Shown here: one piece after another, positions 1 to 64,000 of the stretch | Layout of the letters: each line of letters begins with the position of its first letter | Numbering within the stretch: position 1 is the first letter of the stretch | Assembly (NCBI RefSeq): GCF_000191045.1 | Contig: NC_015185.1 | Span: forward strand, 186,001 to 250,000 | Source: Desulfurobacterium thermolithotrophum DSM 11699 | GTDB lineage: Bacteria > Aquificota > Aquificia > Desulfurobacteriales > Desulfurobacteriaceae | Direction: 5' to 3' | DNA length: 64,000 nucleotides | The notes under the pieces: model-generated | What the model was told of the DNA's origin: nothing | The model's input: the letters and a program-made list of their open reading frames with translations, nothing else | Databases searched by the model: none | Position numbers and translations under genes: made by a program

Positions 1-348
1 AGAGGTGTAGGAAAGGACGAAGTAGAGAGAGGAATGGTAGTAGCAAAGCCTGGCTCAATTAATCCACACAAGAAGTTTAAGGCAGAAGTTTACATTCTCT
101 CTAAAGAAGAAGGTGGAAGACACACACCATTTTTTAATGGATATCAGCCACAGTTTTACTTTAGAACAACAGACGTAACAGGGAAGGTAAAGCTTCCGGA
201 AGGCGTAGAGATGGTAATGCCTGGAGATAACGTTACATTTGAAGTAGAACTTCTAAAACCAGTAGCTATTGAAGAAGGGCTTAGATTTGCTATTCGTGAA
301 GGTGGAAAAACTGTAGGTGCTGGCGTTGTTACGGAAATTCTTGACTAA
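1..348 (+). CDS. tuf: Elongation factor Tu, C-terminal part (5' end outside window)
   Basis: The frame is open from base 1 to a TAA at 346-348, giving about 115 residues that match domains 2/3 of EF-Tu. Visible family signatures are [23 protein letters not shown] and RFAIREGG near the end. EF-Tu is the GTPase that delivers aminoacyl-tRNA to the ribosome; the GTP-binding domain lies upstream of the window. It stands 14 bases before rpsJ at the head of the S10 operon, the classic str-S10 junction. Nothing unusual is seen in the visible part. Confidence 0.97.
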
Positions 349-362
349 TAGAGGGGTAGGTA

Positions 363-674
363 ATGGCTCAGGATCGTATAAGAATAAAGTTAACGGCTTA
401 TGATCACAGACTTCTTGATAGATCTGTTCAGGAAATTATAGATACAGTTAAGAGGACTGGTGCTATTGTCGCCGGTCCTATTCCTCTTCCAACAAAGCGT
501 TCTGTTTGGAGTGTAATTAGGTCTCCACACAAGTATAAGTATTCGCAAGAACAGTTTGAAATTAGAAAACATAGAAGACTTCTTGATATTAAAAATCCTA
601 AGCCACAAACCGTGGAAGCTTTAATGGATCTTAAGCTTCCCGCCGGTGTTGATGTAGAGATAAAGCTTGATTAA
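363..674 (+). CDS. rpsJ: 30S ribosomal protein S10
   Basis: The 103-residue product has the usual S10 length. It contains the conserved [13 protein letters not shown] start, the GPIPLPTKR loop and the [17 protein letters not shown] region. S10 is a 30S head protein that also serves as NusE in antitermination. The ATG follows a GAGGGGTAGG-type ribosome-binding site just after tuf. It is the first gene of the S10 block and is cotranscribed with the genes that follow. Confidence 0.98.
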
Positions 675-685
675 GAGGTGAAGTG

Positions 686-1309
686 ATGAAAGGTATCCTC
701 GGTAGAAAAGTTGGAATGACACAGATTTTTACTGAAGATGGTAAAGCCATTGCTGTTACTGTTATAGAAGCAGGTCCATGTACAGTAGTTCAGAAAAGAA
801 CTCCAGAGAGAGATGGTTATTCTGCGCTTCAGCTTGGATTTATGGAAAAGAATAAGCACGAAAGTAAGTTTCCAAAGCCGCTCCTTGGCCACTTTAAAAA
901 GGCTGGAATTAAGCCAACAAGATGGCTTAAAGAAGTTAAGTTCGATAACATAGATCAGTACAACGTAGGTGACAAAATAACTGTTGAGATTTTCCAGCCT
1001 GGAGAGAAAGTCGATATTACTGGAACTTCAAAAGGTAGAGGATTTGCTGGTTACCATAAAAGACATGGTTTTGGTGGTGGTAGAAAGTCCCACGGTTCAG
1101 ATTTCCATGAAGGTCCAGGTTCTATTGGTGCTTGTGCTTTTCCTGGTAGAGTACACAAAGGTAAGAGGATGGCAGGACACTACGGAAATGAAACTGTAAC
1201 AATTAGAAATCTTGAAATTGTTGATGTTATTCCTGAGAAAAACCTTATTCTCGTTAAGGGTTCAGTTCCTGGACATAAAGGCGGACTTGTTATAGTCAAA
1301 GGAAAGTAA
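686..1309 (+). CDS. rplC: 50S ribosomal protein L3
   Basis: The 207-residue product starts [15 protein letters not shown], the hallmark L3 N-terminus, and carries the [16 protein letters not shown] and [17 protein letters not shown] segments that line the peptidyl transferase centre. A GTG three bases upstream is in frame, but the ATG at 686 is better spaced from the GAGGTG site at 675-680, so I chose it. It lies 11 bases after rpsJ. Confidence 0.97.
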
Positions 1310-1319
1310 GGGGTGAAAA

Positions 1320-1946
1320 ATGGAGATCAAGGTAGTAAATGCAGCTAATCAAGAAGTAGGAACAGTTACTATAAAAGATGAAATTGCTAATGCTCCTATA
1401 AAAAAGCATGCTGTTTGGGAAACTGTTAAGTGGCAGCTTGCTAAGCGCAGAAGAGGTACTCATTCCACAAAAACTCGTGGTGAAGTAAGAGGTGGTGGTA
1501 AGAAGCCTTGGCCACAAAAACATACAGGTAGAGCTCGCCAAGGTTCTATCAGAGCTCCACAGTGGGTTGGTGGTGGAGTAGTTCACGGTCCAAAGCCAAG
1601 AGACTACTACTACCCACTTCCAAAAAAAGTTAGAAAGGTAGCTCTCAGGAGCGTTGTTGCTGGAAGACTTCAAGAAGGAAATTTAATTGTTGTTGAAGAC
1701 TTTACTTTTGAAAAGCCAAAGACAAAACAAGCAATAGAGTTTCTCAGGAATCTTGGACTTGAGAACGAAAAAGTTCTCATCGTTGTTCCTGAACTTGAGG
1801 AAAATACTTATAAATCTTTCAGGAATCTGCCAAACGTTAAACTACTTGAGATTGAAGGACTTAACGTTTACGATATGCTTTGTTATGACAAATGCATTTT
1901 CTTTAAGTCAACTCTACCTAAACTAGAGGAGAGGTTATCGCTATGA
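1320..1946 (+). CDS. rplD: 50S ribosomal protein L4
   Basis: The 208-residue L4 has the typical [33 protein letters not shown] loop region (an extended arm reaching the exit tunnel) and the basic [17 protein letters not shown] motif. In other bacteria L4 can autoregulate the S10 operon; no regulatory leader is visible here because the operon start is outside or inside tuf. Its stop overlaps the rplW start (ATGA), indicating translational coupling. Confidence 0.97.
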
Positions 1947-2266
1947 GGACTCCCTATGATATAATCCTGCGCCCTGTTATTACGGAAAAGAGCGTAAAGC
2001 TTGCAAACCTTGAAGCTAAGAGCTCTAAGACAAAGGAAACTAAAAAGATTACAAAGATAACTTTTGAAGTTGCAATGGATGCAACAAAGCCGGAGATAAA
2101 AGAAGCTGTTGAGAAAATTTTTGGTGTTAAGGTTGAGAAAGTTAATACAATGATAGTTAAGGGTAAAAGAAAAGGTATTAGATTCTTAAGGGGAAAGAAG
2201 AAAGATTGGAAGAAAGCAGTTGTTACCTTAAAACCTGGATACGAGATAGATCTTGAGAAACTCTAA
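1943..2266 (+). CDS. rplW: 50S ribosomal protein L23
   Basis: The 107-residue L23 contains [12 protein letters not shown] near the start, [21 protein letters not shown] in the middle and a basic C-terminus. L23 sits at the tunnel exit and docks trigger factor and SRP. A lysine-rich insert (residues about 22-36) is slightly longer than in E. coli, as is common in thermophiles. It overlaps rplD by four bases. Confidence 0.97.
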
Positions 2267-2281
2267 GTAAGGAGTTGAAAA

Positions 2282-3106
2282 ATGGGAATTAAGAAGTTTA
2301 AACCATATACGCCAAGTAGGCGTTTTATGACCGTTTCTGACTTTTCTGAGATTACAAAGACAGAACCTGAAAAATCTCTTACAGTTGGATTTGTAAGAGG
2401 AACTGGTAGAAACAATCAAGGAAAAATTACATGTCGTCATAAAGGTGGTGGACATAAAAGACGTTATAGAATTATCGATTTTAGAAGAGATAAAATTGGA
2501 ATTCCAGCAAAAGTTGCTGCTATTGAATACGATCCAAACAGATCGGCAAGAATTGCTCTTCTTGTTTATGCCGATGGTGAAAAAAGGTACATTCTTTGGC
2601 CAGATGGTCTTAAAGTTGGAGATACAGTAATTGCAGGACCAGATGCGGAAATAAAAGTTGGAAATGCTCTTCCACTTAGAAATATTCCAGTTGGTACAAT
2701 TGTTCATAATGTTGAGCTAAAGCCTGGTAAAGGTGGACAGCTTGCAAGAGCTGCTGGTTCTTTTGCTCAGCTTATGGGTAAAGTTGGAGACTATGCTCAG
2801 CTTAGACTTCCATCTGGAGAACTTCGCCTTGTTCACCTTGACTGTATGGCAACAGTTGGGCAGGTAGGAAACCTTGATCACGAAAACATTGTTATTGGTA
2901 AAGCTGGAAGGTCTAGGTGGCTTGGAATCAGACCAACAGTTCGTGGTACAGCAATGAACCCAGTTGATCACCCACACGGTGGTGGTGAAGGTAGGACATT
3001 TGGTAAGCATCCTGTTACTCCATGGGGTCAACCTACTAAAGGTTACAAAACAAGGAGAGCTAAGAAGTATTCTGATAAATTCATTATTAAACGTCGTACT
3101 AAGTAG
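2282..3106 (+). CDS. rplB: 50S ribosomal protein L2
   Basis: The 274-residue product has full-family length. It shows the [22 protein letters not shown]-terminal region, the [24 protein letters not shown] centre, and the [17 protein letters not shown] motif bearing the conserved histidine near the peptidyl transferase centre. L2 is a primary 23S rRNA-binding protein. It is preceded by AAGGAGTTG and lies 15 bases after rplW. Confidence 0.98.
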
Positions 3107-3115
3107 GAGGTTTAA

Positions 3116-3400
3116 ATGGGACGTTCATTAAAAAAGGGTCCCTATGTGAACCCTAAAATCCTTAAGAAAGTTAGAAAGATGAACGAAACTGGTGAAAAAA
3201 AAGTTATTAAGGTATGGGACAGAGCGTGTACAATTGTTCCTGAGTTCATTGGACACACATTTGCTGTTTACAATGGTCAAAAGTTCATACCTGTTTACGT
3301 TACTGAACAAATGGTCGGACATAAGCTTGGTGAATTTTCTTTAACCAGAACTTTTAGAGGACATGCCGGACAGAAGCAGAAAGTAGCCAAGAAGAAGTAA
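3116..3400 (+). CDS. rpsS: 30S ribosomal protein S19
   Basis: The 94-residue S19 opens with [11 protein letters not shown] and carries the conserved [21 protein letters not shown] and [15 protein letters not shown] segments. It is a 30S head protein binding S13 and 16S rRNA. An AGGAGG site precedes the ATG, nine bases after rplB. The sequence is ordinary. Confidence 0.98.
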
Positions 3401-3413
3401 GGAGAGGTAAATC

Positions 3414-3809
3414 ATGGCAGTTGAACAAAGAGAATATTACCAACAAGGAGAAAGAGGCTTCGCCGCTCCAGAGGAAGCAAGAGCCATCTGGAGAAGGGCT
3501 AGAATGTCAGCCTCAAAAGTAAGGCTTGTTGTTGATCTCATAAGAGGAAAGCAAGTTGATCAGGCACTTGCTACATTAGCAAACAGCCCAAAGAAAGCTG
3601 CGAGAATGGTTGAGAAGGTTTTAAAGAGTGCTATTGCAAATGCTGAACAAAAGGGACTTGATCCCGAAGAACTTATTGTTAAGAGAGCTTATGTTGATGA
3701 AGGTCCTACAATGAAAAGAGTTAGACCTCGTGCTATGGGTAGAGCTAATATCATTAGAAAAAGAACCTGCCACATCACAGTTGTGGTAGGAAAACCTGAA
3801 TCAAAATAA
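3414..3809 (+). CDS. rplV: 50S ribosomal protein L22
   Basis: The 131-residue L22 has the core [17 protein letters not shown] and the C-terminal tunnel hairpin region [13 protein letters not shown]. An N-terminal extension of about 25 residues ([13 protein letters not shown]...) precedes the core. The start is supported by the GGAGAGG site at 3400-3406, so the extension is probably real. L22 lines the peptide exit tunnel and is a site of macrolide resistance mutations in other bacteria. Confidence 0.96.
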
Positions 3810-3821
3810 TGGGGGTAAACC

Positions 3822-4520
3822 TTGGGACAGAAAGTACATCCTATAGGATTCAGACTTGGAATTACAAAGGATTGGGAAGCTAAGTGGGTTGTTAAGGAAA
3901 AAGGTAAGTATGTAAAATTTCTCCATGAAGATCTCAAAATTAGAGATCTCATTAAAAAGAAATACTACCATGCAGGAATTGCAAGAATTGATATTGAAAG
4001 GACTCTTGACAGAATCAATATAAGAATCTGGGCTGCAAGGCCAGGTCTTTTAATTGCAAGAAAGGGTGCTGAAGTAAAGGCCTTAAGAAAGTACTTAGAA
4101 GAGCTTACAGGAAAGAGTGTTTACATCAATATTGAAGAAGTTAAGTACCCTCAGCTTAACGCTCAGCTTGTTGCTGAAAATGTTGCTCAACAGCTAGAGC
4201 GCCGTGTGGCGTTCAGGCGTGCGATGAAAAGAGTTATCGCAGACGCTATGAAAGCTGGTGCAAAAGGAATTAAAGTTCAATGTGCTGGAAGACTTGGTGG
4301 TGCCGATATGGCAAGAACAGAGTGGTACCGTGAAGGAAGGGTACCGTTGCAGACAATCAGAGCTGACATAGATTATGGCACTGCAATTGCAAAGACAAAA
4401 TACGGTGTTATTGGTGTTAAAGTTTGGATTTATAAAGGTGACGTTTACAAGGACGAAACTGAAGAGATCCTTAAGAAGATTGAAAAAGAAGTAAAACAAG
4501 AGATGGCGAGAGGTGAATAA
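3822..4520 (+). CDS. rpsC: 30S ribosomal protein S3
   Basis: The 232-residue S3 begins [13 protein letters not shown] and has a type II KH domain ([21 protein letters not shown]) and the C-terminal [23 protein letters not shown] motif. The start codon is TTG at 3822, with GGGGGT upstream; no ATG or GTG lies closer to the conserved N-terminus. S3 guards the mRNA entry channel. It lies 12 bases after rplV. Confidence 0.97.
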
Positions 4521-4522
4521 CC

Positions 4523-4951
4523 ATGTTGATGCCAAAAAGAACTAAGTTTAGAAAGCAGCAAAGAGGAAGACTTAAAGGTAAATCTTACAGAGGCAACAAA
4601 CTTGCCTTCGGAGACTATGGTATTCAAGCCCTTGAGCCTGGTTATATTACAACTAATCAGATTGAGGCTGCAAGGGTTGCTATGACAAGAACAATGAAAA
4701 GAGGTGGTAAGGTTTGGATCAGAATTTTCCCAGATAAGCCTTACACTAAGAAACCTCTTGAAACCCGTATGGGTAAGGGTAAGGGTAACGTTGAAACTTG
4801 GGTGGCAAAGGTTCTCCCAGGAAGAATAATGTTTGAAGTTGCTGGTGTTGGTGAAGAAGTTGCTCTTGAAGCTCTCAGACTTGCAGTTCATAAACTTCCT
4901 ATAAAGTGTAGAATCGTAAAAAGAGAAGAAACTCCAAAAGGTGAGGAGTAA
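4523..4951 (+). CDS. rplP: 50S ribosomal protein L16
   Basis: The 142-residue L16 starts [16 protein letters not shown] and contains [26 protein letters not shown] and [11 protein letters not shown], all typical of the family. It helps position A-site tRNA. The start lies only two bases after the rpsC stop, with a GAGAGGTG site inside rpsC, so translation is coupled. Confidence 0.97.
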
Positions 4952-4952
4952 G

Positions 4953-5153
4953 ATGAAGAAGTACACAGAAGAACTAAGACAGAAATCAACTGATGAACTT
5001 AAAAAGATGGTTGTGGAGCTTAAAGAGAAGCTCCTTAAACTTAGATTTAAAAACGCTTTTGGTCAACTTGAAAATCCTATGGAAATTAGGAAAACAAGGA
5101 AACAGATTGCCCGTATTTTCACTATCCTCAGAGAACGTGGCGTTAAGGCTTGA
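4953..5153 (+). CDS. rpmC: 50S ribosomal protein L29
   Basis: This small helical protein of 66 residues has the motifs [20 protein letters not shown] and [16 protein letters not shown]-like sequence (here [16 protein letters not shown]). L29 sits by the tunnel exit beside L23. An in-frame GTG at 4941 would add four residues inside rplP, but the ATG at 4953 has GAGGAG four bases upstream and matches the usual N-terminus. Confidence 0.96.
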
Positions 5154-5164
5154 TGGAGGAGAGA

Positions 5165-5455
5165 ATGGCTGAAACCAGAGTTAATAGAAGAAAAGTAAGG
5201 GTTGGTGTTGTTGTTAGTGATAAGATGGACAAAACCGTAGTTGTTAGAGTTACAAGAGAATTTAGACATCCGGTTTACGGTAAAAGAGTTAAGTTCTCTA
5301 AAAAATACATGGCTCATGATGAGAACAATCAGTGTCAAATTGGTGATGTTGTAAAGATAATGGAAACTAGACCATTCTCTAAACGCAAAAGATGGAGAGT
5401 AGTTGAAATTATTGAAAAGGCTAAAAAGCTTGGTGGTGAGGAAGTAGAGGAGTAA
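5165..5455 (+). CDS. rpsQ: 30S ribosomal protein S17
   Basis: The 96-residue S17 shows the OB-fold signature [16 protein letters not shown] and the [23 protein letters not shown]-terminal motif. In-frame TTG and ATG codons at 5150 and 5153 exist, but GGAGGA at 5155-5160 points to the ATG at 5165, which gives the standard start. S17 binds 16S rRNA early in assembly. Confidence 0.96.
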
Positions 5456-5478
5456 ACTTTCGTTAAAGGAGTGGAGCG

Positions 5479-5847
5479 ATGATCCAGGTTCAAACATACC
5501 TCAATGTTGCTGATAACACTGGAGCAAAAAAGGTCCAGTGTATCAGGGTTTTAGGTGGTTCTAATAGAAGATATGCATCCTTAGGGGATCAAATAGTAGT
5601 TACTGTAAAGGATGCAATTCCAAATGCAACAGCTAAGAAAGGGGAAGTTTACAGAGCTGTTGTTGTCAGAACAAAAAAAGAGGTAAGACGTCCTGACGGC
5701 ACTTACATTAAGTTTGATGACAATGCTGTTGTTTTACTTAATAAACAAGGAGAGCCTCTTGGAACTCGTATATTGGGGCCTGTTGCAAGAGAAGCAAGGC
5801 AAAAAGGCTATACCAAGATAGCTTCACTTGCTCCAGAAGTTATTTAA
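5479..5847 (+). CDS. rplN: 50S ribosomal protein L14
   Basis: The 122-residue product is exactly the usual length. It begins [18 protein letters not shown] and carries [15 protein letters not shown] and the C-terminal [19 protein letters not shown]-type ending. L14 forms intersubunit bridges. AAGGAG precedes the ATG. The sequence is ordinary. Confidence 0.98.
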
Positions 5848-5858
5848 GGAGGATTCTA

Positions 5859-6212
5859 ATGGCTAAGAAGAAGTTTAAGATAAAGGCCGGCGATAAAGTT
5901 GTTGTTATAGCCGGCAAAGATAAGGGAAAAGTAGGAAAAGTTTTGAAAGTTTTACCTGAAGAGGAAAGGGTTATCGTTGAAGGTGTAAGAATAGTAAAGA
6001 AGCACCTTAGACCAAGTCAAAAGTATCCTGAAGGTGGAATTATTGAAAAGGAAGCTCCTATTCACATCAGCAATGTAATGCTCATTTGTCCAAAAACTGG
6101 AAAGCCAACAAGGGTTGGCATAAAATTTGAGAATGGAAAAAAGGTAAGGTATGCTAAACGTTCCGGTGCTGTTATTGATGAAATTAGTAAACCAAAAAAG
6201 GCGGGTCGGTAA
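5859..6212 (+). CDS. rplX: 50S ribosomal protein L24
   Basis: The 117-residue L24 has the N-terminal KOW motif ([21 protein letters not shown]) and the [20 protein letters not shown] segment. L24 is an assembly initiator for the 50S subunit. It has a basic C-terminal tail slightly longer than in E. coli. It starts 11 bases after rplN with AAGGAGG upstream. Confidence 0.97.
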
Positions 6213-6235
6213 TCCGCTAAATTTAAGGAGGAAAG

Positions 6236-6790
6236 ATGGCTGATAAGTATGTTCCAAGACTTAAGGAGAAATATGAGAAAGAAGTAGTTCCTCTTTTAAT
6301 GAAGAAGTTTGGTTACAAGAATATAATGGAAGTTCCAAAGATTGAGAAAATAGTTGTTAACATGGGTGTCGGTGAAGCTGTTCAGAATATTAAAGCTCTT
6401 GAAAATGCTATGAATGATCTTGCACTAATTACAGGGCAGAAGCCTTCCGTTAGGAGGGCGAAAAGATCTGAGGCTGGATTTAAGCTCAGAAAAGGAATGC
6501 CTATTGGTGCAAAAGTGACTCTTAGAAGAGATAGAATGTACGAGTTTCTCGATAGGCTTATTTCTGTTGCTTTACCTAGAGTTAGAGATTTTAAAGGACT
6601 TTCTCCTAAGTCTTTTGATGGGAGAGGAAACTATAACTTTGGTTTAGATGAGCAAACAGTTTTTCCTGAAATAGACTATGACAAGGTTGACAAGATTAGA
6701 GGAATGAACATTACTATTGTTACAACTGCTGAAACTGATGAAGAAGCTAAAGCTCTTCTTGAAGCTTTTGGCTTCCCATTCAGGAAATAG
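6236..6790 (+). CDS. rplE: 50S ribosomal protein L5
   Basis: The 184-residue L5 carries [43 protein letters not shown] and the [18 protein letters not shown] motif. It binds 5S rRNA and contacts P-site tRNA. It starts [17 protein letters not shown] with AAGGAGG upstream. It is regular in length and order. Confidence 0.98.
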
Positions 6791-6803
6791 TTAAGGAGGA
6801 ACT

Positions 6804-6989
6804 ATGGCAAGGAAGGCATTGATTGTTAAAGCACAAAGAGAACCAAAGTTCAAAGTTAGAAAGTATAATAGATGTCCTTTATGTGGTCGTCCGAGAGGAT
6901 TTATTAGAGAGTTTGGTATGTGCAGACTCTGTTTCAGAACTCTTGCCCTTCAGGGAAAAATTCCTGGAGTTAAGAAGGCAAGCTGGTAA
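6804..6989 (+). CDS. rpsN: 30S ribosomal protein S14, zinc-binding type Z
   Basis: This is the short 61-residue form of S14, with two CxxC pairs (CPLCG and CRLCF) forming a zinc ribbon. This type is common in thermophiles and Gram-positives, whereas the roughly 100-residue form lacks the cysteines. The [21 protein letters not shown] segment is highly conserved. It has AAGGAGG upstream. It may be zinc-dependent; no zinc-free paralogue is in the window. Confidence 0.97.
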
Positions 6990-7015
6990 AAATTCATAGG
7001 AGAGGTAGAGTAGCC

Positions 7016-7438
7016 ATGATGATGGATACAGTTGCTGATTTTCTAACGAGAATTAGGAATGCTAACTTTGTATATCACGAATATGCAGATGCTCCTTATT
7101 CCAAGGTTAATGAGGCTATAGCTAAGATTCTTAAAGAAGAAGGTTTTATTAAAGATTATGAGATAAGAGAAGAGGAGTTTAAGAGGACAAAAAATCCTGA
7201 AAATAAAAAGAAGCTTATAAGAGTTTATCTTAAGTATGGTCCAAACAAAGAAAGAGTTATAAATGAAATTAAGAGGGTTAGTAAGCCAGGTAGAAGAATC
7301 TATGTGGGTAAAGATGAAATCCCTCTCGTAAAGGCTGGACTTGGCGTTGCAATTCTTTCCACCAATAAAGGAATTATTCCTGGTTACAAAGCGAGAAAAC
7401 TTGGAGTTGGTGGAGAAGTTCTTTGCTACGTTTGGTAA
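7016..7438 (+). CDS. rpsH: 30S ribosomal protein S8
   Basis: The 140-residue S8 contains [15 protein letters not shown] and the C-terminal [30 protein letters not shown] motif. Three successive ATG codons (7016, 7019, 7022) make the exact start uncertain by two residues. An insert rich in Glu/Lys near residues 50-62 matches thermophile S8 proteins. S8 is a central 16S rRNA-binding protein. Confidence 0.97.
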
Positions 7439-7460
7439 AACTGATTAAAGGAGTGGGAAG

Positions 7461-8003
7461 ATGTCAAGGATTGGTAGAATGCCTATAGAAATACCACAGG
7501 GTGTAACTGTAGAGGTAAAACCAGGAAATCATGTAGTTGTTAAAGGTCCAAAGGGAACTCTTGAGTACACTTTTAATCCAAGACTTACTATAAAGGTTGA
7601 AGATAATAAGGTGATTGTTGAAAGACCTACTGATGAAAAGCAAATGAGAGCTCTCCACGGAACTACAAGAGCTCTTATCAATAACATGGTAATAGGAGTA
7701 TCTAAGGGATTTGAAAAGGTTCTTGAGGTAAAAGGACTTGGTTATAGAGCGTTTGCTAAAGGAAAAGTTCTTGAACTTCACCTTGGTTTTTCACACCCAG
7801 TTCTTTATCAGATTCCTGAAGGTATTGAAATAGAAGTTGATAGGGATAACAACATTTACGTTAGAGGAATCGATAAGCAAAAAGTTGGACAGGTAGCTGC
7901 TGAAATTAGATCTTTCAGACCACCAGAGCCTTACAAAGGAAAGGGTATTAGATATAGAGGTGAAAAGATCGTTCTTAAGGCTGGTAAGTCTGCTAAGAAG
8001 TAA
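7461..8003 (+). CDS. rplF: 50S ribosomal protein L6
   Basis: The 180-residue L6 opens [15 protein letters not shown] and ends with the conserved [22 protein letters not shown] region. Its two similar domains are intact. It lies near the sarcin-ricin loop and the factor-binding site. AAGGAGTGG precedes the ATG. Confidence 0.98.
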
Positions 8004-8025
8004 TCCTTAATTGGGAGAGGTAAAA

Positions 8026-8391
8026 ATGGCAAAGTTAACTAGAAGGGAAAGAATAGCTAAGAAACATAGAAGAGTAAGAAAGAAAATTTTTGGCACTCCA
8101 GAGAGACCAAGACTTGCAGTATATAAAAGTCTTAAACACATTTATGCTCAGATTATAGATGACGTAAATGGTGTAACTTTAGCTGCAGCTTCTACTCTTG
8201 ATAAAGAACTTAGAACAAAACTTTCTGAGCTTACAAAGACAGAAGAAGCAAGGGAAGTAGGTAAGCTCATAGCTCAGAGGGCTCTTGAAAAAGGTATTAA
8301 AAAGGTTGTTTTTGATAGAGGTGGTTTCATCTACCATGGAAGGATCAAAGCTCTTGCTGAAGGTGCAAGGGAAGGTGGACTTGAATTTTAA
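8026..8391 (+). CDS. rplR: 50S ribosomal protein L18
   Basis: The 121-residue L18 begins [20 protein letters not shown] and carries [21 protein letters not shown] and the C-terminal [26 protein letters not shown] motif. It binds 5S rRNA. An upstream in-frame TTG at 8011 is rejected because GGGAGAGG at about 8013-8020 serves the ATG at 8026. Confidence 0.97.
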
Positions 8392-8403
8392 GGGAGGTAA
8401 TTG

Positions 8404-8961
8404 ATGGCTAAGAAAGTTAGACCTGAAGGATTGGAATTAAAGGAAAGGCTTGTTCATATTAATAGAAACGCTAAGGTTGTTACTGGTGGTAGAAAGTTTA
8501 GTTTTACAGCTTTTGTGGTAGTTGGAAATGGAAATGGAGTTGTTGGTTTTGGTAGAGGAAAGGCTGCTGAAGTTCCAGATGCTATTAGAAAGGCTACTGA
8601 AGATGCAAAAAAGAACTTAATAAGGATACCTGTTGTAGACGGAACTATTCCTTTTGAAGTTCAAGCTAAGTTTGGTGGAACAAGAATAATCATGAGACCA
8701 GCTGCTCCTGGTACAGGAGTTATCGCATCTGCACCAGTTCGTGCGGTTCTTGAGTCTGCTGGAGTCACAGACATTCTTACAAAAGTTATTGGCTCTACGA
8801 ATCCTCATACAGTTGTAAGAGCTGTTCTTAAAGCACTTGAACAGCTTAAAACTCCAGAAGAATTTGCACAATTAAGAGGTGTTTCTGTTGAGGAACTTAG
8901 AAGACGTTGGAAACTTCCAGGAAGGAAGATAACCAAGGAAGGAGAGATTGTTAGGAGGTAA
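8404..8961 (+). CDS. rpsE: 30S ribosomal protein S5
   Basis: The 185-residue S5 has the double-stranded-RNA-binding core ([26 protein letters not shown]) and the [21 protein letters not shown] segment. It takes part in decoding accuracy. The ATG at 8404 has AGGGAGGT at 8391-8398; a TTG just before it is not needed. It follows rplR closely. Confidence 0.97.
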
Positions 8962-8963
8962 TT

Positions 8964-9149
8964 ATGGCCAAAGTTAAGATAACTCTTGTTAGAGGACTTG
9001 CAGGGAAGAGTAGAAAGAAGAGAGCAACTCTTGAAGCTCTTGGTCTACATAAAAGAGGGCAGAGCACTGTAAAAGAACTTAACCCTGCAATTAATGGAAT
9101 GATTGAAAAGGTAAGAGAACTTATTAAGCTCGAACCAGTGGAGGAGTAA
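8964..9149 (+). CDS. rpmD: 50S ribosomal protein L30
   Basis: The 61-residue L30 contains [26 protein letters not shown] and the TVKEL motif followed by [17 protein letters not shown]. It starts two bases after rpsE with TTAGGAGG overlapping the end of that gene. L30 is a small late-assembly protein of the large subunit. Confidence 0.97.
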
Positions 9150-9150
9150 G

Positions 9151-9609
9151 ATGGAACTTAAATTACATAATCTTAAACCAAATGAAGGTGCAGTTAAAGA
9201 AAAGAAAAGAGTAGGTAGAGGCCACGGTTCTGGTCACGGTAAGACTTCTGGTAGAGGTCAAAAAGGACAAACTTCAAGGTCTGGGTGGAAAGGAGGAACA
9301 AGACCAGGATTTGAAGGTGGTCAAACTCCTCTTTATATGAGATTTCCAAAGAGAGGTTTTTCAAACGCTCCATTTAAGAAAGAATATGCAATTGTTAATC
9401 TTAAAGATATAAATGAAAGATTTGAAGAAGGAGCTGAAATTACTCCTGAAACTCTCAAAGAAGTAGGGCTTATTAAGAAGAATCTTCCTGTAAAAATTCT
9501 TGGAGATGGAGAAGTTACCAAAAAATTTACAGTTAAAGCTCATAAGTTCTCAAAATCTGCAAAAGAAAAAATTGAAGCAGCAGGTGGTATCTGCGAGGAG
9601 ATAGCTTAG
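9151..9609 (+). CDS. rplO: 50S ribosomal protein L15
   Basis: The 152-residue L15 starts [16 protein letters not shown] and has the basic glycine-rich [19 protein letters not shown] arm followed by [18 protein letters not shown]. The fold ends with the [15 protein letters not shown] motif. L15 is needed late in 50S assembly. It stands one base after rpmD and nine before secY, the standard spc order. Confidence 0.98.
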
Positions 9610-9618
9610 GAGTAGAGA

Positions 9619-10947
9619 ATGAACCTATCAAAGATTTTTTTCAATGTAACAGAAGTTCCTGAGCTTAGAAAAAGATTTATCTTTACGATGTTGCTCCTGG
9701 CTGTTTATAGGCTAGGAGCACATATTCCTACACCTGGAATTGATGTTATAGCTTTGTCTGAATTTTTCAAAAGAGCTCAAGGTACCGTTTTTGGCTTTAT
9801 GGATGTTTTTTCCGGAGGTGCTTTAAGTAAGCTCACAATTTTTGCTCTAGGTGTAATGCCGTACATTAGTTCTGCCATTATTATGCAACTTTTAACTGTT
9901 GCCATTCCTTCAATTGAAAAGCTTGCTAAAGAGGAAGGTGAGTACGGACGAAGGAAAATAAATCAGTATACTCGATATGGAGCTGTTCTCCTTGCTTTCA
10001 TTCAAGCTTTGGGTATTGCTATTGGACTTGAGAGTATGAAAAGTCCATCAGGCATACCTGTGGTACCTAATCCAGGATTTACCTTTATGTTTGTCTGTGT
10101 AACGTGTTTAACTGCTGGTGCAACTTTTCTTATGTGGCTTGGAGAAAAGATAACTGAGAAAGGAATAGGTAACGGAATGTCCATTCTAATCTTTGCGGGT
10201 ATTGTAGCAAGTATTCCAAATGCAGCCATTACTACTTTTACTCTATTTAAAAATGGAGAAATATCCCTTTTTAAGATAATTGGTATTATATCTATTATTT
10301 TGGCTATGATTGCAGCCATTGTATACATACAGGAAGCAGAAAGAAGAGTTCCTCTTCAGTATGCAAGACGAAATATCGGAAGACAAGCTGTTGGAAAATA
10401 TACAAGTTATCTTCCTATAAAGCTAAATCCTGCTAACGTTATTCCTATTATCTTTGCAGCTTCAGTTCTCATGTTTCCAGCCACAATCGTCAAATTCATT
10501 CATAATCCTATTGCTCAAGCAATTTATGATGCTCTTCAGCCAGGAAGTACTTTGTACTTAATCGTTTATGCTGTGCTCATTTTCTTCTTCACTTACTTTT
10601 ATACAGCAATAATCTTTAATCCAGAAGAAATAGCTGAGAACCTAAATAAGCACGGTGGATTTATTCCTGGAATAAGGGCAGGAACGGATACAGCAAAATA
10701 CTTAGATAAGATTGTTTCAAGACTTACTTTTGCCGGTGCGGTATTCCTTACTTTAGTTGCTATTGTTCCATTAATAATTACGCAAAAAATGCAACTTCCA
10801 TTTTATTTTGGTGGAACAGCAATTTTGATTGTTGTTGGAGTTGCTCTTGATACACTAAGGAGAATGGAAGCTTATGCACTTTCTATTTCTTACGAGGGAT
10901 TTCTTGGTAGAAAGAAAAAGAAACTGAAATTAGGCACTGGAGGTTAA
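9619..10947 (+). CDS. secY: Preprotein translocase subunit SecY
   Basis: The 442-residue SecY has about ten membrane segments. Visible signatures are RLGAHIPTPGID, the plug-region FSGGALSKLTIFALGVMPYI, and TEKGIGNGMSILIF. It ends with a basic tail. It forms the protein-conducting channel of the cytoplasmic membrane together with SecE and SecG (not in the window). In the spc operon it links ribosome production with export capacity. Confidence 0.98.
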   Translation: MNLSKIFFNVTEVPELRKRFIFTMLLLAVYRLGAHIPTPGIDVIALSEFFKRAQGTVFGFMDVFSGGALSKLTIFALGVMPYISSAIIMQLLTVAIPSIEKLAKEEGEYGRRKINQYTRYGAVLLAFIQALGIAIGLESMKSPSGIPVVPNPGFTFMFVCVTCLTAGATFLMWLGEKITEKGIGNGMSILIFAGIVASIPNAAITTFTLFKNGEISLFKIIGIISIILAMIAAIVYIQEAERRVPLQYARRNIGRQAVGKYTSYLPIKLNPANVIPIIFAASVLMFPATIVKFIHNPIAQAIYDALQPGSTLYLIVYAVLIFFFTYFYTAIIFNPEEIAENLNKHGGFIPGIRAGTDTAKYLDKIVSRLTFAGAVFLTLVAIVPLIITQKMQLPFYFGGTAILIVVGVALDTLRRMEAYALSISYEGFLGRKKKKLKLGTGG

Positions 10948-10948
10948 A

Positions 10949-11512
10949 GTGTTAAAAGTTGTTTTTTTAGGACCACCAGGAGCAGGAAAGGGAACGCAGG
11001 CAGTAAGGATTGCAGAAAAGTACAACGTTCCTCACATATCAACTGGAGACATCTTAAGGGCAGCTGTGAAAGAGGGAACAGAACTTGGAAAGCTGGCAAA
11101 AGAGTATATGGATAAGGGAGAACTTGTTCCAGATGATGTAATCATTGGCATTATCAGGGAAAGACTTTCTCAATCGGATGTTAGAGAGAGAGGTTTTATC
11201 CTTGACGGTTTTCCAAGGACTCTCCCTCAGGCTGAAGCTTTAGACAAAATGCTTGCCGAACTCGGGCTTCCTCTTGATAAGGTTGTTTACCTCAACGTTG
11301 ACGATGAGGAGATAGTAAAGAGGCTTTTAGCCCGCGGTAGAGCAGATGATACTGAGGAAGTTATAAGGAATAGGCTTGAAGTTTACAGGAAGCAAACAGC
11401 TCCTCTCATCGATTACTACTCTGAAAAGGGCATCCTTGTTGAGATCTGCGGTGTTGGTGAAATTGATGAGATAACGAAGAAAATTGAGGAGAGCTTGGGA
11501 CTAAATGGTTAA
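10949..11512 (+). CDS. adk: Adenylate kinase
   Basis: The 187-residue kinase has the P-loop FLGPPGAGKGTQA, the HISTGDILRAAV AMP-binding segment, GFILDGFPRTLPQAEAL and the lid-proximal RLLARGRADDTEEVI. The short lid without zinc cysteines makes it a short-type enzyme. It interconverts ATP + AMP and 2 ADP. The start is GTG, one base after the secY stop. It overlaps map by eight bases. Confidence 0.97.
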   Translation: MLKVVFLGPPGAGKGTQAVRIAEKYNVPHISTGDILRAAVKEGTELGKLAKEYMDKGELVPDDVIIGIIRERLSQSDVRERGFILDGFPRTLPQAEALDKMLAELGLPLDKVVYLNVDDEEIVKRLLARGRADDTEEVIRNRLEVYRKQTAPLIDYYSEKGILVEICGVGEIDEITKKIEESLGLNG

Positions 11513-12287
11513 GACGCTCAGGAAAACAAAGCATGGAATAATCCTAAAAACTCCGGAGGAGATTGCAAGGCTAAGAACTGCTGCAGCAACAACTATGGAA
11601 ATTCTCCTCAGAGTTGCTGAGGAAATATCCTCGGGTATTACAGCTCTTGATATAGATAGGATTACAAGAAGTCTCTGTAAGGAATATGGCGTAAAGCCTG
11701 CTTTCCTCGGTTATGGTGGCTTCCCTGGTGCAATTTGTGTTTCCGTTAACGAGGAAGTTGTTCATGGACTTCCTACAAAGAAGAAAGTTTTCAAAGAGGG
11801 AGATATTGTAAGCCTTGACTTTGGTGCTGTCGTGGATGGCTGGATTGGTGATGTTGCAGTAACAGTTCCAGTTGGAAAAATAAGTGAGACTGCACAAAAG
11901 TTGATAGATGTTACGAGAGAATCTCTCTACAAAGGTATTGAAGCAGCTAAAGCAGGTGGAAAACTTATCGATATATCGAGAGCCATTCAGAAGTATGTTG
12001 AGTCTCATGGTTTTAATGTAACTCGTGGTTACGCAGGTCACGGAATTGGAAGGTCTTTGCATGAGGAACCTCAGATAACAAACTATGTTTACAAAGGCTA
12101 TCCAGATATCACTCTTGAGCCAGGAATGACGTTTGCAATTGAGCCAATGGTAAATGAAGGAACAGGAAAAGTAAAAGTAAAGAGAGACAGATGGACTGTT
12201 GTTACTAAAGATGGTAAGCTTTCTGCTCATTTTGAGCATGATGTTGCTATTACAGAAGATGGGACTATAATTATGTCCGCAATTTGA
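11505..12287 (+). CDS. map: Methionine aminopeptidase, type I
   Basis: The 260-residue enzyme removes the initiator methionine from nascent proteins. The pita-bread fold residues are visible: SLDFGAVVDGWIGDVAVT (two Asp metal ligands), GYAGHGIGRSLHEEPQI (His ligand), and FAIEPMVNEG and FEHDVAITEDG (Glu ligands). It overlaps the end of adk, as in many spc operons. A short A/T-rich gap of about 50 bases then leads to infA. Confidence 0.97.
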   Translation: MVKTLRKTKHGIILKTPEEIARLRTAAATTMEILLRVAEEISSGITALDIDRITRSLCKEYGVKPAFLGYGGFPGAICVSVNEEVVHGLPTKKKVFKEGDIVSLDFGAVVDGWIGDVAVTVPVGKISETAQKLIDVTRESLYKGIEAAKAGGKLIDISRAIQKYVESHGFNVTRGYAGHGIGRSLHEEPQITNYVYKGYPDITLEPGMTFAIEPMVNEGTGKVKVKRDRWTVVTKDGKLSAHFEHDVAITEDGTIIMSAI

Positions 12288-12339
12288 TTATTCCAAAATT
12301 AAAAAATTTTTGTTCATTACCTAATTAATAGGAGAAAGG

Positions 12340-12558
12340 ATGGCAAAAGAAAAGGGTATTCAAGTAGAAGGTAAAGTAGTTGAAGCTTTACCTAATGCTT
12401 ACTTTAAGGTAGAACTTGATAATGGGCATCAAGTACTTGCTCATGCATCAGGAAAGATGAGAGTTCATTTTATTAGAATTCTGCCAGGCGACCGTGTGGT
12501 TGTCGAGCTTAGTCCTTACGATTTAACAAGAGGAAGGATTATTTATAGAAAAGGCTAA
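12340..12558 (+). CDS. infA: Translation initiation factor IF-1
   Basis: The 72-residue protein is a single S1/OB-fold, with [25 protein letters not shown]-like [12 protein letters not shown] and the C-terminal [13 protein letters not shown]-1 occupies the A site during initiation. An AGGAGAAAGG site precedes the ATG. Its position between map and rpmJ is the canonical one. Confidence 0.97.
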
Positions 12559-12620
12559 ACCGTCCCTTTATATAAACCCGCGGCTGAAGGCACGAAAAAA
12601 GTTTTAAGGAGAGGTAGCAG

Positions 12621-12737
12621 ATGAAAGTAAGGCCATCTGTAAAGAAGATTTGCCCGAAGTGCAAAATTATTAAGAGAAAAGGTGTTGTTAGGGTTATTTG
12701 TGAAAACCCAAAGCACAAACAGAGACAAGGTAAGTAA
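12621..12737 (+). CDS. rpmJ: 50S ribosomal protein L36 (zinc-ribbon form)
   Basis: This 38-residue reading frame begins [17 protein letters not shown] and ends KHKQRQGK. It contains C11, C14, C27 and H32, the CxxC-C-H zinc ribbon of type-I L36. AAGGAGAGG at 12607-12615 precedes the ATG. It lies between infA and rpsM, its usual place, and it is short enough to be missed by length-limited gene calling. Confidence 0.97.
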
Positions 12738-12748
12738 GGAGGAAAGCT

Positions 12749-13129
12749 GTGGCAAGGATAGCAGGAGTAGATATTCCCGATAATAAAAAAGTACCTTATT
12801 CTCTTGCCTATATTTATGGAATAGGTATTAAGACAGGTTTCAAGATCTGTGAAGAGGCAGGAATAGATCCAGAAAAAAGAGTTAAGGATCTTACTGAAGA
12901 AGAAATAGCTAAAATTAGAAAAATCATTGAAACAGAGTACAAGGTTGAAGGGGATCTCAGAAAAGAGATTGCAATGAACATTAAAAGGCTTATGGAAATT
13001 GGATGTTACAGAGGTATTCGCCACAGACTTGGTCTTCCTGTTAGAGGTCAAAGAACCAGAACAAACGCAAGAACGAGAAAGGGACCAAGAAAGACAGTTG
13101 CTGGTAAGAAGAAGGCACCTAAGAAGTAA
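12749..13129 (+). CDS. rpsM: 30S ribosomal protein S13
   Basis: The 126-residue S13 begins [25 protein letters not shown] and ends in the basic [21 protein letters not shown] segment that contacts tRNA. The start is GTG at 12749 with AAGGAGG upstream. It forms part of the inter-subunit bridge in the 30S head. It begins 11 bases after rpmJ. Confidence 0.97.
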
Positions 13130-13148
13130 TTGAATTGGGAGGTTATTA

Positions 13149-13541
13149 ATGGCAAGAGCCAGAAGAAACGTTAAAAAGAAGCAAAAGAGAACTGTAGGTT
13201 TTGCAATTGCTCATATACAGACAACCTTTAATAATACTATTATTACTTTTACAGATAAAGAGGGTAATACTCTTGTCTGGGAAAGTGGTGGAACTGTTGG
13301 TTTTAAAGGAACAAGAAAGAGTACTCCTTATGCTGCTCAACTTGCTGCAACAAAAGCGGCAGAAAGAGCTATGAAAGAGTATGGTGTAAAGGATGTTGAA
13401 ATAAGAATTAAAGGTAATGGTGGTGGTAGAGAAACAGCTATTAAGGCTATTGCTGCAGTTGGTTTAAATGTAAAAGCTATTAAGGATGTTACTCCTATTC
13501 CTCACGACGGATGTAGACCACCAAAAAGAAGAAGGGTGTAA
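13149..13541 (+). CDS. rpsK: 30S ribosomal protein S11
   Basis: The 130-residue S11 contains [33 protein letters not shown] and the C-terminal [18 protein letters not shown] ending, which is nearly invariant. It lines the mRNA exit path on the platform. It follows rpsM and precedes rpsD in the alpha operon order. Confidence 0.98.
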
Positions 13542-13553
13542 CGGAGGTAATCA

Positions 13554-14180
13554 ATGGGAAGATATACAGGACCAAAGTGGCGTATTGCTAGACGCCTTGG
13601 CGTTAACATATACGTTGGTGAAGAAAAGTCTCAGAAAGGAAAATCAATTCTTGATAGAAGACCTTATCCACCAGGACAGCATGGGCGTAGTCGTAGAAAG
13701 ATTTCCTACTACGGCCGTCAGCTTATGGAAAAGCAAAAGGTTAAGTACTACTACGGTATTAGAGAAGGACAATTCAAGCGTTTTTATGAAATGGCCGAGA
13801 GAATGAGAGGTCAAACTGGTGAGAACCTTCTTAAACTCCTTGAAAGTAGGCTTGATAACGTTGTTTATAGACTTGGATTTGGTAAATCTCATAGACATGC
13901 GAGACAGCTTGTTGTTCATGGTCATATCCTTGTAAATGGAAAGAAAGTTGATAGACCTTCTTACCTTGTAAAGCCTGGAGATATTGTTGAAGTTAAAGAA
14001 AAGAGTAGAGAAATTCCTCAAATTAAAGAGGGTATAGAGCTTGCTCAAAGAAGAGGTATACCTTCTTGGCTTGAGCTTGATGCCGAAAACTTCAAAGGTG
14101 TAGTTAAGGCTGAACCAACAAGAGAGGAAATAGAAATTCCAGTTGAAGAACACTTGATTGTTGAGCTCTACTCCAAGTAA
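13554..14180 (+). CDS. rpsD: 30S ribosomal protein S4
   Basis: The 208-residue S4 has the primary rRNA-binding N-terminus ([15 protein letters not shown]), the [10 protein letters not shown] loop and an S4 RNA-binding domain ([33 protein letters not shown]). There is no N-terminal zinc cysteine cluster. S4 starts 30S assembly and often autoregulates the alpha operon in other bacteria. Confidence 0.97.
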
Positions 14181-14207
14181 TAGTTAACCGAACTTTGGAG
14201 GAAAATA

Positions 14208-15164
14208 ATGGTTGAATTTATTACTCCTGAGAAGTTTCTCTGGGAGGAACATACAGAAAATTATGGAAGATTTGTTGTAGAACCTTTGGAAAAGGGTTAT
14301 GGTACTACTGTTGGTAATGCTTTGAGGAGAGTACTTCTTTCTTCTATAGAAGGTGCTGCTCCAACTGCTGTTAAGTTTGAAGGGGCTTATCACGAATTTA
14401 CAACTCTTCCTGGAGTTGTCGAGGATGTAACAGAAATAGTCCTCAATCTTAAGCAGCTTAGATTTATTCTTCACGGGGAAGGTCCTGTTTTTATAGAACT
14501 CAAGAAAAGAGGACCTGGAAAAGTATATGCAAAGGATTTTGAACTTCCATCTCAAGTTGAGCTCTTAACTCCTGACCAAGAAATAGCAACTCTTGATAAT
14601 GAAAATTCAGAAATAGAGATTTACCTTAGAATAGACAAAGGAAAAGGTTTTGTTTTATCTGAGGATATTCAAGAAATCTTTGACATTTCTACAATAGGTT
14701 GGATACCTCTTGACGCGGATTTTTCTCCTATTAAGAAAGTTGCGTTTAGAGTAGAAGATACGAGGGTAGGAAGAAGGACTGACTACAACAGACTCACTAT
14801 GGAAATATGGACAGATGGTAGTATTACTCCAAAAGATGCTGTTGTTAGAGCTGCTAATATTCTTATAGAACACTTTTCTATGGTTAGGGATAAGCTTGTT
14901 GAGGCTATTTTTGCTACAGCTCAACCTGAAGAGGTTAAAAAAGAAGAAGTACCGGAAATTTACAATCAGACTCTCGAAGAAGCTGGTTTAAAGGGTAGAG
15001 CTCTCAAGATCTTAGGAGAAAATGGAATAACAACAGTTGGAGACTTAGTAAAACTAACCAAAAAAGAACTTGAGTCTATGAAAGGACTCGGAAAGAAGTC
15101 TTTGGCTGAAATTGAGAATTTCTTGGCTTCCCTTGGATTTGAACTTGGAGGTGGACAAAAATGA
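14208..15164 (+). CDS. rpoA: DNA-directed RNA polymerase subunit alpha
   Basis: The 318-residue alpha subunit has an N-terminal dimerisation/assembly domain (EPLEKGYGTTVGNALRRVLLSS) and a C-terminal domain (KILGENGITTVGDLVKLTKKEL) with helix-hairpin-helix character that contacts UP elements and activators. A 27-base gap with GGAGG separates it from rpsD. The ATGA overlap with rplQ indicates coupling. Confidence 0.97.
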   Translation: MVEFITPEKFLWEEHTENYGRFVVEPLEKGYGTTVGNALRRVLLSSIEGAAPTAVKFEGAYHEFTTLPGVVEDVTEIVLNLKQLRFILHGEGPVFIELKKRGPGKVYAKDFELPSQVELLTPDQEIATLDNENSEIEIYLRIDKGKGFVLSEDIQEIFDISTIGWIPLDADFSPIKKVAFRVEDTRVGRRTDYNRLTMEIWTDGSITPKDAVVRAANILIEHFSMVRDKLVEAIFATAQPEEVKKEEVPEIYNQTLEEAGLKGRALKILGENGITTVGDLVKLTKKELESMKGLGKKSLAEIENFLASLGFELGGGQK

Positions 15165-15541
15165 GACATAGAGTAAAAGGTAAAAAGCTAGGAAGACCTA
15201 CAGAGCATAGATTATTGATGTTGAGAAATCTTGTAACTGATCTTATAGAGCATGGAAAAGTTGTTACTACAGTGGCAAGAGCAAAAGAACTAAAAAGACT
15301 TGCAGATAAAGTTATAAATAAAGCAAAGCAAGAGGATAAAGTAAAGGCTATAAGAGAAGTTCTTACTATCGTTACAAGAAAAGATGTAGCTTATAAACTT
15401 GTAAACGAAATTGCTCCTAAGTATGCAAATAGAAATGGAGGATATACAAGACTCTTACACTATTCCTTTAGAAAAGGAGATGCTGCTCCAACAGCAATAG
15501 TTATGCTCGTTGAACCTAAAGAAGGAAACTCTGAAGAGTAA
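15161..15541 (+). CDS. rplQ: 50S ribosomal protein L17
   Basis: The 126-residue L17 opens MRHRVKGKKLGRPTEHRLLMLRNLV and carries ARAKELKRLADKVI and NGGYTRLLHYSFRKGDAAP. It overlaps rpoA by four bases and is the last gene of the ribosomal supercluster. A clear terminator follows 20-30 bases downstream. Confidence 0.97.
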   Translation: MRHRVKGKKLGRPTEHRLLMLRNLVTDLIEHGKVVTTVARAKELKRLADKVINKAKQEDKVKAIREVLTIVTRKDVAYKLVNEIAPKYANRNGGYTRLLHYSFRKGDAAPTAIVMLVEPKEGNSEE

Positions 15542-15563
15542 TTTTTTATTCCCAAAAAAAGAT

Positions 15564-15588
15564 AAAGGCCCCTTTGTGGGGCTTTTTT
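15564..15588 (+). terminator. Intrinsic terminator of the ribosomal supercluster
   Basis: A GC-rich hairpin (GCCCC, loop TTTGT, GGGGC), extended by A-T/G-T pairs, is followed at once by a run of six T. It stands 23 bases after rplQ, and the next gene (minE) points the other way. This is a textbook Rho-independent terminator. Confidence 0.92.
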
Positions 15589-15618
15589 AATTTTTTTAAC
15601 TTTTATTTAAAGGAAAAT

Positions 15619-15852
15619 TTAGTTTTTAACTGGAATTTCAATTTCAATTTTTTCTGAATCTTCATTTGGAACGTAAATAGAAACACCTGAGGCATCAATA
15701 AATGGAAAATCCTTCAAAGCATTCAAAATAGCATTTTTCACTTCTTCTATAGCATTTGGAGGTAATCCGGCTCTATCATATTTTAAAACCAATTGCAGCC
15801 TTTTTTTAGCAATTTCCTTGCTGGATTTTTTTCTAAATGGCCATAACCCCAT
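15619..15852 (-). CDS. minE: Cell division topological specificity factor MinE
   Basis: The 77-residue MinE starts MGLWPFRKKSSKEIAKKRLQ, with the membrane-targeting amphipathic N-terminus and the MinD-activating helix, followed by the topological domain. Longer in-frame starts exist up to 15891, but GGAGGGG inside the end of minD is well placed for the ATG at 15852. MinE stimulates MinD ATPase and drives pole-to-pole oscillation. It is the third gene of minC-minD-minE. Confidence 0.9.
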   Translation of the reverse strand: MGLWPFRKKSSKEIAKKRLQLVLKYDRAGLPPNAIEEVKNAILNALKDFPFIDASGVSIYVPNEDSEKIEIEIPVKN

Positions 15853-15856
15853 TTCT

Positions 15857-16657
15857 TTAGTCCCCTCCAAAAAGTTTCTTGAGCTTTTCAAAAAATCCCT
15901 CGTTGTACTCTAAGTTAAGGAATGGAACTTCTTTTCCAAGTAAACGTTCTGCTACATTTCTTAAGGCCTTGCCAGCAATAGATTCTTCAAAAAGAACAGC
16001 TGGTTCTCCTCTATTTATGTAAGAAACCATATTTTTATCTTCTGGAACAATACCTATAAGTTCCAATCCTAAAATTTGGACTACATCTTCAGCATCAAGC
16101 ATATCTCCTTTTGCAACTTTTTTAGGATCAAGCCTATTGACAATTAATTTAGGTTCTGGTTTTCCCATAGTTTCACAAAGACCGGTAACTCTATCGGCAT
16201 CTCTAATTGAAGCCATTTCAGGATTTGCAACAACAAGTATAGTGTCTGCAGGAGTAACTGCTGTTTTAAATCCTTCTTCAATTCCTGCTGGAGAGTCTAT
16301 GAATATAAAGTCAAATTTTTCTCTGAGAGATTCAACGATATTAACAAGGTCTTCCGGACTAATTGCATTTTTGTCCTTTGTCTGTGCAGCAGGTAGTAAG
16401 TGTAAATTTTTTGTCCTTTTATCTTTTACAAGAGCTTTTTCTACTGGACAAACTCCTTCGGCAACATGAACTATGTCGTAAACTATTCTGTTTTCTAATC
16501 CAAGGATTAAGTCAAGGTTTCTTAGTCCTATGTCGGCATCAATCGCCACTACCTTATATCCTTTAGCTGCAAGAGCAGTAGCAAGATTACCTGTTATAGT
16601 ACTTTTTCCTACTCCTCCTTTCCCGGATGTTACACAAATTACTTTATCAGCCATCAT
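15857..16657 (-). CDS. minD: Septum site-determining ATPase MinD
   Basis: The 266-residue MinD has the deviant Walker A motif SGKGGVGKST with signature lysine, the DADIGLRNLDLILG segment and the FIDSPAGIEEGF Walker B region. Its C-terminus (FFEKLKKLFGGD) is the amphipathic membrane-targeting helix. It binds the membrane with ATP and recruits MinC. The ATG at 16657 overlaps the minC stop; a second ATG follows immediately. Confidence 0.96.
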   Translation of the reverse strand: MMADKVICVTSGKGGVGKSTITGNLATALAAKGYKVVAIDADIGLRNLDLILGLENRIVYDIVHVAEGVCPVEKALVKDKRTKNLHLLPAAQTKDKNAISPEDLVNIVESLREKFDFIFIDSPAGIEEGFKTAVTPADTILVVANPEMASIRDADRVTGLCETMGKPEPKLIVNRLDPKKVAKGDMLDAEDVVQILGLELIGIVPEDKNMVSYINRGEPAVLFEESIAGKALRNVAERLLGKEVPFLNLEYNEGFFEKLKKLFGGD

Positions 16658-17328
16658 CTCCCCTTCTTTAAAGATTCTATTTTAAGTTTTCCTGATTTAA
16701 CTCTTGCTTTAAAGTTAACATAAGATTCCTTTCTATCAAATGTTCTTTCTTGGTTACATATTTCTAACCTTGGAGCTTCAAAGTAGAGAGCTCTTACTTC
16801 TGCTTCTGATTTACCAATCCCTGCTTTAACAATTCCTCTTAGACTTCCCATCACATAAACATTTCCACCTGCTTCAACTTCAGCTCCGGGATTTACATCT
16901 CCTAAAATGACAAGATCACCAGTAGAGGTAACTTTATCTCCGGAACGTAAAGTTTTTCTTACAAATTTCACTTCTTCAGTTTCAGCTCTCTCTCTTTCCT
17001 TTTCAATTTCCATTTCGGAAAGGTCACATGGGATTCCTAAGGAAATACAGAGCTCTCTGTTTTCCTTTAGATTAGTTTTAAAACCGCAAAATGTCAATTC
17101 ATCAACGTTTTGTATGAATAAGCTAAGTTCTATAATTTCATTTTTTGAAAGCTTTCTATCTTCCACACAAACTATAAACCTTGAACCTTTTAAAAGTTGT
17201 TTCTTTTCTAAGATAAAATTTTTTATAGCTTCAACGTCAAAAGACTTACTATCAGTGATGATTTCTATTCCAATTACATTAGTTCCCCTTAATTTAAACT
17301 CCATTTCTGTATAATTCTCCCACTTCAA
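16654..17328 (-). CDS. minC: Septum site-determining protein MinC
   Basis: The 224-residue product is the FtsZ-polymerisation inhibitor. The C-terminal beta-helix domain is clear (RSGDKVTSTGDLVILGDVNPGAEVEAGGNVYVMGSLRGIVKAG), while the N-terminal domain is divergent, as usual. It is first in the min operon and overlaps minD by four bases (ATGATG). It diverges from speB with only 42 bases between the starts. Confidence 0.93.
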   Translation of the reverse strand: MKWENYTEMEFKLRGTNVIGIEIITDSKSFDVEAIKNFILEKKQLLKGSRFIVCVEDRKLSKNEIIELSLFIQNVDELTFCGFKTNLKENRELCISLGIPCDLSEMEIEKERERAETEEVKFVRKTLRSGDKVTSTGDLVILGDVNPGAEVEAGGNVYVMGSLRGIVKAGIGKSEAEVRALYFEAPRLEICNQERTFDRKESYVNFKARVKSGKLKIESLKKGR

Positions 17329-17370
17329 ATTAATTTTACTTTAGTTTGAAATTTTATCACAGAGGGTATA

Positions 17371-18174
17371 ATGGTTTTTCTCGGAGCATCCTCACAAGGC
17401 AAACTTTTACTGTTTGGAATACCTTACGATTCTACAACCTGTTTTAGACCAGGTGCAAGATTTGCCCCTGACGGAATTCGATTTTTTTCTGAAAATCTTG
17501 AAACATACAGTCCTTCTTTGGATAAGGATTTGGAAGCTGTAAGATTTAGAGATTTAGGAAACGTTGACGTTCCTGCTAATCCCGAAAAATTAATTAAGAC
17601 TGTAGAAGATTTCATGAAAAACGTAGAAATTCCTATCATGATTGGAGGAGAGCACTCTGTAACCTATCCAGTTGTTAAATCCTTGTTTGAGCGCTACGGA
17701 AATTTAACAGTTATACATTTTGATGCTCATGCAGATTTAAGAGATGAATATTCTGGAACAAAGTACTCCCATGCCTGTGTTATGAAAAGAATTTTAGAGC
17801 TCGGCTGTAATCTAATTCAGATTGGCATTAGGAGTGGAACAAAAGAAGAATTTGAGCTTATGAAAAATAGTCTACAAATTACATATCTCTATTCACCAAA
17901 AGATTTACCTGAGATTTTAAAGTCAATAAAAACTCCAGTTTACATTACAATAGATATAGATTTTTTTGATCCAGCCTATGCTCCTGGAACAGGAACCCCT
18001 GAACCGTGTGGTTTTTCTCCTATTGAATTCTTTGAAACCATTTATAAATTACCGCCTGTTAAAGTAGTTGGATTTGATGTAGTAGAAGTTTCTCCACCTT
18101 ATGATCCAAGTGGTATTACTCAAATGCTTGCTGCTAAGATTGTTAGGGAATTGATTTTAAAGTTTTGGGGGTAA
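17371..18174 (+). CDS. speB: Agmatinase / N1-aminopropylagmatine ureohydrolase family
   Basis: The 267-residue ureohydrolase has the binuclear Mn motifs GGEHSVTYP, HFDAHADLRDEY, SHACVMKRI and DIDFFDPAYAPGTGTPEP. It removes urea from agmatine to give putrescine. In Thermus and Thermococcus, homologues instead act on N1-aminopropylagmatine to give spermidine, and the adjacent speE and bpsA make that route plausible here. Residues cannot settle the substrate by eye. AGAGGG precedes the ATG, and its end overlaps the region before speE. Confidence 0.9.
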   Translation: MVFLGASSQGKLLLFGIPYDSTTCFRPGARFAPDGIRFFSENLETYSPSLDKDLEAVRFRDLGNVDVPANPEKLIKTVEDFMKNVEIPIMIGGEHSVTYPVVKSLFERYGNLTVIHFDAHADLRDEYSGTKYSHACVMKRILELGCNLIQIGIRSGTKEEFELMKNSLQITYLYSPKDLPEILKSIKTPVYITIDIDFFDPAYAPGTGTPEPCGFSPIEFFETIYKLPPVKVVGFDVVEVSPPYDPSGITQMLAAKIVRELILKFWG

Positions 18175-18176
18175 GA

Positions 18177-19040
18177 ATGCTTTGGTTTACTGAATACTAT
18201 AGTGGTGAAGGAATGGATTTAAAAGGAACAGGTTTAACCATAAAAGTAAAAAATGCTCTAACAACAAAAACTCCATTTCAGGAAATTCTGCTTCTTGATA
18301 CTGAAGATTTTGGAAAAATGCTTGTTCTTGATGGTGCAATTCAGACGACAGAAAAGGACGAGTTTATTTACCATGAAATGATAGTTCATCCAGCTCTTTT
18401 TACGCTTGGTAGAAAACCAGAAAGGGTTCTTGTTATAGGTGGTGGAGATGGTGGAACAGTAAGGGAGGTTATAAAACATAATCCAGAAAAAGTGGAATTG
18501 GTAGAAATAGACAGAGAAGTTGTAGAATTTGCTAAAAGAGAACTACCTTCAATTTCATGTGCTTTAGATGATGAAAGGGTAGAGCTTATTTTTGACGATG
18601 GAAGAGAATACATAAAGGGAAAGGAAAACCTTTACGATATCATAATTGTTGACTGCTCAGATCCAATTGGTCCTTCAAGAGTTCTCTATGAAGAAGAGTT
18701 TTATAAAGATGCTTTTAAAGCTTTAAAAGATGACGGAATTTTTGTCACTCAGTCTGAATCTCCATTTGCACAGAATAGAGTTCATAAAAAGGTAGTTAAA
18801 GAGCTCCAAAAAGTATTTTCTATAGTTAGGCCTTACTTTGCATTTATTCCAACTTATCCTTCCGGAATGTGGAGTTTTACTATTGGTTCAAAAATTCTTG
18901 ATCCTCTTACTGTAAATCCAGAAAAGCTTTTAGGAAAAGTCTCAAATCTTGAAAAATCAGCAGGAAAGCTTAAATACTACAACTCTCAGATTCACTATGG
19001 CGCCTTTGCAGTTCCAAACTTTATATACGAGGAGGAGTAA
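18177..19040 (+). CDS. speE: Spermidine synthase-family aminopropyltransferase
   Basis: The 287-residue enzyme shows MLWFTEYYSG, the LVLDGAIQTTEKDEFIYHEM segment, the VIGGGDGGTVREV SAM-type nucleotide loop and VDCSDPIGPS. It transfers aminopropyl from decarboxylated SAM to putrescine or agmatine, releasing methylthioadenosine. I chose the ATG at 18177 (GGGGG at about 18166-18170) over an in-frame TTG at 18165. It lies in the speB-speE-bpsA operon, one base before bpsA. Confidence 0.94.
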   Translation: MLWFTEYYSGEGMDLKGTGLTIKVKNALTTKTPFQEILLLDTEDFGKMLVLDGAIQTTEKDEFIYHEMIVHPALFTLGRKPERVLVIGGGDGGTVREVIKHNPEKVELVEIDREVVEFAKRELPSISCALDDERVELIFDDGREYIKGKENLYDIIIVDCSDPIGPSRVLYEEEFYKDAFKALKDDGIFVTQSESPFAQNRVHKKVVKELQKVFSIVRPYFAFIPTYPSGMWSFTIGSKILDPLTVNPEKLLGKVSNLEKSAGKLKYYNSQIHYGAFAVPNFIYEEE

Positions 19041-19041
19041 A

Positions 19042-20097
19042 ATGGAGATACTAAAACAAATTGCCCAGGAAGCTGAAAAGAACACACAGGTTCCTGCTTA
19101 CCCAAGAAGTGTAGAAAAAGTAATTGCTGCTGTCATTTCCACTCCAAATTTCTGGAAGGTTGTTGATCTCTCTGATGAACCTCTTCCACTTGTTGCTGAA
19201 ATTTTAAAGCTTTTGAACAAACACGGTCTTGTTGTATTTGAAGGAAATCAAATTCTTCTTACAGAAGCTGGAAATGAACTAGTTAAGAAACTTGGAATTG
19301 AAACCTTTGTTTCCCACAGGTGTTCTTGCTGTAACGGAAGAGGAGTAGTTATCGAGGGGTCTCTCAAAGAAGCTTTTGAAAAGTTTCTAAAAATTCAAGA
19401 GAAAAGACCTCCGGCTATCCATCAGTATGACCAAGGATTTGTAACTCCTGAAAATACATTTGCAAGGGTTGCACTTGCAGACGACAGAGGAGACTTAAGA
19501 GGTAAGAATGTTATTGTTCTTGGTGATGATGATCTTATGAGTATTGCCCTTGCTTTGAGTGGTCTTCCAAAGAAAGTTACAATTCTTGAAATTGACGAAA
19601 GACTTGTTAACTTCATTAAAGAGGTTTCTAACGAGTATAACCTTAACATTGATGCAAGGGTTCACGATTTAAGACAGCCTCTTCCAGAAGACGTTGTTGG
19701 TGCTTACGACACATTTTTCACTGATCCACCAGAAACAGTTGAAGCTATAAAGGCATTTGTTGGTAGAGGAGTTGCTACACTTAAAAGTGAAAGATGTGCA
19801 GGTTACTTTGGTGTAACAAGAAGAGAGTCTTCACTTGATAAGTGGAGAAGAATTCAAAAGGTTCTCCTTGAGATGGGACTTGTGATTACAGATCTTCTTC
19901 ACAACTTCAACGAGTACGTTAACTGGGATTACTACGAAGATATGAGAGGCTGGCAGCTTACACCTGTTAAAGAGCCTCCAAAAGATATCTGGTACAAGTC
20001 AACTCAGTTTAGAGTTGAAACTGTTAGAGGATTCAAAGGCTTCAATGACCCAATTGTTGGAGACATCTATAACGACGCTGAAAGTTCTACTACTTAA
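19042..20097 (+). CDS. bpsA: N4-bis(aminopropyl)spermidine synthase (branched polyamine synthase)
   Basis: The 351-residue product matches the BpsA/DUF43 family: an N-terminal winged-helix-like part with a Cys-rich HRCSCCNGRG segment, then a Rossmann domain with LGDDDLMSIALALSGLP and the FTDPPETVEAI catalytic region. BpsA adds two aminopropyl groups to spermidine, producing branched quaternary polyamines found in hyperthermophiles. GAGGAG precedes the ATG at 19042; the frame is open further upstream inside speE but homology starts here. Confidence 0.93.
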   Translation: MEILKQIAQEAEKNTQVPAYPRSVEKVIAAVISTPNFWKVVDLSDEPLPLVAEILKLLNKHGLVVFEGNQILLTEAGNELVKKLGIETFVSHRCSCCNGRGVVIEGSLKEAFEKFLKIQEKRPPAIHQYDQGFVTPENTFARVALADDRGDLRGKNVIVLGDDDLMSIALALSGLPKKVTILEIDERLVNFIKEVSNEYNLNIDARVHDLRQPLPEDVVGAYDTFFTDPPETVEAIKAFVGRGVATLKSERCAGYFGVTRRESSLDKWRRIQKVLLEMGLVITDLLHNFNEYVNWDYYEDMRGWQLTPVKEPPKDIWYKSTQFRVETVRGFKGFNDPIVGDIYNDAESSTT

Positions 20098-20110
20098 AAG
20101 TAACTTAAAT

Positions 20111-20138
20111 AAAGGAAGGGGAACATCCCCTTCCTTTA
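20111..20138. terminator. Bidirectional terminator between bpsA and cimA
   Basis: A 12-bp perfect stem (AAAGGAAGGGGA, loop ACA, TCCCCTTCCTTT) lies between the convergent stops. The cimA stop codon (complement of bases 20136-20138) is inside the stem. T-tracts are short on both sides, so efficiency is inferred. Confidence 0.8.
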
Positions 20139-21731
20139 TCCTTCGTCATCTTTCATAAGCTTGTATTTTAATGCATCAACAAGAGCAATCCATGAAGCTT
20201 CAATTACGTTTGGAGATACTCCAACCGTTCCCCACTTTCTTTTTCCATCTGTTGATTCTATTAAAACTCTTGGTGAAGCTCCTGTTCCAGCAGCTTCGTT
20301 AAGGATTCTTACTTTGTAGTCGGTAAGTTTAACTTCTTTTATTGAAGGGTAAAACTTTTCGAGAGCTTTCCTTAAAGCTTTATCTAGTGCCTCAACAGGA
20401 CCTCTACCTTCTGCAGCTGTATGTTCAAATCTATCTTCTATTCCTTTTTCTCGTGCTATTTCTTCAGGTATTTCCACTTTTACGGTTGCTTCAGCATAAG
20501 CTTCTTCTTCTTCTGATCTCTTTTCTGTGAAGACCCTAAATCCTTTAAGCTCAAAGTATTTTTTAGACATACCAAGAGTTTCCTTTAGAAGAAGCTCAAA
20601 AGAAGCTTCTGCTCCTTCAAAGTGATATCCTTGAGCTTCTAAATATTTTATCTTTTCAAGAATTTTCTTGACTTCTGGAGAATTTTTGTCCAGTTCTATT
20701 CCGAGCTCTCTTGCCTTATTTACTATATTACTTCTTCCTGAAAGCTCAGAAACCATTATTCTCCTTCTGTTTCCAATAAGTTCCGGATTTATATGTTCAT
20801 AGGTTCTTGGGTTCTTTTCAACTGCAGAAACGTGGACACCTGCTTTGTGGGCAAATGCATTATCTCCAACAAAAGGAAGATTGGCAGGGTGAGGTCTGTT
20901 TAAGAGCTCTGAAACAAGTCTTGAAACAGAATAAAGTTTTTTCAAGTTTTCAATAGGTATTGATTTATATCCCATTTTTATTACAAGATTTGGAATGATT
21001 GAACAAAGATTTGCATTTCCAGCTCTTTCACCAAGTCCGTTTATTGTTCCTTGAATCTGAATTGCTCCTTTTTTGACTGCTATTAAAGAGTTTACAACTG
21101 CCATATCTGAATCGTTGTGAGCGTGTATTCCAAGTGGAGCTTTTACTTTTTTTGAAACAGCATCAAATATTTCTTCTGTTTCATACCAAAGTGTTCCGCC
21201 ATTTGTATCGCACAAGATAAGACAGTCTGCTCCAGCTTCTTCGGCAGCCTTTAGGGTCTTAACTGCATATTCTGGGTTTTCCTTGTATCCATCAAAGAAG
21301 TGTTCGGCATCAAAGAAGACTTCATCAAAGTACTTTTTCAGATATTCAATTGTTTGATAGATAAGTTCTAAATTTTCCTCAAGGCTAATCTTCAGTGCCT
21401 CAGTTACATGCAAATCCCAGGACTTTCCAAAGACTGTAACCGCTGGTACTTTTGTTTTTACAAGCTGTGCAATGTTTGCATCTTCCTCTATCTTTATTCC
21501 CTTTCTCTTTGTGGAACTAAATGCAACGATTTTGGAATTCTTTAGGTTAAGCCCTTTTACAGTTTCAAAGTAGGCTAAATCCTTCGGATTTGAACCTGGC
21601 CAACCGCCCTCAATGTAGTGAACCCCAAGGTCGTCAAGTGCCTGAGTAATTCTTAGTTTATCTTCAAGAGAAAAGGAAACTCCTCTTGTCTGAGCACCAT
21701 CTCTAAGAGTTGTATCGTATATGTAAACCAT
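20136..21731 (-). CDS. cimA: (R)-citramalate synthase
   Basis: The 531-residue enzyme belongs to the 2-isopropylmalate/homocitrate/citramalate synthase family: [19 protein letters not shown] at the N-terminus, [15 protein letters not shown] with the HxH metal ligands, and a C-terminal LeuA-type regulatory domain. The [10 protein letters not shown] and GWPGSNPKD forms are typical of CimA, which condenses acetyl-CoA with pyruvate to start threonine-independent isoleucine synthesis. It is last in the operon gltB-lysC-cimA, 26 bases after lysC. It is probably feedback-inhibited by isoleucine. Confidence 0.92.
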
Positions 21732-21757
21732 TATTCAACCTCTTACTTTGCCTCTTT

Positions 21758-22978
21758 TTACTCACTTTTATCCAGTCCAAAAGCCTCGTGGAGAACTCTT
21801 ACAGCAAGCTCTGTAAACTTTTCTTCTACAATGCAGGATATTTTTATTTCGGAAGTTGAAATCATAACGATATTTATTCCATACTTTGCAAGGGTTTCAA
21901 AAACTTTTCCTGCAACCCCTGCATGACTCCTCATTCCAAGTCCAACTACAGAAACCTTAGCAATTCTGTCATCTCTTATAACGTTTCTTGCTCCAATTTC
22001 ATTAGCAACTTCCTTAGTAATTTTTTCAGCTTTAGAAGCATCATTTTTCTCTACTGTAAAAGAAATATCTGTATAACCATCTACAGAAACGTTTTGAACT
22101 ATCATGTCAACTGGAATGTTAGCTTCGGCAAGAGCATCAAATATCCTTGCGGCAATTCCAGGTTTATCAGGCACTCTTTCTACAGTAATTCTTGCTTCGT
22201 TTTTATTGTGAGCTATTCCTCTAACAACTACTCTTTCCATTGTTTCGTCTTCCTCCTTAATGAGCGTTCCTTCATCTTCTGTAAATGTACTTCTAACTCT
22301 TAAGGGTACGTTGTACTTCATCGCAAATTCAACAGACCTTATTTGAAGAACCTTAGCACCTAAGGAAGCAAGCTCTAACATCTCTTCGTAAGATAAAACA
22401 TCTATTCTTTTTGCCTGAGGAACAATTCTTGGATCGGCAGTGTAAACTCCATCAACGTCTGTATAGATGTCACATCTATCAGCATTTAAAGCCGCAGCAA
22501 GTGCAACTGCTGAAGTGTCTGAACCTCCTCTTCCAAGGGTTGTTATATCTCCTTCTTCGGTAATACCTTGAAATCCAGTAATTACAACTAACTTTCCTTC
22601 CTTTAGGTGTTTTTTTATTCTTTCAACATCTATGTCAAGTATTCTTGCCTTTGTAAAGGCATTGTCTGTTTTTATTCCAGCCTGCCATCCAGTTAAAGAA
22701 ACAGCAGGATATCCCATGTTGTTAAGGACAATTGAAAGGAGACCAGCAGAAACCTGTTCACCTGTAGAAACAACAAAGTCCATATCTCTTTCATTTGGCT
22801 CAGCAGTTATCTCTTTTACAAGATTAATAAGCCTATCCGTTTCCCCTGCCATTGCAGAAACAACAACTACAACATCATTCCCCTTTTCTTTTTCTTGGAG
22901 AACTCTTCTTGCAACGTGCTTTATCCTCTCTATCGAACCCATAGATGTTCCACCAAACTTCTGAACAACGAGTGCCAT
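21758..22978 (-). CDS. lysC: Aspartate kinase
   Basis: The 406-residue aspartokinase has [11 protein letters not shown] at the start, [27 protein letters not shown] and two ACT domains from about residue 265 onward. It phosphorylates aspartate for lysine, threonine and methionine synthesis, and the ACT domains imply amino-acid feedback. An internal start could give a beta subunit, as in Bacillus, but I see no strong evidence. TTTGGAGGTAG precedes the ATG, 22 bases after gltB. Confidence 0.96.
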
Positions 22979-23000
22979 TAAGCTACCTCCAAATAGTCAA

Positions 23001-26000
23001 TTATTCAGGTAGTTTATCCATTCCTGAAAGTTTTACTTCTAACTCTTTAACTCCGATAGGAACTATTTTCCGTATTGATTCAAGGAGAAATCTATTCTCT
23101 AAGATAATGGCTGCAATTTTACTACGTGTAAATTTATAATGCTTAGAAAGTAGAGATTTAAGAACCTCAAAATCTTGATTGTTTAGTTTTCTTACTTCTA
23201 CATAATCCCTATTTATCTTTTCTTCAATGTCTCTATCAAGAACAAAAGCAGTTCCACCTGTCATTCCTGCTCCAAAATTCTTTCCAACTTTTCCAAGAAT
23301 TACGACTATTCCCCTAACCATGTATTCACAGGCGTGTTGCCCTGCACCCTCTACAACTGCTATTGCACCACTATTTCTGACTGCAAATCGTTCTCCAACA
23401 ACTCCAGAAGCAAAGAGACCTCCTCCTGTTGCACCGTAAAGAAGCGTGTTACCAGCTATTACATTTTCATGAGGATTTCCTTTAAATTCTTCTGGAAACT
23501 TAAGGATTATGGTTCCTCCGCCAAGACCTTTCCCAACGTAATCGTTAGCTTCTCCTATGAGCTCTAGTGTTATGCCGCATGGAAGAAATGCTCCAAAACT
23601 TTGACCAGCGACTCCTCTAAATCTTAGATGAATAAAATTAGGAGAGAGTTTTTCCTTTCCTAAAGATTTTGCTACATGATAACCAAGTAAAACCCCAACG
23701 CTTCTATCAGTATTTTTTATCTCGTACTCTTTAAAAGTTTTTTCTCTTCTTTCAAGATACGGAAGAACATCTTTGACAATTTGCTCATTAAGTTGTGATT
23801 TAATAGGAGTGTATGGGTAATTTTTTCTTTTTATTCTATAAACAGGACTTTCAGTAATGAAGCTAAGATCGAGGTTCTTTGCAAATCTATAACTTTCCTT
23901 AACTTCTTTATTTTCTTCTAAGAGATCATATCTGCCGATAATTTCATCAAGACTTCTATATCCCATTTCTGCTAGTATGTGTCTTATATCTTCAGCAACA
24001 AGCTTAAAGTAGTTGACTACACTTTCAACTGCTCCTCTAAAGCGTTTAATTTTTGCTTCATCTTGTGTAGCTATTCCAACAGGACACCTATTTGTATGGC
24101 ATTCTCTATCCATTACACAGCCTTCTGCAATCATTGCGGCTGTTCCAAAGCCAAACTCTTCAGCTCCCATGAGAGCTGCTATTACAACGTCCCTTCCTAT
24201 CTTAAATCCACCATCAACCCTTAAAACTACATTTTCTCTGAGATTATTTTCAACAAGATTCCTATGTGTCTCGGGAAGTCCTATTTCCCAAGGCATTCCA
24301 GCACCTTTAATAGAAGAAAGAGGGGAAGCTCCCGTTCCACCGCTTGCTCCGCTAATTTGAACAATGTCTGCTTTTGCTTTTGCAACTCCTGAAGCAACAG
24401 TTCCTACTCCACTTTCAGCAACGAGCTTAACGGCAATTTTTGCTTTTGGATTTGATAGTTTGAGATCGTAAATGAGCTGAGCAAGATCTTCGATTGAATA
24501 GATGTCGTGGTGAGGTGGTGGAGATATAAGTGCAACTCCCGGAACAGAAAATCTAAGAAATGCAATGTATGGTGTAACTTTGTGCCCTGGTAAATGTCCT
24601 CCTTCTCCAGGTTTTGCTCCTTGAGCAAGTTTTATTTCAATTTCTTCGGCAGATGCAAGATAAGAAGGAGTTACACCAAATCTACCAGATGCTACCTGCT
24701 TGATTTTACTGTTTTTAATTGTTCCATACCTTTCAGGGTCTTCTCCACCTTCTCCCGAGCAACTCTTTGCTCCTAAGATATTCATTGCTTCTGCTATTAC
24801 CTCATGAGCAACCTTTGAAAGAGCTCCAACAGACATTCCCGGAACCATAAGTCTTTTAACAATTGACTCTATCGGTTCTACTTCCTCTATTGGTATCGGT
24901 TTCCTGTCAGATTTTATTTTTAATAAATCTCTTATGTAGGTTGGTCTTTTCTTAACGGCTTCCACTACCTTCTTAAAATCTTCATATTTCCCACTTCTTG
25001 CGGCTTTAAAAATTCCTCTTACAACTTCAGGATTCCAAGAGTGATAAATTCCATCTGGACGAAACTTGAGTTCTCCACTAAACTCTGGTTCTTCCTTTTC
25101 TTCGGAAAGTTTTACTCTATCCCTTACTATCTTTTCTATATCGTCAAGAGTCACACCACCAATAGGAGAAAATGTATTTGGGAAATACTGTTCTACAACT
25201 TCCTTTGAGATTCCTACAATATCAAAAAGCTGAGATCTATGGTAAGAAGAAAGAAGGGATATTCCCATTTTTGACATTATCTTAAGAATTCCGTTATTTA
25301 TTGCTTTTTTGTAATTTTCTTCAAGTTGGTGGTAAGAAAGATTTAAATCAAGCTCTTTTGTTTTTAAATACTCAAAAACAAGATATGGATGAACTGCTGC
25401 AGCTCCAAAAGCAATAAGAGCTGCTATCTGATGAGTATCCCTTACCTCTCCTGTTTCCACAATTATTGAGATTTTAGAAAGCAGTTTCTCTTTTTCTAAA
25501 AAGGTTGAAAGTCCGGAAACAGCAAGAAGTGAAGGTATTGGATATTTAACACTTTTATCTGAAAGAATAACTATATCAATACTTTCTTCTACTATCGCTT
25601 TTTTAACTTCTTCAAATAGTTTTTCAAGTCCATCCTTTAAGGAATCTTCAAATTCCATTCTGAATTCTTTAACTTTTAAGAATTCAGCTTTCTTTATTTT
25701 CTTAAGCTCAGAAGGAGTAAGAAGAGGAGAATCTATTTCAAGCCTTCTTGGGACTTTTCCTGTAAGTTCAAGAAAATTTTCTTTTGCTCCTAATTTCATT
25801 TTTAAGGACATTACAGACTTTTCTCTTATTGGATCAATTGGAGGATTTGTGACTTGAGCAAACCTTTGCTTAAAGTGTTTAAAAAGCAAGTAAGGTCTGT
25901 CAAGGAGATTAGGAATTGGAGTGTCATCCCCCATTGAGAAAACAGGTTCTTTACCCATTTCTGCCATGTATTCAACAACTTCTTCAAGATCTTCTTTATA

Positions 26001-27329
26001 AAAGCAATACTTTATAAGTTCTTTATTAAGATTTTCAGAAGGGTTTGGCTCTACTTTCTCAAAGTTCTTTAGTTTGAATAGCTTTCTTCTAACTTCCCTG
26101 CTTACATTAAATTCTATAGTGATTCTATTTAGTATTTCTTCACTTTTTTCAATAGTACCAGTTTCTGTATCTATTAATATTGTTTCTCCTGGCTTAAGTC
26201 TTCCAAATTCTTTAACATCTTCTTCAGGAATATCAATCATTCCAACTTCAGAACCAAAAATGACCGCATCTTCTGTTATTATGTATCTTGCAGGTCTTAA
26301 TCCATTTCTATCAAGTTTACCTCCTACGACTTTTCCATCTGTAAAGGTAATCGCTGCTGGTCCATCCCATGGTTTCATAAGAGTGGCTGCATACTGGAAA
26401 AAGGCTTTTACTTCGTCATTTAAATTGTCAAGAAGTTCGTAAGCTGGAGGAATAAGAACATTTATGGCTACTGCTGGATCAATCCCACACATTACCATAA
26501 GTTCAAATACTCTATCAAGAGAAGCAGAATCGCTTTCGTCAAAATCTACAAGAGGTAAAACATCTTTGATCTTTTCACCTAAGACTGAAGAACGCAGTAT
26601 GGGTTCAACAGCCTTTATGAAATTTCTATTAGCAGTAATTGTGTTTATTTCTCCATTATGGGCAATGAGTCTTAAAGGTTGCGCAAGTTTCCATTCAGGA
26701 TTTGTATTTGTTGAATATCTTTGATGGAAAATAGCAAAAGAGCTCTTTAGTTCTTCGTTTTGAAGATCTAAATAAAATCTTTTTAGGTCTGGTGCCAAAA
26801 GCATTCCTTTATACACAACGAGTTTGTCAGAAAAAGAAACTACATAGTTTTGATAGGATATGTTTTTAAGTAGCTTCTCTAACTTTCTTCTTAAAAGATA
26901 TATTTCAATAGAATTCTTTTTAGCTGGAACGATTATCTGAATAATTTCGGGCAAAGCTTTTCTTGCTAATTCTCCACATTCTTTTTTATCAATAGGAACT
27001 TCTCTAATTACGTAACTTCCAAAGATTTTTTTTACTTCTTTTTCTATAGTTTCTATAGACTTGTCTATATTTTCCTTTAGAAAGAATGTACCAATGGCAA
27101 CTTTTTTAGCTTGAAAGTTTGGATCTAGTCTTTTTGCTTCGTTTAGGAAAAACTCGTGGGGTATTTGAAATAGAATTCCCGAACCGTCACCCGTTCTACC
27201 GTCTGCAAGAGTAGCTCCTCTATGTGTAAGATTTGAAACAGCTCTTAGTCCTTTATCTATTATTGAATAAGATTTCTTTCTTTTAGTATTGACAATAAAG
27301 CCTACGCCACACGAATCCTTAGATTTCAT
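23001..27329 (-). CDS. gltB: Glutamate synthase, large subunit
   Basis: The 1442-residue enzyme has an N-terminal class II amidotransferase domain with Cys7 as likely nucleophile after propeptide cleavage (DSCGVGF), a central domain, the FMN/synthase domain (GEGGEDPERYG, SGASGGTGASPLSS) and the cysteine set CVMDRECHTNRCPVG for the 3Fe-4S cluster, then the GXGXG beta-helix C-terminus. It makes glutamate from glutamine and 2-oxoglutarate. No gltD is near; the small subunit or a ferredoxin must be encoded elsewhere. It heads the gltB-lysC-cimA operon, and an IS lies 83 bases upstream. Confidence 0.96.
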   Translation of the reverse strand: MKSKDSCGVGFIVNTKRKKSYSIIDKGLRAVSNLTHRGATLADGRTGDGSGILFQIPHEFFLNEAKRLDPNFQAKKVAIGTFFLKENIDKSIETIEKEVKKIFGSYVIREVPIDKKECGELARKALPEIIQIIVPAKKNSIEIYLLRRKLEKLLKNISYQNYVVSFSDKLVVYKGMLLAPDLKRFYLDLQNEELKSSFAIFHQRYSTNTNPEWKLAQPLRLIAHNGEINTITANRNFIKAVEPILRSSVLGEKIKDVLPLVDFDESDSASLDRVFELMVMCGIDPAVAINVLIPPAYELLDNLNDEVKAFFQYAATLMKPWDGPAAITFTDGKVVGGKLDRNGLRPARYIITEDAVIFGSEVGMIDIPEEDVKEFGRLKPGETILIDTETGTIEKSEEILNRITIEFNVSREVRRKLFKLKNFEKVEPNPSENLNKELIKYCFYKEDLEEVVEYMAEMGKEPVFSMGDDTPIPNLLDRPYLLFKHFKQRFAQVTNPPIDPIREKSVMSLKMKLGAKENFLELTGKVPRRLEIDSPLLTPSELKKIKKAEFLKVKEFRMEFEDSLKDGLEKLFEEVKKAIVEESIDIVILSDKSVKYPIPSLLAVSGLSTFLEKEKLLSKISIIVETGEVRDTHQIAALIAFGAAAVHPYLVFEYLKTKELDLNLSYHQLEENYKKAINNGILKIMSKMGISLLSSYHRSQLFDIVGISKEVVEQYFPNTFSPIGGVTLDDIEKIVRDRVKLSEEKEEPEFSGELKFRPDGIYHSWNPEVVRGIFKAARSGKYEDFKKVVEAVKKRPTYIRDLLKIKSDRKPIPIEEVEPIESIVKRLMVPGMSVGALSKVAHEVIAEAMNILGAKSCSGEGGEDPERYGTIKNSKIKQVASGRFGVTPSYLASAEEIEIKLAQGAKPGEGGHLPGHKVTPYIAFLRFSVPGVALISPPPHHDIYSIEDLAQLIYDLKLSNPKAKIAVKLVAESGVGTVASGVAKAKADIVQISGASGGTGASPLSSIKGAGMPWEIGLPETHRNLVENNLRENVVLRVDGGFKIGRDVVIAALMGAEEFGFGTAAMIAEGCVMDRECHTNRCPVGIATQDEAKIKRFRGAVESVVNYFKLVAEDIRHILAEMGYRSLDEIIGRYDLLEENKEVKESYRFAKNLDLSFITESPVYRIKRKNYPYTPIKSQLNEQIVKDVLPYLERREKTFKEYEIKNTDRSVGVLLGYHVAKSLGKEKLSPNFIHLRFRGVAGQSFGAFLPCGITLELIGEANDYVGKGLGGGTIILKFPEEFKGNPHENVIAGNTLLYGATGGGLFASGVVGERFAVRNSGAIAVVEGAGQHACEYMVRGIVVILGKVGKNFGAGMTGGTAFVLDRDIEEKINRDYVEVRKLNNQDFEVLKSLLSKHYKFTRSKIAAIILENRFLLESIRKIVPIGVKELEVKLSGMDKLPE

Positions 27330-27414
27330 TGTTGCTCCTTTTCCTTAGGTTTCAGATAGAGTTAAATTCTATCAAAGATAAAACATGGAATTTCCTTTTT
27401 GGGTTTTAGGGTGT

Positions 27415-27443
27415 TGTTGAAGTTCAGATAGAAGGTGGACACC
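27415..27443 (+). repeat. Left terminal inverted repeat of the IS
   Basis: It begins TGTTGAAGTTCA and ends GGTGGACACC at 27434-27443. It matches the reverse complement of 28512-28539 with a few mismatches and one indel. Confidence 0.75.
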
Positions 27444-27482
27444 CTACAATAACCTTTGAATACCACAAGGAGGTGTCCACCG

Positions 27483-28556
27483 ATGAAACAATTGAAAAGA
27501 TTCAAAGGAACATCCCTCCATATATCAAGCACAAATACAGCATTCAAAGAAACCCTGAAAGAAGGAAGAAGAGTAAAAAAGAAACTTGACCTAACAAAAG
27601 ACAGAAATGTTAAAAGGAGACTCAAATGGATAGAGTATTACCACAAAACAGGCAACGCCAGAAAAACATGCAGATACTTTGGCATCAGTCCAACAACCTT
27701 CTACAAGTGGAAAAAAAGATACGACAAGTACGGGATAGAAGGACTCCAAGACAGAAACAAAAGACCTCATAAAGTAAGACAACCCCAAACAGAACCTGAA
27801 ATAGAACACATCATCGTCACAATAAGGGAAAAATTCCCAACCTGGAGCAAAGAAAAGATAGCAGCCTTCATGGAAAGATACCTAAATGTAAAAATATCAT
27901 CCTCTACAGTTTACAGGGTTCTCAAAAGACACGGACTAATAGAAAGAACCTGGAAACTAAAAAGTACCTACAAGAGGAAGAAACAGAAAGGGAAAAAGAA
28001 CCGCACCAGAAAAGGACTAAGAGCAGACAAACCAGGAACAATCCTCATGGACGTTAAATACCTCTACTGGTGCGGTAAAACCTTTTACCAGTTCACGGCA
28101 ATAGACAAGTTCACCCGAATAGCATTTGCCAAGGTTTATTCTACAAAAAGCAGCAGGAGCGGAAGAAGGTTTTTTGAAGAACTTGAAAAATTTCTTCCCT
28201 TCAAGATAGAGAAAGTTCAAACGGATAACGGGAGCGAATTTTTAGGGGAGTTAGACGAATATCTTAAAAGAAAAGGGATAGAACACTACTTTAGTTATCC
28301 GAAATCTCCCAAGACTAATGCGCATGTAGAAAGGTTTATTCAAACGACAGAAAGTGAACTATGGATGATAGAAGGAACAGAACCGACTGTTGATGAGATG
28401 AATAAAAAACTTTTTGAGTATTTAAAGATTTACAACTTTCTTAGACCCCATCACTCTTTAAATTACAAGACTCCCGCTGAGAAGTTTGAGGACTATATTA
28501 GAAGTCATCAAGGTGTCCACCATGTATTGAACTCGAACACAGGGTTGACAATTTAA
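27483..28556 (+). CDS. IS481-family DDE transposase
   Basis: The 357-residue protein has an N-terminal helix-turn-helix (YYHKTGNARKTCRYFGISPTTFYKWKKRYD), a second HTH-like part, and an rve/DDE domain with D in MDVKYLYW, D in VQTDNGSEF and E in HVERFIQTTE. I chose the ATG at 27483, eight bases after a perfect AAGGAGGT; an in-frame ATG at 27456 lacks a site. The frame runs through the right inverted repeat and stops at 28554-28556, outside the element. It appears intact and possibly active. Confidence 0.92.
   Translation: MKQLKRFKGTSLHISSTNTAFKETLKEGRRVKKKLDLTKDRNVKRRLKWIEYYHKTGNARKTCRYFGISPTTFYKWKKRYDKYGIEGLQDRNKRPHKVRQPQTEPEIEHIIVTIREKFPTWSKEKIAAFMERYLNVKISSSTVYRVLKRHGLIERTWKLKSTYKRKKQKGKKNRTRKGLRADKPGTILMDVKYLYWCGKTFYQFTAIDKFTRIAFAKVYSTKSSRSGRRFFEELEKFLPFKIEKVQTDNGSEFLGELDEYLKRKGIEHYFSYPKSPKTNAHVERFIQTTESELWMIEGTEPTVDEMNKKLFEYLKIYNFLRPHHSLNYKTPAEKFEDYIRSHQGVHHVLNSNTGLTI
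28512..28539 (-). repeat. Right terminal inverted repeat of the IS
   Basis: Read on the minus strand it begins TGTTCGAGTTCA and ends GGTGGACACC. It lies inside the last codons of the transposase gene. Confidence 0.75.
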
Positions 28557-28572
28557 ATTGAAAGTCTATATT
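28545..28572 (+). promoter_or_regulatory. Probable sigma-70 type promoter of tRNA-Glu
   Basis: TTGACA at 28545-28550 and TATATT at 28567-28572 are separated by 16 bases, placing initiation about ten bases before the tRNA gene at 28590. The first T overlaps the last base of the right AGGGT flank of the IS, so the insertion falls exactly at the promoter edge. Confidence 0.7.
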
Positions 28573-28589
28573 TTTGTCCTGCGTACAGC

Positions 28590-28667
<78 letters not shown>

Positions 28668-28751
28668 ATTATTTCTTGGCCTTGAAGGCAAGGGGAGGTT
28701 TGTGTCTTCATAATCCCCCCTTTTCCCCCTCCCTCCCCTTTATAGGAGAAA

Positions 28752-28778
28752 GGTGGCGCTTTAAGCGCCACCCTTTTT
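28752..28778 (+). terminator. Intrinsic terminator after tRNA-Glu
   Basis: A perfect 9-bp stem GGTGGCGCT / AGCGCCACC with a three-base loop is followed by C and six T. It separates the tRNA from queF. The stretch 28668-28751 before it holds no gene and is rich in C and T runs. Confidence 0.9.
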
Positions 28779-28838
28779 TATTTCAAGTCTATTATTTTCC
28801 ATAGTAAAGATCAAAGAAAAAGGATTGGAAAATCGGAA

Positions 28839-29330
28839 ATGGAAAGAAAAGATTTTGGTACTGTTTCAAAATTAGGAAAGAAAACGGATTATACTTTTGA
28901 ATATACTCCGGAAGTTTTAGAGAAATTTCCTAATAGATTTCCAGGAAAAATTTATTGGGTTTCCTTTAACTGTCCTGAATTTACTACTCTGTGTCCTATT
29001 ACAGGACAGCCAGATTTTGCAACAATTTATATTCAGTATATTCCTGACAAATGGCTTGTTGAAAGTAAATCTTTGAAGCTTTATCTCTTCTCTTTTAGAA
29101 ATGCGAGGGATTTTCATGAAGATACAGTTAACAGGATAGCAGATGATATTTTCAACCTCCTTAATCCTCTTTATATAGAAGTCTATGGGGAGTTTAATCC
29201 TCGGGGAGGAATTTCTATAGACCCTTACGTTCAAAGATACCAAGAACTTGATTGGGTAATAGAGCTTGCAAGGGAACGTTTTAAACTTCATAGAATTACT
29301 CCACCGGACATAAGGAGAAACCGTGGTTAA
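28839..29330 (+). CDS. queF: NADPH-dependent 7-cyano-7-deazaguanine reductase QueF
   Basis: The 163-residue product is the short unimodal QueF of the tunnelling fold. The catalytic Cys lies in TTLCPITGQPDFAT, and the NADPH/substrate part includes VESKSLKLYLFSFRN, FHEDTVN and GEFNPRGGISIDP. It reduces preQ0 to preQ1 in queuosine synthesis for tRNAs with GUN anticodons; the adjacent tRNA-Glu is not a substrate. It overlaps the next gene by eight bases. Confidence 0.95.
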   Translation: MERKDFGTVSKLGKKTDYTFEYTPEVLEKFPNRFPGKIYWVSFNCPEFTTLCPITGQPDFATIYIQYIPDKWLVESKSLKLYLFSFRNARDFHEDTVNRIADDIFNLLNPLYIEVYGEFNPRGGISIDPYVQRYQELDWVIELARERFKLHRITPPDIRRNRG

Positions 29331-30192
29331 AGTGCTGATCTTAGGTGGAAGTGGAGCTTATTTCCTTGAAAAAGAAGCTTTTGGGAAGATTGTTGAGAAA
29401 AAACAGGTAGATACTCCTTTTGGACTTTCTAACCCTATTTATAAACTTAAACATGAAAATAATTTTGAGTTTTTCTTTCTTTCTAGGCATGGTGAAAAAG
29501 ATTACGAGATAACAGCTCCTTTTGTTAACTATAGAGCAAATATATATGCTGCAAAATCTTTAGGAGTTGAAAGAATAGTTGCGTGGACTGGACCAGGTTC
29601 GATGAGGGAGGATTTTAAACCTGGTGATTACGTAATTCCAGATGACCTTTTAGACTTTACAAAAAGTAGAAAATACACCTTTTTTGAAAACGGTGGTTTA
29701 GGATTTGTTAGACAGAGTCCTGTTTTTTGTCCTGAAATTAGGGATGTCTTGAATTCTGTTCTCAAGACTTCTGGATTTAATTATCACTGTGGTGGAACGT
29801 ATGTTTGTACAGAAGGTCCCCGTCTTGAAACACCAGCAGAAATTGAAATGTTTAAGCGAATGGAAGGAGAATTAGTTGGTATGACTCTTATCCCGGAAGT
29901 TTTCTTAGCAAAAGAACTTGAAATATGTTATGGAGCTCTTTGTTATGTGACAAATTACGCAGAAGGAATCAAACCTTATGGTTTTAAATCAGGAGTTCTC
30001 TTTGAAGGAATGCTAACAGAGGAACAAAAAGAGCAGGTTGACCTTGCTGTAAGTAATTTTCCAAAAATCATGAAAAAGGTAGTAGAGGTTCTTGTTTCAA
30101 AAGAAAGAAATTGTCCCTGTAAAAGCTTAATGGAAAGATATCGCTTAAAAGGAAGAATAGGAGAAAACTGGAAGGAGTGGATACATAGTTAA
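29323..30192 (+). CDS. MTAP/PNP-family purine nucleoside phosphorylase, probably methylthioadenosine or methylthioinosine phosphorylase
   Basis: The 289-residue phosphorylase has LILGGSGAY, the phosphate-binding SRHGEKDYE and GPGSMREDFKPGD segments, and EGPRLETPAEI. The selectivity loop reads CYVTNYAEG, with Asn where human MTAP has Asp, which in this superfamily favours 6-oxopurines; methylthioinosine is therefore possible. A CPC motif near residue 266 recalls the CXC of hyperthermophile MTAPs. The GTG start overlaps queF, and it ends four bases into the convergent DUF475 gene. It would recycle MTA released by speE and bpsA. Confidence 0.82.
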   Translation: MVKVLILGGSGAYFLEKEAFGKIVEKKQVDTPFGLSNPIYKLKHENNFEFFFLSRHGEKDYEITAPFVNYRANIYAAKSLGVERIVAWTGPGSMREDFKPGDYVIPDDLLDFTKSRKYTFFENGGLGFVRQSPVFCPEIRDVLNSVLKTSGFNYHCGGTYVCTEGPRLETPAEIEMFKRMEGELVGMTLIPEVFLAKELEICYGALCYVTNYAEGIKPYGFKSGVLFEGMLTEEQKEQVDLAVSNFPKIMKKVVEVLVSKERNCPCKSLMERYRLKGRIGENWKEWIHS

Positions 30193-31178
30193 AACAAGTG
30201 TTCTGTTTTTCTAATAGATGTATATAGAGATGAAAGAATAAATACAAGTGCAACAGTACTTATCACTGGTTCAGGAATGTGGTGGAAAAGTTGAGCTAAC
30301 ATCATTATTCCGAGGCCTCCGATTCCCCAGTGAGCCCCATGTTCAAGATAGGGAAGTTCTCGAAGTTTTCCAGATTCAACAAAGTAAACGGTTAAAGATC
30401 TCAGAATAAAAGCACCAACTGATAGACCAAGTGTAATAATGATGAGATTTTGGCTTATAGCAAACGCACCTACAGCTCCATCTAAAGAACATGAGGCGTC
30501 TAAAAGTTCTAAGTAAATGAAATTTGCAAGTCCTCCACTAGATATGCTATTCCTTTTAAAATATTCAATTGCTCCTTTTATAAAATGCACTAGCTCAAAA
30601 AGAAGAATTCCTAAAATCATTGCAAGTAAAATATTGGAATCTTTTTTAAGGAAACCAACGATAAAGACAACTGTAAGTGCAACAATAAGCTTAATTTCGC
30701 CTACTTTTGCAAGTTTTGCAGCTTTTTCTTCAAGAAATCTTATCCAGTAGAGCTCCTTTCCTGCATCAAACAACCAGTTAATAAAAACCATTAAGAGAAA
30801 AGAACCTCCAAAGGAAAGAATTAAAGGTTCAGCAATCTCAAGATAGTGAGCATATTCTTCAGGATTAGAAAACGCCATTTCAGTAACTTTTTCTATACCA
30901 ATTCCTGCGGTTAAGGATACTATAAGAACAGGAAATAAAAATCTCATACCAAAAACTGCTATTATCATTCCCCAAGTGAGAAATCTACGTCTCCAAATGT
31001 AAGACATACCACTTAAGACAACAGCGTTCATGACAGCATTATCAAAGGAAAGAGAAATCTCAAGGAGAGAAAGAGTTGTTCCTTCAAAAATGCCCTTTAC
31101 TCCCATATAGAAAAACTCAATTATCCAACTTATTATTAAAACAAGAGTAAATTCCAATAACAGTCTTCTAAACGTCAT
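30189..31178 (-). CDS. DUF475 integral membrane protein (TerC superfamily)
   Basis: The 329-residue protein has about eight hydrophobic segments and two acidic intramembrane motifs characteristic of DUF475: ISLSFDNAVMNA near residue 45 and DASCSLDGAVGAF in the second half. The TerC superfamily includes metal (Mn) exporters, but the function of DUF475 is not established. It follows the heptosyltransferase-like gene by 21 bases, so it is probably third in the rubredoxin operon. Its 3' end overlaps the phosphorylase gene by four bases. Confidence 0.85.
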   Translation of the reverse strand: MTFRRLLLEFTLVLIISWIIEFFYMGVKGIFEGTTLSLLEISLSFDNAVMNAVVLSGMSYIWRRRFLTWGMIIAVFGMRFLFPVLIVSLTAGIGIEKVTEMAFSNPEEYAHYLEIAEPLILSFGGSFLLMVFINWLFDAGKELYWIRFLEEKAAKLAKVGEIKLIVALTVVFIVGFLKKDSNILLAMILGILLFELVHFIKGAIEYFKRNSISSGGLANFIYLELLDASCSLDGAVGAFAISQNLIIITLGLSVGAFILRSLTVYFVESGKLRELPYLEHGAHWGIGGLGIMMLAQLFHHIPEPVISTVALVFILSSLYTSIRKTEHLF

Positions 31179-31199
31179 TCTTTAAGTTCCTCTTTGATT

Positions 31200-32177
31200 T
31201 TATCGGTGAAATTCTACCAGAGATATAAATTCTGAAACTATTTTACTTGGAGGTATTTCAAAACATTTTCTTTCTTTGCATTTAGTTTTTCCATGAAGGG
31301 AGCATGGAGAACAGGGAAGGTTTCTAGTGATTGCTTTTCCTTCATCTTCATAAGGTGCAAAGCCAAAGGCAGGATGGGTAGGGCCAAAAATTGCTATTAC
31401 TGGTTTTTTAACGGCTCTTGCCATATGAACAACTGCAGAATCGTTTGAAATTACTCCCCTGGATAGAGACAAAACAGATAAACTTTCTCTTATTGAAAGT
31501 TTCCCACATAAGTTTATAGCTCCTGTCTCTAAGGATAGTTTTTCTCCTATGTCCTTTTCTTCTTTTCCTCCTACAATAACTGTTTTAATATCTTTTCTTT
31601 CTAGTATCTTTATAATTTCTCTAAAGTTTTCTTCTGGATATCTTTTTGTTTTCCATCTTGCGCCAGGAGCTATTACTGCAAAATTACTTTTAGGTAAGAG
31701 CTCTTTTACTTTTTCTACTTCATGATGAAAGATAGGAATTTCAGGTCTGGGATTTTCTATTTCGACTCCAATTTTTTTAAAAGTTTCTGCATACATTTTT
31801 GGAACATAAAGCCACTTTGCTTTAAAAGGTTTAAATGTAATCATTAAACGTCTTAAAATACTTTTTTTACTATACTTAAAAACAGGAAATGGTAAGTATC
31901 TTGATAGGAAAAAAGTTCTTAGATTTCCATGAAGATCAAATCCATAGTCATAATCTTTTAACTTTTCAGAAAGTTTTTTTAAGGATTTAAGGTTTTTGTA
32001 CTTTCTTTTTTCTACTTCTATAACCTTGTTTACTCGATAATCTCCTTTAAAAACTTCTCCAAAAGGCTTGTATGTCAAAAGATCAATTTCGATTCCCTTT
32101 TCTCTCAAAGAATTAAAAACAGAACTAACAAGTATTACGTCTCCTAAGGAAGAAAACCTTATTATTAATATCCTCAT
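31200..32177 (-). CDS. Glycosyltransferase family 9 (heptosyltransferase-like)
   Basis: The 325-residue GT-B enzyme starts [20 protein letters not shown], the WaaF/WaaC N-terminal signature, and has AVIAPGARWKTKRYPEENF, VIVGGKEEKD, ISNDSAVVHMARAVKKPVIAIFGPTHP and a Cys-rich C-terminal CSPCSLHGKTKC. Such enzymes add heptose to the LPS inner core at the inner membrane, which implies a Gram-negative envelope. The ATG at 32177 shares its A with the stop of the upstream rubredoxin gene (TGATG); an in-frame TTG at 32180 is less likely. Confidence 0.9.
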   Translation of the reverse strand: MRILIIRFSSLGDVILVSSVFNSLREKGIEIDLLTYKPFGEVFKGDYRVNKVIEVEKRKYKNLKSLKKLSEKLKDYDYGFDLHGNLRTFFLSRYLPFPVFKYSKKSILRRLMITFKPFKAKWLYVPKMYAETFKKIGVEIENPRPEIPIFHHEVEKVKELLPKSNFAVIAPGARWKTKRYPEENFREIIKILERKDIKTVIVGGKEEKDIGEKLSLETGAINLCGKLSIRESLSVLSLSRGVISNDSAVVHMARAVKKPVIAIFGPTHPAFGFAPYEDEGKAITRNLPCSPCSLHGKTKCKERKCFEIPPSKIVSEFISLVEFHR

Positions 32178-32356
32178 CAATCGTCAACAGGTTCAAATTT
32201 ATCCTTTGTAACTCCACATATAGGACATACCCAATCATCTGGTATAGCTTCAAAGGAGGTTCCTGGAGGCACGTTATTATCAGGATCTCCTTCATCAACA
32301 TCGTAAATATATCCACAAACGGTACATCTCCAGAGTTTGTATTGTTTTTCTTCCAT
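32177..32356 (-). CDS. rub: Rubredoxin
   Basis: This short gene codes for 59 residues beginning [19 protein letters not shown] and ending FEPVDD. The two iron-binding pairs CTVCG and CPICG, plus [23 protein letters not shown], are diagnostic of rubredoxin, a one-iron electron carrier common in anaerobes and used by oxygen/superoxide-reducing systems. GGAGGA at 32362-32367 precedes the ATG. Its stop overlaps the next gene, so both are translated from one message. Confidence 0.96.
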
Positions 32357-32440
32357 GATTCCTCCAGCTAAAGAAGAATTTTATATACTTTCTTTCAAAA
32401 TTATAAACTTTTCTAAATTTTGCTACATCTGGAGAATTAA

Positions 32441-32728
32441 ATGGCTGCTGCTATAGGTTTTTTGGAAGTTCATTTAAGAATACCAGAAGCTCATTCTTTA
32501 AAAGAGAAAAGGGGAGTTGTAAAAAGAATTATTGAAAGATTAAAAAATAAGTTCAACGTTTCGGTAAGTGAAATAGGAGAGCAGGATAAGTGGCAAAGTT
32601 CTGTAATAGGAGTAGTAACTATTGCTAGCAGTAAAAAAGTAGTAGATGCCACCTTAGAAAAGGTTGTTGTTTATATAGAGGACCTCTATCCAGGAAAAGT
32701 GATTAACTACTATAAAGAAATATTTTAA
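32441..32728 (+). CDS. DUF503 family protein (YlxP-like)
   Basis: The 95-residue protein matches DUF503: GFLEVHLRIPEAHSLKEKRGVVKRIIERLKNKFNVSVSEI and DKWQSS. The family includes B. subtilis YlxP, often near infB/rbfA and suspected to act in ribosome maturation, but its biochemical role is unknown. Here it lies 33 bases before the FadL-type channel gene, an unusual neighbour. It diverges from rubredoxin across an 84-base A/T-rich gap that must hold both promoters. Confidence 0.88.
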   Translation: MAAAIGFLEVHLRIPEAHSLKEKRGVVKRIIERLKNKFNVSVSEIGEQDKWQSSVIGVVTIASSKKVVDATLEKVVVYIEDLYPGKVINYYKEIF

Positions 32729-32761
32729 GATGATTTTATTTTTGAGAATGGGAGGCACGGA

Positions 32762-34051
32762 ATGAAAAAATTTTTTTCTTTTTTCCTCCTACTTTCTATT
32801 CCATTCGTTGCCAAAGCAGGAAACGTTGATACTTTTGGAATTGGCTCAAAGGCTACGTCTCTTGGAGGAGCATTTTCAGCGTATGCAGATGATCCATTTG
32901 CTGTCTATTATAACCCTGCTGGCCTTACTCAAATAAATGGTTCTTTAATTTCAGTAGGAGCAGAATACTTAAGTCCTACTCTAAAGGTTTATAATTTTAA
33001 GGCTGTTGATGGTGATGGCTTAAAAGTTCAGCCTTACGATGTTTCATTTACAGATACTTCTAATAATCTTATTGTCCCACATTTTGGTTTAGCAACTTAT
33101 CTTTTTGATAATGTTTATTTTGGTATTGCAGCTTATGTTCCTTATGGTCTCCATATTAAATGGGAATCTGATCCTTCTAAAAATCCAGCAGCTTACAATG
33201 GTTTTGAGTCCTACTATTTAAGGGGAGTTGTAACACCTACTCTTGCAATAAAGCTTTCTAAAAAACTTTCAGTAGGTTTTGGAATATCACTTGGAAGGTC
33301 TGATGCAGGAACTCAGAGAAGAATTTACTCTCCTTCAATTCCAACGCTTCACAATAAAACGATAAAAGGAGAATTTAGTGACGATTTTAATTACTCTTTC
33401 AATTTTGGTTTAATGTATAAACTTTGTGATAATCTATCTCTTGGCTTTACATATAGATCAAGAACAAGTACTGATTTTAAAGGAACTGTTGAAATAGTAG
33501 AACTTAGTCAAAAAGTAAAAGCAGAGACCAGTATTGACCATCCAGCTCAGATTCAAGCAGGTATTAGATATCAACCAACTAAAAAGCTAAATCTTATGGC
33601 AGATGTAGTGTGGACAGACTGGAGCTCCATTCAAGATTACACGGTTAAATTTGACAAACCTTTTCTTGGTAAGAAAGAAGAAAAATTTCCAAGAAACTGG
33701 AAAGATACAAAACAAATAAGATTTGGTATCGAATATAAGTGGAACGAGATTGTAACTTTAAGAGGAGGATATTACTACGATCCATCTCCAATTCCAGATG
33801 AAACCTTTGACATGCTTTGGCCAGATGCAGATAAGAGAACGTATTCTTTCGGTGTTGGTTTGAATTTTGGAAAACTTTCTATAGACTCAGTTCTTCAGTA
33901 CATAACTGCTAACCATAAAAGAAAAATTGATGGTGAAAGTGTCGAACTTAACAGCAGTTATGAGGGCGTAACCGGAAATCCTGGGACAGTAGCTTTATCG
34001 GCAGATGGACATCTATGGGGATATGGAGTTACTGTTAACTATAGATTTTAG
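32762..34051 (+). CDS. OmpP1/FadL-family outer-membrane transporter
   Basis: The 429-residue protein has a signal peptide (MKKFFSFFLLLSIPFVAKAG, cleavage about residue 20) and the FadL N-terminal plug signature TFGIGSKATSLGGAFSAYADDPFAVYYNPAGL. Alternating hydrophobic strands and a terminal aromatic (YRF) are as expected for a beta barrel. FadL proteins import long-chain fatty acids or other hydrophobic molecules. It is followed after 12 bases by a VolA-like lipase lipoprotein, suggesting a joint lipid-uptake system. Confidence 0.92.
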   Translation: MKKFFSFFLLLSIPFVAKAGNVDTFGIGSKATSLGGAFSAYADDPFAVYYNPAGLTQINGSLISVGAEYLSPTLKVYNFKAVDGDGLKVQPYDVSFTDTSNNLIVPHFGLATYLFDNVYFGIAAYVPYGLHIKWESDPSKNPAAYNGFESYYLRGVVTPTLAIKLSKKLSVGFGISLGRSDAGTQRRIYSPSIPTLHNKTIKGEFSDDFNYSFNFGLMYKLCDNLSLGFTYRSRTSTDFKGTVEIVELSQKVKAETSIDHPAQIQAGIRYQPTKKLNLMADVVWTDWSSIQDYTVKFDKPFLGKKEEKFPRNWKDTKQIRFGIEYKWNEIVTLRGGYYYDPSPIPDETFDMLWPDADKRTYSFGVGLNFGKLSIDSVLQYITANHKRKIDGESVELNSSYEGVTGNPGTVALSADGHLWGYGVTVNYRF

Positions 34052-34063
34052 GAGAGGGATAGG

Positions 34064-35971
34064 ATGAAGAAGTTGTTAAGCCTGTTGATAACTCCTATGT
34101 TATTTTTTTCATGTGGAGGTAGTCTTCAAAAAACAAGTTCAGCTCCAGAACTTTCTGCTGATAGTTCAGTTTTTGAGAGGAACGGACTAGTGTTTGATCC
34201 ATTTGCAACAGAACCTGATAGTCCTTTAGGAATTCCATTTCCCAATGATCTATTTTGGAATTCTACTTATGTTTACTTTGACCCTTCAACTACGGATAAT
34301 CTTGAAACCAAAGCTCTATATGAAGCAATAAATCAGTTACAAATAAAGGGATTTAGTCCAAATACGCCAATATTTATTCCTCTTATAGACTCTATTCAGC
34401 TGGATGTGGAATCTCTAAAGAGTAACTTAAAGATTTTTGACTTAACGGCTTTAGCCTTGTGTTCTTCTAATAGTACGTTTTGTAATTTAATAGACCAAAC
34501 AGAGAGACTTGAGATTATCCAAGAAGGAAATTACATTAAACTTTATCCTACTAAACCTTTAGAGGCTGGACATAAGTATGCTGTTGTTCTTATAAACGGA
34601 ATTAAAGATGTAAATGGCAATCCCATTCTTTCTCCTCAAGCCTTTAACAAACTAGAAGAAGAAGGAAAACTTGATGAACTTTATGGAGCTCTTTCGACAA
34701 TTAATCCGAATTTAAATAAAGATAATATTCTTGAAGCGTTTACTTTTACAACCGCAGATAAGACTTTGTCTGTTTCTGACCTTGGATCTATAAAAAGATA
34801 TCTTGAATCTCTTAATCAAGGTGAAAATGCAACGCTAACGATTTCTGGAATTTCCTATAACGAAATTGAAAACGATTATAGAAGCTTTGACTTGGGAAAC
34901 ACCACACTATCCCCTCTTTATGGTGTTTTGAAACTTGTAAGTAGCGATAACAATCTTAAAGCTTTGATTTCTTCAGGTAAATTTCCAGCTTTTGATATCA
35001 CAAAACTTTCAGAATTGTTTACCAAAATTAACTTAGGAGAAACATTTGACATTAATGATTATGTTAAATTCATCCCCATATATTTTGGAAACAGAGATCT
35101 TTACAGTGGCTCTGTTTATATCTTCCAGCATGGATTAGGTGGAAGTAAAGAAAGAGTAGAAGCTCTTCTTCAAGATATCCAGCTTCCAGTTGTTGCAATT
35201 GACTTGCCTTTCCACGGAGACTATACAAAGCTTACAGAAAACAGTACTTTTGAATGCAGTGAAGGAAAGTGTTTCCTCACATCAAATGTTGTTCAAGATA
35301 GATTAAACATTTATCAAGCAGTTTTTAACTTAAGATTATTAGAACTGCTTATAAGAAACGGTTTTTATGACCTAAATGGAGATGGAAATACCGATATTCC
35401 TTCAGCTGTAAACTTTCTTGGAATTTCAATGGGCTCTATTGTAGGTTCTATTTACGCAAATTATGGAACTCCCAATAAAGTTGTTTTAAACGTTGGTGGT
35501 GGAAATTTTGTTTCAATCCTTGATAGAGCGACAAATTCCTTGATTGAATCTTTGCTTGAATCAGTAGGAGTAAAGAAAAACACTAATAAGTACTGCATGC
35601 TTCTTGGAATTTTCCAACTAATTCTTGATCCAGCTGATCCAGTTTACGTTGGAACAACAAACTTGACAAATACTATTATTCAAAGTGCATATCAAGATAC
35701 TGTTGTTCCTAATGTTTCAAATAAAGCTTTAGCAAGAAAAGTTAACTTTGACAGCTATGTACAAATAGAATCTCCTGATCCTAATAATCCACTATCTACA
35801 GTTCCAGGTTGGTATATGTTTGGAAATAGCACATATTGGGTAAATCATGCCTTCTTGCTTCATACAAACGTTGAAAACTATCCTGAAGCAAAAGAACACT
35901 TAGACGTTGAATTTCTCCAAAGAGCACAAAAAGCTGCAAGAGAACAAATCTATAATTTCCTTTCTAACTAA
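34064..35971 (+). CDS. VolA/Pla-1-like lipase lipoprotein
   Basis: The 635-residue protein has a lipoprotein signal with Cys17 (LFFSCGG). Its N-terminal half resembles the bacterial virulence factor lipase N-terminal domain (FDPFATEPDSPLGIPFPNDLF). The C-terminal half is an alpha/beta-hydrolase with oxyanion-type QHGLGGSKE and nucleophile elbow GISMGS. VolA of Vibrio is a surface lysophospholipase encoded beside fadL, as here. It presumably releases fatty acids at the cell surface for the FadL channel. No terminator hairpin is seen after it, only a T-rich stretch. Confidence 0.85.
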   Translation: MKKLLSLLITPMLFFSCGGSLQKTSSAPELSADSSVFERNGLVFDPFATEPDSPLGIPFPNDLFWNSTYVYFDPSTTDNLETKALYEAINQLQIKGFSPNTPIFIPLIDSIQLDVESLKSNLKIFDLTALALCSSNSTFCNLIDQTERLEIIQEGNYIKLYPTKPLEAGHKYAVVLINGIKDVNGNPILSPQAFNKLEEEGKLDELYGALSTINPNLNKDNILEAFTFTTADKTLSVSDLGSIKRYLESLNQGENATLTISGISYNEIENDYRSFDLGNTTLSPLYGVLKLVSSDNNLKALISSGKFPAFDITKLSELFTKINLGETFDINDYVKFIPIYFGNRDLYSGSVYIFQHGLGGSKERVEALLQDIQLPVVAIDLPFHGDYTKLTENSTFECSEGKCFLTSNVVQDRLNIYQAVFNLRLLELLIRNGFYDLNGDGNTDIPSAVNFLGISMGSIVGSIYANYGTPNKVVLNVGGGNFVSILDRATNSLIESLLESVGVKKNTNKYCMLLGIFQLILDPADPVYVGTTNLTNTIIQSAYQDTVVPNVSNKALARKVNFDSYVQIESPDPNNPLSTVPGWYMFGNSTYWVNHAFLLHTNVENYPEAKEHLDVEFLQRAQKAAREQIYNFLSN

Positions 35972-36007
35972 AGATTTTTTTCTTTTTTCCTTTCTTTTTC
36001 TCTTCTT

Positions 36008-36421
36008 TTAAAGCTTCATTAATTTTTTTATGAATTCCTTCCAGTTCCCAAAAGGAACTTCTGTAAAGGAAAGATTTTTAATTATTAAAGGATTAAGAAC
36101 ATAAACCCAAGCATCAACAAAATCGTTAAATTGAATAAGCCTTATAGGTTTTCTAATTCTTAGATAGAAACTCCTTTCTGGAAAAGATTTATAAAATTCT
36201 TCAAATAAGTCAATTGCTGCAAGAGTTAGGGAATCTACTCTATAAACTTCTCCAAAAACTTCTCCCTCACCCTCAATGACTCCCGGATACCCTTCTTCTA
36301 AGTGAAGAAGCTTTGCACCATAGAGAATACCATGACCAACAAACTCTGAGTCGAAAAGAAACGTATGGGCGGAAAGCCCAGACATTAAAGTGCCATAGAC
36401 AAAAAGAAGCTCGTAGTACAT
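36008..36421 (-). CDS. Gamma-glutamylcyclotransferase-like (AIG2/GGCT fold) protein
   Basis: The 137-residue protein shows the GGCT-fold signature LFVYGTLMSG near the start, GEVYRVDSLTLAAIDLFEEF with the candidate catalytic acid, and a short C-terminal strand region. Family members act on gamma-glutamyl amines or peptides; the substrate here is unknown. The ATG at 36421 (a TTG is one codon earlier) follows the gyrB stop by nine bases, so the two are cotranscribed. Confidence 0.83.
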   Translation of the reverse strand: MYYELLFVYGTLMSGLSAHTFLFDSEFVGHGILYGAKLLHLEEGYPGVIEGEGEVFGEVYRVDSLTLAAIDLFEEFYKSFPERSFYLRIRKPIRLIQFNDFVDAWVYVLNPLIIKNLSFTEVPFGNWKEFIKKLMKL

Positions 36422-36430
36422 CAAACTTCC

Positions 36431-38872
<2,442 letters not shown>

Positions 38873-38902
38873 TTAAAATTATAGCAAAATATTTGTAAAT
38901 CA

Positions 38903-39004
38903 ATGGTTACCGTTGGCTTAAAGAAGAAAAAGGGATTGAGTTTCCATTCTAACGATCTTACCTTCCTTACGAACGAAGAAGAAAGAAAGTTAATAGAATC
39001 ATAG
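38903..39004 (+). other. Unrecognised 33-codon open frame in decayed DNA
   Basis: A short open frame (MVTVGLKKKKGLSFHSNDL at the start) ends in TAG at 39002-39004. No ribosome-binding site is seen and no family is recognised. It may be a fragment of a broken gene like its neighbours. Confidence 0.2.
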
Positions 39005-39050
39005 TTTTAAGATAAAGGATATTATAAAGTAATTTACGTACGGGGGAGTT

Positions 39051-39252
39051 GTAGCTATTACTAAAAAGCTAATTACTATAAGCGAGAAGCTTGATAGCGA
39101 ACTTTTATTCTATTGTGAGTTACCCAGCGAGATTTTACTTTGATTACTTGGATGTAGCTGTTGCCGAAAAAATAAATAAGGAAATAGAAAAAGGCAGAAT
39201 GAAAGTTTATGAAGCAGAAGAGGTTTTTAAAGAGTTGGAAATAGATGTATAA
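39051..39252 (+). pseudogene. Decayed antitoxin-like gene
   Basis: Two frames together resemble a small antitoxin. Frame one gives AITKKLITISEKLDSELL and then fails at a TGA near 39141. A shifted frame continues RFYFDYLDVAVAEKINKEI and EAEEVFKELEIDV to a TAA at 39250-39252. GGGGGAG lies just before the first codon, which is GTA where a start would be expected. The stop overlaps the ATG of a toxin-like remnant, the usual antitoxin-toxin arrangement. Confidence 0.5.
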
Positions 39253-39500
39253 ACTCCTATTCTCTGAAGTTGCCAAAAAAGATTTAGAACATTTTAGTAT
39301 TAAAGAAAGTAAAGAAACTTAAAGAGGGCAGTAAGTTTTACAGGTTTGTGATTGCCAGGAAATAAGAGCTTTTTTTAGAGTTAAAAATAATTAACTTGTT
39401 ATCTTGATATTGAGAGTAGGAAAACGAAAGGATATCTGCAAAGGATTATGATTTGATAAAACTTGGATTTAAATTCACTAAAAATAAATCTATTGAATAG
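39245..39500 (+). pseudogene. Decayed RelE/ParE-like toxin gene
   Basis: The ATG at 39245 opens MYKLLFSEVAKKDLEHF, the typical N-terminus of RelE/ParE-type toxins, but stops after 25 codons at 39322. Further family-like pieces appear in other frames: VKKLKEGSKFYRFVIARK, then RAFFRVKNN and LDIESRKTKG, ending SAKDYDLIKLGFKF before a TAG at 39498-39500. Several indels or stops show the gene is dead. Confidence 0.5.
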
Positions 39501-39725
39501 ATAGTGGAAATTGAAGAAAGAGCTAGTGACATCCTCCCAGGGAATGTTCATGCAACTGCGTAAATTCTATCATGCTTATAAAGTGCAAAAATTCTATGGA
39601 ATTGACCTGAGGGGTTTAATAATTACCTAACTTACTACTTCCTACAGTTTACCCTACACCTATGACACTTCTTACTCGTGTATGCAAGATTTATGCAGTC
39701 AAATGTCGTCTAATTTCTAACTATA
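39501..39725. other. Gene-free, possibly degraded stretch
   Basis: I find no open frame with coding character on either strand. The piece around 39526-39545 (TGACATCCTCCCAGGG) resembles ends of IS200/IS605-type elements but cannot be confirmed by eye. It is probably remnant DNA continuous with the decayed toxin-antitoxin locus. Confidence 0.35.
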
Positions 39726-41801
39726 CTAACTTAGCTTATCAGGTTTAACAAGTGTTGTGAGTTCTGTTGGAATCCACCCTTTCAATTTTATTGAAATAAC
39801 TTCTACGTAATAGAAATCATTTACCCTACCTAAAACTTTGAGTTCTGTGAATTTAGGAAGGTTCCTGATTACGTCAGCAGACTTTTGAGGAGCTTTTAGG
39901 AGGACAGTATCTGTAATGGTCCACAATTTTTGTGGATTAAACATTTTTATGAAAGCTATACTATCCTTATTTATAAGTCCCTTGTTTTTCCCTTTTTTGA
40001 CATAATAAAGGGGATAGTTTTTAAGCTTAAATACTACTTTTATAATTTCTCCTTGATTAATCGGGATTCCGTGATCCTTAGAGGAAACAGAAAAGAACAA
40101 GTTTGTACTTTTTAAAGCCACTGCATCTTTATTAATATCTTTTACGGGAAGCTTTTCAAGATACTGGGCAGAAACCCACCCGCTTTTGCCAGAAGGGGAA
40201 GTAACTAGGTAATAATTGAAGTATGGACAAAAATATTTTGCAAATAAAACTGTTCCAGTTGGAACTGTGTATGAAGCGTTTTCATTTGGTAATGTTTTTA
40301 GTACTGTTCCTTCTATTTTCGCAAGAAAAGAAATCTTGCACGGCTTTATTTTAACTGTCGAATTTGCACTTATGAAACCTTTTCTATCTAAGTACAGATA
40401 TTTCTTGTCTCGTGTGATGAGAATCTGCTTTTTATCTACAATTTCACCTTTTTTAATGGTACCCACTGGGTACTGGGAACCGGGATACGGAAGTAAAGGA
40501 GACTCTTTAAAAACAAGGATGGGATTGGCTGAATAATATAATGGATTTAGTCTTCCTTCTTTAAGTTTCCCGTATATAGGATAGACTATATAAGTTCCAC
40601 CGTTACCTCTAACAGCTTTAATTACAGTGCCTTTAGGAATACTTAAGAGTTTGTCTTTGTCAAGAATATCAAGAGTAGTTAGAGAGAAAAAGGGTTCTTC
40701 TACTTTTAAAACCCCTAATTCGCCTGAATGACATCCAAAGGCGATCATAGAACCGTCTGGACTGAAAGTTACACTTCTAACATCGTTCCTGTATTTTTCT
40801 AAAAGTTTGATACACGTTCCAGTCTTTACATCGAAAATAGCAACTACTCCTGCTTGAGGTCTATTCTTAAAGAAGTTAATCGTACCAATGGCTATCAATT
40901 TACTGTCTGGACTAAAGGACATAGATAGTATCTCCCCGTAGTTAGGATAGTGTTCCATTCTTTTTCTGTATTGTGTTCCTTTTATTACTTTTTTCATCTT
41001 AAGCTTTATTTGCATTTTATTGTCTTTACTAACCTTTAAAATATAAATATTGTCAAAATTGCTAAAGGCAATTAAGGTTCCATCTGGACTAAAGCATATA
41101 GTATCAACAGGACCATATAAATTTTTAAGACTTAGGATTTTCGAAGTATTTCCTTTGCTTATATCGTATATAAATAATTCTTTCCTATTTAGTATTGCAA
41201 GATACTTGCTGTCTGGACTAAATGCGACTAACTTTCCTGAAAAAGTTTTAATAGGTTCCCATGTATTAAGGTCCCATAATTTGACAACTCCATCGTAGTC
41301 AGCAGAAGCCAATAGTTTTCCATTGGGGCTAAAAGCTATGGAAGAGATAGTTCTTTTGTGTTCCCTTAAAGTTTTAATTTTTTCTTTACTTTTTACATCG
41401 AATATATCAATAGTTCCTCCTGCATTCCCAGCGGCAATTAAATTTCCGTCGGGACTAACGGCTAACTTTTCAACCTGCCCACCTGTAGTGTATAGAACTG
41501 CTTTACGGTTTCCTGTTAGTGGATCAATAATAGTTACCGTTCCTCTCCCATTGAAGCTGGAATAACTTCCATAAGCAATCCAGTTTCCATTAGGGCTAAA
41601 GGTGACAGAAAGAATCCAATTTTTTGAGTTCCATTTTTCCCAGACATCTAAGGTAATTTTGTTCGGGATAGTTCTGATTTTGGGTAACTTAAATTTTTCT
41701 TTTTGAGGAGATGCCACGGAATTAAGGCTAAAGATTATAAAAATAAGATTTAAACAAATGTATAGTAAGTGTTTTACTATTAAGCTTACTACTTTTTTCA
41801 T
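39726..41801 (-). CDS. Exported WD40-repeat protein with C-terminal SH3-like domains
   Basis: The 691-residue protein begins MKKVVSLIVKHLLYICLNLI, a signal peptide or anchor. At least six WD40-type blades follow, recognisable by repeated FSPDG/FSPNG turns and ISSIAFSPNGKLLASADYDG-VKLWDL (residues about 45-370). The second half carries two bacterial SH3-like domains (GKSGWVSAQYLEKLP and KLKGWIPTELTT). The role is unknown, but an envelope scaffold or sensor is likely. GGGGGAAG precedes the ATG at 41801; a longer frame to 41846 lacks this. It is flanked by decayed DNA and appears monocistronic. Confidence 0.8.
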   Translation of the reverse strand: MKKVVSLIVKHLLYICLNLIFIIFSLNSVASPQKEKFKLPKIRTIPNKITLDVWEKWNSKNWILSVTFSPNGNWIAYGSYSSFNGRGTVTIIDPLTGNRKAVLYTTGGQVEKLAVSPDGNLIAAGNAGGTIDIFDVKSKEKIKTLREHKRTISSIAFSPNGKLLASADYDGVVKLWDLNTWEPIKTFSGKLVAFSPDSKYLAILNRKELFIYDISKGNTSKILSLKNLYGPVDTICFSPDGTLIAFSNFDNIYILKVSKDNKMQIKLKMKKVIKGTQYRKRMEHYPNYGEILSMSFSPDSKLIAIGTINFFKNRPQAGVVAIFDVKTGTCIKLLEKYRNDVRSVTFSPDGSMIAFGCHSGELGVLKVEEPFFSLTTLDILDKDKLLSIPKGTVIKAVRGNGGTYIVYPIYGKLKEGRLNPLYYSANPILVFKESPLLPYPGSQYPVGTIKKGEIVDKKQILITRDKKYLYLDRKGFISANSTVKIKPCKISFLAKIEGTVLKTLPNENASYTVPTGTVLFAKYFCPYFNYYLVTSPSGKSGWVSAQYLEKLPVKDINKDAVALKSTNLFFSVSSKDHGIPINQGEIIKVVFKLKNYPLYYVKKGKNKGLINKDSIAFIKMFNPQKLWTITDTVLLKAPQKSADVIRNLPKFTELKVLGRVNDFYYVEVISIKLKGWIPTELTTLVKPDKLS

Positions 41802-42089
41802 TATCTTCCCCCATTTGGAATAACCCCAAATTCTATTATACCACAATTATACTCTTCAGAGAAACAGAAAATTTTTTATCTGTAATCAGAAAAATATCTC
41901 CAAAAGGAAGTATAATTGGTAGGACAAAAACAATTTGAGGTGTAACCAAAGAGTTATTTATCCACGTTTTATCAATTTTTGCAAACTCTGATATTCTCAT
42001 TGTTATGTGATTACATTTGAAAAATTGACCTATACAATAGCATCGTATAAAATCACACAAAACCATACGATAGGATCGTAAAGAGGAAA
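41802..42089. promoter_or_regulatory. Divergent intergenic region with an inverted repeat
   Basis: No gene is supported. Near its right end ATCGTAT (42042-42048) and ATACGAT (42065-42071) form a 7-bp inverted repeat, followed by a partial third copy ATCGTA (42075-42080), just upstream of the peptide-binding protein gene. TTGACC at 42025-42030 and TATAAA at 42046-42051 could be a promoter, although the 15-base spacer is short. The repeat overlaps this -10 and may be an operator. Confidence 0.4.
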
Positions 42090-43847
42090 ATGAAATCTAT
42101 TAGATCTTTAGTTATCTTCCTCTTCTGCTTTATTGTAGCAATAATTTTTCCTCTTTTCTTCATTCTAGAACCATCTGGAAAAAGTGGAAACTACACCCTT
42201 GGGAAAACAGTAGATCTTGATAACGTCACATTTCAAGTAGGACACTACGGAGGAACACTTTACACTGCTACTTCTTCAGACCCTAAAACGTTTAACCTTG
42301 TAATGGCACACGAAACATCATCAACAGAGACGATTGGAGAGCTCTTTGAAGGTTTAACAGAGGTTGACTTGAAAACTTTAAAGCCAAGAGGAGCTCTTGC
42401 AGAGAGCTGGGAGTTTAAAAACGATGGTCTAAAGTGGATCTTTCATCTTCGAAAAGGTGTTAAATGGTTTGATGGAAAGGAGTTCACAGCTGACGATGTT
42501 GTTTTTACCTACAACCAGATCTACTTCAATCCAAAGATTCCTAACTCTACAAAGGATATGTTCCTTATAGATGGAAAACTACCAAAAGTTAAAAAGATAG
42601 ATAAATATACAGTTGAGTTTGACCTTCCAGAACCCTTTGCTCCTCTTCTATATTCGTTATCAGCACCGATATTTCCGAAACACGTCCTTGAAGAAGCTGT
42701 AAAGTCCGGAAAGTTCATGGAAACCTGGACTGTTTCTACACCTCCTGAAAAACTCATCGGAACAGGTCCTTACAAACTGGTTAAATACGTTCCAGGACAG
42801 TATTTGGTCTATGAAAGGAACAGAGATTACTGGAAGAAAGATGAAGAGGGGAAGACACTTCCCTACATAGATAAAAAGGTCAAGTTTATCCTGCCCGACC
42901 AGAACACCCAGCTTTTAAAGTTTAAGGCTGGAGAGCTCGATTTCTATGGAGTCAGAGGTGACGATTTTCCAGAGCTGAAATCTGGAGAGAAAAAAGGAAA
43001 CTACACAATCTACAACCTTGGACCTTCCCTAACTGCCGACTTTATATGCTTCAATCAGAAAAAGGGAGCCATACCTGACTGGAAGTGGAAACTCTTTACA
43101 AACAGAAAATTCAGATGGGCAATTTCCCATGCAATTGATAGAAAAGGAATAATTCTCACAGTCTATAATGGTTTAGGATATCCTGTTTATTCTCCAGTAA
43201 CACCAGCAAATAAACTGTACTACGATTCCAGCTATCCAAAGTTTCCATACAATCTGGAAAAGGCAAAAAAACTCCTTGAAGAGATAGGACTGAAGGACAG
43301 GAATGGAGATGGATGGCTTGAAACACCAGATGGTCACAAAGTGGAGTTTAACCTTCTGACAAACTCAAACAACCCTTCAAGAGTTCAGATAGGTGCAATA
43401 ATCAAGTACGACCTCAAAAGACTTGGAATAGACGTTCACTTCCAGCCCCTCGACTTTAACAACCTTGTTGAAAAGCTTCTCCATACCCACGACTTTGACG
43501 CTGTGATAATTGGATTAACAGGTTCAATCGACCCAAACGGTGGCAGAAATGTATGGATGAGCAGTGGGCAGCTCCACATGTGGAATCCGAACCAAAAAAA
43601 ACCGGCAACAAAGTGGGAAGCAGAGGTTGATAGACTCTTTGAAGAAGGAGCAAGGGAGCTTGATTTCAAGAAGAGGGTTGAGATATACAAGAAAGCCTAT
43701 AGGATAATCTCTTACGAGCAACCGTTAATCTACATAGCTGCTCCGTTAGTTCTCGAAGCAGCAAGAAACAGAGTAAAGAACTTCTTCCCGACAGTCTGGG
43801 GAACTTACGAAGCAGAAAAAATGTTCATTGAGAAGAATGGAAAATGA
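42090..43847 (+). CDS. Peptide/solute ABC transporter substrate-binding protein (SBP family 5)
   Basis: The 585-residue protein has an N-terminal hydrophobic segment (residues about 5-27) without an obvious lipobox, so it may be membrane-anchored or secreted. It shows the family 5 signature LAESWEFKNDGLKWIFHLRKGVKWFDGKEFTADDV and later RFRWAISHAIDRKGI-like FRWAISHAIDRKGI. DppA/OppA-type proteins bind peptides, nickel or other solutes. No permease or ATPase gene is adjacent, so it is an orphan receptor here. It is longer than the usual 520-540 residues. Confidence 0.88.
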   Translation: MKSIRSLVIFLFCFIVAIIFPLFFILEPSGKSGNYTLGKTVDLDNVTFQVGHYGGTLYTATSSDPKTFNLVMAHETSSTETIGELFEGLTEVDLKTLKPRGALAESWEFKNDGLKWIFHLRKGVKWFDGKEFTADDVVFTYNQIYFNPKIPNSTKDMFLIDGKLPKVKKIDKYTVEFDLPEPFAPLLYSLSAPIFPKHVLEEAVKSGKFMETWTVSTPPEKLIGTGPYKLVKYVPGQYLVYERNRDYWKKDEEGKTLPYIDKKVKFILPDQNTQLLKFKAGELDFYGVRGDDFPELKSGEKKGNYTIYNLGPSLTADFICFNQKKGAIPDWKWKLFTNRKFRWAISHAIDRKGIILTVYNGLGYPVYSPVTPANKLYYDSSYPKFPYNLEKAKKLLEEIGLKDRNGDGWLETPDGHKVEFNLLTNSNNPSRVQIGAIIKYDLKRLGIDVHFQPLDFNNLVEKLLHTHDFDAVIIGLTGSIDPNGGRNVWMSSGQLHMWNPNQKKPATKWEAEVDRLFEEGARELDFKKRVEIYKKAYRIISYEQPLIYIAAPLVLEAARNRVKNFFPTVWGTYEAEKMFIEKNGK

Positions 43848-43868
43848 AAAATTAAGAAAAAATATTAC

Positions 43869-43913
43869 TTGAAAAATCTTTACAATTAAAATATCTTTTT
43901 ACTTAAAAAGTAA
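43869..43913 (+). promoter_or_regulatory. Promoter and palindrome before cytochrome c peroxidase
   Basis: TTGAAA (43869-43874), a 17-base spacer and TATCTT (43892-43897) form a plausible promoter. Immediately downstream TTACTT AAA AAGTAA (43899-43913) is a palindrome overlapping the expected start of transcription and could be an operator. Confidence 0.5.
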
Positions 43914-43932
43914 GTTTAAGAGGAGGTCACAA

Positions 43933-45117
43933 ATGAAAAAATTTTTATCTATTACTACTTTTTTAGCTATTTGTACTGGGACACCAGCAATTGCTAGCAC
44001 ATGGGATAGTATCTGTTCTAAATGTCATGGAATAATAGCTCCAAGTAAAGATGTCTTAATTAAAAAGTTCAAAACAAAAGAAGCTTTAGTAGAAGCAGCT
44101 AAGAATTCTGCTAAACATAAAAAAATGCCTTTTGACAATGTAAAAGCTTTTGAAAAAGCTGCTAAAGAACTTTTTTCAAGGGAAGTTTCTGTAAAATCTG
44201 TGCAGGAAGATTTCAGATCATTTTTTACTCCTCTTCCATCATTTCCGCCAATTCCAAAGAATAACAGCTTAACCCCTGAAAAAGTAAAACTTGGAAAGAT
44301 GCTTTACTATGATCCAAGACTTTCAAGGAGTCAACTGATTTCCTGTAATACCTGTCATAATCTTTCTATTGGTGGAGATGATAATCAAAAGACTTCTATA
44401 GGTCATGGTTGGCAAGCAGGTCCAAGAAATGCTCCAACAACTATTAATTCTGGATTCTTAAAAGTTCAGTTTTGGGATGGAAGAGCCTTAACACTAGAAG
44501 AACAAGCAGCAGGTCCACTGCAAGCACATGTTGAGATGAACGCAACCCCAAAACTCATTGTAGAAAGACTGAAAAGAATACCTGAGTATGTAGAACTCTT
44601 TAAAAAAGCCTTTCCAGGAGAAAAGGATCCTGTTACTTTTGAAAACGTGACAAAAGCCATTGCAGCATTCGAAAGAACTCTTAATACTCCAAATTCTCCT
44701 TTCAATAGGTATCTTCTTGGTGATGATAATGCTCTTACTTCTGAACAAAAAGAAGGTATGAAACTTTTTGTTAAGTATGGATGTATTGCGTGTCATAATG
44801 GACCAGTTCTTTCTGATGGTCAGTTTCATGAGTTCAAGTGGAATAAAGACCTTGGTAGATATAATGTAACTAAGAATCCAAAAGACAAATACAAATTTAG
44901 GACACCACAACTTTTAAATGTTGCTATTACTGCACCATATTTCCATGATGGTTCTGTAAATAGTCTTGAAGCTGCAATAAAAATAATGGCTAAGAAAGAA
45001 TTAGGAAAAGAGCTTTCTAACATTGAAGCAAAGAAAATTAAAGCTTTTCTTGAATCTATGACTGGTGAAGTACCTCTTGAAGCAAGAGTTTTACCAGAAC
45101 TTCCAGAGAAAAATTAA
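43933..45117 (+). CDS. Cytochrome c peroxidase/MauG family, with extra N-terminal haem domain
   Basis: The 394-residue protein has a signal peptide (cleavage after about residue 22) and three CxxCH motifs at residues 28 (CSKCH), 138 (CNTCH) and 284 (CIACH). Residues about 90-385 are a standard di-haem peroxidase (KLGKMLYYDPRLS, GPLQAHVEMNA, APYFHDGS). The first 90 residues add a small mono-haem domain, so the enzyme is tri-haem and may accept electrons directly. It would reduce H2O2 in the periplasm. GAGGAGG precedes the ATG. Confidence 0.92.
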   Translation: MKKFLSITTFLAICTGTPAIASTWDSICSKCHGIIAPSKDVLIKKFKTKEALVEAAKNSAKHKKMPFDNVKAFEKAAKELFSREVSVKSVQEDFRSFFTPLPSFPPIPKNNSLTPEKVKLGKMLYYDPRLSRSQLISCNTCHNLSIGGDDNQKTSIGHGWQAGPRNAPTTINSGFLKVQFWDGRALTLEEQAAGPLQAHVEMNATPKLIVERLKRIPEYVELFKKAFPGEKDPVTFENVTKAIAAFERTLNTPNSPFNRYLLGDDNALTSEQKEGMKLFVKYGCIACHNGPVLSDGQFHEFKWNKDLGRYNVTKNPKDKYKFRTPQLLNVAITAPYFHDGSVNSLEAAIKIMAKKELGKELSNIEAKKIKAFLESMTGEVPLEARVLPELPEKN

Positions 45118-45120
45118 AGA

Positions 45121-45149
45121 GAGGGAGCTCTTTAAAAGAGCTCCCCTTA
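45121..45149. terminator. Bidirectional terminator between peroxidase gene and serA
   Basis: GGGAGCTCTT and AAGAGCTCCC form a stem of about ten base pairs with a short loop, centred at 45134, between the convergent stops at 45117 and 45153. Flanking A/T-rich sequence gives weak U-tracts in both directions. Confidence 0.8.
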
Positions 45150-45152
45150 TAT

Positions 45153-46742
45153 TTATAAGTTTATTTGTTTTACTTCTAAAATTTCAGGAATTTTCTTGAT
45201 TTCGTTAATAGCTTCTTGTGGAACGTCGTTGTCTACTAAAATCACTCCCTTAGCTTCCTTACCTCTTTCAATCCTTCCAAGTTGGAATCCTGCAATGTTA
45301 ACATTGTATTTACCAAGGATAGAACCAAGCTTTCCAATTACTCCAGGAACATCAAAGTTCTTAATTAGTAAAAACTTTCCTTTAGGAGTGAGATCAAAGA
45401 GAAAACCGTTTATTTCAACGATTTTTGGAAACTGATCGTCCATTACTGTTCCAGCGATTGTAAATTCTCCACTTTCTGATCTACATATGACTTTTATAAG
45501 TTTCTTGAAGTTTATACCTTCAGGTCTTTTTACTTCTACGATAGAGATTCCCTTTTCTTTTGCAAGAAATGGAGCATTAATGAGATTAACAGGAATATCT
45601 ACTATGTTTTGTAAGAAGCCTTTAAGGAACGCAGTCGTAAGAGGTTTTAGATCTTCCCCAAGATCTCCTCTGTACTCAAGAACTATTTCTTTTGATCTTG
45701 AGCATGCAACTTGAACAGCAAAAAGTCCTAGCTTTTCCGCAAGGTCCATAAATGGTTTTAAAACTTTTGCAGCAGTATCATCGTATGGAGCATTTACAGC
45801 AAACTCTACTTCTTCTCCTCTAAGTGCTGCAAGAACTTGATTTGCAATAATTACTGCAACATTTGTTTGAGATTCAAAAGTATTTGCTCCAATGTGAGGA
45901 GTTACAACAATGTTTGGAAGATCAAGAAGAATGTTATCTGTTGCAGGTTCTTTGGCAAATACGTCAAGAGCTGCCGCTCTTACTTTACCGCTAACAAGAG
46001 CTTCGTAAAGGTCATCTTCTTTTATTATTCCTCCGCGTGCTATATTAAGAATAATAACGCCATCTTTCATTTTTTCGATTTCTTTTTTTGTAATCATATT
46101 TCTTGTTTCGTCTGTTAAAGGAGTATGAATCGTTATAATGTCAGAACGACGGAGAAGTTCATCAAGCTCATCTACAAGTTCAACTCCAAGCCTTTCAGCT
46201 TTTTCTTTCTTTATGTATGGGTCATAAGCTATTACTTTCATATCAAATGCTTTTGCTCTTATTCCAACCCTTGAACCTATTCTTCCAAAACCTATAATTC
46301 CAAGAGTTTTTCCAGCAAGTTCAACTCCCATAAATTTTTTTCTATCCCATCTTCTTTCTTCTTTTAAAGAGTTGTGAGCATAAGGAATTGCTCTGGCAGC
46401 ACAAATCATCATTCCCATAGTGTGTTCTGTTGCTGCTAGAGTATTACCAGTTGGGGCATTTACGACTAAAATACCTCTTCTTGAAGCTTCATCAAGGTCA
46501 ATGTTGTCAACACCAACTCCTGCTCTTCCAACAACTTTTAAGTTCTTTGCTCTTTCAAAAAGTTCTTTCTTTACAGGTGTACCACTTCTAGTAATAATAG
46601 CGTCGTACTCTGGGATAATTTCAAGTATCTTTTCAAAGTTTCTAAATAGTTCAGGATCATAAGTTAGTTCTACATCTGGCTGACTTTTCAGTAGTTCGAT
46701 TCCTGCGTCTGCTATGTGTTCTGTGACTAAGATTTTATACAT
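45153..46742 (-). CDS. serA: D-3-phosphoglycerate dehydrogenase
   Basis: The 529-residue product is the long (type 1) form. It has an NAD-binding domain with GFGRIGSRVGIRA, the active-site INIARGGIIKEDDLYEAL and VVTPHIGANTFESQ with catalytic His, an intervening ASB domain, and a C-terminal ACT domain (DVPGVIGKLGSILGKYNVNIAG) for serine feedback. It catalyses the first step of serine synthesis. It is a single gene with a 140-base A/T-rich leader before it. A possible phosphoserine phosphatase is encoded at 59081-59734. Confidence 0.96.
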   Translation of the reverse strand: MYKILVTEHIADAGIELLKSQPDVELTYDPELFRNFEKILEIIPEYDAIITRSGTPVKKELFERAKNLKVVGRAGVGVDNIDLDEASRRGILVVNAPTGNTLAATEHTMGMMICAARAIPYAHNSLKEERRWDRKKFMGVELAGKTLGIIGFGRIGSRVGIRAKAFDMKVIAYDPYIKKEKAERLGVELVDELDELLRRSDIITIHTPLTDETRNMITKKEIEKMKDGVIILNIARGGIIKEDDLYEALVSGKVRAAALDVFAKEPATDNILLDLPNIVVTPHIGANTFESQTNVAVIIANQVLAALRGEEVEFAVNAPYDDTAAKVLKPFMDLAEKLGLFAVQVACSRSKEIVLEYRGDLGEDLKPLTTAFLKGFLQNIVDIPVNLINAPFLAKEKGISIVEVKRPEGINFKKLIKVICRSESGEFTIAGTVMDDQFPKIVEINGFLFDLTPKGKFLLIKNFDVPGVIGKLGSILGKYNVNIAGFQLGRIERGKEAKGVILVDNDVPQEAINEIKKIPEILEVKQINL

Positions 46743-46882
46743 CTATTCTAACCTCCATTTTAATGTTCCTACTTTCACTTTAATACGTAAGGATTATACA
46801 TCATCTTTAAATTAGTAAATTTTCAAAGATTTTGTAAAAGCTTTTCATAAGTTTTTCGTTTTTACTTTTAATGAATATTTAT

Positions 46883-47968
46883 TTAGATAAGAATTAGTTT
46901 TACTTTAAAAATATCTAAATAGTCATCTTTGATTTTAAGAGATAAACTATCTCTAATAGTAAATTTCCTCCAATTAAGATTAACTCCTACTGGAATAACG
47001 TTTGTTCCGTCTGAACCATGAAAGGATAAAAACTCAACCTCACTTTTAGAAGGAACCTTTATAGCTTTATTAGAAGAAATGATGATTTTTCTACCATTTA
47101 TCTTTAAGTTTGCTGTATAGGTTTTTCGCTCGTTTAACATTCTTTCACAATTTTCAATTAAGAAATCAAAATCGGGTTTTATTTCAAGATTAAAGATTCT
47201 AAAAAACTCTTTTAACATTAAAAGATGCGTTTTTACTTTTGTTTCAAGGTTAGGTAGCTGTTTTGAAGCTTCAAGACAGTATGCTTGAGTATTGCATTTT
47301 GAAAGACAATAATAAGTTAATGATCGTCTTTGTTCAGGATGTTTTGTATTTTTTGAAAAAGTATGAGTATTAAAAACGGGAATCAGCCACTTTTTATTTC
47401 TAATTTTATTGTTTACTAATCTTGACACAGTTCTTGCAATCTTTCCAAGCTCAAAATTTTTGTATCTTTCTTCATCTATTACTATACACTGTCCCCAAAA
47501 TCTTTTGTTTAAAATATGAAAACCAAAGCCATCGTGAAGCGAAAGAACAACATCAGGTTTTATCTCTTTTATAAGCTTTTTGAGTTTAAGAACGTAAGGA
47601 TAATCTGGATCCTTTTTAGAAAGCTTTGCAAACTTTCTATTCATATCTCCGTTGTAACCTCTAACATTGGCAAGAATAGAGATAAAGTTACTTCGAGGAG
47701 CGATAAAGAGCTCTCCTTTTTCTACCTTAACTTGTCTTAAAATTTCAGCACTTTTGTAAGCTCCTGGTTCATTTCCATGAATTCCACCAATGAGGAGAAT
47801 TCTTCCTCCTTTTCTTTTTCCCTGCAAGTAAGTGGTTTGAAATTTAATTTCAGGAAGAGTGACATGAATTCCTTTCCTAACAGTTCCAAAAGCATTTTGA
47901 GGGATAAACGGCAAAAGTGTAGAAACCCAAATTCCTTTTATAAATTCTCTTCTCCCAAGATTTTCCAT
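46883..47968 (-). CDS. M14/M99-like peptidoglycan carboxypeptidase (Csd4/Pgp1-like)
   Basis: The 361-residue protein has an N-terminal export signal containing RREFIKG (Tat-like twin arginine), then a succinylglutamate desuccinylase/M14-type zinc domain with GGIHGNEPG (HxxE) and VLSLHDGFGFH (third ligand). The C-terminal half of beta-rich domains resembles the arrangement of Helicobacter Csd4 / Campylobacter Pgp1, D,L-carboxypeptidases that set helical cell shape. It overlaps by 31 bases the upstream YkuD gene, which resembles their partner Csd6/Pgp2. A different amide substrate is possible. Confidence 0.72.
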   Translation of the reverse strand: MENLGRREFIKGIWVSTLLPFIPQNAFGTVRKGIHVTLPEIKFQTTYLQGKRKGGRILLIGGIHGNEPGAYKSAEILRQVKVEKGELFIAPRSNFISILANVRGYNGDMNRKFAKLSKKDPDYPYVLKLKKLIKEIKPDVVLSLHDGFGFHILNKRFWGQCIVIDEERYKNFELGKIARTVSRLVNNKIRNKKWLIPVFNTHTFSKNTKHPEQRRSLTYYCLSKCNTQAYCLEASKQLPNLETKVKTHLLMLKEFFRIFNLEIKPDFDFLIENCERMLNERKTYTANLKINGRKIIISSNKAIKVPSKSEVEFLSFHGSDGTNVIPVGVNLNWRKFTIRDSLSLKIKDDYLDIFKVKLILI

Positions 47969-48999
47969 TGTTTTCCTTCTCGAACGATATATAAAAGTTT
48001 TTTCCCTTTAGAATGAAAATTGTTTGATTTATACTCAAAATCAATATTTGCTACGTAGAGATTTCCAAATTGTAATACTCTTCCATCTTTGGATAGCGAT
48101 AGATTAAAAATTTTAATTTTTATCCACTTTTTTTGTTTTGTAATTCTTTTCTTATACCTAATCCAGTCCTTATAGTTCCCCTTTTTCCAAACAAAGTGTT
48201 TTGAATAAAAAGAAAAATAGCTTTTGAGGTTTTTAGGAGTGTTTTCCCATGCTTTTTTCCATCTTAGAATGAAGCTTAAAATAGATTTTTTTTCGTTTAT
48301 ATATTTTTTTCTTTCTACATAGTTAACTGTTGTTACAACTATAACAGGGGTTAATTTAGGATCTATAAGTTTTTTAAGTTCTTTGAGATATTCATTTTTT
48401 AAAACTATACATCCATTTGTGCTATGTGGAGGTCTGTTGGGATCATTAGTACCGTGAATCCAGATTCCATGACCATTTCTCTTTAAAACTTTCTTATCTA
48501 TCAGATTCGGATAATTTAAAGGAAAAGCTCCTATTCCATAAAGCTTTGGAAGATTTGTCCTCCAGTATAGGGGAAAGTAAATTCCTTCTGGTGTTCGAAG
48601 ATCTCCTTCTTCTAATTTATCTCCTAGTTTTTTTCCTGTTATACAAGGAAATTTCTTTATAACATGGGGAATACTTTTATCCATTTTGATTACGTATAAA
48701 ATTTCTCTAGTTTTATCGACTATAATTGCGTTTATAGATGGAGGTAAAATAAGAACGTTAGATATAAGTCTTTTTGGATAAGCCTTTTTTATAAGTTTTC
48801 TGACTTCTTTACTTTCTCCAGCATAAGAAAAGAGCAAAAGCTGTAGTTTAAATCTCTCTTCTGGAGAAAGATTTCTTATTTCTTTTGAAATTTCTTCAGG
48901 CGTTAAGGTATCTAGTTTCTTAACTAATCCGTACAAGCTTTCTCCTCTTGCAGTTAAAAAGGAGAAAGCTAAAAGAAAAACTAACAAAAACTTTAACAT
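47938..48999 (-). CDS. L,D-transpeptidase-fold (YkuD) protein with NTF2-like C-terminus (Csd6/Pgp2-like)
   Basis: The 353-residue exported protein has a signal peptide (residues 1-19), a YkuD catalytic domain with the motif GIWIHGTNDPNRP followed by STNGCIVL (catalytic His and Cys), and a C-terminal NTF2-like domain (RWKKAWENTPKNLKSYFSFYSKHF). This two-domain layout is that of Helicobacter Csd6 and Campylobacter Pgp2, L,D-carboxypeptidases. Its gene overlaps the M99-like gene downstream. It starts 40 bases after the nrdD glycyl-radical gene and could be read from the same transcript. Confidence 0.82.
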   Translation of the reverse strand: MLKFLLVFLLAFSFLTARGESLYGLVKKLDTLTPEEISKEIRNLSPEERFKLQLLLFSYAGESKEVRKLIKKAYPKRLISNVLILPPSINAIIVDKTREILYVIKMDKSIPHVIKKFPCITGKKLGDKLEEGDLRTPEGIYFPLYWRTNLPKLYGIGAFPLNYPNLIDKKVLKRNGHGIWIHGTNDPNRPPHSTNGCIVLKNEYLKELKKLIDPKLTPVIVVTTVNYVERKKYINEKKSILSFILRWKKAWENTPKNLKSYFSFYSKHFVWKKGNYKDWIRYKKRITKQKKWIKIKIFNLSLSKDGRVLQFGNLYVANIDFEYKSNNFHSKGKKLLYIVREGKQWKILGEENL

Positions 49000-49039
49000 T
49001 TAGTTCCCCATTGTCTAGAATTTGGGGGAATTTTATCAA

Positions 49040-49573
49040 TTATATAATTGAAGATAATTCATTAACAATTTCTTCAACGTCTTTTTTCTTTACCTCCTTT
49101 CTCGTTGCAAAGTCTTCAATTCTTCCTGAAAGCCAAAATAAATACTTAGCATTTTTGAAATTTTTCTCTATTTTTCCTCTCATTACGGGTCTAAAGTAAC
49201 CTATTGGTCTAGACCACAAAGTTACGTCTTCAGAATCACATCTTTCGCACTTTGTTTTTCTGCCAACCATTTTATGACCGCATTTATTGCATGTTGTTAA
49301 AAAAGGAGTTTTTGTTAGATATTGGATAGGGAAGTTTTTAATTATGTTAAAGATTAATCTTTCTTGTTCTTCTGGTTCCATTTCTTCAGCTGTGAAAATA
49401 TGGAATATACTTCCACCTGTAGCATAGCTTTGAAAGTGGGAATTTACGTCTATTTGTCTTAGTAAATCTCCTTCTTGAAAAGGTGCTTGAAAACCAGAAG
49501 TTAAAAATACCCTTTTTGATAGGGGATCACCATTAACAAATATCTTAGCTTTCACTTTCTTAACAGTTTCCAT
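49040..49573 (-). CDS. Class III ribonucleotide reductase, separate glycyl-radical/zinc subunit
   Basis: The 177-residue protein equals the C-terminal part of NrdD. It has YATGGSIFHIF near residue 50, the zinc site C95-x2-C98 and C109-x2-C112, and the glycyl-radical loop RPIGYFRPV with Gly125. In ordinary NrdD these follow the catalytic barrel in one chain. Here it is a separate gene starting one base after the stop of the catalytic gene, with its own GGAGG at the end of that gene. It is radicalised by NrdG and must assemble with the catalytic protein. Confidence 0.85.
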   Translation of the reverse strand: METVKKVKAKIFVNGDPLSKRVFLTSGFQAPFQEGDLLRQIDVNSHFQSYATGGSIFHIFTAEEMEPEEQERLIFNIIKNFPIQYLTKTPFLTTCNKCGHKMVGRKTKCERCDSEDVTLWSRPIGYFRPVMRGKIEKNFKNAKYLFWLSGRIEDFATRKEVKKKDVEEIVNELSSII

Positions 49574-49574
49574 T

Positions 49575-51119
49575 TCAGCCTCCTACAACTTCAAAAATTC
49601 TCTCCCCAAACTTTTCAAGGGATTCTCTTATAAATTGGTTAAGGATAGGATCGTTTGAAATCTCAGGTGATTTTTCTCCATTAAGAATATCAGCAACTGC
49701 ATTTGCAAACTGAAGATCTTTTTCTGCCATCCTGCAGGCCGCATTTTCGCTTGGTGCATACTCTAAGGAGTATAAAACTCTATCCTTTTCCATAAATTGA
49801 TGAAGCTTTTGATATAAGTATTGAGCTATTTCGTGAGCATATTCTTTAGCATCGTCATTAAAAAGTCCACCTTCAAACCCTGCATTTACCATTCCTTCAT
49901 GAACACCTACTACTGAAAATATATTGAAAAGAGAATGATCATCTTTCTGATAGAAAGAAAGGTATGGGTAAAGATCCTTCCAGTGTTTTTTAAGCCAAAC
50001 TCTTTTTCTTTGAAGTGCTTGAGCACCAATATCCATCGTATAGTCTATCATTCTTTTAAGAAGTTCAAAGTCTTCTTTTGCTAAGAAAAGGAGTCTATTC
50101 ATATTTATTGCATAAACTCCTATACCACCTACTCCACTACCTGAATGAAACGGATTAGAACCTGTAACAGCTTCTACTTGAGAAATGTCAAATAACATCC
50201 TGCAACAGTTACTATAAATCATTCCCTCGTCAAAAGGTTTAATGTAAGGATTCTTTTCTCTATAGATAGAAGGTTTTTCAAAAGGTTCTTTAAGATAGTT
50301 TTGAATGTAAAATCCTCCAAAGTATTCACTTTCTTTAAGAAGCAATTTCCAAGCAGGATTATTTCTATCAAAGTCTTCTGTAACGTTGACAGTTATTAGT
50401 GGAAACGTAAACGGATTACCGTCTGCATCTCCTTTTCTCATAGCTTTTATAAAAGCTGTATTTATTCTGTCGAAATAGTGAGAAGGAATCTGATTATAGG
50501 TAATGTCAAGAAGTTGCCCTGCATAAACAATAGGTTCGTGTTTCAATCTGCTATTAGGCTTTCCAAAGTCAAGTGTTATATTAGAGAAGGGAGAGTTTCC
50601 ACTTCTAAATGGCAAGTTTATGTTATAGAGGAACTCTTGCCAGAGATTTTCCAGCTCGTAATCTGAATAAGTTTTCTTTTCTATCTTTTCAAGGTGGTAT
50701 AGGTATCCTGCAGCAACTGTAGAGAGATCGTTTAAAGAAGTTGCACCAGATACCTCTTGAGCAATAAGACAGATAAGATTTGCACACTGCATAAAGAGAG
50801 TTTCTAATCTTTTTGGAGGAGCTGCTCTTCTTTCATTCTTTGCATTGCTACGAAGACCGTAAAACGCAATGTCTTTAGCAGACAATCCAATACAGTAAGC
50901 ACTCAAGCGATAAGTTTGATGGTGATATGCCCACCCTTCTTCGTGATGAATTCTTACAGGTAATCCTTTATATACAACATCAAAAAGATAATCCTTCATT
51001 ACTTCGCCAGTCACAACATGTTCTAAAACAGGAACTCCTCTAACAAAGTTGGCATTATTCCTTGAAATATCGTCGTTTTCGATAAATAAATCGATGAGTT
51101 TGAAATACTTGTTGTGCAT
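49575..51119 (-). CDS. nrdD: Class III ribonucleotide reductase, catalytic subunit lacking radical domain
   Basis: The 514-residue protein matches the barrel of anaerobic NrdD: HHEEGWAYHHQTYRLSAYC near residue 60-76, IYSNCC with Cys305/306 (candidate thiyl-radical and partner), SGSGVGGIGVYAINMNRLLF, and YAPSENAACRMAEKD late in the chain. It lacks both an N-terminal ATP-cone and the C-terminal glycyl-radical domain; the latter is the next gene. Its ATG overlaps the nrdG stop (TAATG) with GGAGGAAG upstream. It reduces ribonucleotides under anoxia. Confidence 0.85.
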   Translation of the reverse strand: MHNKYFKLIDLFIENDDISRNNANFVRGVPVLEHVVTGEVMKDYLFDVVYKGLPVRIHHEEGWAYHHQTYRLSAYCIGLSAKDIAFYGLRSNAKNERRAAPPKRLETLFMQCANLICLIAQEVSGATSLNDLSTVAAGYLYHLEKIEKKTYSDYELENLWQEFLYNINLPFRSGNSPFSNITLDFGKPNSRLKHEPIVYAGQLLDITYNQIPSHYFDRINTAFIKAMRKGDADGNPFTFPLITVNVTEDFDRNNPAWKLLLKESEYFGGFYIQNYLKEPFEKPSIYREKNPYIKPFDEGMIYSNCCRMLFDISQVEAVTGSNPFHSGSGVGGIGVYAINMNRLLFLAKEDFELLKRMIDYTMDIGAQALQRKRVWLKKHWKDLYPYLSFYQKDDHSLFNIFSVVGVHEGMVNAGFEGGLFNDDAKEYAHEIAQYLYQKLHQFMEKDRVLYSLEYAPSENAACRMAEKDLQFANAVADILNGEKSPEISNDPILNQFIRESLEKFGERIFEVVGG

Positions 51120-51853
51120 TATTCTTCCTCCACAGGATAAAACGGATTGAATTGGTGTGGAGAGAATTCTAACAATTTTCTGATCTCATTTTTATCTTCT
51201 TCCAAAAGTAGTGGATACTCTACTGTTCTAAAAACAGTGTACTGTAAAGGATTTTTCTTTATTATTTCTAATGATGTCATTAGTTTTTCAGAATAATTCA
51301 AAACTGCTTCATCGTCTACATCTTCTGTGGAAAAGAGAACTCTCTTAAAGCGTTTTAGTTCCTGAGGGGTGTATCTAACTTTGAGAGGAATTTTTATATC
51401 CAAAGCAAAACCATTAACTACTTTTTTTTCTATCAGTCTTTGAATTACTTCTGGATTTGTTCCATTTGTATCAACCCTAACTGAGAATCCTAAAGATCTT
51501 ATAAACCTTAAGCCTTCCTCGAGTTTTTTTTCTAGTGTTGGTTCCCCTCCAGAGATAATGATAAGCTCAACTCCTAAAGCTTTTAGCATTAAAAGTTTCT
51601 CTTTTAGTTTTTTGTAGCTTAATTTTTCCTTTTTTCCTTTATATTCGTTGTATCCGTGGCGATTATGACAGTGATAACAGTTAAGATTGCAGAGATTGAT
51701 CTCTGTATAAAGTACAGCTGACTGGATGCCAGGTTGGTCTCTAAATGTAATTGGAGTTTCAACATCAAGAAAAAGGGAGACCTTTATTAGGTCTTCCTTA
51801 ACTTCCTTGCGACCGTTATCATGTTCTTTAAAGCTGGAATTACTTCTTCCCAT
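51119..51853 (-). CDS. nrdG: Anaerobic ribonucleotide reductase activating protein (radical SAM)
   Basis: This radical SAM activase has the cluster motif CNLNCYHC (CxxxCxxC), IISGGEPTLE, and RVDTNGTNPEV. It generates the glycyl radical on the neighbouring nrdD product. The start is unclear: homology begins near LFLDVETPITFRDQPG, just after the metE stop (51787), but no ATG, GTG or TTG lies there. The nearest ATGs in frame are at 51853 and 51874, inside metE. An ATA start preceded by AAGGAAG near 51792 is an alternative. Confidence 0.85.
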   Translation of the reverse strand: MGRSNSSFKEHDNGRKEVKEDLIKVSLFLDVETPITFRDQPGIQSAVLYTEINLCNLNCYHCHNRHGYNEYKGKKEKLSYKKLKEKLLMLKALGVELIIISGGEPTLEKKLEEGLRFIRSLGFSVRVDTNGTNPEVIQRLIEKKVVNGFALDIKIPLKVRYTPQELKRFKRVLFSTEDVDDEAVLNYSEKLMTSLEIIKKNPLQYTVFRTVEYPLLLEEDKNEIRKLLEFSPHQFNPFYPVEEE

Positions 51854-53952
51854 CTTCTTGTCTTCAATCCACAATCAGGGTTTATCCAGAAGTTTTCCTT
51901 AGGAATTACCTTTAGAGCTCTTTCTACAATTACTTCCATCTCTTCAAGAGATGGAACGTAAGGAGAATGAATATCCCAAACTCCAAGACCTATTTGTCTG
52001 TCAAAAGCAACTTTTTCAAACGTTTCTATGATATCACCTTTTGATCTTGATGCTTCTATTGAAATTACATCAAAATCCATGTCTACTATGTAATTTATGA
52101 TTTCTCCAAACTCAGAGTAGCACATGTGAGTGTGAATTTGTGTCTCAGGCTTAACTGAAGAGTGGCAAAGTCTAAATGACTTTATGGCCCAATCAAAGTA
52201 CTCGTCCCAGTTCCTTTTCTTGATTGGAGCTTTTTCTCTAATTGCTGGCTCATCGATTTGGACAATCTTGATACCAGCTTTTTCGTAGTCCTTTATTTCG
52301 TCTTTAAGAGCAAGTGCTATTTGGTAAGCAACTTCTGAAGTTGGAATGTCCTCTCTTACATAACTCCAGGCAATGATTGTTACGGGTCCTGTAAGCATAC
52401 CTTTAACAGGCTTTTCTGTTAGACTTTGAGCAAAGACTATTTCACTAATTGTCATCTGTCCATCTCTTTCAACATCTCCATAGATAATAGGTGGACGATA
52501 ACATCTAGTTCCGTAAGAGATTACCCAACCGTTTCCTGTTGTTGCAATTCCTTTCATTTTTTCGGCAAAGAATTCGACCATGTCTGTTCTTTCAAACTCA
52601 CCATGAACAAAGACATCAATATCAAGATCTTCTTGAATTTGAATAGCTTTTGCAATCTCTCCTCTGATAAATGTCTTATAGTCTTCCTCAGAAAGTCTTC
52701 CTTTTTTGTAAAGAAGTCTCACTCTTCTAACTTCTTCTGTCTGTGGGAAACTTCCAATTGTTGTTGTTGGAAAGAGAGGCAGGTTAAGAACTTCTTGCTG
52801 TTTTTTAATTCTTTCTTGGTAACTTGGCTTTCTAACAAAATCTTCTTCCTTTAAGCTCTTAACTCTTTCTCTCACTTTAGTTATTTCTCCAAAGGAGCTT
52901 TCAAGCTCAGCAACCCACTCTTTAGCTTCTGCTTCATCCCCTGAAAGGATTTGAGAAATTAACTGAAGCTCTTTGAGTTTTTCTTCTGCAAAAGCTACCT
53001 TTTTCAAGAGCTCTTCTGGAAGAGTTACACCTAAGAGATTTACAGGAAGATGAAATAGTGGTGCAGCATTTGTTACAACAACATCAAATTTCTTAGAAAG
53101 CTCGCTGATAACCTCAGCTGTTTTAAAGAGGTCGTTTCTCCAAACGTTTCTTCCATCAACAACACCAGCAAAGAGCTTTTTACCTTTAGGGTCAATTTCT
53201 CTAAGCTGAGCTAGGTTTTCGCCTCTGTCGTGGGCAAAGTCAACGCCAACTCCAGAAACTGGAAGATCAAAAAGCTTTTGAAGACAATCAACACTATCAT
53301 AATAGGTGAAAATGTTAATTTCAGCATTAGCTTTTTCAAAAGATTTGTAAGCATCTTGTATGAGGTTCCACTCTTTTTCTGTTAATTCCATAACGAGGGC
53401 TGGATCTTCAAGGTGAACAGACTCAAATCCTTTCTCGTTTATGTACTGGACTACTATTTCTGTAAGTTCTTTTAATGCTTCTTCAAAATACTCTTGGGGA
53501 AGATTTTTCGAAAGCTTTAAAAATGTAAAAGGAGCTATTAGATGAACATTTTCTCTTGCTCCTTCGTGTCTGTTCCAGACTGGAGTTGTCACTTTAAAAC
53601 ATGGTTTCTTTCCTTCAAAGTCTGGAACTAGATAGTGGTAGTTTGTGTTAAACCACTTTGTCATTTCAAGGGCGTCTTTACCTCTACAGAGGTTAAAGTA
53701 CTCATCAAGAGTTTCAGCTTTGTAGACTCCAAAAAGAAGAGCCATATCGAGCATCGGATCGTAGAGGGTCATTTCCCCCTGTGGATGGGCATTAACGTAC
53801 TTTTGGTAGGTCTCTTCTCTTTTTCTATTGAGCTCCTTAATGCCCGTAAGAAGCTCTTCTTCTGTAACTTTCTGCGCCCAGTATCCTTCTATTAGGCGCT
53901 TAAATTCTCTCTGCTTTCCAAGTCTTGGAAAGCCGTAAGCATACGTTTTCAT
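51787..53952 (-). CDS. metE: Cobalamin-independent methionine synthase MetE
   Basis: The 721-residue enzyme has the two-barrel MetE layout: YGFPRLGKQREFKRLIEGYW at the start, TTTIGSFPQTEEVR in the middle, and the zinc/homocysteine site with HTHMCYSEF (His, Cys) and the C-terminal NPDCGLKTR cysteine. It transfers methyl from 5-methyl-tetrahydrofolate-triglutamate to homocysteine without B12. AGGAGG at 53961-53966 precedes the ATG. A cobalamin riboswitch lies upstream and nrdG overlaps its end, so it heads a B12-regulated operon. Confidence 0.97.
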   Translation of the reverse strand: MKTYAYGFPRLGKQREFKRLIEGYWAQKVTEEELLTGIKELNRKREETYQKYVNAHPQGEMTLYDPMLDMALLFGVYKAETLDEYFNLCRGKDALEMTKWFNTNYHYLVPDFEGKKPCFKVTTPVWNRHEGARENVHLIAPFTFLKLSKNLPQEYFEEALKELTEIVVQYINEKGFESVHLEDPALVMELTEKEWNLIQDAYKSFEKANAEINIFTYYDSVDCLQKLFDLPVSGVGVDFAHDRGENLAQLREIDPKGKKLFAGVVDGRNVWRNDLFKTAEVISELSKKFDVVVTNAAPLFHLPVNLLGVTLPEELLKKVAFAEEKLKELQLISQILSGDEAEAKEWVAELESSFGEITKVRERVKSLKEEDFVRKPSYQERIKKQQEVLNLPLFPTTTIGSFPQTEEVRRVRLLYKKGRLSEEDYKTFIRGEIAKAIQIQEDLDIDVFVHGEFERTDMVEFFAEKMKGIATTGNGWVISYGTRCYRPPIIYGDVERDGQMTISEIVFAQSLTEKPVKGMLTGPVTIIAWSYVREDIPTSEVAYQIALALKDEIKDYEKAGIKIVQIDEPAIREKAPIKKRNWDEYFDWAIKSFRLCHSSVKPETQIHTHMCYSEFGEIINYIVDMDFDVISIEASRSKGDIIETFEKVAFDRQIGLGVWDIHSPYVPSLEEMEVIVERALKVIPKENFWINPDCGLKTRRWEEVIPALKNMITVARKLRKT

Positions 53953-53963
53953 CTTTTCTACCT

Positions 53964-53994
53964 CCTGCGGTGTTTTGTTTTAAACACCTGCAGG
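53964..53994 (-). promoter_or_regulatory. Hairpin partly covering the metE ribosome-binding site
   Basis: On the transcript CCTGC-A-GGTGTTT pairs with AAACACCGCAGG, a stem of 12 bp with one bulge, whose 3' arm runs into the AGGAGG of metE (53961-53966). A second CCTGC lies upstream (complement of 54055-54059) and could compete for the same GCAGG, a possible switch between open and closed ribosome site. No U-run follows, so translational rather than transcriptional control is more likely. Confidence 0.6.
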
Positions 53995-54066
53995 AAGCTC
54001 TAAGGCGGGAAAAGAAAAAGGAATACCCTCTTCTTTCCCGCGCCCCGAACCCCCGCAGGACGCGAA

Positions 54067-54088
54067 GGGGTAGGAGTTTCTCCTACCC
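54067..54088 (-). promoter_or_regulatory. Hairpin just after the riboswitch aptamer
   Basis: GGGTAGGAG and CTCCTACCC form a perfect 9-bp stem with a three-base AAA loop, immediately 3' of the aptamer closing helix on the transcript. It lacks a U-tract and is probably part of the expression platform. Farther on, GCGGGAAAGAAGAGG (near 54040) pairs with the pyrimidine-rich TTTTCCCGC to form another long hairpin. Confidence 0.55.
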
Positions 54089-54089
54089 A

Positions 54090-54252
54090 TCACGGGCCGG
54101 TCTCCCGGCTTGCAGGGTTAAATAGGCTTTAACCTTCCCAGAGAGGGAGCTTTTCACCCATACTCTCCAGTGGTTAAAGCCAGAAAAACTCCTGCTCACG
54201 GTTGCGAGGACAGCGCCGGACTTTCACCGGACTTCCCGTTCACCCGTGACGG
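54090..54252 (-). promoter_or_regulatory. Cobalamin riboswitch (adenosylcobalamin class) upstream of metE
   Basis: On the minus strand the aptamer opens TCACGGGTGAACGGGAAG, followed by the core CCGGTGAAAGTCCGG-CGCTGTCCTCGCAACCGTGA, then CCACTGG, and ends with the B12 box AAGCCGGGAGACCGGCC and the closing helix CCCGTGA, which pairs with TCACGGG. All are hallmarks of the cobalamin element. Ligand binding is expected to shut off metE and the nrdG-nrdD genes behind it. Transcription probably begins at about 54251. Confidence 0.93.
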
Positions 54253-54257
54253 GGGTC

Positions 54258-54286
54258 AATTTAGGACAAATTGGCAGAATAATCAA
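54258..54286 (-). promoter_or_regulatory. Promoter of the metE operon
   Basis: On the minus strand TTGATT (54286-54281) and TAAATT (54263-54258) are separated by exactly 17 bases. The predicted start, about seven bases downstream, coincides with the first helix of the riboswitch, which supports the assignment. Confidence 0.7.
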
Positions 54287-54341
54287 ATCTGATAGAGAAA
54301 AAGATAGACGTGTGGTAAATTTTGATTAGAAATAATTATAG

Positions 54342-54628
54342 ATGAGGTATGACTTGGAAATAAAAGTAAAAGTCAAAAATGGAAAAGTGTACACAGAGCT
54401 TAAAAGTGGAGAAGAAGCTTTTATAACTTTTAGAGAATTAGAAGAAAGGAAAGTAATTATAGTCACTACAACTTATGTACCTGTAAACTATAGAGGTAAA
54501 GGTATAGCTGCTAAGCTTTCAGAAAAACTTGTTGAATTTGCAGAGAAAAAAACTATAAGATAGTACCTCTTTGCTCTTATACTCAAAAGTACCTTGAGAG
54601 GAAAAAGCCAAATCTCATAGCTAAATAG
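54342..54628 (+). CDS. Small GNAT-fold N-acetyltransferase-like protein with an apparent frameshift
   Basis: The frame from ATG 54342 runs YVPVNYRGKGIAAKLSEKLVEFAE, the acetyl-CoA loop of small YjdJ-type GNATs, then hits TAG at 54561-54563 (73 residues). Reading one A fewer in the A7 run at 54546-54552 continues YKIVPLCSYTQKYLERK and stops at 54628, giving the usual length near 95 residues. Either a real inactivating frameshift, a sequencing error in the homopolymer, or slippage could explain it. It lies divergent to metE and eight bases before a methyltransferase gene. Confidence 0.65.
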
Positions 54629-54636
54629 GAGAAGTT

Positions 54637-55419
54637 ATGGAAGTTGTTGTTACAACTGATAGAAAACCAACTCCAGAGATGAGAAGTGAAGGGAAGAAAC
54701 TGTCTAAGGAACTCAAGACGGTATATGTAAAAAGACGCCATAGAACCATCGAGTCCATAAAAAAAGAGTTTGGAAAAAACGTACTTGTTGTTGGTAAAGA
54801 TTTAAATCTTACACTTCATACGCTTAACGGCAAAAAGCTCTTTTTCCATCCAGGTCTATTTAAGATTAGACTTTTAAACTACATATCAACAGGTTATGAG
54901 GCGATGATTGAAGCTATGGATTTAAAGGAAGGAGAAACTGTTCTTGACTGTAACCTGGGACTTGCTCAAGATGCTCTTCTTTCAGCTTTTGTGTCAAAAA
55001 GGGAAGTTATCGGCATTGAAAAAGAACCGGTAATTTATGAAATAGTTAAAAGGGGGCTTAAAACTTATAAACCGAGAGGAAAATTAAAAACTGCCGAGTT
55101 TGCTTTTAGTTTAGTGAAACCTTTTAAGGGAGATAACTACCAATTTTTAAAGCAGCAGCCTGATAAATCCTATGATGTAGTTTATTTTTCTCCAATGTTT
55201 ATTAAGCCAAAGTGGCACTGTGATGTTATGGCTCCATTTAGGGAAGTTGCGGTGAAGGATTTTATCTCTCCAGAGACTTTGAAAGAAGCAGAAAGAGTAG
55301 CTAGAAAAAGAGTTGTTATAAAAGTAAATAAGGGTGTAAAAGACCTGTTCCCTTATCTTTCAGACTATCAGCTAAAAGAGAGCTCTACTAATGTTGAATA
55401 TCTCTATAAAATTTTGTAA
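54637..55419 (+). CDS. YpiP/RsmJ-like SAM-dependent methyltransferase
   Basis: The 260-residue protein starts VVVTTDRKPTPEMRSEGKKL and has KDLNLTLHTLNGKKLFFHPGLFKIRLL and the class I methyltransferase loop VLDCNLGLAQDALLSAF, a pattern I associate with Firmicute YpiP and the RsmJ group (rRNA m2G methylation in E. coli). The substrate here is unproven. A YFSPMF segment stands where DPPY-like catalytic motifs occur. AGGAGAAG precedes the ATG; it is cotranscribed with the GNAT. Confidence 0.75.
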   Translation: MEVVVTTDRKPTPEMRSEGKKLSKELKTVYVKRRHRTIESIKKEFGKNVLVVGKDLNLTLHTLNGKKLFFHPGLFKIRLLNYISTGYEAMIEAMDLKEGETVLDCNLGLAQDALLSAFVSKREVIGIEKEPVIYEIVKRGLKTYKPRGKLKTAEFAFSLVKPFKGDNYQFLKQQPDKSYDVVYFSPMFIKPKWHCDVMAPFREVAVKDFISPETLKEAERVARKRVVIKVNKGVKDLFPYLSDYQLKESSTNVEYLYKIL

Positions 55420-55636
55420 GGAGCTCTGTAGTGACCCCTTAAGATGATTTTAAAGCTTATCTCTCTTTTCTTTTCGTTAGAAAAAGTTATAGCTAATTTT
55501 TTGAAATTAGAAATTTATTGCAAATAAAAATTTGTAGACGCACTTACTTTATTCAGATTCTTGAAGTTGTTAAGCCCCTTCACTCTTTCCTCAAATCTTA
55601 AAATTTTTCATTTAGAAAAGATGACTTGGAGGATAG
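55420..55636. other. Intergenic region before nrdA
   Basis: No gene, riboswitch or clear NrdR-type box is seen in this A/T-rich stretch. It presumably holds the nrdAB promoter; TTGAAATTAGAAATTTATTGCAAATAAAA near 55500 is suggestive only in its first and last parts and no confident -35/-10 pair can be named. Confidence 0.4.
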
Positions 55637-57934
55637 ATGCGAAAGATTTCTGTCGTTAAAAGAAATGGCAGTAAAGAACCGCTTAATATAGAAAAAATTA
55701 GAAAAGTAATTAATTGGGCTGCAAAGGGATTAGAAGTAAATACATTAAAACTTGAATCAAAATTAAAACTTCATTTTTATGATGGAATTACAACTCGAGA
55801 AATTCATAAATCCATAGTAAACACAGCACTTCAGCTTACAACTCCAGAAGAACCGGACTGGAGAATCTTAGCTGGAAGACTTTTCATCTTTAATCTTTAC
55901 AAGGAAGTATCCATAAAAAGAGGAACCTCAAAACTTGCATATATTGGTGGTGGAAAAGAGTACCTAAAAGTCCTAAAAGACCTTGTAGAAAAAGGTTTAT
56001 ATACCAACGAGATTTTCAAAAGTTACTCTGAAGAAGAAATAGTTAAAGCTGGAGACTATCTAAAGCTTGAATACGATTTTCTATACGACTATGCAGGAGC
56101 AAATCTACTTGCCAAAAGATACCTATGTATATACGAAGACTATCCGATAGAGCTCCCTCAGGAAATGTATATGTCAATAGCTTTAATGCTTGCTAAAGAC
56201 GAATCTATAGATAAAAGAATGACATTAGTTAAAAAGTTTTACGACTTGATAGCTGGTAAGAAGCTATCTTTAGCTACGCCAATTCTTATAAACTTGAGAC
56301 GTCCAAACGGAAACCTTTCTTCTTGCTTTATTACTGCAATGGACGATAGTCTTGATTCCATTATGTATACTGCAAATCAAGTCGCGCAAATATCAAAAAG
56401 AGCTGGTGGAGTTGGAGTAAACTTATCAAGAATTAGAGCTCAAGGTTCTTGGATTAAAAAAGTCTTTGGAGCAAGTGGTGGAGTAGTTCCATGGATAAGA
56501 ATTCTTAATGACATAGCTGTAGCTGTAAACCAAGAAGGCAAAAGAGCCGGAGCTGTTACGGTAGCTCTTGACGTTTGGCATCTTGACATTTTCGATTTTC
56601 TTGAACTAAAGACAGAAAATGGTGATCTAAGAAGAAAAGCTTTTGACATATTTCCTCAAGTTGTGATTCCAGACCTTTTTATGGAAAGAGTAAAGAAAGA
56701 CAAAGATTGGCTACTTGTTGATCCATATGAGGTAGAAAAGAAGTTTGGCTTTAGGCTATACGAACTCTGGGGAGAAGAATTTGAAAAAGCCTACGTACAA
56801 ATAGAAAAAGAAAGCTATAAGTTAAAGCTAAAAAAGAAAGTGAAAGCTAAAGAACTCTTAAAAGAAATCCTTAAAACCCAAGTTGCAACAGGACTTCCAT
56901 ACATTTTCTTTAAAGATACTGCAAATAGATTAAATCCACTTAAACACGATGGCTATATCGGAAATGGAAATCTCTGCATGGAAAGCTTTTCTAACTTTAG
57001 ACCTTCAAAGAGCTTTAAAACAACTTTAGAAAAAGGAAAAATTGTCAGCAAAGTAGAAAAGCCAGGACTAGTTCATACGTGTAATCTTCTTTCTATAAAC
57101 CTTGCAAACATAGAAAACGATAAAGAGCTTGAGGATGTAGTAAGAACTGCTGTAAGAATACTTGATAACACTATCGACCTTACAACTTCACCAATTTTGG
57201 AAAGTAAACTTCACAACGACCGTTATAGAACGATTGGAATTGGAACGCTTGGGCTTGCAGATTACCTTGCTAAAAGAGAAATACCTTACGGGAAACAATC
57301 TCTTAATTTAATAGATGAGCTTTATGAAAAAATTGCTTACTACGGAATAGACGAAAGCATAAATCTTGCAAAGGAAAGAGGAAAATTTCAAGCTTTTGAA
57401 GGCTCAGATTGGAGCAGGGGAATAATTATTGGAAAAGATAGAGAGTATCTTTTAAAGAAAACTCATCTAAAAGAAAAATGGCTCACAGTTTTAGAAAAGC
57501 TTAAAAAGTATGGAATTAGAAATGGTCAACTCTTTGCAATAGCTCCAAATACAAGTTCTGGACTCTTGCAGGGAGCAACTCCAGGAGTACTACCACCCTT
57601 TAGCAGGTTCTATATTGACAAAAACCAAAAACAAGCAGTTCCGATATGTCCGCCTTACCTAAAGAAAAAGTTTTGGTTTTACAGAGAAAGCAAGTTTTTA
57701 AACCAAAAAGAAGTAATAGATGTTATCTCCACAATCCAAAGGTGGGTTGATAGTGGAATTAGTATGGAGCTCCTTTTTAACCTTAACCTTGGAGTAAGAG
57801 CAAAAGACATTTTTGAAACAGTCATTTACGCTTGGGAAAAAGGTATAAAGACCATCTACTACGTTAGAACGATTCAGAAAGATAGTCAAACAGCAATTTC
57901 TAAGAAAGAAGAGTGTGTAGCCTGTGCAAACTGA
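55637..57934 (+). CDS. nrdA: Ribonucleoside-diphosphate reductase, class I, alpha subunit
   Basis: The 765-residue protein has an N-terminal ATP-cone (SVVKRNGSKEPLNIEKIRKV) for overall allosteric control, NLSSCFITAMDD and PGLVHTCNLLSIN (the redox cysteine pair), NLCMES (radical Cys and Glu), and a C-terminal CVAC for thioredoxin exchange. SAPNTSS-like APNTSSGLLQGATPGVLPPFS is also conserved. It makes deoxynucleotides with the nrdB radical subunit encoded 15 bases downstream. GGAGG precedes the ATG. Confidence 0.95.
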   Translation: MRKISVVKRNGSKEPLNIEKIRKVINWAAKGLEVNTLKLESKLKLHFYDGITTREIHKSIVNTALQLTTPEEPDWRILAGRLFIFNLYKEVSIKRGTSKLAYIGGGKEYLKVLKDLVEKGLYTNEIFKSYSEEEIVKAGDYLKLEYDFLYDYAGANLLAKRYLCIYEDYPIELPQEMYMSIALMLAKDESIDKRMTLVKKFYDLIAGKKLSLATPILINLRRPNGNLSSCFITAMDDSLDSIMYTANQVAQISKRAGGVGVNLSRIRAQGSWIKKVFGASGGVVPWIRILNDIAVAVNQEGKRAGAVTVALDVWHLDIFDFLELKTENGDLRRKAFDIFPQVVIPDLFMERVKKDKDWLLVDPYEVEKKFGFRLYELWGEEFEKAYVQIEKESYKLKLKKKVKAKELLKEILKTQVATGLPYIFFKDTANRLNPLKHDGYIGNGNLCMESFSNFRPSKSFKTTLEKGKIVSKVEKPGLVHTCNLLSINLANIENDKELEDVVRTAVRILDNTIDLTTSPILESKLHNDRYRTIGIGTLGLADYLAKREIPYGKQSLNLIDELYEKIAYYGIDESINLAKERGKFQAFEGSDWSRGIIIGKDREYLLKKTHLKEKWLTVLEKLKKYGIRNGQLFAIAPNTSSGLLQGATPGVLPPFSRFYIDKNQKQAVPICPPYLKKKFWFYRESKFLNQKEVIDVISTIQRWVDSGISMELLFNLNLGVRAKDIFETVIYAWEKGIKTIYYVRTIQKDSQTAISKKEECVACAN

Positions 57935-57949
57935 GTAATGGGGGAAATA

Positions 57950-59008
57950 ATGGCTGATATTAGAAAAGAGCTCATGAAACCAAGACCAATTTTCAACCCG
58001 AACGGAAACGATGATCCTACAAAAAGGGGAATACTTTACGGAAATACCACCAACATCTTTAATCTTAACGACGTTAAGTATGAGTGGGCTACAAAGCTTT
58101 ATAGAGTTATGATGGCAAACTTTTGGATTCCCGAAACAGTTGATCTTACTCAAGATGTTTTAGACTATAAAGAGTTGACTGAAGATGAAAGACAGGCTTA
58201 CGATGAAATACTTTCCTTTTTAGTTTTTCTAGATTCTATTCAGACAACAAACATTCCAAATATTGCAGCTTATGTTAAAGCTCCTGAAATAACAATTGAC
58301 CTTTCCATTCATGCCTATCAGGAGGCTATCCATTCTCAAAGCTATGGATATACGATAGAGTCTGTTATTCCCCCGCAGCACAGAGAGACTGTTTACTATT
58401 GGTGGAAAAAAGATCCAATACTTTTTGAAAGGAACAAATACATAGCTGATATTTATCAGAAGTTTCTTGAAGAACCAACAATGGAAAACTATGGAGAAGT
58501 TCTTGTAGGAAACTATCTTCTTGAAGGTCTTTATTTTTACAATGGCTTTATGTTTTTCTATAACCTTGCATCCCGCAATCTTATGCAAGGAACAGCTGAT
58601 ATTATTCGCTACATAAATAGAGATGAGCTAACTCACGTTATTCTATTTGAGCACTTTATGAAAGACCTGACAGATGAAGAGTTTAAAAAGTATTTACCTA
58701 AGGACAAGATTTATGAAATGTTTAAGGTAGCAGTTAACCAAGAACAAAGATTCAGTAAAAAAGTTATTGGAAACAAAATCCTTGGAATGAATGAAAAGTC
58801 TATTGAAGAATATACCTACTATGTTGCTAACAAAAGATTAAAAGCTCTTGGACTTGATCCTATATTTCCTGATACTCCAAATCCTTATGAGCATCTTGAA
58901 AGAATTGCAGACACAGGTGGAGAAGGAAACGTTAAAGCTAACTTCTTTGAGGCTACAGTTACCTCTTACAATCAAGCAAGTGCTGTTGAAGGTTGGGACG
59001 AAATTTAG
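57950..59008 (+). CDS. nrdB: Ribonucleoside-diphosphate reductase, class I, beta subunit
   Basis: The 352-residue ferritin-like protein has the di-iron ligands in FLDSIQ (Asp), EAIHSQSY (Glu, His), EGLYFYNGF (Glu) and RDELTHVILFEH (Glu, His). The Tyr after EAIHSQS sits where the radical tyrosine is in E. coli NrdB, so this is a tyrosyl-radical type needing oxygen or another oxidant. I chose the ATG at 57950 (GGGGGA at 57940-57945) rather than 57938. Confidence 0.93.
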   Translation: MADIRKELMKPRPIFNPNGNDDPTKRGILYGNTTNIFNLNDVKYEWATKLYRVMMANFWIPETVDLTQDVLDYKELTEDERQAYDEILSFLVFLDSIQTTNIPNIAAYVKAPEITIDLSIHAYQEAIHSQSYGYTIESVIPPQHRETVYYWWKKDPILFERNKYIADIYQKFLEEPTMENYGEVLVGNYLLEGLYFYNGFMFFYNLASRNLMQGTADIIRYINRDELTHVILFEHFMKDLTDEEFKKYLPKDKIYEMFKVAVNQEQRFSKKVIGNKILGMNEKSIEEYTYYVANKRLKALGLDPIFPDTPNPYEHLERIADTGGEGNVKANFFEATVTSYNQASAVEGWDEI

Positions 59009-59015
59009 AATTCAC

Positions 59016-59045
59016 TATTTTTAACTTTATTATTTTTAACTTTAT
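59016..59045. repeat. Tandem 15-bp repeat, two perfect copies
   Basis: TATTTTTAACTTTAT occurs at 59016-59030 and again at 59031-59045 without mismatch, in the gap between nrdB and the phosphatase gene. It is probably a recent duplication; no function is evident. Confidence 0.8.
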
Positions 59046-59080
59046 AATTTTCAATTCAAAAATATCTAAAGGAGTGAAAA

Positions 59081-59734
59081 ATGCCAAGAATCATATTAGT
59101 TAGACATGGGAAAACCGTTTGGAACGCTGAAGGTAGATACCAAGGAAAGATGGATATACCGCTAAATGAAGAAGGAAAAGAACAAGCAAGAAGAGTGGGA
59201 GAAGCTTTAAAAGATTTTCCAGTTAAAGCTGTTTACTCAAGTCCTCTTTCAAGGTGTAAAGATACAGCTTTAGAAATTGCAAAACATCATAATCTTCCTG
59301 TTGAAGAAAGAGACGGTTTTAAGGAAATAGACCATGGAGAATGGGAAGGAATGCTTGCTTCTGAAGTACAAGAAAAATATCCAGAACTTTTTAAACTTTG
59401 GAAAGCCAAACCAGCAGAAGTAAGAATGCCAGGAGAGGGTGGAGAAAGTCTTCAAGATGTTTATGATAGAGCTGTAAAAGCTTTTGAAGAAATTGTTAGT
59501 AAACATAGCAACGATGACCTAATAGTTATTGTGGGACACGACGCAACAAACAAAGTTATAATGTGCTATCTACTTGGAGTTGATTTAAATAAGTTCTGGG
59601 CATTTAAACAGGCAAACTGTGGAATTACTGTTTTAGAGTATGATCCAGAAACAAAAAAAGTTGTTGTACATGTAGCAAACGCAACAGGACATCTTGGAAA
59701 AGAAATAGATTTTGAAATTCAAAAGTCTTTATAA
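59081..59734 (+). CDS. Histidine phosphatase family protein (phosphoglycerate mutase-like, possible phosphoserine phosphatase)
   Basis: The 217-residue protein has the family signature ILVRHGKTVWNAEGRYQG, the second-site YSSPLSRCKDTALEIA, GFKEIDHGEWEGM and IVIVGHDATNKVI with the second catalytic His. It resembles the metal-independent phosphoserine phosphatase described in Hydrogenobacter thermophilus, which would suit the serA in this window, but a cobalamin-type alpha-ribazole phosphatase or mutase is also possible. AAAGGAGTG precedes the ATG. Confidence 0.8.
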   Translation: MPRIILVRHGKTVWNAEGRYQGKMDIPLNEEGKEQARRVGEALKDFPVKAVYSSPLSRCKDTALEIAKHHNLPVEERDGFKEIDHGEWEGMLASEVQEKYPELFKLWKAKPAEVRMPGEGGESLQDVYDRAVKAFEEIVSKHSNDDLIVIVGHDATNKVIMCYLLGVDLNKFWAFKQANCGITVLEYDPETKKVVVHVANATGHLGKEIDFEIQKSL

Positions 59735-59756
59735 ATCTTAAGATTTACAATCTTTG

Positions 59757-59778
59757 GAGGCTGATACTTATCAGCCTC
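59757..59778 (+). terminator. Hairpin after the phosphatase gene, possible terminator
   Basis: GAGGCTGATA and TATCAGCCTC form a perfect 10-bp stem with a two-base loop, 23 bases after the stop. The following TATAATTG is a weak U-tract. It separates the phosphatase gene from the DtxR-type regulator. Confidence 0.6.
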
Positions 59779-59830
59779 TATAATTGATATACTATAAAGC
59801 AGTTCTTTAAATAAGTTAGCAGGGTGAGAA

Positions 59831-60256
59831 ATGACGAATGAAAAATTAGCTCCTAGACTAGAAGATTATCTTGAGACAATTTATCTTTTAGAAAAAAAGA
59901 ATGGAGTAGCAAGAGTTAAAGAAATAGCCAACGAAAGAAGTGTGAAAATGCCTACGGTTACAGACGTTTTAAGAAGACTATCAGAAAGAGGATATATCCT
60001 TTACGAGCCTTACGGATATGTTAGAACAACTGAAAAAGGAAGAGAGTATGCTGAGAATCTCTATAAAAAGCATGAAGTTTTAAAAGACTTTATGAAGACA
60101 GTTCTTCAGCTCCCTCCAGAAATTGCAGAAAAAGAAGGATGCCTGATGGAGCATCATCTTTCTAAGGAAACAGTTAGAAAGATTCAGAAGTTAGTTGACT
60201 TTTTTAGAGAAAAAGGACTTTCTGAGGAATTTAAGGAGTTTTTATGGAAGGGATGA
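59831..60256 (+). CDS. DtxR/MntR-family metal-dependent transcriptional regulator
   Basis: The 141-residue regulator has an N-terminal winged helix (LEDYLETIYLLEKKNGVARVKEIANERSVKMPTVTDVLRRL) and a dimerisation/metal domain with EGCLMEHHLS, matching the Cys, Glu and His ligands of DtxR-type iron repressors. There is no SH3 domain, as in MntR and short IdeR relatives. Cys in that motif favours iron over manganese. It overlaps the first mqnE-like gene by 13 bases, so it is cotranscribed with it. Confidence 0.88.
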   Translation: MTNEKLAPRLEDYLETIYLLEKKNGVARVKEIANERSVKMPTVTDVLRRLSERGYILYEPYGYVRTTEKGREYAENLYKKHEVLKDFMKTVLQLPPEIAEKEGCLMEHHLSKETVRKIQKLVDFFREKGLSEEFKEFLWKG

Positions 60257-61359
60257 CAAATCCTTTTTTAGTTCCTGAGTTCGTAGAAGATAATTCTCTC
60301 ATTCCAATAGTGGAAAAAATCTTATTAGGAGAAAGACTTACTTTTGAAGATGGAATTAAACTTTTTAAGACAAACGATATCTTAACTCTTGGAAAACTTG
60401 CGGATTTTGTAAATAAGAAAAAGAACGGAAATCTTGTCTACTTTGTTGTTAACAGACACATAAATCTTACAAATCTTTGTATTGGAAACTGCAAGTTCTG
60501 TGCTTTTAGAAGAAGTAAAAGCGATGCAGATTCTTATGAACTAACTATAGATGAAGTTTTAAAAAAAATTGAATCTTTTAAAGGTATTTCTGAAATTCAT
60601 ATAGTTAGTGGTCTTCATCCAGAGTGGAGTTATGATTATTATATAGAGCTCTTAAGGGAAATAAAGAAAAACTTCCCTTACGTACATATCCAAGCGTTTA
60701 CAGCAGAAGAAATTGATCATTTATGCAGAATTTCTGGAAAAGATACTGAAGAAGTTTTTTGCGACTTAATAGAAGCTGGTCTTGGTTCACTTCCTGGAGG
60801 TGGAGCTGAAATTTTTAGTGAAGAAATAAGAAAGAAGCTTTGTCCTGAAAAGCTTTCATCTGATAGATATCTTGAGATTCATAAGATTGCTCATAAATTT
60901 GGATTAAAAACAAATGCTTCTATCCTTTACGGTCATATTGAAACTTATGAAGATAGAGTTAAGCATCTTTTAAGGTTGAGAGAGCTCCAAGATGAAACCG
61001 GCGGTTTTCAAGCCTTTATTTCCTTTGCTTACCATCCGAAAAACACCAAACTTGGCGGTAACTTTACAACAGGCTTTGATGATCTTAAGATGTTATCAGT
61101 TGCAAGGGTTCTTCTTGATAATTTTCCTCACATAAGAGCTTTTTGGATAATGCTTGGAGAAAAACTTGCTCAAATATCTCTTCACTTTGGGGTTGATGAC
61201 CTTGATGGAACAGTTATTGAAGAATCAATTACCCACTCTGCAGGTGCAAATACAGGTTCTTTTATGCCAAAAGAAAGACTCATAAAACTTATAAAAGAAT
61301 CGGGTAAGATTCCGGTGGAAAGGGATACGAACTATAACGTTATTAAAGTTTATGATTAG
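60244..61359 (+). CDS. mqnE: Aminofutalosine synthase-like radical SAM enzyme (MqnE), copy 1
   Basis: The 371-residue enzyme has VNRHINLTNLCIGNCKFCAF (CxxxCxxC cluster), AGLGSLPGGGAEIF, DETGGFQAFISFAYHP and DDLDGTVIEESITHSAGA, all of the MqnE type rather than MqnC (which has DRNINYTN). MqnE joins the enolpyruvyl chorismate derivative to adenosine in futalosine-route menaquinone synthesis. AAGGAG precedes the ATG; the gene overlaps the DtxR-type regulator and is followed nine bases later by a close paralogue. Confidence 0.88.
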   Translation: MEGMTNPFLVPEFVEDNSLIPIVEKILLGERLTFEDGIKLFKTNDILTLGKLADFVNKKKNGNLVYFVVNRHINLTNLCIGNCKFCAFRRSKSDADSYELTIDEVLKKIESFKGISEIHIVSGLHPEWSYDYYIELLREIKKNFPYVHIQAFTAEEIDHLCRISGKDTEEVFCDLIEAGLGSLPGGGAEIFSEEIRKKLCPEKLSSDRYLEIHKIAHKFGLKTNASILYGHIETYEDRVKHLLRLRELQDETGGFQAFISFAYHPKNTKLGGNFTTGFDDLKMLSVARVLLDNFPHIRAFWIMLGEKLAQISLHFGVDDLDGTVIEESITHSAGANTGSFMPKERLIKLIKESGKIPVERDTNYNVIKVYD

Positions 61360-61368
61360 GAGTACTCT

Positions 61369-62484
61369 ATGGAAGAAGTTATTCTCTCCCTTGTAAAAGA
61401 TAAAAATTTATTTTCCATTATTGAAAAAATTTTTTATAATAAAAGACTCACTTTTGAAGATGGAATTAAACTTTTTAACTCTTTTGATCTTCCTATACTA
61501 GGACTTCTTGGAAATTATGCTGCCGAGAAAAAGAATGGAAAACTTGCCTACTTTAATGTTAACGTTCATATAACTCCTACAAATATTTGTATCGGAACTT
61601 GTAAATTCTGTGCATTTAGGAAGAAAAAAGGTGAAGATGGAGCTTACGAGTTAACAATTGAAAAGATCTTAGAAAAGTTAAGAAATTACAAAGAACAGAA
61701 TCCCGGACTTACAGAAGTCCATATTGTTGGAGGACTTCATCCTGATTGGGGATACACAGAGTACATTGAAATAATTAGAGCTGTTAAAGAAAGCTTTCCA
61801 GATATTCACATAAAGGCTTATACTGCTGAAGAAATTAAATATATTGCAGAAAAAGGAAGAAAATCTATTGAAGAAACTATAAAGGATTTGATAGAAGTTG
61901 GACTTGGCTCTATTCCTGGAGGAGGAGGAGAAATTTTTAAAAAGGAAGTGAGAAAAAAAATTTGTCCGGATAAAATATCTGGTGAAGAATACCTTAAGAT
62001 TCATAAAACTGCTCATAGATTTGGCTTAAAGTCTAACGCGACAATGCTTTTTGGACATATTGAAAGCTATAAAGATAGAGTTGACCATCTTTTAAAACTT
62101 AGAGAAGCTCAAGATGAAACAGGTGGTTTTCAAACGTTTATTCCACTTGCCTTTCATCCTCTTAATACAAAAATTCCCGGAGCAACTTATACTACCGGAG
62201 TTGACGAACTCAAAACTATCGCTGTTTCAAGACTTTTGCTCGATAACTTTTCTCACATTAAAGCTTATTGGATAATGCTTGGAGAAAAGGTTGCCCAAAT
62301 AGCACTTCAATTTGGAGCCGACGATATAGATGGAACAGTTACAGAAGAAGATATTACGCAAGCTGCTGGAGCAAAGGCTGGAGAGTATATGCCAAAAAGC
62401 AGACTTATAAAGCTTATAAAAGAAGCTGGAAAAATTCCTGTTGAGAGAGATACTCTCTATAATGTTATAAAAATTTATGATTAA
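61369..62484 (+). CDS. mqnE: Aminofutalosine synthase-like radical SAM enzyme (MqnE), copy 2
   Basis: This protein is also 371 residues and collinear with copy 1 from LTFEDGIKLF through VERDTLYNVIKIYD. It has VNVHITPTNICIGTCKFCAF, VGLGSIPGGGGEIF, DETGGFQTFIPLAFHP and DDIDGTVTEEDITQAAGA. The Cys triad is intact, so both copies should be active radical SAM enzymes. The pair probably arose by tandem duplication and has diverged strongly. Which copy makes aminofutalosine, and whether the other acts on a related substrate, cannot be told here. Confidence 0.87.
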   Translation: MEEVILSLVKDKNLFSIIEKIFYNKRLTFEDGIKLFNSFDLPILGLLGNYAAEKKNGKLAYFNVNVHITPTNICIGTCKFCAFRKKKGEDGAYELTIEKILEKLRNYKEQNPGLTEVHIVGGLHPDWGYTEYIEIIRAVKESFPDIHIKAYTAEEIKYIAEKGRKSIEETIKDLIEVGLGSIPGGGGEIFKKEVRKKICPDKISGEEYLKIHKTAHRFGLKSNATMLFGHIESYKDRVDHLLKLREAQDETGGFQTFIPLAFHPLNTKIPGATYTTGVDELKTIAVSRLLLDNFSHIKAYWIMLGEKVAQIALQFGADDIDGTVTEEDITQAAGAKAGEYMPKSRLIKLIKEAGKIPVERDTLYNVIKIYD

Positions 62485-62673
62485 TATAGATATAAATCTT
62501 ATTTGTTAGTTGTTAGTGTTGATATAAAAGGATCTTCGAAAGAAAAGTTCTGTTAAAACTTCTATTCTTGAATTTGCAAAAGTTATTTGTGAAAATACAA
62601 AAGTCCTTTGAAATTAGAGATTACCAATATATGAGGGCACCTTGAAAGGAGTATTAAATTATGAGGAGGGGAT
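62485..62673. other. Intergenic region before pgi
   Basis: No gene or structured RNA is recognised. It is A/T-rich, with short TTGTTAGTTGTTAGTGTTG repetitions near 62500, and must contain the pgi promoter. A GGAGGGG ribosome site lies at its right end. Confidence 0.4.
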
Positions 62674-63882
62674 ATGGCTGTTGTTTTTTCATTTGAAGGA
62701 TGTAATCTTCCTCAATTAGAAGTTCAAAAATTGATTTCTAAATATAATCTCTTTAATCTAGTAAACGAAAAAGAAATGCCTTTTATTAAATCTCTCCAAA
62801 CTAACTTAAAAGAAATCAAAGATGTAATAGGAAGTTTAAAGAATAAATTCGATACTCTTGTTGTTGTAGGCATGGGAGGTTCTTCTCTTGGAACAAAAGC
62901 AATATACAATACTTTAACATGTGACGAGTTTAATCACGGAAGAAAATTAGTTTTCTTTGACAACATTGATCCGACTTATGTAAAAAGGTGTATAGATTCT
63001 CTTGACTGGAGTAAAACAGTTTTTGCTTTTATTAGTAAATCAGGAAAAACACTTGAAACAGTTAGTTTATTAAATGTAATAAAGGAAGAATTCCGGAAAA
63101 GAAGAATAGCTAATCCAGGAAAACAGATGATTTTTATTGGAGATCCTGGAAATGCCTTTGAGAAATTGTCAAAAGAAAATAAGGCCTTCTTTTTTCCTAT
63201 CCTTCCTGAAATTGGTGGAAGGTTTTCAGTTCTCACTCCAGTAGGTCTTGTCCCAGCAGAATTTATAGGTTATGGAACTAAAGAACTTTTGGACGGAGCA
63301 AGAGCAGTAGTTGAAAGTCCAAAATCGGCAATTTATCTTGGAGTTTATAAATATCTTCACTATTTAAGAAACAGAACTATTTCTGTAATGATGATGACCT
63401 ACTCTAACTATTTAAGAGAATTTACAGAGTGGTATGCTCAATTGTGGGCAGAAAGTTTGGGAAAAGACGGGAAAGGACAAACACCAATGAAAGCTATAGG
63501 TACATCTTCTCAACATTCAGTTCTTCAGCTCTTTATGGACGGACACGATGATAAAATCTACCAATTCTTTATAATTGAAAATTACCGAGAAGATGTTCGT
63601 CTTCCAGAAAGAACAGAAATTCTTGATTTTATAGCCGGTAAGAAACTATCAGATATAATCAAGGCAGAATTTGAAGGAACAGTTAAAGCACTTCTCAGCC
63701 GTAAAAGACCAATAATTCAAGTTGAATTAGATGATCTGTCTCCCTGGAATCTTGGTTATCTCTTTATGAGTTATATGGTTGCAACTGTTGTTATTGGAAA
63801 GCTTATGGGAGTCAATCCATACGGTCAACCTGCAGTAGAAGTGGGAAAAAAACTAGCTTATGAAAAACTTAAAAAAACATAA
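62674..63882 (+). CDS. pgi: Glucose-6-phosphate isomerase
   Basis: The 402-residue product belongs to the short prokaryotic PGI group. It has VVGMGGSSLGTKAIYNTL, FAFISKSGKTLETVSLL, GDPGNAFEKL, GGRFSVLTPVGLVPAEFIG and the GTSSQHSVLQLFMDG segment with the catalytic His. It interconverts glucose- and fructose-6-phosphate, in an autotroph mainly for gluconeogenesis. GGAGGGG precedes the ATG. It converges on the next gene with nine bases between stops. Confidence 0.95.
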   Translation: MAVVFSFEGCNLPQLEVQKLISKYNLFNLVNEKEMPFIKSLQTNLKEIKDVIGSLKNKFDTLVVVGMGGSSLGTKAIYNTLTCDEFNHGRKLVFFDNIDPTYVKRCIDSLDWSKTVFAFISKSGKTLETVSLLNVIKEEFRKRRIANPGKQMIFIGDPGNAFEKLSKENKAFFFPILPEIGGRFSVLTPVGLVPAEFIGYGTKELLDGARAVVESPKSAIYLGVYKYLHYLRNRTISVMMMTYSNYLREFTEWYAQLWAESLGKDGKGQTPMKAIGTSSQHSVLQLFMDGHDDKIYQFFIIENYREDVRLPERTEILDFIAGKKLSDIIKAEFEGTVKALLSRKRPIIQVELDDLSPWNLGYLFMSYMVATVVIGKLMGVNPYGQPAVEVGKKLAYEKLKKT

Positions 63883-63897
63883 AGTTAAACTTTATGT
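63877..63897. repeat. Perfect 10-bp inverted repeat spanning the two convergent stops
   Basis: ACATAAAGTT and AACTTTATGT flank a single A. Both stop codons (63880-63882 on + and the complement of 63892-63894) are inside. It may serve as a weak two-way terminator or be chance. Confidence 0.6.
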
Positions 63898-64000
63898 AAA
63901 CATACTCCAAATTGCTATTCCAGCTGCTACTGAAACATTTAAAGAAGGAGTTTTACCTACTGTAGGAATTGATACTATTTCATTTGAAAGTTTTAAAAGA
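63892..64000 (-). CDS. SpoU/TrmH-family RNA 2'-O-methyltransferase, C-terminal end only
   Basis: Only the last 35 residues are in the window: VSIPTVGKTPSLNVSVAAGIAIW and a short tail. The IP-x-x-G-x-x-x-SLNVSVAAGI pattern is motif 3 of the SPOUT methyltransferases such as RlmB/TrmH, which forms part of the knotted SAM-binding site. The target (23S Gm2251 or tRNA) cannot be judged. The 5' end lies beyond base 64000. Confidence 0.85.
   Translation of the reverse strand, partial: LLKLSNEIVSIPTVGKTPSLNVSVAAGIAIWSMFT

Follow-up and report, generated by a model that had tools for sequence, protein, structure and literature searches.

A cobalamin riboswitch ahead of metE and a putative two-chain class III ribonucleotide reductase in Desulfurobacterium thermolithotrophum

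Introduction

Cobalamin riboswitches control metE, the gene of the B12-independent methionine synthase, in Mycobacterium tuberculosis (PMC11260477) and Priestia megaterium (PMC10653944). B12 elements also lie upstream of the class III ribonucleotide reductase genes nrdDG in Desulfovibrio vulgaris and Desulfuromonas (PMC545781), and a B12 riboswitch is found upstream of nrdD in Chlorobium (PMC8620254). The class III enzyme itself, NrdD, is a single chain of about 650 aa in Thermotoga maritima (PMC4493059; PDB 4coi). One reductase encoded by two adjacent genes is known from Pseudomonas aeruginosa (NrdJa/NrdJb), and according to a 2015 paper split NrdJ is the only split reductase found outside viruses (PMC4520616).

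The locus studied here shares features with each of these systems. As in M. tuberculosis and P. megaterium, an RF00174-type aptamer with the L5-L13/P13 logic lies ahead of metE; here, however, a translational-type Shine-Dalgarno hairpin is predicted and nrdGD follows directly after metE. The B12 riboswitch upstream of class III reductase genes recalls D. vulgaris, Desulfuromonas and Chlorobium, but the delta-proteobacteria have NrdJ, while here none is found and metE is located between the switch and nrdG. The two adjacent reductase genes resemble those of P. aeruginosa; there the enzyme is class II, whereas here it is class III and its smaller chain bears the radical glycine. The CCR cysteine motif and the glycine loop, aligned to Gly621, are those of T. 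maritima NrdD, distributed over two chains instead of one.

A first-pass annotation of the window, a stretch of 64,000 nucleotides, had proposed that a single RNA switch turns off both metE and nrdDG when cobalamin is present, leaving MetH and NrdJ to act.

Results

A cobalamin riboswitch precedes metE

The elements of the leader are as follows.

54078–54262, minus strand: cobalamin riboswitch aptamer (RF00174; cmscan 89 bits, E 1.2e-20, model positions 1-189)
54203–54209, minus strand: candidate L5 kissing segment CCUCGCA, complementary to L13 at 54051-54057 (putative pairing)
54039–54064, minus strand: candidate P13/L13 hairpin of the expression platform, near-identical in 13/13 metE leaders
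53961–53997, minus strand: predicted Shine-Dalgarno-sequestering hairpin directly 5' of the metE ATG (folding and comparison)

The aptamer match is full-length and exceeds the curated RF00174 cut-off (89 versus 31.5 bits), which bears out the B12 element annotated ahead of metE. Its 5' edge at 54262 lies 10 bases outside the end assigned previously (54252). A strong promoter had also been proposed; our scan of the 200 bases upstream of the aptamer found no sigma-70-like site on the minus strand. The L5 segment is identical in all 13 metE leaders compared, and the mutual complementarity of L5 and L13 is common to all of them. The role of the P13/L13 hairpin is inferred from published corrinoid riboswitches, where a kissing loop stabilises P13 to the same effect (PMC10653944). 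The sequestering hairpin has a calculated energy of -24.3 kcal/mol at 37 °C and -10.4 at 70 °C, and it forms in 11 of the 12 leaders folded (weaker in L040), with its stem pairing preserved through U-A/C-G exchanges. When the platform is folded without the kissing loop, part of the Shine-Dalgarno sequence is paired in the minimum-energy structure as well, and folding energies for the platform by itself do not separate the ON and OFF forms.

Folding, conservation and the published analogues suggest that the switch probably acts on translation, as an OFF switch. Binding of B12 would stabilise the L5-L13 kissing loop and P13. With P13 stabilised, the hairpin just 5' of the metE ATG could form, masking the Shine-Dalgarno sequence and stopping metE translation. 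Without B12, the L13 strand would instead pair with the 5' arm of the sequestering hairpin. The nrdG, nrdD and radical-domain genes, located downstream with coupled junctions, may be reduced by polarity.

Genes for a GNAT-like and a SAM-methyltransferase-like protein (PF14542, PF04445; 54342-55419) lie between the riboswitch and nrdA, a position conserved in most relatives.

metE, nrdG and nrdD are tightly packed

Four reading frames follow the leader.

51787–53952, minus strand: metE, B12-independent methionine synthase, 721 aa (NF003556, 914 bits; PF08267 and PF01717)
51119–51874, minus strand: nrdG-like radical-SAM activase ORF (TIGR02495, 114 bits; PF04055)
49575–51119, minus strand: nrdD catalytic chain, 514 aa, SNCCR motif (PF13597, positions 2-428)
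49040–49573, minus strand: nrdD radical-domain chain, 177 aa, two CxxC pairs, radical glycine G125 (PF13597, positions 434-547)

The nrdG ORF adjoins nrdD, and NrdG2 (TIGR02495) is by far its best family, at 114.1 bits against a cut-off of 131.15. The annotated overlap of nrdG with metE holds for the ORF, which opens at a TTG (51874) inside metE and ends at 51119; its start is less settled. The codon that serves as start in relatives (ATG or GTG) is an ATA here, at 51787, overlapping the metE stop (TAATA). The start may thus be TTG 51874, ATG 51853 or ATA 51787, and the true overlap may be a single base. Further downstream the annotated junctions are as described: nrdG and nrdD share a TAATG overlap at 51119, and the radical-domain ORF, preceded by AGGAGG, starts after a one-base gap (49575/49573).

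The claim that no terminator separates the genes also agrees with our scan. The sole candidate at the metE/nrdG junction, a weak 6-pair hairpin at 51794-51778, was rejected as being at chance level against shuffled sequence (6 terminator-like hits in the region, 5.0 expected from shuffles). We consider that metE, nrdG, nrdD and the radical-domain gene probably share one mRNA in this species. The transcript may extend further, since an L,D-transpeptidase-like gene (named by eye; 47938-48999) begins 40 bases after the radical-domain gene and is found near nrdD in most relatives.

The junction differs in most relatives. The metE-nrdG gap is 74-116 nt in the 8 relatives aligned at the junction, and L121 and L123 are gapped as well. 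Within the gap, the scan called terminator-like hairpins in L041, L044, L046, L039 and L121; by eye, L123 and L045 (missed by the scan) also have one. The L042 hairpin is weak and was not called, and L035/L038 carry a different, long hairpin. Gapless junctions occur in the window, G002 and the genus g7. As g7 branches deepest on the midpoint-rooted tree, in which many inner nodes are weak, the adjacency of metE and nrdG is probably old.

It is conceivable that nrdGD has its own, undetected promoter inside metE and is untouched by the switch. Gapped relatives have AT-rich, promoter-like sequence past the hairpin (read by eye), and nrdGD stands alone in G001. Our scan near the window junction found no promoter-like site, and we regard this explanation as unlikely here.

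The genome encodes MetH but no NrdJ

The genome is a single contig of 1.54 Mb. It encodes MetH as one 851-aa protein with homocysteine, pterin and two B12 domains (PF02574, PF00809, PF02607, PF02310), in which no match to the activation domain was found. With MetH in the genome and a riboswitch directly ahead of metE, the elements of a metE/MetH B12 switch are in place. The first-pass annotation was therefore right about MetH but not about the second B12-dependent enzyme: searches with two families found no NrdJ, as the single PF02867 match is class I NrdA and TIGR02504 stays below its cut-off. An exchange of nrdDG for NrdJ calls for NrdJ in the same genome, and its absence contradicts the idea that NrdJ is left to act under B12.

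The only other ribonucleotide reductase is encoded by a neighbouring, divergent gene pair.

55637–57934, plus strand: nrdA, class I large subunit, 765 aa, with ATP cone (TIGR02506, 578 bits; TIGR02504, the NrdJ family, below cut-off)
57938–59008, plus strand: nrdB, class I small subunit, 356 aa (PF00268, 270 bits)

No class I/II large chain other than NrdA was found in the genome. The motifs usual for class I are visible by eye in NrdB, beside it, and NrdAB should therefore need oxygen. Downstream of nrdAB, two adjacent 371-aa genes of similar sequence stand in tandem (60244-62484), with radical-SAM-like cysteines (CxxxCxxC).

B12 is probably imported, not made. CbiC was found in none of the 22 family genomes, and we rejected de novo synthesis on this ground; in addition, a second riboswitch in the genome lies upstream of a btuF/btuC/btuD-like cluster and a TonB-receptor-like gene (names by eye).

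One could still suppose that the switch deliberately represses metE and nrdGD together under B12, with class I NrdAB rather than NrdJ supplying DNA precursors. The zero-gap metE-nrdG junction, the TAATG overlap and the lack of a clear internal terminator would fit, as would the B12 elements known upstream of nrdDG elsewhere. Apart from the absence of NrdJ, such control is doubtful because full repression of nrdGD would leave only the oxygen-requiring NrdAB in Desulfurobacterium, which we take to be a strict anaerobe. NrdJ-bearing relatives, moreover, mostly separate nrdGD from metE, the opposite of what this proposal predicts. We judge it quite unlikely.

The riboswitch follows MetH across the family

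We compared 22 Desulfurobacteriaceae genomes, 16 of which have a riboswitch match. These include every genome in which MetH was found (15); in the sixteenth, G011 (62% complete), it was not. Nor was it found in any of the six genomes negative for the riboswitch match (G002, G008, G013, G014, G016 and G019). Four of these six form one clade in the tree, indicating about three independent losses.

NrdJ shows a different distribution. It is present in 13 of the 22 genomes, including G001 of the same genus, and was not found in the riboswitch-bearing G000, G006, G011 and G020 (the last two incomplete); the riboswitch is thus kept in genomes that have MetH without NrdJ. Conversely, G014 has NrdJ, MetH was not found, and the riboswitch ahead of its metE is visibly decayed. 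Where metE and nrdGD are separated (G003, G021), the riboswitch stays with metE and none is present at nrdGD. In G001 (assembly 89% complete) metE was not found, and a short remnant of the riboswitch 5' end remains just upstream of nrdG. Sequence comparison among the 22 genomes ties the riboswitch to MetH and metE rather than to NrdJ and nrdDG, at odds with a joint metE/nrdDG switch paired with NrdJ.

The distribution of NrdJ could also suggest a relic, in which an NrdJ-bearing ancestor switched metE and nrdGD together and this lineage lost NrdJ while retaining the arrangement. The 13 NrdJ-bearing genomes and the tight junctions in G002 and g7 are compatible with this history. However, none of the NrdJ-bearing genomes examined has a gapless metE-nrdG junction, and in G001, which has NrdJ, nrdGD is free of the switch. 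We therefore find a relic very unlikely.

The class III reductase is encoded as two chains

Neither nrdD product is a complete class III enzyme. Against the single-chain family TIGR02487 the two chains score 160.6 and 72.2 bits, below the cut-off of 326.35, and the catalytic domain, cysteine motif, zinc-site cysteines and radical glycine are present only when both chains are taken together. No ATP cone was matched in the 514-aa catalytic chain, which aligns with residues 15-481 of the single-chain homologue L066. The 177-aa chain aligns with T. maritima NrdD 533-629, placing G125 at Gly621, and its RPIGYFRPV motif is invariant in 11 genomes. Other Aquificota have single-chain homologues of 654-675 aa, with which the two chains together align end to end, with a variable linker between them. 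We rejected a sequencing error as the cause of the split: two nrdD ORFs occur across the family, with a Shine-Dalgarno-like sequence before the second.

In G043 and G051, of another Aquificota family, NrdD stops short of the glycine loop, and RVVGYYRPIESFNKGKKGEF is carried by a separate ORF of ~60 aa. This small ORF is found in L126 (about 4620-4960) and L127, with an AGGAGG-type sequence upstream. Judged by sequence, this arrangement is a second, different split of a class III reductase.

Intein-like insertions were observed at the active-site cysteines of the NrdD catalytic chain in some relatives (L042, L039, L124, L119). G003, G006 and G011 have one, G017 and G018 two, giving open frames of 926-1378 aa.

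Discussion

We conclude, with a probability of roughly 0.7, that the element is an ordinary cobalamin riboswitch, selected to shut off metE when MetH can use imported B12, and that co-regulation of nrdGD is a by-product of gene order. As the genome has no B12-dependent reductase, a by-product is a more natural account of nrdGD co-regulation than a reductase swap, and it is the most likely one. Since nrdGD abuts metE, it may be partly affected by the switch in this species. The zero gap and the lack of a convincing terminator or promoter at the window junction count against our reading, and given that gap nrdGD may be strongly co-repressed with metE. The earlier picture of one switch and two enzymes keeps its riboswitch, MetH, tight packing and lack of a clear terminator; NrdJ, the pattern among relatives and their gapped junctions do not support it. 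B12 elements ahead of nrdDG are, in themselves, already known (PMC545781; PMC8620254).

The case shows that adjacency of genes under a riboswitch can pass for joint regulation. It also supplies a clean comparative test, through MetH loss, NrdJ loss and gene separation.

The split NrdD is the more unusual and novel feature of the locus, and it matters more than the question of the riboswitch and its operon. A literature search, which was not exhaustive, turned up no earlier description of a class III enzyme that is split. We consider it likely that the Desulfurobacteriaceae reductase is a two-chain enzyme, carrying its glycyl radical on a translationally coupled subunit of 170-200 aa, and that the radical glycine of another Aquificota family lies on a peptide of ~60 residues through a second, independent split. 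If true, the encounter of the activase with its glycine could be studied directly on a detached glycyl-radical subunit.
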